This document shows positions 1 to 64,000 of a stretch of 64,000 nt of DNA, piece by piece. Every line of letters begins with the position of its first letter. The stretch's first letter is position 1. Origin of the DNA: Cavenderia fasciculata (taxonomy: Eukaryota > Evosea > Eumycetozoa > Acytosteliales > Cavenderiaceae); assembly GCF_000203815.1 (NCBI RefSeq), contig NW_004457729.1, positions 3,162,674-3,226,673 on the forward strand, given 5' to 3'. The position numbers and the translations under genes were made by a program. The notes beneath the pieces are model-generated. The model was not told the origin of the DNA. It saw only the letters and a program-made list of their open reading frames with translations, and made no database searches.

Positions 1-2
1 TC

Positions 3-143
3 CTGATAGGATACACATTCACCAACAACCCTGGTATAATTGTTTTTTTTGGTTCCAAACAATTATCCACTTTCATTGCACAACCATTCCCCACTACCTC
101 AAACTCAACCAATAATAAATTAGTTAATTTTAATTCAAAATGA
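3..143 (+). CDS. Possible 3' end of a gene that starts left of the window
   Basis: An open frame runs from the left edge to a TGA at 141-143 and gives 46 residues. It contains a Gly/Phe-rich stretch (IIVFFGSKQL) and a Ser/Thr/Asn-rich tail. Codon use is less AT-rich than the spacer that follows, which suggests coding sequence. I do not recognise the family. It could be the last exon of a larger plus-strand gene, or chance. Confidence 0.35.
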   Translation: MIGYTFTNNPGIIVFFGSKQLSTFIAQPFPTTSNSTNNKLVNFNSK

Positions 144-606
144 ATCCTGTAATGATGATGGTTTAAATAAATAAGTAAATTGATTTCTCTATTTTGCCTC
201 TTTCATTTATTCATCTCTTCAATTATTCTTAATTTGCCTACCAAAGCCTTTTTACTACAACCTTCAGTTCTATTCCCGTGTAAATACTTTTCAATGTCAA
301 TGAAACCATGACTACAAGCCACATCCATTGATGCTTACATGTCTTCCCAGTCGAGTTTTAGACTTTGATAGAGTCTTTATCATCTTTATTCCAGAGATGC
401 TCTTGTGAAGTTGCAAAGTGTGATTAGCTTTCACTTGGGTACTCTTTTTCTGATTTACAAGTCACCAATAAACAAATGAGATCCATATTATCATCGATCA
501 TATTGACTATCATCAATAGAATATTTGATATTCTAGATTTAAATCTTTTGGTTGTTTATTTGTAAATCTCGTCTTGTTCTATTCTATGATTCTATTATTA
601 TTTATT
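144..606. other. Spacer between convergent gene ends
   Basis: AT-rich sequence between the possible plus-strand gene tail and the 3' end of the minus-strand eIF2B epsilon gene. It should hold the 3' UTRs and polyadenylation signals of both. I see no further gene. Confidence 0.5.
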
Positions 607-3019
607 TTAATCATCACTTTCATCACCACTTGATTCTTCTTCGGATTCTGATTCTTCCTCTTCTTCCTCTTCTTCCTCTTCCTCGTCATCATCTTCTTCG
701 TCCTCTTCTTCATCGTCAGATTCTTCTTCAGCATCTCTTAACCAAGTTAAGAAATCTGCACATAATGAAAGATATTCTTTACTTTCTTCATCGTCATCTC
801 CATCCAATTCATCTGCCCAACTGAGGATAGCTTCTTCGGCCAAAACCTCCTTGTCATGGAGTGAATGTAAAACGTATTTGAACAATGGTTTGATGACATC
901 GTCTTCATCGCAAAGATCCTGAATCTTGAAAATAAAATCGACATGTACATCTTGATCTTCAGAGAGGAATTTCTGAAGGACAGCAGCCAAATGGGCAATT
1001 CTAGACTTGAGAGCGACTACATGTTCATTGAGTGACATGGTTGATCTGTTTGGTACATTGAGTACGGCACGCAAAACAGCGGCAGAAGTGTCAAGGAAAT
1101 CACGATCAAAAGCAAACTTGAGACTGTTAACTTCGAGTGAGATATTGTCAGTGTTGTGCTTCTCGGAAATACCTCTACGAACAGTGGAAGCCACTTCACG
1201 ATAGAATTTGGCGTGGTCAGTCTCTGGATCCTTCTTTCCTCCAATGGGTGGTTTGTCGACGCTGCTGTCAGAGTCAGTGTCGGTGTCCCCTTGGTTATCG
1301 TCCGACGAGTCATTGTCGGTTTGTACTGGGTTGCCGGCAGCATCGACGGCATTGTTGCGTGGAACGAGCTCGTTGAATGGGCCGTTTGCAAGTGTCCAGC
1401 GACGTCCCTTTCCGCCCATACCAAGTGTGGTCATTACCTCGGTTGGCTCGCCATCATAGTCGTCGTCGTCGTCGGCACCTGGCTGTTGCATGGTGATCTT
1501 GGTGAATGGCTCAATGAATGCATTCTCACCAATCACAACGCCAAACGACACGATCGATCCCTCGGATACGGTAGCGTTGGCCTTGATGACGGCACGCTCG
1601 CAGATGATCGACTTTGTGACAGTGGCATTGTCTTCAATGACAACACCATCCCACAAGTAGGCGCCGTGGATCTTTACATTGTTGCCAATCTTGACGTTAC
1701 GTCCAATGATGCTGTGTGACACGACGGTTCCATCGCCAATCTCAGTGTCCTTTCCAATGACGGTCTCCTCACCAACGACGCAATCGTGAAAGATCACCTT
1801 TCTCTCCTTGTAAATCATCTGTCGCGATAACGTATATGTTGTGTTGCACATGAAATTGTTGTCGGGCACCATTGGGAATGTCCATCTGTGAATGATATCT
1901 TTGCTCACCGAATGATAGGTACGCAAGTCCTTTACTCTTGCTGCATACTCTCCTTGCAATACATAGGTAGACATCTTATAATCCAAAATCTCAGATGCCA
2001 TAATCTGATGAATGAAATCTTTTCTAATATCTCCAAAATCAAAATTATCACTAAATAATGCCAATACCTAGGTTAACCAGACACAAATATATAAGTAAAA
2101 TGATAAGATTGTTGTGATTATGAGTGTTATTACATACCTCTGGTGAACAAATATCAATATGACAATCAATTAAATCATAACGAAGCTGAATGGATGGATT
2201 CTTGGTAAATAATTCACTTGGCAATCTAATGTTCTTCTTCTTTGGTGAGTTTTCATAATGTACCAATTGAGCAGTATCTCTATTGAATCCAACTACAATG
2301 TCATCTTGTTTGGATCTAGTACGATGACTTGGTGATGCTTGTTTGAATACCATTGTCATCAGTACACTCTTATCTTTTTCTCTTCTTTCCCTATATATAT
2401 ATATAATTTTAGAATGAATCAAGTGTGTGAGTTGATACATGTTTGTAAGTTGATCGGATAATAAATATCATACTTGTGTACTTTGAGTGCATTTGAAATA
2501 TTCATATTTGAAACAACGTCACCAGAGATGAGGACAAAGTCTGATTGGATAATATTGTAAGAGTAGATGTTACGAAGTGCGTCACCGGTAGACTTGCTAT
2601 TCTTGTCAATGACAGCTTCGACCTTGACACCCGGTAACTTTGACCATCTCGAAGTCTCTATATATTTCTTGATTTGATCGGCATGTGCACAACAGAGTAC
2701 AAAGATTTGTTGTACACCTCCACTTGCAAGTAACTCTAATGTATAATCCAAAAGTGGGATATTGACTAATGGTAATAATGTCTAGATCAAATTGAATAGA
2801 TAATAATATAACATAGATAGTTGTGTGAGTAAGTGTCCTCCTCTTCTTGTTGTTCGTCTATCCTTCATATATCGTCACACATACTCTTGGTCTTTCTAAA
2901 GTAATAGGAGAGAATCTTCTATCAAAACTATCACCAAGAACGATACCTTGGAGGACCTCTTCTCTTTGTTCGTTTGATCCTTTCTTTTGTTCTTTCTTTT
3001 TTGTATCTTCTTTTGCCAT
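607..3019 (-). CDS. eif2b5: Translation initiation factor eIF2B subunit epsilon
   Basis: Catalytic subunit of the eIF2B guanine-nucleotide exchange factor, which reloads eIF2 with GTP in the cytoplasm and is a control point in the integrated stress response. Four exons (2885-3019, 2474-2781, 2138-2390, 607-2067) join in frame to 718 residues, close to the usual length of about 710-720. The N-terminal nucleotidyltransferase-like domain starts LQGIVLGDSFDRRF. Near the start of exon 4 is a DNFDF segment matching the conserved NF region of epsilon subunits. Left-handed beta-helix hexapeptide repeats (VIGKDTEIGDGTVV and similar) lie near residues 315-405. A C-terminal W2/HEAT domain is followed by an unusually long Asp/Glu tail. 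The start ATG was chosen because the conserved N-terminus follows closely. Its promoter is shared with the divergent chaperonin-like gene. Confidence 0.95.
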
Positions 3020-3274
3020 TCTCTTATCTATCCTGTATAGATACAATCGTATATATATAAATATAAATATGTAAATGATCAGACACCGAAGTAGTACAGA
3101 ATAATGAACAGAGATTTGATAGGCCGACACACGGCAATCTTCACCAATTGCGAAATTTTGAAGTATGAGTAAAGTTTTTCCAAAGACACCAAAGTATACA
3201 TTTCTTCTCTCTCTTTCAAAAAACACATATATACCATATATACTCATTGATTGATAGACTTGTATATATGACAT
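3020..3274. promoter_or_regulatory. Shared upstream region of eif2b5 and the chaperonin-like gene
   Basis: 255 bp separate the two divergent start codons, so both promoters must lie here or overlap the genes. It is mostly AT-rich with TATATA-like stretches next to each start. No specific factor site was recognised. Confidence 0.5.
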
Positions 3275-4577
3275 ATGGAAGGAGTGGTCATTGATGGCAT
3301 ATATAGAACAGATGTCATTCTTACGGCACTTTCAACACTAGCCTCCATTATTCGACCATGTTTGGGTCCATATGGTAACTACCAAATGCTAACGACTACT
3401 AGTAGTAGCAGTAGTAGTAATAAGGGTAATCTTGATGGAGAACAACAACACCAACAACAACAACAATTCACAGTTAAACTATCAAACAAAGCTGCTGAAA
3501 TTTTAAAGGTATGTAATGCACTTGAACTTGAAGACAAAACAAGAGGATGATGACTAATTGAATGATCTTATGTTTAGTTGGTTAACCTAGAACACCCAGT
3601 TACAAATATTATAAAGAGAGCTGTACATTCGTTAGAGTATACGAGTTATGATGGTAGTTCATCATTGGTGATATTGATTGAGCAGGCAATGAGAGAGTTG
3701 TATGCTATCCCTCATAGTCAACTCCATCCCATCTCGATTGTATATGCAATGCAATCAATGTATGGTAGTGTCATTTCAGACACTATTTCATCACTCAAGA
3801 AACCGTTGGTCAAGCTTGCCAATGACCAAACATTCGAGACAATGACCAAACAAGAGATATTGGATACTGTATTGGATATTGACGTTAGTCTACTTTACAA
3901 CAGCATCTATTCTTCGATTCATACAAAGTTAAAGGATCAAGATCAGTGTCTTGAAATAGCCACACTATGCAAAGAAACTGTCGTAAAGTTATACCCAATA
4001 TCACAAACACCTCCAATAACAGTATCATACATTATGAAGAATCGGTTGGTATTACAAGACCAAGTTATCATCAACCCCATCATTTCATTAAATCCTCTAA
4101 ACAAAACAGAATTGATTAATAATGGTTGGTTATTGGAATATGATAGTGGTGATCGTAGCAGCAGTAGTGGGAGTACAAGAATAATAGGTGACCAAAAGTT
4201 ATTAAATGCAAAGTTTATAATGGTAACTGATTTTATTGGAGTGGAAGATGATAATCAACAAATTCAAGGTCAAGATCAACAAGATCAACAACAACAGGAA
4301 GCAACAAAACTTTCATATACTTCAACATCTGAAAGACATTTATTGGTTGAGCGTGAAAAGGAACTAATAAGAAAAAAGGTTAAATGTTTGGTTGATTTAA
4401 ATGTTGATGCTATTCTAGCAAGTACTCCAATCGATCAATCTACACTAGACATGATACAAGATCAATATCCAAATACATTAATATTTCAAAATATCCCTCG
4501 CCAAACTTTAAATGTTATTTCAAGATCTTCTGGAATTAAATTAATTACTTCTATATCCCAATTGGAACAACAACTTC

Positions 4578-4624
<47 letters not shown>

Positions 4625-5565
4625 ACAAACAATCAAAATACAACTACAACTACAACTACAAATCCATTTATTGGTATTATTGATACAATACAATTAACAA
4701 AAGGACAATCAGAAGTAAAATATAAAGCAAGGTTTCAAGGATTGAAAGAATGTAAATATACAATGGTTAGTGCTATTATTTGTGCAACTAGTTCATATGT
4801 CATACAACAAAAGGTTGGATCCTTTATAACTGGTATGGGTGTTGCTAAGTGTTGTTTTGAAGACCTCTATGTCTTGCCTGGTGCATGTGCAGTCGAATTA
4901 AAATTAATGGATCGATTCAAATCGATTTCAGAGAGTAATGATGCCGATGAGGCTGAAAAGATAACTGCTGGTGTATTATATAAAAGTATTCATGCTTTGC
5001 CATCTACCATCCTCGTTAATAGTTCACTCAATACAACTGCTCCCATCTCATCGTTTTTTAAAACCAAGTCAGCAACAGGTTTAAACCTTGGAATCAATAA
5101 TGGTCGAACCATTGATAAACAACAACCACATCTCTTGGATCCAATGGAAAATGGTATCATAGATGGATACAGAGGTAAACTTCAAATGTATAAAAGTTTT
5201 ATAGATACTATTTGTCTGTTCCTTAAAATAGATCAAATCATTTATCCTCCATCAAAAAATATTCAACCAAAACAACCAAAACAACAACGATTGCAACAAC
5301 AAAAGAAAAGAGAACATATTGAATTTCAATCACCCTCGTTCAACTTGGAATCATCAAGACAAAAACAAATGGAAATTACAAAGAAAAAGAATGAATTATT
5401 TTATAAAGATGTAAGTATTTTCTAAATGTACAGAATACTAAGTATTAGGTTGATTCGCTTATGGATTGAAATTAACATTTTCCATTTCCAATTTGTTTGT
5501 AGGAAGAAATCCAAAGAAGAAAAAAAATCGACCAAATAATGCAACAAGAAGAAGAAGATGGCTAA
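3275..5565 (+). CDS. Divergent group II chaperonin (CCT/TCP-1-like) protein, MKKS/BBS-type candidate
   Basis: Exons 3275-3508, 3578-5410 and 5503-5565 give 709 residues, longer than CCT subunits (about 540). The CCT architecture is visible. LGPYGNYQML (residues 30-39) stands where CCTs have LGPKGMDKML. LEHPVTNIIK and YDGSSS (102-107) stand where CCTs have the NxxPxAK-like segment and the ATP-hydrolysis motif GDGTT. An apical region ends near GLKECKYTMV, and VLPGACAVELKL matches the VVPGGGAVE motif. Insertions in the apical part include a Gln run of about 20 residues, and the C-terminus is basic and Gln/Lys-rich. The altered nucleotide motifs suggest weak or lost ATPase activity, as in the BBS chaperonin-like group. 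The BBS-type assignment is inference; a diverged CCT paralogue is the alternative. The start is the first ATG and lies 255 bp from eif2b5. Confidence 0.7.
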
Positions 5566-5950
5566 AAAATAAATAATCCTACTATTGTATATATATATGT
5601 GTGTTGTCGTCTTTACAATTCCAAAAGAAAGTTTATAATTATTAATTATTACTTGATGATGATGATGATTTTTAAAAAAAATTGATTTATAGGAGGAGTA
5701 GATGGTATGTGTATGTGTATGTGTTTGTTTGAAGAAGAGAGAGTTATTCTATTCATTATTATTATTATGTATCGTCGTTGTTGTTATTCTATAAATTTTT
5801 GGTTGTTCAATTCTATTTCTCTCTCTCTTTAATAAATATGATTATTATTATTATTGATTATTCTGTCGCAAATGTTAAACTTCTTTTCAGTATTATTAAT
5901 ATTATTATTATTATATCTAATGTGTGTTATCCAAATTGTTATTATTATGA
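5566..5950. other. Spacer between convergent genes
   Basis: AT-rich sequence with short tandem ATT/ATG runs and TATATA between the 3' ends of the chaperonin-like gene and yipf6. Nothing else is recognised. Confidence 0.5.
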
Positions 5951-6903
5951 TTATTGAACAACAACCAACCAAGCAATAACTAAATAGAATAAAAGTACTG
6001 GATAAACAGCCAAAAGTCGTCTAGTTGGTGGGACAGAGTTTGCCAAGAAACCATATGATGCCCACGTTGACCAAGCCCAACAGACACCGACTATAGGTAC
6101 CTTGATTAGAATATGTAATGAATGAATACGATTAATGATCCAAATGATAAATGATGATATCGTAAGTGGGAATACACAATAACCTAAAACACAAACTGAC
6201 TGGAATAATGATCTATAATAATAATAATAATGAAACAAAGTCAATATCCAAAATTAGTCTCTAATTTCTAACTATATATGATGATAATCGTGTCATTCAT
6301 ACAAACTGCCACCCAACAACTGAGCATTGATTGTAACGAAACCAGCTCCACACCAAACTACAACAAACACCAAAGCAAAAGTAATAGCTCTTTGATTATC
6401 TTGTGCCGATGTACTCAACATGCTATACCAAAGAAAAAAGAAAGTTAGACAATGAAAGATTGATAGATAAGCTGACTCGTCGACAGTCATCGATTAATAA
6501 CAATATATATATATATATATAATATACATACATTGCCATGCATAAACATAATAATAATGGTCCCCATAAATCCCCTATTTGAAATAGATTGATTGTTAAT
6601 CAACTTGTTGAAAACACTCACTGCTTGTTGCTAACCATGGTTGATGGTTCTTTTTCACTGACTACTTACAATCTCTTAAAACAGCAACTGCATTACCTCG
6701 AGGTAATATAACATGATATAATTTATAACCAACTGTCTTTATATCTCTCCACTATATACATATGTATTTGATTGATTGATGATCATTGTTAGTTGTCTGG
6801 TGGTAGATCTACAACCATATGTCTCTCTATAACATACAATAGTCTGCCATACTGGCTCATCTAATGTGCTAACAAAACCACCTTCTTGTGATTGTATATC
6901 CAT
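5951..6903 (-). CDS. yipf6: Yip1-domain membrane protein, YIPF6-like
   Basis: Golgi/ER membrane protein of the Yip1 family, which works with Rab GTPases in vesicle traffic. Five exons (6838-6903, 6670-6751, 6532-6574, 6303-6422, 5951-6212) join in frame to 190 residues. The N-terminus carries TLDEPVWQTI followed by WRDIKTVGYKLYHVILPR, matching the YIPF6 cytosolic segment. DLWGPLLLC opens the membrane region. About five hydrophobic segments follow, with LLGG, FQSVCVLGYC and RRLLAVYPVLLFY as the clearest signatures. It is shorter than human YIPF6 (236 residues), mainly at the N-terminus. The start ATG is the only one shortly before the conserved motif. One exon is only 43 nt long, so automated gene models could miss it. 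Confidence 0.9.
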
Positions 6904-7674
6904 TCTCTCTTGTTGTATTTCTCTCTCTCTTTCTATATAAATATGTGTAAATGTACAAATAATTACAATTTCAGACACAATATATATAAAATTAAAAAAA
7001 AAAAAAAAGAAGAACAATATAATTATTTTTAAAAATTCCTACTTTTCTAAGGAAACCCAAATATGGTTGTGTAATATATATATATTAAATTAACTTTTAA
7101 TCAAGAGAGAGAATATTTCAAGGTTGCCAGTACTTGTTCAGATCAATTCTAAAACCAATAGAATTCACTAATGCAGTCAGTCGATTGACTATTTTGAGAT
7201 AAGATACGGTCGATTGATTGATGTATGAGCCAAATAAACTAATCTGTATATCATAACCCAATCAGAATGATGATCAAACTTGTGCACAATCGATGATAGA
7301 TTGAGATAATATAATAATACAAGTAGACTTCTACAAAAAATAATTAGACAGGTAGACCAAAAATTTACGGGTCTCCTCATCCACACCCATTTTTCAAAAG
7401 AAAAGAAATTTTTTTATTTTGTTTTTTTTCAAATATCTTGAGTGTGGCTGAGCTGATCATCAAATCTTTCCCTTTTGGCTTTTATATTATCATCCTTCCT
7501 CTCCTCTATTAAAAGTGTTGTATTAGTATTTATTTAAATTGTAAAGAAGGAGACATCATTCACCTGTATAATAACGAGCAACGCGACGAGAACACGATAG
7601 ACAGATATATATTATATTATCCTCTCGCCAACCAACCAACCAACACATAAACAAATAATAATAATTAAAAAAGA
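6904..7674. promoter_or_regulatory. Upstream region between divergent yipf6 and arcB
   Basis: 771 bp between two divergent starts. It includes a run of about 15 A at 6992-7008, several TATATA stretches and a CT/GA-rich segment. The last 110 bp before arcB hold ACCAACCAACCAACCAACAC and an A-rich leader typical of strongly expressed dictyostelid genes. No gene is seen. Confidence 0.4.
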
Positions 7675-8553
7675 ATGATTCTTCTCGAGACAGCCAACAA
7701 GATTTTATACGAAGAGGTGATTGCCCACTTTGGCGGCGACCATCGTACATTGAGCACATTTGCCGACTTTGACGGTGTCAAGTTCAACACACGTTCGAGC
7801 GATGACAAGCAACAGTTGTTTGTGTCCATCTCGTTCAAGGGCTCCCAAGACCTGCTCAAGAACGGTGGTGCCACCTACCTCAAGGCCGTCTACGGCGCCA
7901 TGTTGCAAGCCAAGCCCGAGCAAGGCTACGACATCACGTTGGTGGTCGACGCCAACGCCTCGGGCGACAAGGAACAGCTCGCCAACAAGGTCGCCAACCT
8001 CAAGCGTAACTTGATGGCCGCCCCCTTCCTCATGGTGTTCGAGGCCATGGAGGCCAAGAAGCCCCTCCCCGAGACCATCACCATCGACTACCGTACCGAC
8101 GAGTCGTTCTACATCAAGCCACAAGGCGACAATGTCACCGTCATCTTTGACATCCACTTCAAGGACGCCGATGATGTCATCCTCTCCAAGATCTTCCTCC
8201 AAGCCTTTGTCGATGTACGTAAGACCATGACCAGCGTGCCATCCGTCACATTCTCCCAAAAGGACCCACCACTTGAGCTCAAGGGTGTAAAGGGTGTCCG
8301 TGCTGGCGTCGCCCACGGCTTTGTCTCCATCACCCTCTTCCCTCTCCACCTCAAGAGAGCTCAAGAGACCGCTGACCTCATCCAAACCTTTAGAGATTAT
8401 CTCCACTACCACATCAAGTGCTCCAAGGGTTACATGCACACCTCTATGAGAAACCGTGTCGACTCCCTCATCCAAGTCCTCAACCGTGCCAAGCCAGAAC
8501 CAGTCAACACTGTCAAGCGTACTTTCAAGGGAAAATTCTTCAAGCAATCCTAA
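7675..8553 (+). CDS. arcB: Arp2/3 complex subunit 2 (p34-Arc/ArpC2)
   Basis: Single-exon gene of 292 residues, the normal ArpC2 length. ArpC2 and ArpC4 form the structural core of the Arp2/3 complex, which nucleates branched actin at the leading edge and on endocytic structures. The sequence is colinear with ArpC2: MILLETANKIL at the start, DFDGVKFN, a central IDYRTDESFYIKP, VFDIHFKDADDVILSKIFLQ, and the C-terminal long helix with FRDYLHYHIKCSKGYMHTSM. Codon use is strongly biased to C-ending codons compared with its neighbours, as expected for an abundant protein, and the leader is A-rich. A 303-codon open frame on the opposite strand is a by-product of this bias. Confidence 0.97.
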   Translation: MILLETANKILYEEVIAHFGGDHRTLSTFADFDGVKFNTRSSDDKQQLFVSISFKGSQDLLKNGGATYLKAVYGAMLQAKPEQGYDITLVVDANASGDKEQLANKVANLKRNLMAAPFLMVFEAMEAKKPLPETITIDYRTDESFYIKPQGDNVTVIFDIHFKDADDVILSKIFLQAFVDVRKTMTSVPSVTFSQKDPPLELKGVKGVRAGVAHGFVSITLFPLHLKRAQETADLIQTFRDYLHYHIKCSKGYMHTSMRNRVDSLIQVLNRAKPEPVNTVKRTFKGKFFKQS

Positions 8554-9051
8554 ATCAAAATTTAAATTATTCAACAAACAAACAATCAACAAACAAACAA
8601 CAAACTTTACAAACAACCCTACCTACTACCTTTACCCAAATTTCTATTTATTTATATAAAGTGAATTAATTTATAAATATACTTTAAATAATAATGATGT
8701 GTACAATTAAAATCATGGTTTTTGGATTATGATTTTTATTAAATATAATATAATATAATAATAAACAAAAATATTTGAAAACATAAATATATATAAATAT
8801 ATATATCATCATGTCTCTCTCTATCTTTATCTCTATCTAGATAGATGTAATATTATATGAAATAATATTATTTGTAAAACAGTGTGTTTGTTTACACAAT
8901 TGGTATTGGTGGTGGGTATGAATATGAATCAATTGATATGTATATGTTTATAATCCAATCAACTGAATTCAGTATCTATTCCATTTAATATTTAACTCTT
9001 TTTGTTTAATTAAACTTTTGTATCGTCTCATCGAAATTTCGGGCTAAAGTA
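8554..9051. other. arcB 3' region and upstream region of the dehydratase gene
   Basis: AT-rich sequence. The arcB 3' UTR starts with repeated CAAACAAA units, followed by TATATA and TCTCTATCT runs, a small AATATTAT inverted repeat near 8850-8870, and the leader of the next gene. No gene is seen. Confidence 0.4.
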
Positions 9052-9118
9052 ATGACTTTTTCAAAAGCATCAGCGATCATCCTTGTTTTAATCATTTGTT
9101 TAAGTTCATTTATAACAG
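9049..9118 (+). promoter_or_regulatory. Candidate alternative 5' intron of the dehydratase gene
   Basis: GTAATG at 9049 and TTTATAACAG ending at 9118 bound a T-rich 70-nt segment of the usual dictyostelid intron size. Removing it deletes the upstream ATG (9052) and the signal-peptide-like codons and places the 9127 ATG just after the junction. Retaining it would encode an N-terminally extended protein. Confidence 0.4.
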
Positions 9119-9548
9119 CATCAGAAATGGCAGTTCCAGTTAAATTAACAGCAGAAGAGAGACCAGCTTTATTAGCTACCATCCCACAATGGGCTATGGT
9201 CGAAGGAGGAAGAGACGCTATCAAGAGAACTTACCTCTTTGCTGATTTCAATCAAGCTTTCAGTTTTATGACTCGTGTTGCTTTGGTTGCTGAACAAGTA
9301 AGTCTAGTCTATATATATTCATAATACTCTAATCAATAGTTATCAATGAATATACATATACACAAACTAACACAATCTTTTAATCAATCAATCAATCAAT
9401 CTTCAAGATGGCTCATCACCCAGAATGGTTCAATGTATACAACAGAGTCGAGATTACTCTTGCTACTCATGATTGCAATGGTTTGTCAATGAATGATATT
9501 AATTTGGCAAAGACAATGGATACCTTTTTCGGTCAATACAAACTATAA
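9052..9548 (+). CDS. pcbd: Pterin-4a-carbinolamine dehydratase (PCD/DCoH)
   Basis: Dehydrates 4a-hydroxytetrahydrobiopterin so that the cofactor of aromatic amino acid hydroxylases can be recycled. Starting at the ATG at 9127, exons 9127-9297 and 9408-9548 give 103 residues, the classical PCD length. They begin [15 protein letters not shown], contain [17 protein letters not shown], and carry the catalytic [10 protein letters not shown] motif and the C-terminal [12 protein letters not shown]. The reading frame also extends upstream without a stop to an ATG at 9052. This adds 25 residues that look like a signal peptide ([15 protein letters not shown], then TAS). The same stretch can be read as a 5' UTR intron (GTAATG at 9049 to AACAG at 9118), which would leave only the 9127 start. 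I prefer 9127 for the main product. Confidence 0.9.
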
Positions 9549-10555
9549 ACTATAAACTCTGTTGGTATTATAGTTATTTTTCTTTTTCTTTTTTTTGTTA
9601 ACAAAGCAGAACTAATAAACAATAACATTTATTATTAAATGTTTGTTGTCTATTAATTCATTATTTATTCTTTTTTTTTAGGATCTACAAAATATTATTA
9701 TTTTACTAGTTACATATATATATTACGGTACACAGTTTGTGGTATGTGCTAGTTTTTTTCTAATCTATATATTCCACAATGAATTCATTATACATGAGGA
9801 AGAGGAGGAAAGATTGGTTCAAATGGGCACCAAAAATTAAATTAATTAATTAATTGGTTGGATTTAAATCTACCTGATCACGATCCTAATCTTGTCTGTG
9901 TGTGTGAATCATTCTATTATTATAGAAATTTAAAACTAATGGTTGTAATACTAATATATTTACAATCTATATTACATTATTCCGAGAATAGCATCTTTCC
10001 ATTTGGTTTGGTTAAAGGTTCCAGAATTAAGGTTAAAAATTGTACCCATTGAAATATTTTCGGAATATCACTAAATAATAATATTAATTAGTATTTGTTT
10101 TGGGGAGTTATATATATATTTATGTATTTAATACTTACAAGGATCTTACAGAGATCGATCGATATAACAATATTTAAATTAATAATCAATTCAAAACAGA
10201 AATATTGGTGATTGGTTTGGATATTATAATCATAATATTACGGCTCGCATTAAGCTATGCACTTTTGGAATGGTTGTTTCTTTTGTTTTTTTTTTGTTGC
10301 TTCTTGTAGATGTTGTTTTTTTTAAAATATATAAAAGTTGGAGGGGGATGGATGGGAGGGATTTCCAATGGAAATGAAAGATCATTCCATGGAGATTGGT
10401 GTATATAGGTATATTTAATTTCCCTTGAATAGAGATATAAAGGTGATTGATTATACAGTGTGAAGGTAGGTATATGGATATATGATGGATATATGATGGA
10501 TGTACAGATAAATTATTTTACTATTATTATTATTGTGTTGGTTGATGATATCTTT
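9549..10555. other. Spacer between convergent genes
   Basis: 1 kb of AT-rich sequence between the dehydratase and the zinc-ribbon gene. It contains an ATTAATTAATTAATT run near 9840, a GATCGATCGATAT palindrome near 10155, and several G-rich patches (GGAGGGGGATGGATGGGAGGG near 10339). Short open frames here have no coding character. Confidence 0.4.
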
Positions 10556-11266
10556 TTAATGGATTATTGTATGTGGGAATCTAGGTTCACTGTTGGATGG
10601 ACCACCGCCACCACCTCTTGCCATATTTTGATTTGGACCATGATGTATCATTCCACTGAGATACATCCCACTTGGGACTGTACTCGGAGTGTGGAGTGAC
10701 ATTGATAATGATGGTAGGGTAATCTTGGATTGCAAGGTGGATGAAAGCGATGGAAGTTGGTGAATGTCACTGGCCAGAGGATAGGGTGTGTCGTATGGTC
10801 CCCCATACGAGGTTGGCATATATGTGCATGGCAGAGGTGCAGACACTGCAGAAGAGGAGCAAATCGATGATCCACCAGGTTGATATTGTTTGAATACAAG
10901 GTGTGGATTATGGTGTTTCAATGCACATTTCGTATGCAAAAACAATTTACAACACCTGCATACTCCTGTGGTACGGGTGTCTTTGGTATCTTGTTTTTCA
11001 TTCCTACATACATGACAATATCCTTTGAAATTATCATTGAAATGTACCAAATCCGATGATGCTCCCCTGTATGCATAATCTAGTTGGTTCTTTTCAAATG
11101 CTTCCTTTTTCTCTTCCCTTTTTAATTTACTAAACGATATTAAATCGCATTGGTAAAAATGTGATTTTGAATCATCTATAACAACAATAATAATAATAGG
11201 GTTGAATAAGTATAATCAAATAAATAAGAATATAACGTAATAAAATAAATATTTACCATTAGTCAT
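10556..11266 (-). CDS. Small Cys/His zinc-ribbon protein, function unknown
   Basis: Exon 1 is only 10 nt (11257-11266, ATG ACT AAT G) and exon 2 is 10556-11175. Together they give 209 residues. Residues of about 60-100 hold a Cys/His cluster, GYCHVC then CRCCKLFLHTKCALKHH, with C-x2-C, C-x2-C, C and HH spacing. This resembles the Cys-rich ribbon that ends piggyBac-type transposases, although no transposase core precedes it. The C-terminal half is Pro/Ser/Gly-rich with a run of five Gly. A domesticated transposase tail or an independent zinc ribbon are both possible. The N-terminal Lys/Glu-rich part is unrecognised. The gene lies convergent to the dehydratase, with the long srfA upstream region behind its start. 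Confidence 0.6.
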
Positions 11267-14200
11267 GATTAAATTAGGAATTGAAGAGAGAGAAAGAGAA
11301 TTAAATCCTTGGATTGATAAAAAAAAAAAAGTGGATGGATCTATAGGGACTGTTTTTTTTTTTAATTATATTGCCAAACAAACATAGAAATGTTGATAGA
11401 TAGGCCAGTGAATACAAATTAAAAAAGATATGTATATATAATTTACTAGTACAGAAAATTTGAAATAAGAAATATTACTACTACTTTTAAATTGAATTTT
11501 TATATGTTTGGATGTTTTCTGTGATTCTTTTGAGTTGTGGTTGAGCAGGTTTTAAAGATTTATCCTGAACAAAGATTTATGATTTTAAGTTTGATGAAAG
11601 AAGAAGAAAAAATATATATAAAAAGTTGTTTGTTGTTATTGTTGGGATGAAAGATGAAATCTGAATCTATCCTCCAATCTTAGATAAAGTTTTGGTTTCA
11701 ATTGTATTGTATTGATAAATTAGTTAAGTTAATTAGGTTTTTTATATTTTGATTTCCAACAATGTAAAACTCATATTTAAAAGTAGGTTTGTTGATGTGA
11801 GGTGGTGGAACAGTTGGGTGATGGTATCGCGTTGTGTGTGTGTCTATATCAAGGGGCTTTGCAGCATGAAAATGAATAGAGCCCAGCTTGAGGGTCGCGA
11901 GCTTCACTGCGGTTTGAGGTTTTTTATTTCGGTACCCCACTATATTTCCATTTTAGGAAAGTCAAACTTTGGTTATTTTATTCTTCGGTTCTGCCGCTGC
12001 TGCCAAATAAAATTAGGTTGGGGCAATTGAAACAGGTCAGTGGATTCCATTCGATTCGAGTGGCCTCTCGATAAACAGGGTGCCAACAACCGAGATTAAT
12101 AAAAAATAAACAATTTGCCAGATGTTCAATAAGAAAAAAAAAAAAACAAAAACAAAAACAAAAACAACAAAACAACAAAAAACTTTTGCAAACAAACAAG
12201 ATATCTCTCGAGCTAGCTCTCCAACTGAACAATCTTTCAGAGTATTGATTTTGTAGATATTGTTGGGCAACTGTTTTGGGCGACCCCTCCCAAAGCGGAT
12301 TGGGGGTTCGAAAAGGGTAAAGACCTGAAAAAAGCAAAAAAAATTAAAAAAAATGTGAATGAGCGAGCTTGCGTCAAAACTTCAAAATTATCCAAATTAG
12401 GTATAGGTAATTTTAGGTAATACAAATACAATAGGTAATTATCTCTTGCAACTGCTGTATGCTGTTTTTGTCAACAATTGTCTAGGAGAGAGAGAGAGAG
12501 GTGTAGTAGTACTTCTACTCTCACTCATGAGAAGCAGTGTCCTCAAGGCTTTGCCTCCTCCTCTGTTCATATTATATTGTCCTCCCTCATATGTGAACCT
12601 CGTGAGGTTCATATATATATACACCCACCGCATTGAAAAAAAAAAAAGTCTAAAGCATGATGATACAGATAAACACTCCCTCCCTCTATCTCTCTATCTC
12701 TATCTCTCAACCACTCTATACAACTACTATAATATTATTATTATGTGTGTCCCTTTTTTTTTTTCTAGAAATTAATTTTTAAATTAAAAATTTTAAATTA
12801 AATGTTTATCTTTCTAACACATTCCTACCCACACACAAACATTATGTTTGTCAAACTGCCCCTCCCTCGCACACACACCATATTTATTATTTGTGCGCTC
12901 CGGTTGGTTCGATTGGATATGATTAGATATCATATATTTTAATCTATCTAATATCTTTTCTAAAAAAAGTATTTATTATATTATATTTTTAAATACTAAA
13001 GTACATCCCTTCCCTCCTTCCTTTTTTTCTCATGTACAATGATGGAGATAATATGGTGTTCAATACATGACAAAAAATCACTATCACGTGAAATGATTTA
13101 TTTGTTGTTGTTGTTGTTGACTCTAACAACAATATTTTCCTCCCATACAAAAAGGAAATCAACAAAATTGGAGTAGGAGGGTTTGGTTTGGTTTGGTTAT
13201 GAGAGGCGGTTGATCGATTGTGGTGTTGTGTGTGTGGTGATGAACTTCTGCTACTCTATCCACTCTTCTTCTTTGTTGTTCGTCAATCACCACAATTCTA
13301 AGTTGAGTGTGTACAATATCCACACCACACTTGGATGTTTTTTTTTCAAACCATCCACTTCATAACTATTATCCTCCCAATTCCATCCTGTTTGATCGAT
13401 AGCCATTTGCAACTACACCATCATTACACATTGTTGTTGTTTGATATTTAGTAGGGACGATAAATTAAATAGAATTTGTTAGAGAGAGAAAGAGAGAAAA
13501 GAGCGCGTAGTTCCCAAAACAAAACCAAGATATATTAATATAGTTGGTTAGTATACAAAGCTTCTATATCCTCACTCATCTGTGTTTGTTTTTTGTTTTC
13601 TCTGATACAACAAAACAAAAGGTATGGTGGGCAATACTCTTCTATTTTTAAAATATTAAAAGAGATCGCCTGGGGACAAGGAAAGTTAAAGGATCGTTAG
13701 ATATATAGACTGCTGACGGATGGACGGTTGACAACAAAAGACAAGAAAGTATATATATGAAATTCAATCGAGTACTTGGGGGATATTCATAGCTATGACA
13801 TAGCATAGGCGCCAACCGACATCCAACAGCGCACAAAGAGGACAACGAAACGAAAATTGCGGTTGGGTCGGTTATGCGCGCTCTTCTGCCCAAAATTAAG
13901 AACATTTTCATTTTCATGATTTTTCCTTTTTTGTCTTTATGTTTTTGTGACATCTCATAAATTCTATTATCCTCTTCTGCTGTTGCTCATCAACAACAAA
14001 AACAATTATATACCTAAAACAAGACTATACGACACATAATAGGAATAACTCTCTTATTACAACACATCACCATCATCAAAAGGTACTACTTTTCTTCACT
14101 CTTTTAAACCATCCGCATTGTCCTTTTGTCCACCCATCCAATCTATCAGCTGAGCCCCATATATATAGATAAAAAAAAAACATATACTAACTCGATTTCT

Positions 14201-14713
14201 TTCTCTTTATCTGTAATAATATCTTATCTATCTATCTATCTATCCATCCTTTTATTACTTATCTATTATCTATCTTATCTATCTGTCTCTTATCTATTGT
14301 TTTTTTAATAATATTTAGATTATTAACCAACTTCAAACTAAGCCCTCCCCAAAACTAAAATATATTTAATTATATTTATATATATATAGACATATACACA
14401 CATACCTACACCAACCAATCAACCATTCACCCAACACTCTCAACACTCAACAATCATATTTATTAAATCCTTAAACCTTTTTATTGTACAATAATCACAC
14501 AACAAGAGTAAATTAAATAATCTTATCCGGAATCCCCCACAATAACCGCGAAGAAAGAGAAACAAGGAAAAAAGAAGATTATTTAATTTCATCTAAAGAG
14601 GCTTATATATATATATATTTCTATCAATCTCTTTTTTAATTATTAAAAAACATATATATTATTTTTAATTTTATACATAACCTCCTCCTCAACAACTATT
14701 ATATAAATTTATA
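11267..14713. promoter_or_regulatory. Long gene-poor upstream region of srfA
   Basis: 3.4 kb without a convincing gene. It contains a GC-richer patch at about 11,800-12,340, an A-rich (CAAAAA)n tract near 12,135-12,180, and a perfect inverted repeat at 12594-12611. Another GC-richer patch lies at about 13,660-13,900, TATC tetranucleotide repeats near 14,225, and an A-rich leader. D. discoideum srfA is known to use several alternative promoters, so a long regulatory region fits. Which parts act as promoters here is inference. Confidence 0.4.
12594..12611. repeat. Perfect short inverted repeat
   Basis: TGAACCTC, the two bases GT, then GAGGTTCA: arms of 8 bp that could form a tight hairpin or a palindromic protein-binding site. 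It is followed by TATATATATA. It lies about 2.1 kb upstream of the srfA start codon. Confidence 0.6.
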
Positions 14714-15463
14714 ATGGAACCAAACCCTCAACAACAACAACTAATGCAAGCACAACATGCTCCAATTGCCAATGGAGTGGTTGGCGAGCAAGGACAATTT
14801 ACAGATTTTCAATCAGGTGATCCATCCGACTCACCACCACCACCAGAGGAAGACAACGATTGTCCCAAGGTAGAGAAGAAGGCTGGTCGCAGAAAGATCA
14901 ATATCGAGTTTATCAACGAAAAGTCGAGACGTCATATTACATTTAGCAAGCGTAAAACGGGTATCATGAAAAAGGCATTTGAACTCAGCACACTGACTGG
15001 CACACAAGTTTTGTTGTTGGTGGCCTCTGAGACTGGCCACGTCTATACCTTTGCCACGCCAAAGCTGCAGCCACTCATCACCAAGCCCGAAGGAAAACAA
15101 CTCATCCAAACCTGTCTAAATGCACCCGATACTCCATCCGAATCTCAATATCCAACAGCTACTACTACGACACCTACTAACGGTTCCAGTAATGGAAATA
15201 ATTATCAAGAAGAAAAATCAAGACCTATATCTGTAAATATTAAACACAACAAAATATTAATATTAATCATTGTAATACTAATACTGACCTTTGTTTGATT
15301 TATTTTTGTTTGTTTAGGTAAAGGTTGAAAAAAATCAACCAATATTAAATGCCGTACAACAAGCACAACAAGAAATACAACAAGCACAACAACAACAAGC
15401 CGCACACCAACAAGCACAACAACAAGCTGCACAACAACAAGCTGCTCAGCAACAAGCCGCCGC

Positions 15464-15516
<53 letters not shown>

Positions 15517-15980
15517 CATCGCAATCCAGAGCTTACAACGTAGCACCAATACAGACACAACCCATACAATCGATACAGCAACAAGTTGGTGCACCAAATT
15601 TAGTGGGATACCCAGTGGCCCCACCCCCCGAAGTATTACTATATCAGCAACAACAAGGTAAAATGTCAATGACCTCCCAACCCCAAATATTATCCAACCA
15701 AGCCATACAACCAACCACCCCAACCAGCGGTTCACTCCTCACCTCCATCCCAACATCGTCGTCACCTGGAAGCACTACACCCAACAACTATTTACCATCC
15801 TTTTCTCCATATCCTACTTCTTCCCCAAGTTACGCATCAAATGTATACTCTCCATCCAACCAACAACAACAACCACAATACCAACAACAACAACCACAAC
15901 AACAACAAAGATATACTAATTCAAATATTCCACAGCTCAACGGAATGTCGTCACCATCTAAAGATACTTATACGAATTAA
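14714..15980 (+). CDS. srfA: MADS-box transcription factor, SRF-like
   Basis: Exons 14714-15232 and 15318-15980 give 393 residues. The MADS domain (about residues 57-115) starts GRRKINIEFINEKSRRHI and continues TFSKRKTGIMKKAFELSTLT, followed by TGTQVLLLVASETGHVYTF and the SAM extension PKLQPLITKPEGKQLIQ, all typical of SRF-type rather than MEF2-type factors. It binds CArG-like boxes as a dimer. In D. discoideum srfA is needed for spore differentiation. Exon 2 encodes a long Gln/Ala-rich region (a pure CAA run near 15469-15513) and a Pro/Ser/Thr-rich tail, likely activation regions. The start is the first ATG after an AT-rich leader. The long upstream region suggests complex developmental control. 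Confidence 0.95.
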
Positions 15981-16010
15981 TCTAAATTATTATCAATATT
16001 ATTTAATAAA

Positions 16011-16035
16011 GATTGGTTGAGACCAACCTCCAATC
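16011..16035 (+). terminator. Stem-loop just after srfA
   Basis: GATTGG (16011-16016) can pair with CCAATC (16030-16035), and inside it TTGGT can pair with ACCAA. A run of seven T follows. It sits 30 bp after the srfA stop next to an AATAAA signal, so it may affect 3' end formation or mRNA stability. A formal terminator function is not shown. Confidence 0.3.
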
Positions 16036-16232
16036 TTTTTTTACCACCCATACACAATATAAATGTTAAACTGGAATTCTATTGGGAGATCCATAGACGT
16101 TGTTGATTCAAGGAACACATGAAAACGGTTAGGGTTGATGTATTACGTGTTCTTGATATTGGTAGACTGTCATTGTTACCAATTCAAAGTACTATAGATT
16201 GTGAATCTATCGAATATTCATAATAATTATGT

Positions 16233-16559
16233 GACAAAAAAAAAATAGAATTGATCAATAGTGGTCCAACCAATGACGATAAAAAGACAGATTATTATAG
16301 CGGAAAGAAAGGATATTTTTCAGTTACCAAACTTGTATTTTGTTGTCCTAAATCTGGAAAGATATTGTTTATTGCCCCATCTCGCCCGGGATCAAGAAAC
16401 GATATGAGTTTGGCAAGTGAACAAGCCAAGAAATGGTCAATTTTGGGCACAAACCTTCGCTTTAAATTTACTTCAAAGGATGATACATTAGATATTCATT
16501 ATAAAATATGGTGTGGAATTGCCTATCTTCAAAATTCATTTACTGAAATTCGTAAATAA
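16233..16559 (+). mobile_element. DDE transposase remnant (Harbinger/IS5-like DDE_4 type)
   Basis: An open frame without a suitable ATG ends at 16559. It carries DYYSGKKGYFSVTKLVF, then SGKILFIAPSRPGSRND. This matches the catalytic block of DDE_4 (PIF/Harbinger- or IS5-like) transposases, where the YSGKKG segment leads to a PGSxxD motif with the second catalytic Asp. Only about 100 residues remain. The N-terminal DNA-binding part and the third acidic residue are absent, and no terminal inverted repeats were found, so this is an inactive DNA-transposon fragment. It lies 250 bp after srfA. Confidence 0.6.
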
Positions 16560-17277
16560 ATATATTCTTTACCATATTTATTTATTGATGTATTTATTGA
16601 TAAAAAATATAATTAAAATCATTTTGACTAGCCGATATTAAAATTTATGAAGAGATTAAAAAAAATTAATTTAATTAAAATATTTTATATATCTGTGTGT
16701 TTTGTCGGAGGAGGGAGAGGGGGGAATGTTCAACAGTGTGTTGGAAATACAATCCATTGGCATTCGTTTACTAATGGATTACTGGCCGGCAGACACAGGG
16801 GCAATGTATTGATATCAAACTCCATAGACTTCTGGAATGGTATACCTAACATTGGAGATTTCCTTATTAATGAGATGATTCGTAATTTTTCAGTATGTTT
16901 TTAGGTAATTTGTGAAAATGAAAGTTTCTGTGTTTGTAATTGACCTAGAAAATATCTATTTATAACAAGTTGACTTTTTCTCAAAATTGTTTATTCACCA
17001 ACCCAAATACAATTTATAGATAATCACATCATCTTTGATACTATTTATAAAATATTTAGTATTAAACCAACCAACTCACTTTCCAAACACAAACTTTGAA
17101 GACGATTCTGTTCCACCAAATATCCTAAAACCGTTTTTTCCATACTCTTTATATACATAAACACATATATATATATATTTATATATAAATCAAACCATTT
17201 CTACATTTTTAATTAATTAACCATTTGGTACATTTTTAACAAATTAATCACCCAAACTAAACCCAAACAAACACAAA
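16560..17277. other. Spacer after the transposase remnant
   Basis: AT-rich, with a short GC-richer island at about 16,700-16,870. An 85-codon frame covers that island but has no recognisable features and may belong to the same decayed element. The last 100 bp are the A-rich leader of the TLC-domain gene. Confidence 0.35.
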
Positions 17278-18415
17278 ATGAATTCATCAACTACTACAAT
17301 GGAGATGTTTTATCCACCTTTAAAATTAAATTTCAATGTGACATCGGATGATCCATTATTGTCAACAAATAATTTCCTTTCACTCGACAATTCATATCTA
17401 TTTGCAAAGTCACAACAATTTCAACAACAATTATATTCTCTTACCCATTGGGATTATCACTATTTCCAAGATGGAGATAATTTCCTAACAAATAATTTTG
17501 GTTTAAAATCGATTCCTTTAAACAATATTGATGTTATTAAATGTATTTCATATTTCTTTTTCCTACCAATGATTGCTTACTATGCCATATCTATTGGATT
17601 TTTAAAACTTTCTCCATATATTCTGTCCGAAGAATCACAACTCAAAGTTCATGAACTTGCAAAGACCAAAAAATATCATGAAATCGTTCAAAGATTGATT
17701 CGATCACTCTATGTTTTGTATTTGTTTTATCATTTTTGGAAAAATGTAATGTCTTTTCACAAGGATGAAATAGATCCATACTTTATTGCTGCTGCCTATG
17801 CCATCTATCACATGGCAGATACTTGCATTTTATTTTTCTATCAATCAAAACATATTGACATGTATCTTCATCATGCATGTGCTGTTATTTCTCTTTCAAT
17901 TATGGTGGTAAGTATAAGTATAAAAAAGAAAAAAAAACAAAAAGATAATTTCAAATTGATAAATTAATTCTTTTTTGTATTCTTTTTTTCTTTCTTTTTA
18001 GTTTGGAGTTAATAAGGGATTATATCCAATTTTAATGTCTGGATGTGTTGATATCCTTTCAGTTTTCTCCTTTTTCTTATTTGCAATGAAGAGTTTTGGA
18101 AAATCATATAATTACTTTTATGTTTTTTGTTTGGCAATGTCAAATGGTAAGTATAAATATTTATATATTGTGATGATAATAATATTTTGACAATTGATAT
18201 TGATATTTGTTTTTTTTTAAGTTATCATTTTATTTTATCGAGCTCCAATTCATATTCATTTGTTGCAACACCTTTACAATGGTAATTTCCCAGGTGGAAT
18301 ATTATGGTGTATCCCAAATATTATTATTCTTTTACTTGATGCTAAATGGTTCCATAGTATTTTCAAAAGTTTAATCTATTCAATTAAATCAATTCAAAAA
18401 ATCAAATCAAATTAA
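17278..18415 (+). CDS. TLC-domain multi-pass membrane protein
   Basis: Exons 17278-17907, 18002-18146 and 18222-18415 give 322 residues. After a polar N-terminus of about 80 residues come several hydrophobic segments. The TLC (TRAM-LAG1-CLN8) signature is clear: AIYHMADTCILFF, then DMYLHHACAVISLSIMV, and a later VIILFYRAPIHIHLL with a final membrane helix. TLC proteins are ER, Golgi or plasma-membrane proteins concerned with lipid synthesis or transport. The ceramide-synthase catalytic motif is not obvious, so a TLCD/TMEM56-type protein is more likely than a ceramide synthase. The C-terminus is Lys-rich (KIKSN). The start is the first ATG after an A-rich leader. Confidence 0.8.
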
Positions 18416-18671
18416 AAAAATATAAAAATAATAATAATAAAAAAAATATAATGATCATCCCTCACTCATTACATACAAAAATGAATAGAAATAGATAATC
18501 TATATTCATAAATATAAAACCGATATACTAAAAAAAATAAATAATAAATGTAAAAAAGTCCGAACTTTTTGTTTCTTTATTTATTTTTTAAAAAATATTA
18601 TATATTATATACTAGTATTATAAATTATAAGAATTATAGTTAGTTTAATTTTATTTTATTTATTTATTGAT
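18416..18671. other. Spacer between convergent genes
   Basis: Extremely AT-rich 256 bp between the TLC-domain gene and the minus-strand MYBBP1A-like gene. It holds only likely 3' UTR and polyadenylation signals. Confidence 0.4.
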
Positions 18672-21600
18672 TTATTTTTTAACCTTTTTCAAAGGTTGTT
18701 TAACTTTTTCTTCAGAGTTATTTTCTTTTAAACTTTCACTAGTATTGTTGTTGTTGTCAAAATCTTCTCTCTTTTTCTTTTTATCCTTCTTTGTTGTGTT
18801 ACTAGTAGTATTATTGTCTTCGGCGCCGGTGGTGCTATTTTCTTCTGATGGATTTAATTTTTTCTCTGCTCTTCTTGCCAATTTTCTGTCTCTTCTTACA
18901 TCCTTTCCAGACTTTGGTTTTTCTTGATTATTGTTTTCTTGGTCTTGGTTATTGGTACCATATTTTCATTGGCTATATCACTATACAATTGAGCACCTTC
19001 ATCGATATCTTGGAATCTCTTTTTCTTTTTGTGTTGGAGCTTGTTATCAATCTTGAGGCCTGGGTTGGCTTGGCCACGCTGGGCATTGTCGACGGTGAGG
19101 TATGAGTGTTCAAAGGTCTTGCCCTTGCGCTTGCGCTTGGGGGCTTCCAAAAGGTCAGACTCGACCTGGAGGAGACGAAGGATTTTCTTGGAGGCTTCTT
19201 TTTGGGCCTGACTCTTGTGCTTGTCGCACATTGCCGACAAGTGGTTCTCGAGTTTGTAGGCATCGACGATTTCGTTGAACTTTTCAACCGAGACATAGGT
19301 GAGTGCGACGGTGACGTAGGCGGTGAGTGTGGCAAGGATGTCAAAGACAGAACGCGACTTTAGGGAAGCCGACGAGATGACGGCAATGACCGAGGCAAAG
19401 AGGGGCTGAGCTTGCTTGAGGTACAAGTCACCGTTGGTGCCGTGTTGTTCCTTGTGCTCGACGAGCGAGTTGATGATGCTGAGGAACTTCTTGATGCAAA
19501 AGTCTGGACATCCCTCCTTGATGTAGTTGAGCAACTTGGGTACATAGTCCCAGGCAAATTGAGGGTAACGTGAGGCAAACTCGGCAAGGAACGATGCAGA
19601 AACACCACCCTTGTCCAAGATCAACTTCTTCTCGGTCACTTCCTTGAGACGACGTGTGAGAGCAGCTGGCTCAAACTTGTTGGCTTGTTGGAGCACCTTG
19701 ATGGCCATGTAGATGGTGTGGGCAGCCATGACAAACTGGAATGGCTTGGCACTACGCTCGGCAACCGACATGGTCTTGGCCTTGATGAGACGGTCAAAAC
19801 AGATGTTCATGAGCTTGGTGGGGACGGCGGCGGGGACGGTGGCGCCCATCGACTTGATGCCACCAACACGGTTCTTAAAGAGTGACACCATCTTGTTGGA
19901 GATGGTTGGGTCTTCAGAGAGTGATGCTTCAATGAGACGTGGGAGCAACTCAAAGACGAGTGGATTGGCAACATTGGAGTACTTTTTAATGTATTGGTCG
20001 ATGAGATCGATGAGACGGATCTTGAGGTTGAGTGACTTGCTCTTGAGGTCTTGGAAATTGGACTTCTTTTCCTTTTTGTTTTTGAAAACTGCTGCAAGTG
20101 ACTTGTCAAGTTGCTTGGCTTGTTCTTCGGTTGGTGGGTCCAACGAGTCATCATCATCCTCTTCCAATAACAAATGGCCTGCCAATTGTTTCTTTAAACG
20201 TGCAACAAATTCTGGATCTACCTTGTCATCATCATCTGAATCTTCTTCTTCCTCTTCTTCTTCATCATCATCTTGGTTTTCTTCTTCTTCTTCTTCGTCA
20301 TCATCATCATCTTCATTTTCTTCATTGTCTTGTCCATTTTCATCAATATCCATTTCATCACCACTGACGATTTCAAGATCATCATCTTCATCGTCATCAT
20401 CAGCTTCACCATTATCATTTTGGTCAAAGATGTCATCGATTGGGGTAGTGATAATGTTGATGATGTGTTCAAAGGCGGGCATGGTCATTTGGTCGGAAAA
20501 GATGCCAAAGATTTGCTTGACGACAGTCTTGTGGAGCGATGAGCTGTGGTCGAGCAAACTGATCAAGATATCAATCAACACCATGAGGGCGGATGGCTTG
20601 TCACTTTCAGCAGCGGCAGCCTTGGCAGCAGCCTTTTTCTTGGCAGGGGTCGAGGCAGCGGCAGCCTTGGCAGCAGCCGAGGTGAGGTCTTCGTAGGCTT
20701 CGACGAGATCGTCAACAAACTCTGAGATTTCCATTGGGTCGACAACGTATTGCAAGGCAATGTGAGTGAACAAGAGTTCAAAGCCCTTGACATGGACGGA
20801 ACGGTTGGCCATTGGAATAGCGTGCAATTGGCTGATGATACGGGTGACCTTTTCGATTGGCTTGAGTCCACTTGGCAAAAATGTGGTGGTCAATGGACGT
20901 GGCTCGGGTCTAGAAAAGATGTATGATTGGAAGTTGTAGACAAATGAAATCCAGAGCTCGCCAGTCTCTGTGACACCTGTGATTTGGTCGACTGGATTGA
21001 CGAGGACAGTGTCGTCCTTGGAGGCTGGTGTCTTTGGAGCGAGGTTGAGTGTGGTCAACTCTTCGAGAATCGAGTAGAACTTGGAGACACATGATGCACG
21101 GGTAGCGTGACCGATTGGGTATTCGGGGACACGAGTAATCAACTTGTCGTCAAATGGATCGGCCGAGGTAGCGACAGCAGCAGTCTTGGCAGTAGCAGCC
21201 TTCTTCTTGCTTGGTGTGGCTTGGGTGGTTGGAGGAATGATCGAATTATTATAGAAAGCGTTGAAATAAAAGAATTTGGCGATACGAGCAATAGTTTGTT
21301 CGATTGATACAATAAAGCTGGTTGGTCTCTTGATCGAGTCCTTGGCGACAATGTTGAGTTGGAGGATGGCCCAGCTACGCATGTTTTGTGTGCCGACGGC
21401 CTCTTCAGTCTCGTCAGACTCTTCGGATGACTTCTTCTCGGTAGCCGAGACAACAACGTCTCCCTTCTTTGGATGAGCATTGTAGAAAGAGTCAATGATA
21501 AACTCGGTGTACTTGGCAACATGCTCGGCATCAATATCACGAACCAAAGCTGTAATAACATCAACTGGAACTTGTCTGTCATGTAACTTGTCATGATTAA

Positions 21601-23251
21601 TCGAGAAGAAATAAATCAATTCCAATCTATGAGTTTGTGAAATTTCTGCTACCTTTGCAATTCCTTGGAACTAAAATAAGTGAAAAAAAATTAGACAAAA
21701 TATTATATATTATTTATATTTGTTTGATATACATACAACTTGAGAACCTATTTCATGGAGAGCACTATCAGTCTTTAGAGAATCATTTAAATAATAGATA
21801 ACATTCTTTGTAAAGAAGAATTTCATTGAAGTGGTTGGAATCATTGGTAACAACATTTCAAACAATTGTAAACCTAAATACTTTTTCATGTTTGATGATG
21901 TTCTAAACAAATTGTCTTTTAAAAGTATAATAATAATAATAATAATATATTAGAATAATATTCATGGATATTGAGATATATATATATATATATAACTTAT
22001 TTTAACATACTTTCTACAACAACATTCCAAAATTCGATTAAACTTGCATTTTCCTTATGACCTTGAACCAAAGCATTGATGGTAAGTTTCCAGATCTTAT
22101 GTACTCTTGGGTGACTCTTGACAGTCTCACTATAGATATTTTTAAGTAACTTTAAATTGCTTTGATGGAAAATCGATTTGTTTGACCATCCCTTGCATGA
22201 TTTTGTAATATCAAATGACTATACAAATAATAATAATAATAAATGAGATATGGTTAGAATTGGATATATATATATGATGATATGATATATTTGATAGTTT
22301 TTAGACATACAGAGAAACGGGCAGAAATAAAATATAAAAGTGATAAAAGTTCTGGAGAATAGTCGTCTATTTTTTCGGGGATCAAGGTTTTGATGTGAGA
22401 CCAAAGGATGGGGAGGTTACTCTCGTCCAACAATTCAATGACCGAGACCAAGAGTTCGTATGACAAGTCGACATAGATTGCACGTTTGCGAGAGATGAAA
22501 ATGAGTTGTTCGATGATGGCTTCGACGATGTGTTCAGAGGATGGGGTGTTGCCGTTGTAGGCAAAACTGTTGGTTGGCTCGGTCACCAACTTGTACGATT
22601 CTTCGATACGTCCCGAACGGATGAGAGCCATCAAGGCAAACAAACGACCATAGTGAGACTCACGCTCTGACAAGTCTCTACCTGTAATATCCAATGTATG
22701 CATAATAAAGTCAAACATCCATCCAATATCGATTTCGGGCAATGCGTTGATCAACTCTCCCAACGCCAATGAGAAACCCATCTTGGTGAGTTCACGTGAT
22801 GAAGCCAAACCATAAACAAGTCTCTTGAGTGAATAGTTTAATTCAATTGTAAGCTTTTCATTTGCTACTTTGGATCTACCTATTGATGATGATGCTAAAA
22901 AATATATAAAGTAAAGTAAAGTAAAGTATAGAGTATATTTATAAATATGGTGTTTTAAATATATTCTATTCTATTCTATTCTATTCTTATTTGCATACCA
23001 TATTTTGAAAGATCACGACGATCTGCAGGATTAAACTTCTTTTGAATATCTGAGAGTGTCGAGACGAGGGTAGAGACACCGTTGATACGGGTACCTTCAT
23101 CAGCTGAGATAATGTCGTAGAAGCATTGAAGGATGGTGTCTTTATGCTTCATAGATTCGAGTGTACCGATATTGCTACTATTGTAGGCGTCATACTCGGC
23201 AGTATGACCCTCTTCTTCTTTATTGTTGTTGTTGTTGTTTAAACCGACCAT
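18672..23251 (-). CDS. mybbp1a: MYBBP1A / Pol5-like nucleolar protein
   Basis: Five exons (22999-23251, 22311-22894, 22011-22218, 21737-21915, and 21670 downwards) join in frame to 1,332 residues ending at 18896. The family (yeast Pol5, animal MYBBP1A) consists of helical-repeat nucleolar proteins needed for rRNA synthesis and ribosome assembly. Diagnostic segments are ELNYSLKRLVYGLASSRE, GFSLALGELINALPEID, and YGRLFALMALIRSGRIEES. A central Asp/Glu-rich region (near 20200-20410) is a hallmark of Pol5 proteins. The C-terminus is basic and nuclear-like. About 95 further Lys/Glu/Asn-rich codons continue on the same strand to 18672 but in another frame; the shift falls near 18960, around an A-run (GAAAATATGG). 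This suggests a one-base error or a real change that shortens the protein. Confidence 0.88.
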
Positions 23252-23885
23252 TATTTATATATTTGATTATTCTATATATATGTATGTTGAATGGTGTGGT
23301 GATACTATCTTTAACTTATACTATTTGATTAAAATATAAATATATAGATATATGAACTGAACTGAACTGTCTGTCTGTCTATCTGTTACTATCTCTACAC
23401 AAATGCAAATAGATTCGTGTGGAAGGTGTAAAAGTGGGGGGATCTGAGTAGAACAGAGAGAGCGTGGCAACAAGTATCGTGTCGTCTTTAAACTAAGTAA
23501 AGTATAGTAATAAAGTTGAGTTGGGGTGAAAGAGAGAGAGATCGAACAACAAAGAAAAGCACAATAACAAAAAATAAAACGAACGAAGAGTGTTCGGTCG
23601 CATGACTTTAATTTTTTTATTTTTTTTGAATTATTAGCTGAGCGCTTTCTGTACTCACTTTGGACGTTGCAAACCAACTCCCTTGACAATATCAACAAAG
23701 AATACATACATCAAATATATTTATACTATATTTAATTAATGAATTGATCCTACCTTCACATCTTTCATTTTTGTTGTGATTATTATTATTTATATTCAAA
23801 GATATATTTTACTTTTATCTGATACACCAAACAAATCAAGAAGATTGTTTGTTTGTTTATTCATAAAGAGAGAGAGAGAGAGAGG
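23252..23885. promoter_or_regulatory. Upstream region between divergent mybbp1a and mocs3
   Basis: 634 bp between two divergent starts. It includes a CTGTCTGTCTGTCTATCTGT run near 23367, an AGAGAGAG run directly before the mocs3 ATG, and a GC-richer centre with AAGTAAAGTATAGTAA. No gene is seen and no specific factor site was recognised. Confidence 0.4.
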
Positions 23886-25259
23886 ATGGAAAAGAAACAA
23901 ATTGAAAGATATGGAAGACAGTTGATTACACCTGGGATTGGTGTTGAAGGACAGAAAGAGATGCTCAAGGCAAAGGTACTGATAGTTGGTGCAGGAGGAC
24001 TGGGATGTCCTGTGGCGTTGTATCTTGCGTGTGCGGGAGTCGGCACAATTGGTATTGTCGACTATGATGCCGTCGAGCTGGGTAACTTGCATCGTCAGGT
24101 AGGTCACACCGAGTCGAGACAAGGAGTGTCCAAGGCAGAGAGCTTGGCCATGTCTATCAAGGAGAGAAACAGTGACATCCAAACTATTGTACACGAGACC
24201 ATGTTTACGAGTGACACGGCTATGGAGATTGTACAACACTATGACATTGTCATTGACGCGTCTGATAATGTCGCCACGAGATACCTATGCAACGATTGCT
24301 GTATATTGGCAGGCAAGCCATTGGTCAGTGGCTCTGCTTTAAAGTGGGATGGCCAACTAACCGTCTACAACTATGGACCCACCTGTCCATGCTACCGATG
24401 TATCTTTCCAACACCTCCTCCAGCCGACACTGTCACCAAATGTTCTGATGGTGGTGTATTGGGTCCTATTGTCGGAGTGATTGGCAGTATGCAGGCTTTG
24501 GAGGCCATCAAGATCATCTCCAAGGTGGATGGTGTTTTGGCCGGTCGTTTAGTCATCTACGATGGACAACAGGCCACATTCAAGACTGTCAGACTCCGCA
24601 CACGTCGTCCCAACTGCGTAGTATGTGGTGACGCACCAACGATTACCCAGCTCATCGATTATACCCAGTTTTGTCAATCGCCCTATTCCGAGTCATCTGG
24701 CAAAGCCGCCGATCGAATCGATACCAATCTTATCGTCTCTTGTAAAGATTATCACCAACATGTCTACACAACCAATTCCCCTCATATATTATTAGACGTC
24801 AGACCGAAAATACAATTTGATATTTGTTCAATCCCAAATTCCATCAGTATGTAAATGAATATTATTATATGTTTGCTTGCGTACCTCGTTCCATAATTAT
24901 TGACAATATTATATCTATCTATATAATAATAATAATCAATCTAGATATACCAGTTGATGAATTAAACAAGTCTGACAATATCAACAAAATAGATCAATTA
25001 ATTTCACATGATTCTTCATTGCCAAGTATGTTACAAAAACTTACAAATCAATATCATCATTTAATATTATTATTAATATTAATATTCCATTCCGATTGTA
25101 GTATATATTATTTGTAGAAGAGGAAATAAATCACAAGATGCAGCAGAAATTTTAAAATCAGTGTATAGGGAAAAGGAATCCAACGTTGTCATTAAACATA
25201 TCAGAGATGGGTTATTAGGATGGAGTGATGATATAGATCCATCTTTTCCCATTTATTAA
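23886..25259 (+). CDS. mocs3: MOCS3/Uba4-type adenylyltransferase and sulfurtransferase
   Basis: Activates ubiquitin-like sulfur carriers: Urm1 for thiolation of tRNA wobble uridines and MOCS2A for molybdenum cofactor synthesis. Exons 23886-24846, 24945-25025 and 25102-25259 give 399 residues. The E1-like domain starts IERYGRQLITPGIGVEGQ, with nucleotide-binding VGAGGLGCPVALYLA, the NLHRQ motif, zinc ligands CPCYRC and CVVC, and the adenylyl-accepting region TKCSDGGVLGP. The C-terminal rhodanese domain carries LLDVRP and the active-site loop CRRGNKSQ, whose Cys holds the persulfide. The chosen ATG (23886) starts right at the conserved N-terminus. An in-frame ATG at 23853 would only add an Arg/Glu run encoded by GAGAGA repeats. 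Confidence 0.95.
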
Positions 25260-25323
25260 TAATAAAAGTATTACACAGCACTTTGCAATTTGTACAGAGA
25301 TATTATAGATAGTATAGTAATAT

Positions 25324-26070
25324 TTAACCACGAATATAATCAGTTATAGTAATACTAGTCTTCCAACTATTATTAGTATAGATTGAATTGATTATATTTT
25401 CAAGTAGATCCATTCTAGAAAAATAACAACAAAAAAGAATTAGGATAGTTATATAAATATTATTATTAATAAATCAACTATGGTAATTAAGTTAGTTTAC
25501 ATACTTTGGTGGACCGAAACCCATACTTTGACCATAAGTCTTTATGGTTTTATTCTTTGTATCAATTGTGATAATTCCACCTCCAAGACATTTAGTTGAA
25601 CAATTATACTTTGAAGATGTAGAAGCTGCAGCTGCCCTATTGTATTGGGCACAAAGAGCGTATAGTTTCTTTTTATACCAATTATAGATATCAGAATGAT
25701 ACTCTAAATCAGTTGATACCAATACATATCTAGTTTGCATCTGCAATGCATCATTCTTTAATGTATTGAATATTTTGAGTGATTCTGGAGGTGGTACAGC
25801 AGCTTGTTGTTGTGGTTGTTGAGGTTGTTGAGGTTTCTTCTTTGTATCACGATCATCATCATATCCATCGTCATAATCATCATCTGAATCATCATCATTG
25901 ATAACATATGATTCATCGTCGTCATCGTCATCGTCACCATCTACTTCCCAAGTAACCTTGACAATGATATACTTTTCATCACCGTTGGGATAGTCTATTA
26001 CCGATTGGTATAACTCTCCATTACTAGTAGTAGTATTCTTTACGATAGGTGAATCTATGAGAACATCCAT
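25324..26070 (-). CDS. Phosphohistidine-phosphatase-like protein (Janus/PHPT1 family) with acidic insert
   Basis: Exons 25505-26070 and 25324-25414 give 218 residues; human PHPT1 has 125. Family features: an N-terminal strand with GDEKYIIVKVTW, the block EYHSDIYNW where the His matches the catalytic His of PHPT1 (EYHADIYD), CLGGGIITID where PHPT1 has CLGGGRISH, and TYGQSMGFGPPK where PHPT1 has VYGYSMAYGPA. These enzymes remove phosphate from phosphohistidine. The extra length is an insert of Asp-rich and Gln/Pro sequence between the first strand and the catalytic block. The Arg of the GGGRIxH motif is replaced by Ile, which may alter activity. The 3' end is only 64 bp from the convergent mocs3 end. 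Confidence 0.75.
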
Positions 26071-26454
26071 GTTTCTTTTTTTTATATTTGTTTGTTTGTT
26101 TGATGTTTGATGCAGCAACCTGTTTTATAGGAAATGATTAAAACAAATAATTTATGAAATTATTGTTAATAATAAAAATTTTCAGCAGCAACACAGCCAA
26201 GTCCATCTTCACAGAGAAGTGATCAATCACGACTCACACAATCAGCAGTCTATCCTCTACCTATATATCTATCATATTATTATTATTATACACATTATTT
26301 ATTATTTATTATTTATTATATCATTCACATTTATCTATCTATCTATCTATCTATAGTGTATACATAGCATATCTATTTATAGTAGCATAGCAGATTAATA
26401 TAAAACTTGTTCTAACTATCTATCATTTATGAATACGAGGAACTATAGAGAACA
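26071..26454. promoter_or_regulatory. Upstream region between divergent genes
   Basis: 384 bp between the PHPT1-like gene and the acidic/Q-rich gene. It holds a TATC tetranucleotide repeat near 26332-26354 and TATT-rich runs. No gene is seen. Confidence 0.4.
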
Positions 26455-28106
26455 ATGGAAACTACTGACACTACAACTACAACAACATCTACTACTGCAA
26501 CTACAACACCCAGCGCTGCTACTACCAATGGAGGAGTAGACACATCTATAAATAATAAGAGTCAAGATATTGTAATTATTGACAGTCATGGTGAAAACCA
26601 ACAGTCATCTGATTCTGCTGCTCCTGCTGCTGCGGTTGTAGTTTCTGATACTACGTCAACCAGTACTACTACTACTGCTGCTGCTACTACTGCCACCGCA
26701 TTTGCAAATGACGATCCAAGAATGGCAGAATGGGGAGATGAGATGAAAAGAATCAAAGAAGAATTGGTTCAGCTTCAATCATCAAGGTACCAACTCGACC
26801 AATTACAAACAATGATTATAGCAATGGCTCAAAATCAGATGGGAATTGATCCTGGTATGCTCGATGAACAACAAGAAGAAGACGAAGATGAAGAAGAAGG
26901 AGATTTCGATGAAGAAGAAGAGGAGGAGGATGAAGAAGATGAAGATTACATTGCTGAAGATGACGAAGAAGAGGAGGAAGAAGAAGATGAAGTCGACGTC
27001 CAAGGATACTATCCCGAAGATGAAGAGGAAGAGGAATACTTTAGACGATTGGAACAAAACGACGATGAAGAAATTGCCTACTATAATGAAAGCCAATCAA
27101 GAACTATTGGCGATGACGAAGAATTGGGTATTGACTGGTTGCCCAAAACAAAGAAAAGTAAGTTGACATTTTAACCATGGCTTTGCCAATCAATACATAT
27201 AAATTGTTTATTAATCCTCCATTCTTTGTCCATCTCAGGTGGCCAACTAAAGAAAAAGAATATTCTCGTAAACAACCACAAGATTGCAAATAATGCAACC
27301 AACCACAGTGCCAAGAGAAAGAAGTCAATGTATCCACATTCTGTCGTTGAGTACAGTGACAGTGAAGATGAAGCCAGTTTTAGAACATGGAAACAAAACT
27401 TCCCAACATCATCTGCTACGACACCCAACAACGACAACAACAACAACAATCTTAAAACACCAACAACCTCTGGTGCTGCTCCAAGTTCAGTTATTACGCC
27501 AAGTCACAAGCATCGCGTAGAAATCCAACAAATTCATGGGTCACCATCTGTAGATGATGATATCAATATTAGTGTCAATAATCAACAACAACAACAACAA
27601 CAACAACAACAAAATAATCATGTATATAACAAATCAATCAACCAAACCCCATCTACGCCCTTTACTTTCCATCCACCACAAACTGCATTTAAGCAACAAC
27701 AACCACAACAACAGGAACCCTATCATCATCAACCATCTTCAACTGATACAAAGGTATATACATATTTATTTATTTATTTTCATATTTATACAAATACTAA
27801 TATATATTTATATTTTAGTTAATTTTAAATGAAGGTAGAAAATTAATCAACGAAGTGTATAGCTTTATTGAAGATCATTCCATGTTTGATATGGCATATC
27901 TTTTGATTATACTTCGTCATGTAAAAGTGTTGCATACACCACACCAATGGATTGCCTTGAATGATGCGGTACAAAATGCCATCCAAGCGATTGCGCCAAA
28001 TGCCCTAGAAGTAAACCATTCACCATTAAAGTACCGATCCAAACAACCACAACAAAATTTATATAACCAAGCATATATCAATCAACAATATCAACAACAA
28101 CAAATC

Positions 28107-28143
<37 letters not shown>

Positions 28144-29294
28144 AACAAATCCAACAACAGCAACTACAATATTACCAACAACAACAACAACAACACCAAC
28201 AACAACAAATGTATAATACCCAAAGACAACAACAACAACAACCAACCTATTACCATGAAACACCACTTGAACAACAACAACAACTTCCATTGGGATATGC
28301 AGAAAACACATTCCCAACTGATGTTTATGGACATTATCCACCAAGATATCAAACAGCCACTACTACTCCATATAGTGTTCAACATTTTGCTGCTGGACAA
28401 CAACCACAACAACATCAACAACAACAACAACACTCGATACCAATTGGAGGAGCCAAGAATTATCAACATCCATTGAACCAACAATTGCAACATAGACCAC
28501 CACAAAATAACCTCAACTTTGGATCTCCACCTGCTCCTCTTTATAATACCTACTCACCACAACAACAACAACAACAAGTACCGACTGGACAACATCAAAT
28601 TCCACCACAAACACCACATCAAGAAACACGTCATATTGAGATAAAGACACCCAAGAATGTACTTCATGAAACACCTTCGAGAAGACAACAATATACTCAA
28701 GTCAAAAAAGGTAGACCATTCATCCCACACAGCGAGGATAGCAGTTCCTATCACAACGAAAGTTCATCCAAACACTCTTCTGTTTCTGCCGACTCTGACA
28801 ATGAGCTGGCTCGTATCCAAAAGAAACAACAACAATTGATTTATTTTAAGAAAATGCAACAACACCAACAATTATTAAGACAACAATCAAAAATGGCTGC
28901 AAGAACCAATAATAATAATAATAACAATAATAACAATAATAATAGTAATGGCACTGCTACTGCCACTACTGCTGCAACTACAACAAAAGCCCAACAAAGA
29001 GCAAAATTACAATCCTCTGGTAATGATCCTATCGATCTTTCCTCAATTCACTCTGATAGTCATTATGACGATACCTATGATGACGAGAGCTCTGTTGATT
29101 TTCAAAATGACGAAGTAGATGAGAGTGAATTCGAATTGGATGGTGAACTAAGAAAATTGGATATTAATGGAAAAAAAAAGGTCGGTATCCCAATAAGTGG
29201 TAGTAATGGCGGTGACAGTATTAATATTAGTAATGTAACCGAACCAAATGAAAATAATGAACAAGACAATGATAATGATAGTCTTCAAACCTAG
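26455..29294 (+). CDS. Large acidic, Gln/Asn-rich protein of unknown function
   Basis: Exons 26455-27157, 27239-27753 and 27819-29294 give 897 residues. I do not recognise the family. In order: a Thr-rich N-terminus; a short predicted coiled coil (MKRIKEELVQLQSS); a Glu/Asp-rich block near residues 138-200; a basic segment with SAKRKKSMYP that could be a nuclear signal; a Gln run; and a segment of about 60 residues of normal composition encoded at 27819-28010, LINEVYSFIEDHSMFDMAY then YLLIILRHVKVLHTPHQWI. After that come long Gln/His/Tyr-rich stretches, an Asn run and an acidic C-terminus. The ordinary-composition segment is the part most likely to be conserved and to fold. The layout suggests a nuclear regulatory or scaffold protein, which is inference. 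Confidence 0.75.
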
Positions 29295-29548
29295 TAGTAA
29301 AACAAAAAATACCAAAAAATAAACCATCAAAAAGAATTATAAATAAATAGTTAATGGAGAATTATTATTTATTGGGGGACCAACTTTAATCCTTTATTTT
29401 TTTACACTTTGAATATTTAATTTTCACTTTGCCAGTATACTTTCCCCTTTTTTTATATTTTCTGGAAAAGATAAATTATCGATTAAAAAAGCAACCTCTT
29501 TAAAAGAACTATAGTTTATTCTCATTTTTAATTGAGGGTATATAGATA

Positions 29549-29705
29549 TCTATGACCATAAACCTATATTCATAAATTAAGTATAATCTTTTCTACTAGG
29601 ATAAAAGTATTGGTATTCTCAAGATGCAGTTCAACAAATCTTATGTTAATGAAATTCAGGCCTATACACCTGTCCACTTCTACCCTCTGCATCTGTTTCT
29701 TTTTT
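29549..29705. repeat. Degenerate direct repeat, copy A
   Basis: About 157 bp sharing an ordered set of blocks with copy B at 29904-30080. These are CCATAAACCT, CTTTTCTA then TAGGATAAA, GGTATTCTCAAGATGCAGTT followed by CAACAAA, TAATGAAAT, and CCCTCTGCATCTGTTTCTTT. The best-kept core is about 26 bp identical. It may come from a decayed gene or a mobile or RNA-coding unit. The family is not recognised. Confidence 0.7.
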
Positions 29706-29903
29706 GTTGATTCTTGATGTGAATTACCCAAATTAAATGAAAATAATGAGCAATATACAGTCATTAAATAATAGTATTCGATCCAAATAAAAATTTAACC
29801 ATCTTGAGAATATTTAAATTACATTAGGAACAACCATTTTCTAGATTAATTATCATAAATAGGAAACCCTAAAAAAAAAGAGACCTTCTACTTTTATTGA
29901 TTA

Positions 29904-30080
29904 TCTATGTTACTTCCCATAAACCTTTATTGATAATAAAGTTATTCTCTTTTCTATTAGGATAAAGATAAAGGTATTCTCAAGATGCAGTTCAACAAAC
30001 CTAATGATAATGAAATCAGACCACTTAATTCTTTAAATCTGACGCCTTCAAATCCCTCTGCATCTGTTTCTTTTTTTTCT
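29904..30080. repeat. Degenerate direct repeat, copy B
   Basis: Second copy of the block at 29549-29705, in the same orientation and about 355 bp further on. Small insertions separate the shared blocks, so the duplication is old. The conserved core again includes GGTATTCTCAAGATGCAGTT and CCCTCTGCATCTGTTTCTTT. Confidence 0.7.
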
Positions 30081-30205
30081 TGAAGGAGTATCTGGATATA
30101 GTTTATACCCTCTCTAGAGAATTTATTATTAAGTTCTGAAGCTTTTTTTAACAAAATATATATTTATTTATTTATTTATATATTATTTTATTTATTATTT
30201 TAAAA

Positions 30206-32888
30206 TTAATCATCTTGTTTAATTGATAATTCATTTACATCCTTGTTAACATCAATAGTTACATTATGTCTTTCAGTGATTTTACCTTCAAGAATTAATT
30301 TAGCCATTGGATTGAGGAGATGTTTTTGGATGACACGCTTTAATGGACGAGCACCATAGACGGGATCGTAACCTTGGTCGGCCAACCAATCCAAAGCAGT
30401 TGGACGAACGACCAATGTGATTTGACGATCACTCAAGAGTTTACGAAGATCGTTCAATTGAATGTCGACAATATGATCCATGTCGGAACGAGAGAGACGA
30501 TTGAAAAGGATCATATCGTCGATTCTATTCAAAAATTCTGGTGGGAATTCAGAACGAACCACTTGCATGACGCTTTCACGTGCTGTTGAGCTTGGAGTTC
30601 CATCTGGAAGATTGGCAAGAACGTCGGCACCAAGATTGCTTGTCAAAATGATCATTGTGTTTCTAAAGTCAATCTTTCTGCCTTGAGAGTCGGTCAAATG
30701 GCCATCGTCCAACATTTGGAGCAATAGATTCGATACTTCACGATGAGCCTTTTCAAACTCATCAAAAAGTACCAAAGAGTATGGACGTCTTCTAACAGCC
30801 TCTGTCAAAGTACCACCCTCTTCAAAACCAACATAACCTGGTGGTGCTCCAATCAATCTACTAACAGAGAATTTCTCCATATATTCAGACATATCTATTC
30901 TAATCAATGCATTTGGACTATCAAACATAAATTCTGCCAATGTTCTACATAATTGTGTCTAATAGAAAATAAAAAATAAAAAGTAATCAAAGTTAGTATA
31001 ATGTGTTGTTTTAAATTATATCTTTTTTTTTTTTAACTTACTTTACCAACACCAGTTGGACCTAAAAATAAGAAAGAACCAATTGGTCTATTATGAGAAT
31101 GAAGACCGGCACGACTGATTCTAACGGCATTTGATACGGCAGTGATAGCCTCTGGTTGACCAATAACTTGGGTTGCAAGTTGTTTTTCCATGTTTAATAA
31201 CTTGTCCTTTTCACCCATCATAAGAGAGTGTACTGGAATACCTGTGGCCTTGGAGATGACGAGTGCGACATCTTTGGCAGTGACAGCCTCTGAAATCATG
31301 GAAAGGTTGAGATCCTGTCCATCGCCATCCTTGGGTACTTGTTTCTCGAGATTTGGAATGATTCCATAGGCAAGCTCACCAGCTCTAGTCAAGTCACCTC
31401 TTCTTTGAGCCTGTTGTAACTCAATCTTGGCATTTTCCAACTTTTCATTGGCCATTTTACGTTTTTCCAATTCCTCCTTTTCCTTCATCCAAACGGTTGT
31501 CAATTTCTTGCATTCTTCTTCTTTGGTGGCTAGTTCACTTTCGAGTTTGGCGAGACGTTCCTTGCTGGCAATATCCGTTTCCTTTTTGAGAGCTTCGATT
31601 TCAATCTTCATGGTGATGATGGTTCGGTTGAGATTCTCAATGTTCTCTGGTTTGCTTTCCTGTTGAAGTCTGAGACGACTGGCAGCCTCATCGATCAAGT
31701 CGATGGCCTTGTCGGGCAAGAAACGGTCAGTGATGTAACGCTGGCTGTTGACACAGGCAGACACGAGGGCACCGTCGGTGATACGTACACCGTGATGCAC
31801 CTCGTATCTCTCTTTGAGACCTCTCATGATACTTATTGTGTCTTCAACACTTGGCTCTGTAACCATAACCGATTGGAATCTTCTGGCCAATGCTGGATCC
31901 TTTTCAATGTACTTTCGGTACTCTGAGGTGGTAGTGGCACCGACGCAATGCAAATCACCTCTTGCCAACTGTGGTTTCAACATGTTGGATGCATCCATAC
32001 CTCCTTCGACGGCACCAGCACCTACCAAAGTATGCAACTCATCGATAAAGAGAATCACCTCTCCTTTGAAATGAGCTACATCCTTTAGAATAGACTTCAT
32101 TCTCTCTTCAAAGTCACCTCTAAACTTGGCACCTGCCACAATCGCCGCCAGATCCAATGTCAATACTCTTTTGTTCTTTACGCTATCTGGTACATCACCA
32201 TTTACAATTCTTTGTGCTAATCCTTCTACAATTGCAGTCTAAATTAAATTAAATAAATTAAATAAATTAAATAAATAAATATATTAGTCTCTAATCCCTC
32301 TTTCAATCTCTTTCTTTTTCTTTTGAATTAAATTTAGTTTCATACCTTTCCAACACCAGGTTCACCAATTAATACAGGATTATTCTTTGTTCTACGACTG
32401 AGTACTTGAATAGTTCGACGAATCTCTTCGTCTCTACCAATGACGGGATCTACTTTACCTTGCTTTGCAATCTCTGTCAGATCTTTTGTGTACTTTGCCA
32501 ATGCTTCTCCTGGTGGTACATTGTCAGGGTTGACCCAAGGTTGCTGCTTTGGTTGTCCATTATTGCCATTTCCACCAGCACCTTGAAAGAATCTCTTTGC
32601 GATAGTGGTATGATGATTACTGTTGTTCAATGGGTCAAACAATGACGAGGATGACGACAATGATGAACGAGCAATACTATTTAGATTTAAATTTGATAAT
32701 GATGATGTAAAGTATCCAACTTTATTACTTAATTCATTGCTACTGTTTTTGTTTGCAGTTGACAATGACGATGATGTTGATGTTGCAGACGACAACGATG
32801 ATGATGACGATGATTTATTAGTTATAGTATTTGCATTTTTTAATATTGATTTCAACTTTAAAGTTGAATTTAACATTAATCTATTCAT
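30206..32888 (-). CDS. hsp78: Mitochondrial ClpB/Hsp78-type AAA+ disaggregase
   Basis: Exons 32346-32888, 31042-32238 and 30206-30958 give 830 residues. The enzyme pulls proteins out of aggregates together with mitochondrial Hsp70. The N-terminus ([20 protein letters not shown], then Ser-rich) looks like a mitochondrial presequence. The usual Clp N-domain is absent, as in yeast Hsp78. NBD1 has Walker A GEPGVGK, Walker [16 protein letters not shown] and the pore loop AKFRG. The middle coiled-coil domain follows. NBD2 has [26 protein letters not shown] with the second pore loop, and [10 protein letters not shown]. Both nucleotide domains look intact. Both introns cut directly after the Lys of a Walker A motif. 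An upstream in-frame ATG (32909) would add seven residues. It is divergent to a small heat-shock gene. Confidence 0.95.
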
Positions 32889-33438
32889 ATCTACCAATAA
32901 TAATAACAATAACTATATATCTTCTTCTTCTTTGTTATATTCTACTTTTTGCTGATATATAATGATACTATGATGGGGATCAGCTGTGATGATGAGATGA
33001 TGCTTGTTGTGACTGTGAACAAAAATTAAATTAATAAATTAATTTCGAATATGGGTATGAGGGTGGTGTGAAGTTCAACACTCAGCATATGTGTACTTAC
33101 AAATTAATTGTTTGGGTGGGTGAGAGTAACAATAGTTCTTCAAAGTTCGAATGCATATTGATATGATTGACTTTAGTTGTTCATTTGAATAATTTCAAAG
33201 TATTTCAAGATAGATGATATTTCATTCTATTTTGATTGAAATATCATTGAAATATCTTGGACTTATTTCGATTTCCATTTTTGGACAAAGCAACCAAAAT
33301 TTTTAATATTTAATATTATTTTTTTTTTATTATTGGTCCTATTGTAAATTCCATAACCCTTTTAGGTGTTCTTGTTGACAACGAGACCTCATTTCATACT
33401 TTATTAAAATAGATAGATACAAACAACAAACACAAACA
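32889..33438. promoter_or_regulatory. Shared upstream region of hsp78 and the small Hsp gene
   Basis: 550 bp between the two divergent chaperone starts. It contains several GAA and TTC triplets (for example GTTCTTCAAAGTTCGAATGC near 33135 and ATTGAAATATCATTGAAATATC near 33235), but I find no perfect nGAAnnTTCnnGAAn element. Joint heat or stress control is plausible from the layout only. Confidence 0.45.
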
Positions 33439-34194
33439 ATGAATAAATTAGTACAATCTACCTTCAAATCTTTGGCAAAACCAGCCACATCTTCTACCAC
33501 TACATTTATAAATCCTTCATCTTCTTCAATGTTGTCTGGAATTGGTTCAACAACTACGAGATCATTTTCAAGTGACAAAAAATCAAATACAGATAATAAT
33601 AATAGTCAAATTCAACAACATAAAAAGGATAAACAACCAACTACTCAACAACAACCATGGCAAAAAGGTAATTATAGGAATTTAAATTCATCTATTTAAT
33701 TAATACTAATTTTAATTTATTATTTTTTTATTTTTTTTCTAGGTTTAAGAAATAACCATTTTGGTGATTTTGAAGATGCATTTTCAATCTTTAAACAACC
33801 ATTCTTTAATCCAAAGTCTACTAAAATGTTTGATCATGATTGGGAGGAATTTGAAACACCTCAATTCATGAGAGCACCAAAGACTCGTTTAGAGGAAGGA
33901 GATGACCAATTTTGTTTGACCATGGAAGTTCCGGGTTTGTCAAAGGACGATATCAAGCTTTCATACTCCAAGAATAGATTAACTGTTGAATCCAAAAAAG
34001 TGGAAGAAACTCAAGATGAAAAACAAGGAAACAAATCAACTTTCAAATCACATTTCTTCAAATCAATGACATTCCCAGAAAACAACATAAACACTGGAAA
34101 TATTTCAGCCAAGGTTGAAAATGGAGTACTTACTATTAACCTACCAAAGTTGGTTGATGAATCAAAGAAATCTCAAGAAATTAAAGTAGAATAG
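33439..34194 (+). CDS. Small heat-shock protein (Hsp20 family), probably mitochondrial
   Basis: Exons 33439-33667 and 33743-34194 give 226 residues. The first 50 residues (MNKLVQSTFKSLAKPATSS onwards, with RSF near residue 42) are rich in Ser, Thr and basic residues and lack acidic ones, like a mitochondrial presequence. A Gln/Lys-rich linker follows. The alpha-crystallin domain covers about residues 130-226, with EEGDDQFCLTMEVPGLSKDD, KSHFFKSMTFPENN, and the closing AKVENGVLTINLPK that holds the conserved GVL motif. Small Hsps hold unfolding proteins until Hsp70 and ClpB-type machines act. It lies head-to-head with hsp78. Mitochondrial targeting is inferred from composition. Confidence 0.9.
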
Positions 34195-34337
34195 AAAATA
34201 AAAAAAATACTATTTTTTTAAATATTATTCTTTGCTCCTGTATTAATATGTATGTGTACTTGTACAAATTTGTTTGAGGGGTGTGAATGATTCTTTATTT
34301 GAGTTGTTCCTGTTTGGGGTTTATTCCTTTAATTAAT

Positions 34338-35602
34338 TTAAATTGCACCAGATATCCATTCTAAACCAATGACATTATCAGTTGGTTGAGCTGGTGGGGA
34401 AGTGGTAAACGTTACCTTTCCTGGGTAAAGTGATACAGTTGTGCAAACGAATTGTTGCTTGAAATGCGAGAAAAGAACAATATAATTACCTTTTTGGCCA
34501 ATGGTCATACCAAAGTCTAAGCCCTCGTTTGTTTTCCAACCGTTTTGAATGACCCAAGCTTGGGTGGCTTGACGCGATTCAAGATCGATTTCCAAGATAA
34601 CCTGATCTCCCATAGGGTAGATATCGACGAAAAAGACACGACCGCTGGCAAAGATGAATTGAGGTTGGGCCGTACCAGCATTACTGATTGAAAGTCTCTC
34701 TTGGACAACCTTTCTTGACAACAAGTTGTAGATCATCACCAAGGGGGCTTCTTGATGGACAGAGGATAATAGAGTATAAAGAATGTAGTAGTTTCCAGTG
34801 CTAGCATCATAAGCTCCAACTGGTGTCAATGTTACATCATTCATCACTCCTGTTGGAAGTGGAATTGATTCACTAAAAATAATTAAATAAATTAAAATAA
34901 ATCAATAAAAATAAATAAATGAGCAAACGACTCGATCAATTGATCTCTTATAGTTAGTTAGTTTAACTTACAGTTCTTGAGTATTAAAATTCCAAATATA
35001 AATTGTTAAATTGGAAGATGTATCATTTGAAGGAATAGCTGCAAAATTGTGTACGGGGTCATAGGCAATTGCTTGAGGAAACATTGTGCTGTTAAATACA
35101 GCATTTGTGCATTGTAAAGTTGTAAGACTATTTTGCTGCAATAGGAGAGGATGTCATTTAAAATAAAGAATAATGTTTGGTTAGTTTGTATTATATTTTT
35201 CATTTTCTTTTTCTTTTTCATATTCTTGTTACATTAATATTATATTGAACCATGCAATCTTGATTCAATTCTAAATCAGTGCCTAAAAACAAGACGGTGT
35301 TGTCTGTTGCATTGGAAGAAAGTTGACCGTAAAAGTTATATTTGCTAGTAGAGTTTGTATCATTTGTAGTGATCAGTGCTCCACTAGTAGTATTATAAGA
35401 GTAGAATACATTTTGGCTGTTCATAATAAAGAATTGGGTGATCTCTTCTTGACTTGATACCATCTTTTTTAAAAAAGAAAAATAAATAAAAAAAAAAAAA
35501 AAAAGTTAGAAGATATTTGGATTTGATTTGATTCAATGAGATATCTTATCTTACTTGAGAGAAACAACAGAGTGTAAATAATGGTAATAAAAAGAACTTC
35601 AT
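34338..35602 (-). CDS. Secreted protein of unknown function
   Basis: Exons 35555-35602, 35233-35463, 34972-35135 and 34338-34872 join in frame to 325 residues. The first exon is exactly a signal peptide (MKFFLLPLFTLCCFSQ), so the mature protein is encoded by the following exons. The rest has many N-x-S/T glycosylation sites and repeated short strands, such as NVFYSYNTTSGALITT, NYYILYTLLSS and GQKGNYIVLFSHFK, with the rhythm of a beta-propeller. The family is not recognised. It is probably a secreted or lysosomal glycoprotein. The stop lies 143 bp from the convergent small Hsp gene. Confidence 0.75.
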
Positions 35603-36008
35603 ATTTATGTTGATCTTTTTGTATCTGTATCGATTATATATATATGTATATTGTTTGTGAATAATAGATGTGTTGTTTGTGAAATGATTTAGTTTACACA
35701 AGCTTGCCTTGCTTTTGCTATGGTTGTGAAGTGGCGACACGAAAACCATTGGATAAATATCTATCCGGGGTGAATAAAATTAAAATATCTTCCCTCTTTA
35801 AATAAATCATTTTTCGACAACTAACCCGGAAGGAATTCGACCGGCTCTGTTGGCACTTTGATTTTATTTAATTTAACTACGACATCATCATCATCATTAT
35901 CCTTTAAAGAAATAATTTAATTTATTTCTCGTTTGTTTTTTTTCATAATATATATGTTTTTTTCTTTTTTATTTCTTTTCATAACCAACAAATGAACCTT
36001 CAATAAGT
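35603..36008. other. Spacer
   Basis: 406 bp with the promoter of the secreted protein (CCGGGGTGAATAAAATT near 35766 and an AACCCGGAAGGAATTCG patch near 35823) and the 3' end of the NTPase gene. No gene is seen. Confidence 0.4.
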
Positions 36009-38964
36009 TCAACTGGTAGTTTGAACAAGACCTGATGATTGGAATTCTTGGAGTATGATAGCTTGATCCTTTGTTTGTTTGGGGGTTTGAACATTGAGAA
36101 TAGGGTGCATAAAATTAGGGAGGTATTCATAAAGATTGAGTATTATAATATTGTCTTGAGTACGTGATGTTATCATTGCTGGTAAATCAACTCCTCTATT
36201 AGTAACAAATATATATAAATATGGTTTGAGTTGTGCCTCGTCAAGGCTCTTGAGTTCTTTTTCAAACATAGCACCTGTCAAACGAGTTTCACCAATGATG
36301 TGTTTTCCTTGGAACAACAAATAGGTTCCTTTTACAAATTGAAACCAATCAAACAAAGGTGCATTGTCAGCGTTTACCAAAACATTGCCCGAGAGAAAGT
36401 GATTTTGGTCTTCATCAGAGAGTTTGGTCGATAGATAATGGTGTTTTAGTTTTCTGTAAGTGGTAGCTGAAAAGGATGTTGGTTAGATTTACTATAATAC
36501 AATTGAGCATATATATATATACATTACCATTGAGATTTGTAAGGTCTAATATCTGTTCACTTGTAAAATCTGTTGCGATGCCAGGCAAGAAATCGCCAAC
36601 TCTGACGGTTTTGTCTTGAGCAAACATTTGGGTTCTGACATCTTGATGTATGGCACATATAATCTCCCAATCACCAAAATGAATCTTGGAGTGGGAAGAC
36701 TCTAAATAATAGAAGAGTTGTGTCAAAGATGCTGATGATGGACTAGCAACACGTTGTGCGTACATTTTGACAAAGAAATAGGGAATATCTACAACATGGC
36801 GACCTCTAAACTTGACGATTCTGATGCACGAGTCCATTTCAGCTTGTTCAAATGTGGTGTTTGAATCTGGGATTAGGGACGAACTTTCAACCGACTTGCA
36901 TGTAATAGCATAGGAAAGTATGGTTTGGATGAATGGAGGAGGACTTGAAAGACTACGATGATACGATGTTCCAGATAACCGCCCATGAAATTCACTGATA
37001 CCGCTGGAGAATGGAACAACTTTGTTTGCTCTTTGTTGGACGTCCGAAGAAAAATAATCAAACCAAAATATTTCCAGTAATCGTGGCCAGCCACCTAGAG
37101 AGTCACGGACGAGTTCTAAGCCAGAGCAAAGGTCCTTATGTGAATAGAAATTAATATATTCATCTTTGGATAGTGGAGGGAGAGGGATTACAGTTGCCCT
37201 GTAGCTAGAGTTTTGGGTGATAATATCCGAGAGTTGGTATCGAGGTGTGCCAGCAAAAAGTGCGCTGATGAAGATTGGTCCAGACGCCATAAGTTGATTG
37301 CCAACAGCCAGAGCAACTTTCTTTAGAAAGTCGCGATCCCCCTCTATGGTTTCTGCTTTTGTATCGATAAGTTGTTGATATTCATCAATACATATATTCA
37401 TGAATACTTTATCACCATCTTCGATTCTTTTCTGTACAATAAGATGTTGATAAATAGTTGACAAACAAGTTCCCAAACCCAATGGTGATTGGAAACGACT
37501 CTTTATGGCCTGGCAAAAATTGGTAAAACTTGCACCATCCACCTCTTTAATACCATCAAAGAAGTATCGATGGAAAAGACGAAGGGAGAGTGTTTCTTGT
37601 TCATTGAGCTCGGACTTTTCCTGAAAGGATGTTCCGTTGCCATAGGAAACAACCAAATGGAGCATGCATGTTGGGAAATTGGATGGCAATCGTTGTTTTT
37701 CATCGAGTTTATCTTGATATTCTTGTTCGAATACCTTGTGGCACTCATAAAGGTATCTTGTCTTTCCGATCCCTGGTGCACCTGGTACGACCAAAAAGGG
37801 ATGGTCCATCTTGTCATATGAGTCTTGATGCATCATGAATCGTGTGAACACGCTCGAGTAATATTGATCCAGAGACTCAGAACGAGAGAAAAATGGAATG
37901 GAAATTCGTTGGTTACCTAGGAACTTGAAAATACATTTAAATGAGATTTAGTTTTAAATATTTGTCGATTAAATTACTTACTTTGGAAACAGATGGAGAG
38001 AGGCTGAAATTGTGAGTTGGGTCACCTCCAATTTGAGAAATATAATCAAGGATCCATTTTAAAATGTCTTTGAAAGTAAGTTTAAATGTTAGAAAAAAGA
38101 TAATATGAACAGGGGTGATGATAATCTCAGTGATATAAGAGAACAAGCAAACAAAACAAAGTGGAATAGACTGGTCATACAATGAGGAGAGTGGTTAAAA
38201 GGGAAAAGATATGGGGGAGGGGAAATGATAGTTCTGATAGAAAGTTAAATGGTACTTTCTATTGTTTACCGGCAAGATGCTGAATGATGGTAATTGGTTG
38301 ATGCAACAAAATGACGAGATGTTGTGTGATGTAGCAATCAGGAATAGTATGAAATAGACTGGCCATACAATGAGGCAAAAAAAAAAAGCGATAAGTTGAT
38401 TGGATATTAAAACCAAAAAGAAATGGTGCAAAAACAATGAACGGTGATGAAACAAAACGAGATGTTGAGTGATGGTGATACAATAAATAGGAATGGGAGA
38501 CTGGCCAACAATGAGGCAAGGGAAAATGAGATGGGTGAAGGGATGTTTTGATAAAACACACAAAATTACCTTTAGGGGCTGCTAGGATGGGAGTGTCTAA
38601 GATGAATAAAAAAGAAATAAATTAGTTTGATCAGACTCATAAAGGATGAGGGTCAACTTACTTTGCGTAGAATGTTTCGAGAGCAACTTGGAAAATTTCA
38701 AATGGTCGCCAAGTTCCATTCCACTAAATATGGTTTGTTTGTAATCATCATCTTGATATATTTCATAGACCTCTTCCAGAGATGTAATTTTTTTGTCTTT
38801 TAATCTTCCCAAAATATCATTGGCTGTGGAATCACTAACTTGGGATTCAATGAGGATATCTTTTACCTCTGTATAGAATTTATCTGTAAAAAGGAGCAGA
38901 TATTAGATTAAATTTATATGTATGTTGGAAGAAAATGTTGTCAAATAGATCTATTACCTGTCAT
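36009..38964 (-). CDS. SAM-like domain plus P-loop NTPase, Crinkler-like candidate
   Basis: Six exons (38958-38964, 38662-38883, 38570-38596, 37982-38067, 36528-37923, 36009-36466) join in frame to 731 residues. Exon 1 is only seven nt and exon 3 is 27 nt. The N-terminal 75 residues look like a helical SAM-like domain (LKDKKITSLEEVYEIYQDDD). After a linker comes a P-loop NTPase with FLVVPGAPGIGKTRYL (Walker A) and FMNICIDEYQQLI (Walker B), then a long helical region. The C-terminal 150 residues contain RGVDLPAMITSRTQDN and IIILNLYEYLP. The arrangement resembles the AAA/STAND-like NTPase proteins called Crinkler-type in protists. That family call is inference, and a generic STAND NTPase is the alternative. 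Codons and splice sites look intact. Confidence 0.65.
38105..38560. repeat. Imperfect tandem repeats inside an intron of the NTPase gene
   Basis: The third intron (38068-38569, 502 nt) is several times longer than others in the window. GACTGG(C/T)CA followed by ACAATGAGG occurs near 38168, 38357 and 38499. GAGATGTTG(T/A)GTGATG occurs near 38316 and 38458, a spacing of about 142 bp. The units are diverged and interrupted by small insertions. Confidence 0.65.
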
Positions 38965-39253
38965 GATAATTGACAAGATGACTTGATAATAAGAACAAGA
39001 TGATGTTTTTTCTCTCTTTATTGACAACTGGTATATAGTAAATTATATGTGTGAAGAATAAATGAATGACAAAAAAAAAGAATAACTTGATAAAGTGGAA
39101 GAATATGTATCAAAAAAGAAGTGTGATGCTGGTATGCGCTTTTTAACAAACTTAAAATTATTAAACAAAATAATAATAATAATAAAATGTGTTGGTGACG
39201 ACTAAAAGAGAGCATAATGACGGGTGAGAGAATCTGACGAATGACAATGTGAA

Positions 39254-39724
39254 TCAAGCTGAATATGTGTGTGTGTGTGTGTGTGGCAAATATGAAATAG
39301 AAGATAGACTCTTATACATACCATTGCTGCCGTGTTGATGCGACAGCGATTGTTGTTTAAGTTGTTGAGCAGCCAGATAGAGCTTCTTTGCAGGCGCTAT
39401 GACTATGCCACATTTATCGAAATCAGCCTCTGTAAACACTGCTATGCTCTCCATCCACATCATTATTAAGAAGCATCTGGGCATATTCTTCTCTTACTTG
39501 AACTTCTTTTGTCGCCCATTCTTTTACTTGTTCTGATGACCATCGTTTGAAATCACTTTGAAAGGCAATTTCAGATGTTGTAAAAGAATAATAAGAGACA
39601 ATCTCAGCGAAGATGTACTGAGACAATTTTTTTTGAACCAGGCGTTTTTTTTTTCCACCATGCGTTTGCAAGGGGAACCCTCACTCCATATTAAGTCTGA
39701 CCCCCACTCGGACTTTGAAAACAA
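39254..39724 (-). pseudogene. SAM-domain remnant
   Basis: The minus strand carries recognisable SAM-domain pieces: FKRWSSEQVKEWATKE, and further on IAVFTEADFDKCGIVIAP followed by KKLYLAAQQLKQQ. This is the usual order (W-x-x-x-x-V, then Lt-x-x-D-L, then the last helix). It looks broken, with about one break, and has no evident start, so I treat it as a fossil. It lies directly upstream of the SAM/NTPase gene and on the same strand. It may be a lost paralogue or a displaced part of that family. Confidence 0.55.
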
Positions 39725-39737
39725 TTTAAAGTGGGGG
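39701..39737. repeat. Inverted repeat with G/C arms
   Basis: CCCCCACT (39701-39708) pairs with AGTGGGGG (39730-39737) around a 21-nt loop. In this AT-rich context an 8-bp stem of this composition stands out. It sits just upstream of the SAM-domain remnant. Confidence 0.5.
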
Positions 39738-40074
39738 TTTATCTTTCATTCCTCATATACATAAATAAATTGCACAGCAGAATACTAGCAGAGTAGAGAA
39801 AAGAGATAACCACCAATTGTTTAGTTGATTTATATTTATTATCATAATACAGTATCAAGTGATAATCTCAAAGGAGTGAGCTCGTGTTTTTTCACATTTT
39901 TCTTCTTATTTATTAATTTTTTCTTGTGATATAATAATATCAAATCAAGAATAATAATGGTTTAGTTTAAGGATTATCTTTTAAAAAGTAAAAATAAATA
40001 TCAAATCAATAACTGTTATTTAATAAATGTGGCCAGTGTTCTTTGTACAAAAAGTTTATTAAAAAAAATTATTG
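39738..40074. other. Spacer
   Basis: AT-rich sequence between the SAM-domain remnant and the 3' end of the zinc-finger gene. No gene is seen. Confidence 0.4.
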
Positions 40075-42801
40075 TTATTGGTTATATTCATCGATGGGCT
40101 CCATTTCATCCTCGTCGTCGATAGGTTCCATATCATCTTCGTCGTCGTCATCGATGGGCTCCATATCATCGTCCATTTCATCATGATGGTGCTGGTCAAA
40201 CCCATCGATTAGATTCAACATTTCCTCCAAAGATGGATAGTTGGGGGTTGAAGGAACTGCCAAGGCAGAAGTTGCTGGCAAGGTCATTAATGTACATGGT
40301 TGTTGACCTGAATAGCAAGTATGTTCTGCTGGGACAATAGCTGATGGTGTTGATAAATTATTCAAAATTTGATTATGATTATTAATAATAGTATTAATAA
40401 TATTATTATTTACAACTTGATTATTAATATGATTATTATTATTATTTCCATTTGTAATGTTGGTGTTGGTGGTGGTGGTTGGGATACTAATGCTAGCAGT
40501 TGTAGGAGCAGTAGTAGTTGTAGTTGTAGTTGTAGGAGCAGTTGTAGGAGCAGTTGTAGTAGTATTAGATGTAGAAGAATTAGAAGAAGTAGTAGAAGTA
40601 GAAGTATTAGAATTAGCAGTAGTAACAGTAGAAACGGGAAGAGGTGCAGGTAGTGGATTAGTTGCCAAGATATTTGTAACTCTTGTCATGATAGTATCAT
40701 TGAATAATTCAGGGAGGTTGAATTCAGATACTTTGAATAATTCACGAATTTGAAAGGATATTTTAGATCCCTCTGATTCTCTGTATCTACGATCATAGTG
40801 GTACTCTCTGACAGAGAACTTTTCACAACCAGCCAATATATCTCCAAAAGTATCAAATGCCTCTATCTTTTCTCTAGCGATTTTCTGCATTGCTGCACTT
40901 CCCGACTTTTCAGTCAATAAATTATTAATATTTTGTCTCTCTAAAGAAATAGAAAAAGAAAAAGATAGTTAGATGGGCTATTCATAAATAAATAAATAAA
41001 TATTCATAAATTACATACTTTTAGCACCATTTGATGCAAATTTAAATAATGAACCATGTTTTTCAATATAATAACCAATGTGGTGAATAAATACATGGAT
41101 TGGGGTATTTATAACGGAAGTACCGTATAGTGAAATAAGTAGTTTTGCAAAAGTAAAAGTCATGCCTAAAAATTCATCTTGTCCATATCTTCTATCTTGA
41201 TTCATCATTATTGATATTAATGCCCATAATTGTTTCCATAAAATTGGAATCTAAAAAAAAAAGAATAAATAAATAATTGTTGGTATATGTTTTTTTTTTG
41301 TTGTTTTTTACATACAAATTCTTTTAATGGGTGGTGAAGATAATGAGCAATGATTGGAAGAAATTTATCTTGTTTTGTGACGATTGAAATGGCATCTAGA
41401 GGATTAATGATTGAATGATCAAATCTTTCGCGAATTTTGAGGATTTGTTGATAGATTCCACCACGAAACAATGAGACATTGGCATCATTACGTAAAAAGG
41501 CTTCAATCTCGCGGTTGGAATCGTTTGAATCGACCAAAGACTGATCTCGGAGTTGGTATCTAAAGATATTTTTGACAACACCACTAATCAATTCAAGTGG
41601 TTCTGGAACAATGTTGACAAATGGAATACTGGGTACAAGAGGGACACTAACTTGACCCTTGTATCTCTTGGCTATACGTTTTCTTGTTGATGGTGTAAAT
41701 TTACTAAGGTACTTGAAACTCTCTACCATTGCTTCAATATTTCTTAAATGAATATCTGGGTTTTCACTAGTAGAAGCGGTTGTCGATGTAGTTGAGGTTT
41801 GTGGTTCTACTCTAAGGATATCTCTAATTGTATCCATCCTTGTAACCTTGGTCAATGAACCAATGGTTTGTTGAGAAACATCACACCATGCACATTTAAA
41901 GAATGCAATGATTTTAAATATACCATACAATCCAACCAATCCAACTAAACTTGTCATTTCAGTGGTTAAACAAAATGATAAATCAAATACTTTACCATTT
42001 TCATTCATCTAAAATATTTAAAAAAAACAAATATAATAAATAAACATGAAACTAAATATTACTAGTTTTAAAATATTTACCTTTGAATTTGAACTTGCTA
42101 TTCTATTAAGATCTGCATTTAATTGTGATAATTCATTGGCATTGAATAGATGAATTAAATCTTCATTGATTTCACTTGATGAAATGAAAAATTGATGAAC
42201 ATCGTATGGCGATCTAATCTTTTCAATGGTCTTGGAGTCATACAACAATTGTATACATCCAACTTTTTGATACAACATTGTCTTTTTGTTTACATTTACA
42301 TCAAATGTTATTTTAATTAAAATATTCTAAAATAAATATAAAAACAAAAGAAGGTAAGTTTGAATAAAATATAAATAATATGATTGATAGGGGATAATTA
42401 CATCATCTAGAGGTTGTTCAAATTTTATCAACTCGTGTATTAACCCTATAATATCACAATAACATCCAATTAATCTTTTAGGTTCTTTTGATACTTTTGG
42501 AAATACTATAAAGTAGAAATGTTATATAAAGATAGATTGTTAATAACTTATATGATTGAGGTATATATATATATTTTTTATATTTTACATACTATGAAAT
42601 AAATTATTTTCTGTACCACTTTTAAGATCTTCGTAAATATATAAAGAGTATTGTTTGACAACATGAGAGAATAGATTTAAATAATATGTCCAAAGACCAT
42701 CATCTTCAACTCTAATATCATATATTGATTCCATTTCTGCTGGACTTGGTGTAGTAGGTTGATTATTTACATTTGAAGTAGAAGAAGATGAAGATGTATC
42801 T

Positions 42802-42844
<43 letters not shown>

Positions 42845-44603
42845 CTTCACCAATAATATTATTATTATTATTATCCATAAGATCTCCTGAGCCATTGCCA
42901 TTATTATTATTATTATTCAACTGATCATCTAAAAATTGTTGATTTGATTTTAATTTCATCACTTCAATACATCCTTCACAATTGAATTTGTTCAAGTGAA
43001 CAGGTTGATCTCTATTCTTTTTAACTTGTTTTGTAATGACGTGATCTGAGCTATAGTGATGTGGTTTCTTCATATGTCTAGAAAAGTTTGAAACAGTGAT
43101 CATCTTTTCGCATCCAGTGTGTATACATTGTCTCTGTGATTCCTTTAGGACTGGTGGCTCGGTGTTGTTTGCCTTTGCCTCCAACTCTTGACAAACCTTG
43201 CAACTCTCTCTTTTACATGCCGCATGAAGTGTACGTTCATGTCTCAATCTATTTTTGTTTGCTAGGTATGGTGTTCTCTTTTCACATGCTTCATGTTCAC
43301 AAAAGAATGGTCCCATCTTTCTCTTGTTTCCATTTGTCTCGGTTGTAGATGTAGTAGAGGTAGTTGATGTTGTAGATGTTGTCGAAGTAGTAGTAGTAGT
43401 ATCTTTTGTTGCCCTTGTCTTTTTTGCTTTGCCTCCTCCATTTGGTTGAGGTTGTTGTTGTTGTACCAATGTTGGAGTAGATACAGGTGGCGGTAATATA
43501 GGAGGAGTAGGTAATATAGAAGCGGAAGTTGCTTGTTGTAGTTGTAGTTGTGTCACAACCGTTTGAGGGTTGAGTGTAGATGCTGCGGTGGCCACATCAA
43601 GGGTCACTGGAGAGGATGAATTTGCAGCTTGTTGAAGCATTGTACGGATTTGTTGATGTTGAAGTTCAACAACCCCATCAACAACAGTATTGGAACCTGC
43701 TGTTGTTGTTATTGTTGGCAGCGTTGGTTGCTGTGGTATATTAGTAGTTGTAGTTGTTGGTGTAGTTGTAATAGACGGGGATAAAATAGAAGCATACTCA
43801 TTGTTTAAATTATTAATTGAAGGTAAGAAATGAGGTTGACCATGAAGATGGGTATGGTGGTTGTTGACCATTGGTTGTTGACCAATACCATTACCATTAA
43901 TGGTATTTGGCAATAGAGAATGTTGGTTATTATTATTATTATTATTTCCAATTGACATAAATGAAGCCGATGAGTTGTCTGCAGCAGCTGCAGCTGCCGC
44001 AGAAGCAGCAGCATTGACAATACAAAAATTGCCCTCGGATGTGGAAGATGGTACGATGGGAGGAAGCATTAATCCACCTGTTCCTACTCCCATCCCTCCT
44101 CCTCCACCTCCTCCACCACCACCACCACCTCCTCCAACGGCGGCAGCAGCAGCACTGGCACCCAAAACACTTGTATGATTAATGACCTCGGCAATTAAAT
44201 GTTGAAGGGAGTCTAGTAACCCCTCATTATGTGGATTGAATAGACTGTTGCCGCTGGCACCCAATATATTATTTGTAGATGTACTATTTGACAAACTACC
44301 TCCGGTAGCAGTTGCATTGAAAAGTTGAGAAGATATACTATTGTTAAGTGAATGTTGTTGTTGTTGCTGTTGAAAGTTGTTTAACAATGAAGTAATACTA
44401 TCGTTGGCATCACCGCCGCCACCACCACCATGACTCAAATGATGATGAGCAAATTGTAATAGTGTATTGGTAGTATTATTATTATTATTACTATTATTAC
44501 TATTACTATTATTACTGTTATTATTATTGTCTTGTTGATGATGTTGATGTTGGAATGGTAATCCCAAACCCTCTATATTGTTGTTATTGTTGTTATTGCT
44601 CAT
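40075..44603 (-). CDS. Large C2H2-type zinc-finger protein with transposase-like C-terminal part
   Basis: Six exons (42593-44603, 42402-42505, 42081-42326, 41316-42008, 41019-41250, 40075-40940) join in frame to 1,383 residues. The first 450 residues are low-complexity (Asn, Gln, Ser, a 14-Gly run, Ala runs). Two C-x4-C...H-x4-H fingers follow: CEHEACEKRT with RHERTLH, and CIHTGCEKMI with RHMKKPHH, flanked by further Cys pairs (CKVC, CEGC). The remaining 600 residues have ordinary composition. Their last part (TPIHVFIHHIGYYIEKHGS, then LFKFASNGAKKRQNINNLL) resembles the end of uncharacterised DDE/KDZ-like transposase proteins, which read roughly KFSEQGFEKxN. The long intact frame with introns suggests a domesticated host gene. 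A Thr/Asn tract and an Asp/Glu/Pro repeat (EPIDDDDEDDMEPIDDEDE) end the protein. Confidence 0.75.
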
Positions 44604-46003
44604 ACCTACTATCTATCTATCTCTCTCTCTCTCTCTTTGCTCTTCTTAACACATCTCGTCTTACACTAACGAGCAAGGTAGAGTAAGATGAATTAATAAG
44701 AGATAGATTAATTAACTAAAAATGAAGAGATACTTATTCAAACCCTCGTATTACTTCCCTTCCCGCTCATCCTCTTATTTTTTTTTTTATTTTTTATTTT
44801 TTTTCAAAACCTCTCATAATTTTGATAACTATACTTTGAGAGGGCGCGTTCTTATTTCATACTCATCATTGAGTATGATGAACACCCTTCTTTCTCCCAG
44901 AGGACAAGGATCCTATCACAAAGACGAACATTCCTCATTACAATTGAGTTGATCCTATCACTTTGCTCATCAATCAGAGCTACTCGTATCCAAAAAGACG
45001 CGTCTTTTTTTCTGCGGATCAAAGAGAATCGTTCAGTGTCTGTGTAACAGTGCCACAGATTCTTCAAAAGTTGTGTGAAAGTCTGTGCGATGTCATGCTC
45101 ATCGCCAAAAAATCTCAAATCAACCTTTGGTTGGGCAAGATTTAAAGCCGTTGCCCTTTGTTGTAGGTGTTTCGAATCATCACACACAGTCTATCAATAG
45201 GTGTTTGTTGTTGTTAAGATTATCTTCTAATCATCAATTTAATTATTATTTATAGATAAGATAAATCATAATATTCAAGATAGAAATACAAAAGGTAAGG
45301 TTATTATTATTATTATAGTTAGTTTATTCATTATTATTAGTTTGCAGTATAAATATATATAAATCCGAGATCAACTGATCTATAAATAAAATAGAGAACA
45401 AAAAAAAAAAAAGAGAGAGAGAGAAAAAGAAAGATAGAAAGTTAAAAAACGATAGAAAGACGAGAAGATAAAATCAAGATCTTATTATGGTTGATCAATA
45501 GCAACAATCACCACCCTCCTTTTTAGATTCAAATCATTAACATCACAATCAATCAATCAATCAATCGCTCGCTCCTTCACATTACAAATGTGGTAGATAG
45601 TGTAGTGTAGTGTAGTGTAGTGTGTTCGGGTGGGGTTGATGATGATGTTAAAAGGTTGGATTATTTTAAACAACAAGAGAGAAGGGAGGAGTAGGAGTTG
45701 ATCAAGTTCTAGAACACATCATCAACATCAACATCAACATCAACATCATCAACAACAACAAATTAATAATAATAATAAATTGATCAACTAAATAGAAAAG
45801 AGTAAAAGAAGAACAAGTCAAACAATCACAATCGCTTCAAATTCAAAATCGAATCACACAACTTTATTTTTATTTGTTTTTGCAATCTATTTATATCTTT
45901 TTTTTATTTATTTATTTAAATATCCTAGGTCCAAACCACAAGACAAGCAATAAAATCAACAATTGTTTGAACTCTTGGGAGTAGTTAATTAGTTAGTTAC
46001 ACC
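44604..46003. promoter_or_regulatory. Upstream region between the zinc-finger gene and the repeat-protein gene
   Basis: 1.4 kb between divergent starts. It contains a CTCTCTCTCTCT run at 44,620, a GC-richer island at about 44,840-45,190 (see separate entry), purine-rich AGAGAGAGAGAAAAAGAAAG near 45,410, TGTAG repeats near 45,600, and ATCAAC repeats near 45,720-45,750. The last 700 bp read like a long AT-rich leader of the repeat-protein gene. Confidence 0.4.
44852..45187 (-). CDS. Orphan open reading frame of 111 codons
   Basis: A minus-strand ATG-initiated frame of 111 residues lies in a GC-richer island in otherwise AT-rich DNA. It is moderately charged and of normal composition (for example VDLRFFGDEHDIAQTFTQLL, FWIRVALIDEQSDR, NVRLCDRILVLWEKEGC), unlike the repetitive shadow frames nearby. 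I do not recognise it. It could be a small gene, an exon of a longer transcript, or a transcribed non-coding RNA with a chance frame. Confidence 0.35.
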   Translation of the reverse strand: MCDDSKHLQQRATALNLAQPKVDLRFFGDEHDIAQTFTQLLKNLWHCYTDTERFSLIRRKKDASFWIRVALIDEQSDRINSIVMRNVRLCDRILVLWEKEGCSSYSMMSMK

Positions 46004-49000
46004 ATGGTAAGAGTCAATTGTGATTATATTCCTGCGTGGCCAATTGTATACTATGTCAAGAAATCTTATACCATTTTACATTTATTATGGCCTGCTATAA
46101 CATGGTATGTAACCATAAATACATACATACAATATAATTATATCAGATGATTTAGTTAATAATATTTTGTTTTTTTAGGAAAGAATCAAAAAATGGAAAT
46201 AAGGTATTTGCATTCTTTTATATATTTTTTAGATTGGCATGGAACGAGAGTAAAGAGACACAGTTTGTTGATTTCTTTTGGCCAATCATTCATTTAGAGT
46301 ATAGTGGACGTGGATTTCGGTTTGGAATCCGTCCATTGTTTTGGATTATATCGACCGATCGAACGTTTAAACTGACGCTGCTGGGTATATTTACGATAGT
46401 GTCCAAGAATGACGGAGACGATATATGGGTGGTACTATTCCCCTTTATATGGTATAGGTACAAGAATGGAAGGTCGCTGTTTACACTGTTGGGTATCTTT
46501 TGGTTGATTTCCAATACTGTCAGGTTCCGGCTGTTTTTAGTGCCGTTCCTAATGCTAAGCAAGTCACGTAATGGTGAAGGATTCTGGTTTAATCTAGCAC
46601 TACTGCTACATGTCGTGAATAGTGATAAGAGGTTCTATATGCATATACTACCATTCCTATTTATTCATAGAAAGGTTAGTAATGGAACAACACACGTTAA
46701 TATAGCTGGACTGTTCCATGTGATGACAACGGACAGTAAACGGTTCTATATGCACATACTCCCATTCCTATTCATCAACCGAAAGTCTAGTGGCACGTTA
46801 CACGTCAACTTTATGGTTGTTATGCATTACCGTCGTACTAGCAGTGGAACGTTGTTTGTGTTGGCACCATTCCTCTTTGTGTATCATGGTACGTCCAACT
46901 TTTTCCTCTTTATCGTTCCCCTCTTACTTGTTAGCCGGTCGAAATCACGTAATATGTATATTGTCGCGTTTATCTATTACAGAATCGTCAAACTTGTTAA
47001 AGAACGTACATTCACATTGCTATTACCCGTGTTTGTGCATTGGACCAATGGAGACGACTACTTTGTCAACGTGTTGGCCTTGTTTACGCAAAAGTATGAT
47101 GCGGGAGACAGCAACCGCTTCACGCTGCTGTTCCCCTTTTTGTGGATACGTAAACATGAGGGTCACTCATTCATGTTCCATTTGTGGCCGTTGTTTGGGT
47201 ACAAGGTGTCGTACAAGGAGGGTGGTGGCTACAACATCTACATCATGTACCCCGTGTTTATCTACAAACGCAAGCAGAATGGCCAGCTCACTCGCTGCTA
47301 CTGCTTCTATCCACTCGGATACTACTACAACGACCGTGACGACAAAAAGTTCAAAGTACACGCATTCCCATTCTTTTTCTACTCCAATATGCGTGGTATT
47401 ACAAAGGGAGTGGTGTTGCTGTACTTTTGGTACACCGATCCTGGCCGCGCACCAACACGAACTATCGACGAGTCGTCGGGTGATACACAACCCACGTATG
47501 CATCATCACCCGATGAGTTGGCCGTCCGCGCATTCATCCCACTCTTTTTCTTTGTCACCAAGACTGGTGGCAACAAGCTCATCGTCCTCCTCCCACTATT
47601 CATATGTCGCTGGAAATCAGATGTTGTCAACAGTCTCTTCCTCTCGCTCATCTACTACCAACGTCGTCGCGACGAAGAAGTCACCCGTTGGCTATTGCCC
47701 GTGTTTTACCAAAAACATACGTTCCATCGCGACCTTGTCCTCTCGCCGATATACGTGCGCTGGCGCAAGGACGCCAACTCGGTCATGATCGTCGTGCCCG
47801 TCTACATTGACGTTGTCAAGGCCGAGACACACCTGCGTGTCATTACCTTCCCCATCGTCGTCTATTATCGCAAGACTATCTTTAAATTTGTCACCATCTT
47901 CCCCTTCTTTTTCCGAACACAAGATGCATCCAAGAACGAGCTGTTTACCTATATATTCCCCATCTTTGGTCGGTCGACCAGCGGCTCGGCACAGCGCAGC
48001 CACTATGTACTCTTCCCACTCTTTAGATGGCGCGTCGATGAAGAGAAGGAGTCCAAGGCCATCGATATCATCTTCCCTCTCTTCCACTTTGATCGCAGCC
48101 CGCTTGGATACTCGCTGCGTCTACTCCCCTTCTTTTGGAGATCGGTCAGCGAAGAAAATGAGTTTACCCTGGTCATGCCATTCTTTTGGCGCTTTGTCAC
48201 CGACAAGACCACGCGTGCTCAGAGCAACACCCTCTTCTTGCCATTCTACTTTAAACGTGACTCTGCGCAATACGAGTTCACCTTTGCCTCGCCCGCACTC
48301 TTGCCCCCCTACTATGTGCACTACCATCGCGAAGCCAGCCAGGTCGAGCAGACCTATGTCTTCCCATTCTACGCGCACAAGATCAAGGGACTAGACCATC
48401 TGCGTTGGTTCCTACTCGTCCTCTACCGTCACAGCTGGCGCGACTTTTCCGACAACATGTTTATGAACATTCTCCTCTTTTTCAAGTATGTCAAAGATGA
48501 CACGAATATCATGGGTATCATCCCACTATTTATTCGTCGTCGTACAAAGATTACCCAACAAAAGGTTGATGATATGAATGGTGACACACCAAAGATTGAT
48601 GGAGGTGATATTGTTGTTGACAACAACCATCTCTCCAACTATGTTCCAGACACTGCTCTGTATAAATACCAACTACGTATCTTGTTGCTGTTGGCAGTTG
48701 ACAAGACATCTACTAGTCTCAAGAAATACACTCGCGTTGCATTGTTTTGGTTGGTGTCCAACAGAGTATCGTTGTTTACTTGGAGGCATAGTGTCAAGGT
48801 ATGCGACCTCGACGCCGACCTCAAAGTCAAGCGAAATGCCAGCAAGGTCGATTTGTTTGACACGCAACTCCCGTCCAAGGACATGGTCGAGATGGAAGAC
48901 ACGTACAAGGATCTTCCACCCACCAATATCATCAGTTCGACCAAGGTCTACCTCTGGCCACTCTTCCATGCCAAGAACAGAACCGATAACCTCGACAAAC

Positions 49001-50574
49001 TCAACTACTACCACTTTAGCATGTTCTGGATTGCCAAGCCTTGGCTCGCATTCTTCCACAGACTCAAGTCGGCTGAGGAATCCAAGGCATTTATGTTTTT
49101 GGTGTTTTATTATCGCGTGCAAGACCTGTGTCGCCACTTTGCCCTTCTCTGGCTGTTCAACCCTATCATCAGTTTGTTCCTTCGCGAGGCTACCCCATTC
49201 GCCGTCATCACTCGTCTTATTCCATTCTTTTGGCATTACAAGAGTAGTGAGTCACGCGAGTCAAAGAATCACCACAAAAATGGAGGATCACTCGACTCGA
49301 GTGTGGGAGCATCCAACAAACACCAGACTATCTTGTCGATTGTGTATATCGTCCCTCGATACGGACTCATCAACTACAACAACGATGAAGTCAACGGACA
49401 CTGTACACACTACTTTTTACCCGTCTATTATAGTTGTGTCACGGAACAGAGCAGAGTGTTTGCATTGCTCTGGTTTGCCATACCGCTCATCTCACTCTTT
49501 TACTACAAACGACATGATATGGATGGTAGCTACCACCGTCTCTTCCCAATCTACTATCGCAAGCATGACAAGACGTCCGAGTCAAGTCTCTTGTCAATCG
49601 TATGGATCGTGCATCCAGTGGTCGCCCTGTTCCGTGTCAACAAGTCACAAGCACACTCGATTGTCGCACTCTTCCCAGTGTTTTGGAAAAAGTCATCCCT
49701 TTGCAACGGCAACGACAAGTTCCATCTATCGCTACTCTACATTGTGCCACGATTCGGCTTCATTGACTATGCCATCGAAGAGTCACCAAGTGGCGACGAG
49801 ATTGGTATGCGCTTTTACATCCTCCTACTCTACTTTTTGGCCCGTGAGGATGGTCGCACCTACGTCAGTCTCATCTACCTTGTTCATCCCAAGGCATCGT
49901 TGTTGCGCGGTTGTTTCACTGCCAGTAAATCCAAACTGTTCATGTTCCCCTTTATCTACTATAAACGTGACACTGCTAAACTCAAAATGGCCCTGTCAAT
50001 CGTTTGGATTGGTAACCCTCGATTTGGATTCATCTCATACTGGTCTCAAAATGACGGTCAGTACACTCATTTCCACATCCCACTCGTTCTCTGGATATCG
50101 TCGATTGACGAGTACTATCAATGGGGTGTATTCTGGATCGCGTGTGCCAAGGCTAGTCAGTCTGGTAACCCATTCACCAACCAAAACCTTCCCAATGGAT
50201 GCTCACGTATTTCGAGTGTCTATTACCCCGTTTCACTCTTTATGTACTATTCCGATGGTCAGAACCTTTCCCATCACCTCATGCCAATCTATAGGTACCG
50301 ATACAAGACACGTGACGAAGCAGCCGTTCTCTGGGTGCTCCTCGGTGCCGTCTATCTCCTCGACAAACAAGATATCACCGAGTTTAGATTCTTTTATCGT
50401 TGGATCAAGGTCAAGTCGTCCGAGACTGTCTTTGTCCTCGAAGTCAACCCATTCGTCTCGATTCGTCGCAAACACGGTAAATCCCGTGTCCTCATCCTTG
50501 GTGGAATGTGTGGTGTCAAGGACAGTACCTACGGTTCAGGTTCTACATGTAATTTCTGTTGTATCGAATGTTAA
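46004..50574 (+). CDS. Giant aromatic repeat protein (1,498 residues), function unknown
   Basis: Exons 46004-46104 and 46179-50574 join in frame (TG|G encodes Trp34). Almost the whole protein is a tandem array of short, mostly beta-like units. About forty copies of a motif close to [LIF]-[FL]-P-[FLVI]-[FWY] recur every 20-25 residues, separated by charged turns: LLPVFVHW, LFPFLWIRKH, IFPLFHFDR, LLPFFWRS, VMPFFWRF. From about residue 980 a second type with a period near 43 takes over, pairing SIVWIVHPVVALF-like and LFPVFWKK-like strands. The ends are Cys-rich (CNFCCIEC). No signal peptide is evident. The hydrophobic strands are short and rich in Phe, Trp and Tyr, unlike membrane helices. I recognise no family. 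A long beta structure with a hydrophobic face, perhaps binding lipid or membrane, is inference. Codons are C-rich from about 47,000, suggesting good expression. Confidence 0.85.
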
Positions 50575-50934
50575 AAAAACAAATCTTAAATTAAATCATA
50601 AATCACAAATCAAAAACCAAAAAGCATCGTATAATCGTGCATCATGATGGTGCATGAATAATAATAAATTTTCAAATTATAATATTTATTTATTTGCATA
50701 TTTATATTTATGGATATGCAATCAGAGGTGGAAATATTTTTTTGATATTCAATAGTGATCACCATTTTCTCCTTTTGGATTATTAGATGGCATAGAGCTT
50801 GATTGATCATATTGATAACCTATGGGTTTGTCCATTTGTAACCATCCTCCTGTATTTCTTTCATCTATAAAAACTACCTATTCCATTAATGGTCATGATC
50901 AATCGATTAATAATTTTAGTACAAATTAAATAAA
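50575..50934. other. Spacer after the repeat-protein gene
   Basis: AT-rich 3' UTR sequence, including a short inverted repeat (GTGCATCATGATGGTGCATGA near 50637), and the end of the decayed minus-strand gene. No gene is seen. Confidence 0.4.
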
Positions 50935-51863
50935 TTAAAATCTTTAATAAGAACTTGCTTTGGCATTGCGATTAAAGGAAATAGGTTTCCAAATGTCGAT
51001 TTCTTCAAACATTTCTGTAGGAGTATCAAATTGACAACTTCTTTCTTAAATTGATACAATCTAAGATCTCTTGGAACGGTCTTGATAGAAGAACACAATC
51101 TTTCTTTGAATCTAATACCAAGTTCCTTTTCATCCCAAATATGATTTTCCATTTTGTAGTTGAGGATTTATTGGAAGGTTCCATTTTGAATCCGAGTCAT
51201 TTGGGATAAACAAACAGATAATACATTGGAGGTAAAAGAATAATCAATGAAAAGATTATTTCTATCATCGACTTTAACAACTCTTGGGATTTCAATTTGA
51301 TATCCATATTTTCTTTTCATAAAAGTCCAAACCTAAGAGGAGAAGAAATTCAGGGTTAATATAGCTTACAAGCAAATATCACCAGATTCTCAGTGGTAGT
51401 TATGGAGGTGAATACCTTTTCTGGATAAGCCACAAGAGATCTCTCTCTGATATGAGAGCGAAGAGCATAGGGGATTTCTCCCTCTAAATCTACCAAGCTT
51501 TTGTTGTTGATTATTCCAATTTTAGATTCTGGATTGAAGGTTAATTCTGATTTTCTCCAGGAAAGATCCCATTCTGATGTACCAAGTCTCTCCTTCTACC
51601 AAAGGATGTGTTTTAATTATTTCAAGAATTCTTAGATTCAGTTCAACTCTTTTTTCTGGATCCAAATTTGAGGATATTGGAGTCTCTTCAAATAATAGTA
51701 GGGATCTCTTGAAACACTCATAGTAGTGATGGGTTTGAAAATCAGAGTTTAGTTGTTCAAATTTGATTCCACAAAGAAAACACTTGCTTGGGTCTCTTTT
51801 CATCTTGTTGTTTAATTCCATTGAAAAGGAATTTTGGTCTGATTTTTTATCTGTCGTCATCAT
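50935..51863 (-). pseudogene. Decayed gene with an N-terminal zinc-finger-like motif
   Basis: Minus-strand coding-like sequence in several pieces. The first (from 51863) begins MMTTDKKSDQNSFSMELNNK and carries a zinc-binding pattern, CFLCGIKF...HHYYEC. Later pieces read INNKSLVDLEGEIPYALRSH, VWTFMKRKYGYQIEIPRVVK, ELGIRFKERLCSSIKTVPRD and EIDIWKPISFNRNAKASSY. One clear intron separates AYPEK from VWTFMKRK. About three frame breaks interrupt the remainder, so I call it a pseudogene of an unrecognised family. Sequencing error could explain one break, but hardly three. Confidence 0.55.
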
Positions 51864-52272
51864 AGATAAATATTAACTTAACTATTATATCAATAAAATG
51901 AAATGTAAATTTATATTTCTTCTTCAACTTTTATTTTTCTATTTGTCATTTTTTAAAAAATGTCTAATATGTTTTATATATTTTTGTAAATTGGTTCAAA
52001 TAATAATAATAAAAATAATAAGGGGAGCTTTTTATTTATTGTTTCAGGTAATTATCAGATCATTTGACCAAAGTACATCCCTTTTGAAAATAAAAAAAAG
52101 GATGGTGCGACTTAAATATAAAAAAATAAGAAGTAGAGGAAGCTCAGTTTCCCATACGACGAAATTAAAGTGAAAAGACAGATATAGGCAATTACTATCT
52201 TAGTATACTAGATACTTTTGATAGTAATAGAATAGATATAGATAGATAGATAGTAGATAGAAAGATAGATAG
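51864..52272. other. Upstream region of the SUMO-like-domain gene
   Basis: AT-rich sequence, ending in a GATAGATAGATAG repeat directly before the next start codon. A 91-codon plus-strand frame starting at 51898 is composed of Phe, Ile, Leu and Lys codons typical of AT-rich noise. Confidence 0.4.
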
Positions 52273-53910
52273 ATGGAACGAAAGAAGAAAAAGACACAAC
52301 CAACAACTGAAGCAGCAGATGCTGCAACTGCAGCAGTTGTCAAAGACGATGATGAATATGTACCATTGTTTCAGTATAGAGGGTCAATGACTGCACTCGA
52401 GGATATTGATTTACTCGATGATATGGGGAATGAAGATGGTCTAGACGATCAACTTGCATTCAAAGAGTTTAATACTCCCTCTAAAAAGGGAAAGAGAGGA
52501 AAGAAAAAGACTACTACACCAATCTCTGAGAGATTGTCGGGTAGAGCGACTAAACGAAAGAAAAGAGCTGACTTTGACGACGACCTTATAGACAGCAACG
52601 CCTCTGAACAACAAGCACAACAAGCATATGAAAGTCAATTCGACACCACCTTACAACGATCGCAAACAACACCTATAAAGACACCAACTCATTCAAAGTC
52701 TTCATCAACCATACCAACATCACTCCCAAAGGCAACTACTCAACCAAATTTACAACAACAACAACAACAATACATCTCATTAGATGATGCAGATGATTAT
52801 GTTGAATATCTTCCCTCTCAAACTTCAAATAATAATAATAATAACAATAATAGTATAAGGAATAGCAATAATAATATTAGAAGTAGTAGTGGTAGTAGTA
52901 GTAGTAATAGTAGTAATAATAATATGGGTATATATAAAACAATTGATATTGATGATGATGAAGAAGATGATGGTGGCTTGGTAGTCATGGGTAGTACACC
53001 ATCAAAGATCAACATCTACCAACCACCTAAATACCAAGAATATGATGTATCTTATACTGGATCATCAAGTGCAACGTCGTCGTCTCTCAATACTACTACA
53101 TCATCATCATCATCATCATCGACCACTTCATCAACACCCTATAATTCACCGATTCGATTAACATTTAAATTGGTTGGAGAAGAGGATGTTATTTTCGATA
53201 CATTATATGTAACTATCATTCATAAACAAAAAGTCTTATTGGACAAAGATCTTGGATCGATATTAACATTCATTCATTTATTTGATTGATTTTTAGGATA
53301 CACCAATTAAACAATTGGTAGACACTTATTGCCAAAAAAAGCAATTGGATCCAGCAACTGTACAGATAAAGTTATATGGTTTGGCAATGTCACACACCAA
53401 AACACCAAGAGAGTTGGAACTGATCGATGGCGACGAACTAATGGTTGCATTCAAGGATATAGAATATAAAGCACCACCATCTCTTCTCCACTCACTCTCC
53501 TCGCCCAATCTTTCATCCTCTTCTCTTTTCACACCCAATGGTGCACCATTCTCAACTGCTGCCACTGTCGTTGACGACACTCCAAAAATTCTTTTATGTG
53601 TTAGATACAATGGAACCACTCATAAATTTAAATTATCACCGGTATTTATTTATATCTCTTAATCAAGAAGGAGAGTTATAAAAGTATAAAAACTAACCAC
53701 TTTTATTATTTCCTTCTTTCTTTCTTTCTTTCTAATTAGAGCGATCCATTTGAAAAAATAGTAAATGCATTGATGAAAAAGGAAAATATACCAGAAGCGA
53801 AAAAATCAAAGGTTGTATTGAAATTTGATGGTATGGCGCTAAAATTAACACAAACTCCCGAGGATGAAGACATGGAAGAAGAGGATCTTATCGATGCTAC
53901 TTGTAAATAG
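52273..53910 (+). CDS. Rad60/Esc2/NIP45-type protein with two SUMO-like domains
   Basis: Exons 52273-53208, 53297-53641 and 53740-53910 give 483 residues. The N-terminal 290 residues are basic, acidic and Gln/Asn/Ser-rich with a likely nuclear signal (KKGKRGKKKTT, RATKRKKR). Two ubiquitin-like folds follow. The first starts IRLTFKLVGEEDVIFDTLY then DTPIKQLVDTYCQKK, ending with ELELIDGDELMVAF. The second starts ILLCVRYNGTTHKFKLSP then DPFEKIVNALMKKE, with VVLKFDGMALKLTQTPEDED near its end. Tandem C-terminal SUMO-like domains define the Rad60/Esc2/NIP45 group, which binds the SUMO machinery and protects genome stability. There is no C-terminal Gly-Gly, so it is not a processed modifier. I chose the donor GTAACT at 53209 because it keeps the first domain in frame. 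Confidence 0.82.
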
Positions 53911-54586
53911 AACAACAACAACAACAAACGATGATGGTGATGATGAAATTCGTAGCGATAATCATTAATAGAATACCCGTTTAAAATTAATTAATAAATT
54001 ATTATTTAATTAATATCACTAGTGCCAGCTATGCCAGGTTGACCAACAAAAAAAAAAGATGGATATTTTTTAATATCAATCAATTTGGATAATTTTAAAT
54101 TTATGTATAATATCATCAACTTTGGATTACAATGTAGGATATGACATTATAATATCGTCAAACTCTCAATATGGTTTATTGATACATTTTGTAACCCTTT
54201 GAGTTTTTTGGATCGACAGTCTCCAATCCAAAGTCAATCAAAATAAAATATTTTGTAACTGATTTTAACACTAAAGTAAGTTCATCACCCACAAACACTG
54301 TTTTATATCTATATCTATTGTTTGTTTTACCAAACCAATGTTTGAACTTTATACTATAAAGATAATACCAAATGATACAAATACTGGAAAATCTTCTTTC
54401 ATGTGATAAATTTGCCACCCTCTTTCATGGAATCACAATCATATTTTATCTTTATAATAAAAATAATAATAAAGATCAATCAAATGAAGAGTTGATTGGT
54501 GTAAAGATAGACCCGATAATCTTTATAAATAGATAGATAGATTGAGGAGGAGAAATTAAATATATCATCTTTGTAAAAATAGAAAA
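53911..54586. other. Spacer with a possible gene fragment
   Basis: AT-rich region. On the minus strand at 54176-54418 is an ATG-less open frame of 80 codons with normal composition (KFKHWFGKTNNRYRYK, FVGDELTLVLKSVTKYFIL), which may be a fragment of a lost gene. The rest is the leader of the beta-lactamase-like gene. Confidence 0.35.
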
Positions 54587-56752
54587 ATGTTTAAATTAAT
54601 AATATTTTTATTAATACTATTTGTATTATCTATATCAAAAGGTAATAATAATAATAATTAATTAAATATAATATTAATATATTTTTCTATTTTTTTTTAG
54701 GATGTATTATTAAAAATAGAATTTATAATTTAAATAATAAAATTGTAAAAGAAGCTTTGGAGGATGTTGGTGAGTTGATTGATAAAGAGGTGGTTGGAAA
54801 TATGAAGATTCCATCGTTTACAATGACAGTGGTCAATGGTGATAATATTATTTGGCAAAAGACGATTGGTAATGAGGATCCCCTAAACAATGCGTCTGCT
54901 CCATTGTCAATCGACCACAACGTTCGTATTGGATCTGTCACTAAATCATTTACAGCATTGATGATGTTCAAGTTGCGCGATGAAGGTGTTATTGATCTTG
55001 ATGACAGACTCGTAAAATACTTGCCTGAATTTTATATTCAATCGGTCGACAACAGTGCCGACGATTTGAACCTGAAATCGTCCGCTCCAACATTTAGTAC
55101 CATCACTCTCGAGGAGATTGCTAGTCACCAGTCTGGTCTACCAAGAGATGTGCCATGTCGATCACCATCCTACGAAGACTGTGACTGCAACCGAATCCTT
55201 GCCACACTCCGAACCATGTTTAGACCACTCCCATCGTTGATGTCACCCATCTACAGTAACCTTGGGTACACACTGTTAGGAAGAGCTCTAGAGAATGCTC
55301 TCAACATTTACGAAGGTCGATCGAACACACCCTCCAGAAACAAAGATTGGGTCTCTTACGAAGACTATATTAGACAAAAGTTTCTTCATCCTCTTGGCAT
55401 GTTTGACACGCACTTCAAGGCAAGCGAATCTAGAAGACCACGTGCCATGTCTGTCAAGGTTGACAAGGCCAACAATTATTCCATGTCGCATTTCGAAGTG
55501 ACCAATCTTGGGTTCTCTGTTCCGATGGGTGGAATGTGGTCAACTGCTCGTGACATGTCCAAATACCTATCATTTCTTTTAAAGTTTCCAAATGACAACA
55601 AGGTTTTAAAGTATAGTTCATTCCTCGAGTCTCTCATTCCACTCTATGTTCGTGCCGATGGTAATACCTCCCTAGCATTACCCTGGGAAGCATTCTATGA
55701 CACTGAGAATAATTATTGGACCATTGCGGTAAGTTAAATTCATCCAAACTCTAAACAAATTAAACAAACAAATTATTAATATTATTATTATTATTATTAT
55801 TATTTAGAAATCAGGAGAATTTGAAGGATATTTATCATACCTTTCATTTGTTAGAGAATTAAACTATGGATACTTTTTTAATGCAGCATGTGACAATGAA
55901 GATATATTTTCCATTCGACTCAAGATCCACAACATCTTGTCCAAGGCATTCAAACAGGTTTGTTGTGACAATGACAGAGTCAAAGATATTGTCAGCAAAC
56001 CAGCATTTGAAAACCAAGTATCATCTGTTCCAAATGAAGATGATTACAAGGTACTGATGGGATTGTACAAGACACGTGACATCCACAGTGGCATTGCTTA
56101 CAGTGACTTTGAACTCATCCAATTGACCATTTGCAATAGTATCAGAAATAACAATAGTCTCGAGGTTGTCAATGAACGAGACTACAATACCACTCTATAT
56201 GTAGGATGTCACAAACAAGCAACTCTTCGTATCATCGATACCGAGGTATTCTATTACTTTTTAGTTCCATACTTTAAAGATAACCAAATAATGTTGGATG
56301 CTACAATTGATCCAATTGATAAATCGACCAGTAGTTCTTCTTCTTCTTCTTCTACTTTTAATACTACTTCTCCATTACCTATACCTACATCAACTCCTTC
56401 TCCATCACCGTTAATTATTCCAACTATTATACCTACTCCCACACCCAATGCTACACCTCTAGTAACCAATCGTAATAACAGTCGTAATAATAGTAGTAGT
56501 CTACCTGTTAATCGTAACAACAACAACAGTACTTCCAATACCGTTCAATCCACACCTACTGTTACTGCTGTCGATCAACAACAACAACAACAGAAAGTGA
56601 TAAGAGGACCAACAAGATTCATTTATCGATTGATTGCTCCTGATGCCAAACTAAACTTGACTACTTCAACATCCATGTCATATGAATTCATCTATGTCTT
56701 TCATGATCAACTATACTTTAAAGATGCTCTATTCAAAATAGTAAAAAAATAA
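54587..56752 (+). CDS. Secreted beta-lactamase-fold serine hydrolase (LACTB/class C-like)
   Basis: Exons 54587-54641, 54701-55728 and 55808-56752 give 675 residues. Exon 1 encodes a signal peptide (FKLIIFLLILFVLSISK). The catalytic domain has the class C-type motifs: SVTK (Ser-x-x-Lys, within VRIGSVTKSFTALMMFKL), YSN (Tyr-x-Asn, within YSNLGYTLLGRAL) and KSG at the start of exon 3 in the place of KTG. A HQSGLPRD segment typical of eukaryotic LACTB-like hydrolases is present. All active-site residues look intact, so it should be an active peptidase or esterase of the endolysosomal or extracellular space. The C-terminal 250 residues contain a Ser/Thr/Pro/Asn-rich insert (near 56330-56600) and a further small domain of unknown role. 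Confidence 0.85.
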
Positions 56753-57102
56753 ATAAAAGGAAGAACTAAGTTTGTTGATCAAAGAATACCAAAAGAACTA
56801 AATTTATCAATTTTTAATTATTTATATTGTTTATTTACAAATATTATTTCAGGTTGGTTAAATTATTTTAATCATTATTCTATTCTATTATTCCTATTAT
56901 TCATTATTATTATTAGTCATTATATTATATTTATTATTTGGATTATATTTCTATTGCTATTTACATTTATGATTGATTTGTATATTATTATTTGTTGTGT
57001 GGTTGGTTTATATATTATATTATATGTTTGTTATTCGTTATTATCATTGTCGTCGTTATTATTATTATTTACAACATTTCATTTTTTGGTTTGTTTTGTT
57101 TT
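56753..57102. other. Spacer between convergent genes
   Basis: AT-rich 350 bp with ATT-rich runs. It holds the 3' UTRs of the hydrolase and of the winged-helix-like gene. Nothing else is seen. Confidence 0.45.
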
Positions 57103-58660
57103 TTAATTTGCTGGTAAGATTGGTCGTATCATTGATAGAGGAACTTTGGAAGAAGAGATTCGAAGATTTTGGTATTGTGTTGGTGGTGATGGTGGTTGAA
57201 TGGTCGAGGAGGAGGGGGATGATGTTTGATTTCCATATCCACTAATCACTCCTTCCAACCATGGATCACTTAGATGTTTCAATCTCCAAAATCCATTTTG
57301 TCCCAATAGTTCTACACCAGACTCGAATATTATTTTACTATGAGACAACTATTAAGAGATTTTATAATTAATAAATATTACTTTATACTTTTTTTATCTT
57401 TTAATAGATATTTACCATATCTTGAATTTGTTTATGCCAATTGGTTGATTTTTTCTTATTTAAAGATAAGATATCCCAGTGATGATCCATGAATCCATAG
57501 ACATCACTTTTCAATGAATAGTAGGTCTTGTGTGGAAGAGAGTCGGCAAGGGTGAAAAAGACAACTTTCATGATACTGGCCCAGGTAGCAGTTTTGGTGA
57601 GGAGTATAGGAGTACCGCGACGACAGAGTAGACATGGGTCATCAAAGGTACATTGCCCGGTAGTGGATAATGACGTTGGGTTTGTCAAGTAGGTTTTACG
57701 ATTTTTGGCTGGACTATTATTATTAATATTGTTATGAATAAATTGATGGTTTGATTTACTGGTGGTATGATGATATTTTAGAGGTGGCATTGAAGTTGAA
57801 GAAGGAGATGAAGTTGGAACGAGTAGGTCATGAACACTGCAAGAAGTTTTACTAGAGGATCCGGTGGTGGCGGCGGTGGGAGGAAAACTCAACTCTTCAA
57901 TACACTGTACAGGTGGCGAGAGTCTTGAACATTCGTAATCCGACTCTGGAGAAGTGGTGATGGAATCCTCTTCATCGATCAACAGGATGTTATTGATAAA
58001 TGACGATGAGGACGATGCGATGGGGGAAAATGATGAGTGGGCCGATGAAGATGGTGGAGTACTGATGGGTGAAGACGATCTTGAACGACCGTTGGGTGGG
58101 GAGCAGTTGGCAGTCGATTGCATGGATGTGGTGGTGGAGGACTGCATACTGTTGGTACTAGAATTTAGTCGATTCTTTAGCTTGGCCAATGAATTGTTAT
58201 TGTCGAGACCGAGATCAATCATTGATGTAGATGGCAGACTCTTGGACACACCGTATGGGTGGTGGTGATGGGACGATGAGGAAGACGATGACGACGAATG
58301 TCCGTTGCCGTTGTTGTGTGGGAGATGGCTGTGACTACCTTCGCGTCTTATCGGAATCGATGACGACGAACTAGACAACTTGAAACTGCTGCCAGATGAC
58401 GAGAGGATGGGAATCTTGTCACGTGAGTGCATCAGGTTGAGCAAGAGTGTCTCGCCAAGTTTCAAGTCTTCCATCATGGCGGCGTGGTGGTCGCTACTAT
58501 CACCCATAATCTCAATGTCCATCATTGTCGGAACCACTGGGAGGAGTTGGGATTGTGATTGGGAATGCGAAATATTGATGACACTCAAATCCATACAACT
58601 TTTGGATTTTTTGATTGATGGCGATGAAGACGCCAATGGAGAGGTTGAAGTTGATGACAT
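57103..58660 (-). CDS. Ser-rich protein with a conserved, possibly winged-helix C-terminal domain
   Basis: Exons 57416-58660 and 57103-57348 give 496 residues. The first 300 are Ser/His/Asn-rich and probably unstructured. From about residue 335 the composition becomes normal: DDPCLLCRRGTPIL, WASIMKVVFFTLADSLP, SDVYGFMDHHWDILSLN, NWHKQIQDM, then across the intron LSHSKIIFESGVELLGQNGF and WRLKHLSDPW. The pattern of helices followed by a strand pair with GxWRL resembles a winged-helix domain, and the CRRG segment with its Cys pair could bind zinc. I do not recognise the exact family. A nuclear DNA-binding regulator is inference. It has a 2.9-kb spacer upstream of its start. Confidence 0.75.
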
Positions 58661-61600
58661 TGTTTTAATTATTATTATATATATAATGTCAATGTTAAAA
58701 AATAAAGTAAATTATATTATATATTATAATAATTTAATTTGGTCGGGTTAATTAATTAATATTAATTAAAAAGAGTAAAAATAATAATAGTAATAATAAT
58801 AAATATATGTATATTTATATATAAGACAGTGTGTATATAGTACCGATATTAAATATGTATTAAAGTATTTAGAGTTCTTTTGTTTTGAATATATGGATAT
58901 ATTGATATATGTGTGGGGGTGGGTATTAATTATTATTTACAATTAAAGAGATGGATGTTCGAACGAAAAGCTATAATCTATTGACAATAAATAAATAAAT
59001 ACAACAGTGGATGGATATTTTGGAAAATTAACTATTAATAGATGATGGTATTAGTAGTTAGGGTGGAGGAAACCAAAAAGGGAGATCAAACAACACTGGT
59101 GACAGACTATCGAGTCGGAATTCTACTCGTGCCTAACCAACAAGATACTATAGTAGTAGTAGTAGTAGTAGTTGTTGCGTATATATAGTGTCGATGTTGT
59201 TTTTAAACGGTTGGTCGTATTTGTAAAATGAGTGGAATGAAATGAACAAATAATAATAATTTAATATAAAAGAGATATTTAATGAGATATATGTATTATA
59301 TATAATATATTGAACGACAACGAAAGAACACCTACGAAACTAATATCTGTCTGTGTCTCTTTCTCTCTCTCTCTATATCTATCTTTTTATCTCTACAGCA
59401 GTAGATAACGAGTGAGTGAGAGTGAGTGAAGGAGGTGAGCAAGAGGTGAGATTGACGTCCACCTTATGAGAAAGAACAAGAAAGAACAGAGTGCAGGGGA
59501 GAATGAGATATTCTTCTTGGCTGCTGGTTGCTTTAGTTTGGTAGGTACACCCGTGAAATAATTAATTGTGTGATTCCTCCTTTCCAAGCTAGCTTGTTTG
59601 CTTGTCTGTCTCTGTCTATCTGCCTGCCTGCTATAGTGAGTGCTACCACAGCTTTTAACTTAAAAACACAAGAGTACACACACGCACACCACACTCTCTT
59701 TCTCTCTCTCTCTTTCTTTCTTTCTCTCCAACAACAAACACACAAACTTTGGGAACTGTGTGTGAAATACTGGATGGATGGATTGGATAATTTGAAAATG
59801 AATGCAAATGATTAAATATATATATATGTTATATTGGTGGATGGGGATTGTGATTGATTGATTGAGATGACTTAACAATGATTAAATAAACCCCCTACGA
59901 ACAATAAATCTGCAGACCCGAATAATAATATTAATATTATTATTATTATTATTGGATGGTCTACTACTAAGTATTATCGTCGGCTCACCCCCATTCATAT
60001 AGTTGCCACCTCCCGTCGACCACAACACTCATAGCCACTCTCGACGATGAAGGGATCATTTTAAATTTAGGATCAAAACCCCCGCTCATGGAGGGGTGAT
60101 TGCATCAAACAATCAATTGTGTGTGTGTGTGTTTTACATTCCAAACAATCGATTGACATGCAATCCGATCCATGATGGCTAGAGACAGGTGCAGGGTGCT
60201 TGATCCGTCTGACATGTGTAATATGTGATGAAAAAATCTATATCCAAAGGCGACTATAATAGCAGAGTCGCACTCTAAAATCACCCATTATGGTGTTGTT
60301 GTTGTGCTAGTACTCTGCAACACACTCTTTATATTTTTGGAGTCTCCACTAGTCTGTCTGTTTGTCTGTCCATCCATCCATCTATCGATGATGGTGGGCG
60401 ATGTGTTGTTGTTGTTGTTGTTGTTGGGATTGTTTTCCCAATGCAATCCATCCACCACCCTATTAGTCCTAGAACAACAAACAAACCAAGTTTGTTAGTT
60501 TGCGTGTTGGTGCCCAATCGTTGATCTCAAGTCAAGGGTTTGGTGATGGTTGCCATTGTGGTGGTGGTAGCATGCATATTTTAAAACAACAGTATTATAT
60601 TTAGTCGATTATTGTAACTAACTAGACTAGTCTGCTGCTGCCCATCGTCGTTTAGTCGACTGCACTGGAATGACAGACACAAAGCACACACCTTTTTCGT
60701 CTGTTGATTGTTTAAGTGGATAACACCCAATCAAATCAACAACAACAACACATGAAACCTTAGCCTGACGAGTCGTTGATCTCCTTTTCACTCTCTCTCA
60801 CCCCCAACCATACCATACCATCCAACCAACCAAATCTAATTTAGAAGCAACCGCATTCATCATTCTTTCTCTCTCCAATCTAAATAATGATAACCCTAAT
60901 AATAACACGACATGATGCATGATGATGACAACTAATTAGTTATGACCAATCGATCGGTCTATTAACATAATGATGAGACAGGAATTCCTTAACAGTCGAT
61001 GGTCTAGAGAGATAGATAGATAGATAAATGAATAGATAGACATAAATGGGGGTAGTGTATTCTAATTCTAATAACGATAGATTAAGATTATTATTATTAT
61101 TATTGTTCAGATATATATGAAGGTTGCATTAATTTCTATCTACCAAACTTCTTCGACTTCTACTACAAGTACATCAAGTTTCTATTCTATTCTCTAGAGT
61201 GTGTAATTAAAGAAATGAGATGATGATGATGATGTAAATTGATCAACTTTATAATTATAATAGAGATGTACAAAGTAAACAAAGATATTGAGAGAGTGTG
61301 ACGTTTTGAAGTTCAAGTCTTTAGTCTTTGTGGTTTTCCCCAACAAAATTTCAAATATTATTTTGTTATTATCTTGTCAAAAAAAAAAGAGAGAAGAAAG
61401 ATAGATAGACAGATAGATATAGATAAATATATATATATCGTGATAGGGAGGAAAGAGTTCTATATCATCATATCAGAGATTGTTTAGTTCAAGCTGAATA
61501 TACCTACCTACCTTTATACATATATAATATAGGTAGTTATTGTTGTTTATATAGATATATAAATATATATATAAATATAGCAGCACTTACTTCTGTAGAC
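58661..61600. promoter_or_regulatory. Long spacer between the divergent winged-helix-like gene and ube3a
   Basis: 2.9 kb without a convincing gene. It contains TAG repeats near 59155, CTCTCTCTTTCTTTCTTTC near 59700, and a GC-richer block at about 59,950-60,300 with two short stems: ACCCCC/GAGGGGT near 60078-60097 and GCGACT/AGTCGC near 60250-60271. There is also a (GT)n run at 60119-60132 and TTGTTG repeats near 60400. It probably holds long leaders and regulatory DNA, and the 60.0-60.3 kb block could be transcribed non-coding RNA. Confidence 0.35.
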
Positions 61601-64000
61601 ATGTCAACAAATGAATCACAATCAAATATAAGATATTGTATTGAACAGTAAGTTGGACAGATAGATAGATAGATAGAGATTCGATTAATTAGATGCTAAT
61701 ATATTTCTGTTACAGATATTTTACACAATTAACTAGAGGATGCAAGGATGCAAGTTTATCAAACCATTCAATTTATTGTTGTCATAATCCAGGTACCTAT
61801 ACTATATACTATATTTATACATACAACATATCATATCATATCATATCATACTAACTAATCATAATTGTCAATTAATAATCCAATAATGAATGATGTAGCT
61901 TGTACAAAAATATCAGATCCAAACTTGGCAGCAGTTAAAGCAATTGAATATGCAAAGGTTTATCAAGAGAAATTACTCTGTGCATCATTGTCTGGTGTCA
62001 CAGCCGTCATTAACAAATGTAAAGAAGCCGACAATTATTCAAACATTATAAAGTTGATTAAAGATAGCTTTTCACTTCCCTCTGAAATTGCAAGTTTATT
62101 TTTGGTATCTGTATGGTCAAAATGAAGAAGAATTAGAATAAGAATATTTCCTAAATATATTATATTGTTATATATACTAACATCTATCTATCTATCTATC
62201 TATTATTATTATTATTTATATTGTAGAAGGATAAAAAATGTGTAAATAATAATTATGATTATTTCCAAGGTATCGATTTGATTGAAGCAAGAAAGGTATT
62301 CAAGTCATTACAAGATTTGGGGAGAGCTGATGTTCTCCAATCTCTCATTGAATCTTCAACCAATTTAAGTGCATCTGTTAAATTCAATGCCAGAGCCTAT
62401 AAAGAACCAGATGAATTAAGATCAATTGTCATTTTATTTCAAGTATCTATCTATCGACCAAGCATTTAATTATAATTTAGAACCTATATCGATCACTAAT
62501 CATTTTGATTTATTTCTCTATAGAATCCATTAATATATGATTTGGAATATGTAACAGTATTGACCAATTTATTCCAAGCAATTCGAGCATTAAAAGAATT
62601 GGAAATCAAAAGATTAGATGAATCAAAGAAAAAGAATGTTCCTATACAAGGTCCTATTTTAACTTTGATTCTTCAAGAATGGTTATCAACGTATGTTTAA
62701 TATTTTTTTAAAAAAGACAAAGAGAAAATTAGAGATTAACCAATTGTTTGTATGTTTGTTGCAGATTTTCAAAAGAACATTTTATACAATATTTAACAAA
62801 CACTCAACAATTTGTATCGGTCAGGTTAATGACTGCAGACAATATTACCTTGAATGAAGATTTACCAATTATGGGTGCATGTCAAATGCTCAGTTTATTA
62901 TGTTTGTATTCATTAATGAATAGTAGTAGAAAAGTTAAATGAGGTTATTAATAATTTGATTGCTTTATAGATAAAAATAATGAAAGATCAAAACATGTTT
63001 TATATACAGAATTTTATAATGATTTGATTAATTTAAATTTAGATTTATCAACAGATTATTTGAATTGGAAGGGTAAAGGGTAAGTAAAAAAAAAGAAACT
63101 CTACTTTTTTAAATATTTCATACTCATAATAATTCTATTCAATTTTATAGATTTAGCTTTACATCTTGTCCATTTATTTTAAATACATTAACAAAGAGTA
63201 CTTATTTACAAATTGATCATAGATTGGAACAAAATCAATTTAGAGCTCAAGTTCCTGGATTTGAATATGTAGTTTTAAAAGTACACCGAGAGAATATTAT
63301 AAATGATACTTTGAATCTTGTAAGTAGTCATTAGAGTTATAAATCTTTAAAGATCTTTGAATTGGACTAATCTTATCTTTTTTGTAGATACAAAAATATA
63401 AAAGGAGAGAATATTTAAGAAGAGAATTAAAGATTCAATTTATTGGTGAAGATGGTGTTGATCAAGGAGGAGTTCAAAAGGAATTCTTTCAAATTGTAGT
63501 TAGAAGGATTTTCGACTCTGAATTTGGAATGTTTAAATATAACGAATCAACAAGAACCTGGTGGTTCAATCCAAATTCAAGTGATTTATTAGAGTTTGAA
63601 TTAATTGGTATTGTAAGTTATATATCACAACAAAAAAAAAAAAAAAAAAAAGAGATAGAATTATAATAATTCTCAACTTTTAATATTTTTTTTTTCTTTA
63701 GATACTTGGATTGGCTCTTTATAATACAACAATTTTAGATGTACATTTTCCAACAGCAGTATATAAAAAGTTATTAAATATTCCTATTGGATTGGATGAT
63801 GTTGAATCGATTGATCCAATGATTCATCAGAGTTTGATCAAACTACGAGAATCAAAAGAAGATGTTTCAGATTGGATGACTTATTTTTCGGTTGAAGTGG
63901 ATTACTATGGACAAACCAAAATCATTGATTTGAAACCAGGAGGAAACGACATCCCGGTGGACAATAACAACAGAGAGGAATACATCCGACTGTATACACA
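61601..64000 (+). CDS. ube3a: UBE3A-type AZUL-HECT E3 ubiquitin ligase, cut by the window end
   Basis: Ten exons are visible: 61601-61647, 61716-61792, 61899-62104, 62227-62442, 62524-62690, 62765-62922, 62971-63079, 63151-63319, 63388-63612 and 63702-64000. They give 557 residues so far. Residues 15-60 form the zinc-binding AZUL domain (YFTQLTRGCKDASLSNHS, then YCCHNPACTK). The middle matches UBE3A (KCKEADNYSNIIKLI). The HECT domain begins FTSCPFILN and continues with RRELKIQFIGEDGVDQGGVQ, KEFFQIVVRRIF, TRTWWFNPNS and YNTTILDVHFP. The catalytic Cys lies beyond the right edge. The end of exon 6 is ambiguous by three bases (donor at 62923 or 62926). This ligase attaches ubiquitin to substrates for proteasomal degradation. 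The start ATG lies just before the AZUL domain. Confidence 0.93.

Follow-up and report, generated by a model that had tools for sequence, protein, structure and literature searches.

The described proteins closest to the one analysed here are the bridge-like lipid transfer proteins (VPS13, ATG2 and BLTP), the apoB-100 beta-belt, the CPAP G-box, the OspA sheet and the MORN repeats. OspA and MORN sheets have polar faces, and the repeats of VPS13, ATG2 and BLTP differ in length and make-up from the FPLFW repeats described below. On the bacterial side, one study (PMC10665443) proposes MlaEFD as the ancestral core, with MlaABC arising later in the Proteobacteria and closely related phyla, and proposes that MlaD spans the envelope in Veillonella.

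The gene analysed here lies in a 64-kb window of Cavenderia fasciculata, the window being the whole stretch of DNA that was analysed (64,000 nucleotides). It occupies positions 46004-50574 of the forward strand and has two exons encoding 1,498 codons and one stop, the length given in the preliminary description, with in-frame stops just upstream of the ATG (Table 1). The intron, a feature that sets the amoeba gene apart from its bacterial relatives, is supported by a splice junction falling inside a repeat unit (YTILHLLWPAITW joined to KES). Across the six frames of the window, a bacterial profile matches the repeat ORF alone (E 2.4e-34; next 0.26), and a protein search of the amoeba's own genome (30,995,898 bases in 21 contigs) found no second copy, the gene itself being the sole match. 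Codon use is uninformative on origin, with a GC3 of 0.57 against 0.22-0.74 in the other long ORFs of the window. The genes near the repeat gene are homopolymer-rich.

Table 1. Features of the Cavenderia fasciculata repeat gene and bacterial loci with an adjacent MlaE gene.
Feature	Position in window	Strand	Residues and remarks
Exon 1	46004..46104	+	1-34, final codon split
Intron, 74 bp, GT-AG	46105..46178	+	
Exon 2	46179..50574	+	34-1498 and stop
First array, units of about 17-21 residues, strand and turn, [LIV][FL]P[LFIV][FYW]	46028..48567	+	about 9-830
AlphaFold2-modelled stretch	47509..48402	+	478-775 (298 residues)
Conserved core	47875..48447	+	600-790, colinear with L117, including irregular ALLPPY
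Polar interruption between arrays	48556..48942	+	about 827-955; from sequence; no strand-matrix match
Second array, units of about 43 residues	48946..50382	+	about 957-1435
C-terminal cap FRFFYRWIKVKSSETVFVLEVNPFVSIRRKHGKSRVLILGGMCGVKDS	50383..50526	+	1436-1483; bacterial C-terminal profile
Tail TYGSGSTCNFCCIEC	50527..50571	+	1484-1498
MlaE-linked bacterial loci			L106-L108, L110, L111, L113, L120, L122, L127-L130, L136-L138, L140, L142, L143, L145

Searches with the exon-2 protein returned no match up to E 10 in Pfam, where the scan filters drop most weak matches, or in NCBIfam, no chain in a PDB sequence search and nothing usable in PHROGs (best E 0.31). In these Pfam and PDB searches no sequence relation was found to the apoB-100 beta-belt, the CPAP G-box, OspA or MORN proteins; Pfam detected neither the chorein domain of VPS13-type proteins, nor the vitellogenin-type N-terminal domain of apoB and the large lipid transfer proteins, nor the MORN motif. 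We found no report of an FPLFW-repeat family in the literature covered, a scope without preprints and most subscription papers.

The array of strand motifs noted in the preliminary description is real. The protein holds 30 copies of the strict motif, against a mean of 2.4 and a maximum of 8 in 500 shuffles of its own sequence, 33 copies of a looser pattern and, with a strand matrix derived from 26 bacterial relatives, 39 units against a mean of 2.5 and a maximum of 8 in 100 shuffles. The same matrix finds 27 units in the reversed protein, because the hydrophobic-proline-hydrophobic pattern is nearly palindromic. The spacing of 20-25 residues first reported is corrected by autocorrelation to 17-21, the peaks over residues 1-560 including 17, 18 and 36. 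The second repeat type, with a reported period near 43 residues, was recovered as proline and aromatic autocorrelation peaks that include 43/44 over residues 980-1498 and as matrix strands at residues 1115, 1157 and 1200; it starts near residue 960-980, and its unit joins a long strand, VW[IL]VxPxxSLF, to an LFPxFW strand. Long low-complexity runs are absent, as had been claimed, and the longest single-residue run is LLLL.

Bacterial proteins with such repeats, whose existence had been guessed from the amoeba sequence, were found with a DNA pattern of two FP[LF][FY]W motifs 30-60 bases apart. The pattern identified 65 loci in genome_contigs, of which 26, with ORFs holding 8-66 motif copies, were retained and 39 dropped; the two next in copy number, L020 and L059 (5 and 4 copies), look like membrane proteins. 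By their titles, the 26 loci derive from the Bacteroidota, Elusimicrobia, Planctomycetota, Nitrospirae, Myxococcota, Deltaproteobacteria, Lentisphaerae, Kiritimatiellae, Verrucomicrobia and one unclassified bacterium. Peptide patterns found none in viral_contigs and a pattern search found none in the plasmids; the ORFs of L003, the sole viral_contigs locus obtained with a degenerate pattern, look unrelated.

Sequence comparisons firmly support homology between the amoeba protein and these bacterial proteins, beyond shared composition. A blastp search of 73 unique ORFs of the bacterial family, each of at least 200 residues (stop to stop, some cut), gave a best match of 180 bits (E 2e-48, 604 columns) between amoeba residues 279-826 and residues 140-705 of L117, the full form of L037 from Nitrospirae bacterium GWC2_57_13 (contig MHDZ01000031.1). 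The runner-up scored 98 bits and the reversed amoeba protein 53.5; without composition correction, the best, next and reversed scores were 195, 126 and 67.0. Weaker, off-register alignments to L117 (75 and 67 bits) are as usual for repeat proteins. Conserved landmarks follow the same order in both proteins, which differ at about 74% of aligned positions. The strand unit is common to the amoeba protein and L117/L037, L035, L047, L065 and L115, and the second repeat type to L035, L043 and L066, whose units match those of the second array; the long bacterial proteins also share a WP near the start and the C-terminal NPF...LGGLFG cap. Counting each query's own row, the amoeba protein ranked 8th of 74 in reciprocal searches with L117, 9th of 70 with L035, 19th of 72 with L115, 19th of 69 with L047 and 34th of 74 with L065. 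On this evidence it is a divergent member of the family, nearest to the long bacterial type. A tree over the conserved core (26 rows) leaves it unplaced, in no starred set and with L117 nearest by path, and we therefore name no donor.

The C-terminal region carries a further common landmark. A profile of 114 columns built from 10 bacterial proteins, with the amoeba protein left out, matches the latter at E 1.2e-35, its best domain (residues 1388-1483, 31.3 bits) lying in register with the cap, in which NPF and LGG(L/M) are both present in register; the reversed protein reaches 8.8 bits overall and 10.8 in its best domain, and the best of 200 shuffles 4.6. Ten of the first 26 bacterial proteins have a GG motif near the C-terminus, several of the others being cut. 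Beyond the cap the proteins part: where bacteria have an FRFLWLF-like end, an aromatic C-terminal strand seen in L117 and L035, the amoeba tail has four cysteines in its last eight residues, and we would guess that it is lipidated.

At the N-terminus, L117, L035 and L115 begin with a hydrophobic, signal-like stretch, as do several of the first 26 bacterial proteins, whereas in the amoeba protein, judged by look, neither signal peptide nor lipobox was seen. Its N-terminus resembles the bacterial starts after the signal (xxWPxxYxxxx...LWP), and this was tested with a profile built from 40 bacterial stretches, each located by the first WP that follows a hydrophobic run and a few belonging to cut ORFs; its alignment with the amoeba protein begins at residue 9 and scores 19.2 bits. 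Because inner stretches of the protein score better with this profile (31.6 bits at residues 647-713 and 26.9 at 367-438) and the best domains of the reversed and shuffled controls reach 14.1 and 12.4 bits, we take this match as support, not proof. In the bacteria, a simple script applied to 45 loci recognised a lipobox in 13 and a hydrophobic N-terminus of another sort in 18, giving 31 of 45, some of the remaining 14 being cut by contig ends; by eye, a lipobox cysteine is also present in five of the 18 (L105, L107, L111, L120 and L133). Signal peptide or lipobox is a usual and not a defining feature of the family, and homology rests on other features.

The libraries searched cover the bacterial family solely through one uncharacterised NCBIfam model, NF047486 (LA_1737_Cterm, after a Leptospira locus name), and below its cut-off. 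The model matches seven of 15 bacterial sequences (L011, L035, L047, L065, L115 and one gene in its two forms, L037/L117) at 30.9-49.9 bits against a curated 60, and has no match in the eight other members scanned. A 266-residue piece of the amoeba protein scores 12.7 bits (E 0.089), also below 60, and the whole exon does not match. In Pfam, no match of eight bacterial relatives attains its curated cut-off; CydS comes closest, with 24.8 bits against 25 over 15 residues of L045.

Family spread was counted with a cap profile (A2), except in the phylum to which L011 belongs (by title a Myxococcales bacterium), where a repeat profile (A3) identified 37 of 235 genomes. With A2 the family is present in 39 of 294 Planctomycetota genomes, four of 198 Nitrospirota genomes and, clearly, three of 119 Elusimicrobiota genomes, with a fourth at E 0.005 only. 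For the Chlamydiota, considered as donor, A2 gave weak matches only (three of 116 genomes, E about 0.007).

The 39 Planctomycetota genomes gave 41 neighbourhoods, several of them truncated at contig ends. In 19 of the 39 genomes, a gene for the phospholipid permease MlaE lies directly 3' of the family gene on the same strand, at distances from overlap to 261 bp, and genes for its ATPase and for MlaD often accompany it. PF02405 positions agree with all 19 linked loci, MlaD is present in 11 of these stretches, and Pfam confirmed MlaE, ABC ATPase and MlaD on example loci. All 39 genomes have one to five MlaE genes, from which we estimate a chance adjacency of about 1e-4 per locus, some of the 19 loci being near relatives and not independent. 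The linked ORFs have 410-644 residues in 15 of the 19 cases; these short members match the strand unit and the cap profile, as the amoeba protein does, and some are lipoproteins by look. In the Planctomycetota, then, some members probably cooperate with the MlaE-MlaF-MlaD phospholipid pump, and a largely exported repeat protein encoded beside MlaEFD could be an envelope part of such a system. No adjacent MlaE gene was detected at the Nitrospirota and Elusimicrobiota loci, the 26 loci retained from the initial DNA pattern had neither MlaE nor MlaD nearby, and ten neighbour genes outside the Planctomycetota have no common theme (glycosidases, histidine kinase, WD40, radical SAM and others). The short Planctomycetota members would partner a bacterial ABC system that the amoeba seems to lack: its genome has no MlaE match at E 0.01, and the window no MlaE, MlaD or ABC match in tblastn below E 0.7.

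The long beta structure proposed in the preliminary description agrees with an AlphaFold2 model of residues 478-775, which is all beta, has no helices and is of medium confidence (mean pLDDT 69.6, pTM 0.45); the model of residues 1083-1498 is nearly all beta at a confidence (43.1) too weak for use. The best-scoring solved folds for the first model are single-layer antiparallel sheets, namely apoB-100, CPAP, OspA and MORN; VPS13/ATG2-type chains are absent among the 50 VIA structural matches listed, an absence that excludes nothing. Two details of the proposed structure gained no support. Rather than one hydrophobic face, both faces of the strand are hydrophobic at the motif, since positions -2, -1, +1 and +2 around the proline are hydrophobic and 58-67% of copies have an aromatic residue at +3. 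The suggested beta-solenoid is thought less likely than antiparallel hairpins, which better fit the bacterial unit spacings (275 odd against 59 even); the amoeba protein itself has no parity bias (6 to 5).

Taken with the Mla neighbourhoods, these results suggest that the amoeba protein is a beta-meander of the cytosol with a lipid-binding, lipid-coating or lipid-conducting role, a tentative reading to which we give somewhat less than an even chance. The protein is a divergent representative, in a eukaryote, of a family whose other members are bacterial and largely exported, and it retains the architecture from array start to cap without the export signal. Under this model, each unit of the first array would form a proline-centred beta strand and a turn, and successive units would most likely build a single-layer antiparallel meander of great length, in which the aromatic centres of the strands could accommodate lipid acyl chains or rest against them. 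The sheet would in this way carry, coat or conduct lipid, together with an Mla-type pump in some bacteria but without such a pump in the amoeba. As the amoeba protein has no export signal and its genome no MlaE match, it probably acts alone in the cytosol, as a lipid-binding sheet, coat or bridge at membranes; a long cytosolic lipid-handling sheet would then be common to it and the bridge-like lipid transfer proteins. Lipid handling is plausible, and our confidence in the reading as a whole is slightly lowered by the missing spacing bias and MlaE match. The lipid link of the preliminary description is supported indirectly, through the MlaE operons of some bacterial relatives.

The same family could instead provide a structural beta scaffold or protein-interaction rod, the Mla context being that of one bacterial subfamily. 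In its favour, apoB only narrowly outscores the single-layer sheets of the CPAP G-box, OspA and MORN, the viral structural matches (none of which reaches 1e-3) often include MORN proteins, the Mla link is confined to the Planctomycetota, and the amoeba genome has no MlaE match; yet the strand centres are hydrophobic and aromatic, unlike the polar OspA or MORN faces, and we regard a scaffold as rather unlikely. An origin as an outer-membrane protein, giving a giant membrane-inserted barrel or sheet that is perhaps now mitochondrial, is improbable: the strand matrix counts 87 units in bacterial L058, and we know of no barrel with as many strands, nearly every strand has a central proline, and the amoeba protein lacks the aromatic C-terminus. 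Very improbable is a polytopic alpha-helical membrane protein with the hydrophobic stretches as short helices. Some 17-residue runs of the second array do lack charged or amide residues (for example VFALLWFAIPLISLFYY), but ordinary transmembrane helices, which the preliminary description had set against a repeated beta fold, are unlikely, given that just two peaks in 1,498 residues reach a KD of 1.6 over a 19-residue window, prolines occupy nearly every centre and both AlphaFold2 models are beta, the second at low confidence. Convergence, with the bacterial likeness due to aromatic repeat composition alone, is equally remote, for although the reversed protein still scores in blastp and in the strand scan and the N-terminal profile prefers inner repeats, the forward match far exceeds the reversed one, the cap is in register at the C-terminus and irregular landmarks are colinear with L117.

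Returning to the lipid-binding meander, a fuller history may be sketched, which as a whole we consider doubtful. A eukaryotic lineage would have taken up a bacterial envelope lipid-transport protein, lost its signal, gained a cysteine-rich tail and put it to use as a cytosolic lipid bridge or coating belt of about 60 strands (by eye), unrelated by sequence to the VPS13-type bridges; the bacterial family would comprise undescribed lipid-conducting or lipid-coating beta-meanders, part of them serving MlaEFD.

These results tie a eukaryotic protein without database match to a bacterial family, and offer a first clue to the function of that family, namely its recurrent pairing in an operon with the phospholipid permease MlaE. 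Since some of its bacterial relatives are encoded beside a phospholipid-transport pump, the amoeba protein is a candidate for a novel type of lipid-handling protein in eukaryotes. Should the lipid reading hold, it would add a lipid-handling fold to those of eukaryotes and provide a candidate envelope partner of MlaEFD in the Planctomycetota.

The gene encoding the 1,498-residue repeat protein is overlapped by four open frames, each in another reading frame; these appear to be a side effect of the gene's higher GC content rather than genes themselves.

Open frames overlapping the repeat-protein gene, in other frames (window coordinates)
Length (aa)	Position	Strand
300	46886-47788	+
156	47924-48394	+
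689	48578-50647	+
187	48673-49236	-

Among bacterial relatives, the Bacteroidota members (loci L013, L014, L017, L022 and L039) have a higher-order repeat in which roughly five strands make up one unit, spaced by, for instance, 17, 21, 17, 17 and 19 residues. In an unclassified bacterium, a 735-residue WD40 protein (L045, 1775-3979, minus strand) is encoded immediately next to the very regular FPFYW protein, and in a single case an FtsX-type permease and ABC ATPase (L118, 8898-11974, minus strand) lie one gene from the Elusimicrobia relative. On an Oscillatoria contig (L055), the paired-motif DNA pattern generated 13 matches from position 4730, spaced by about 140-155 bases; no motif-rich ORF was found at these matches, which are perhaps a tandem DNA repeat of a different kind.

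The last eight residues of the window protein, CNFCCIEC (50548-50571), include four cysteines. A comparable cysteine tail is absent from all four aligned bacterial C-termini (0/4), and the CNFCCIEC end may be subject to S-acylation.
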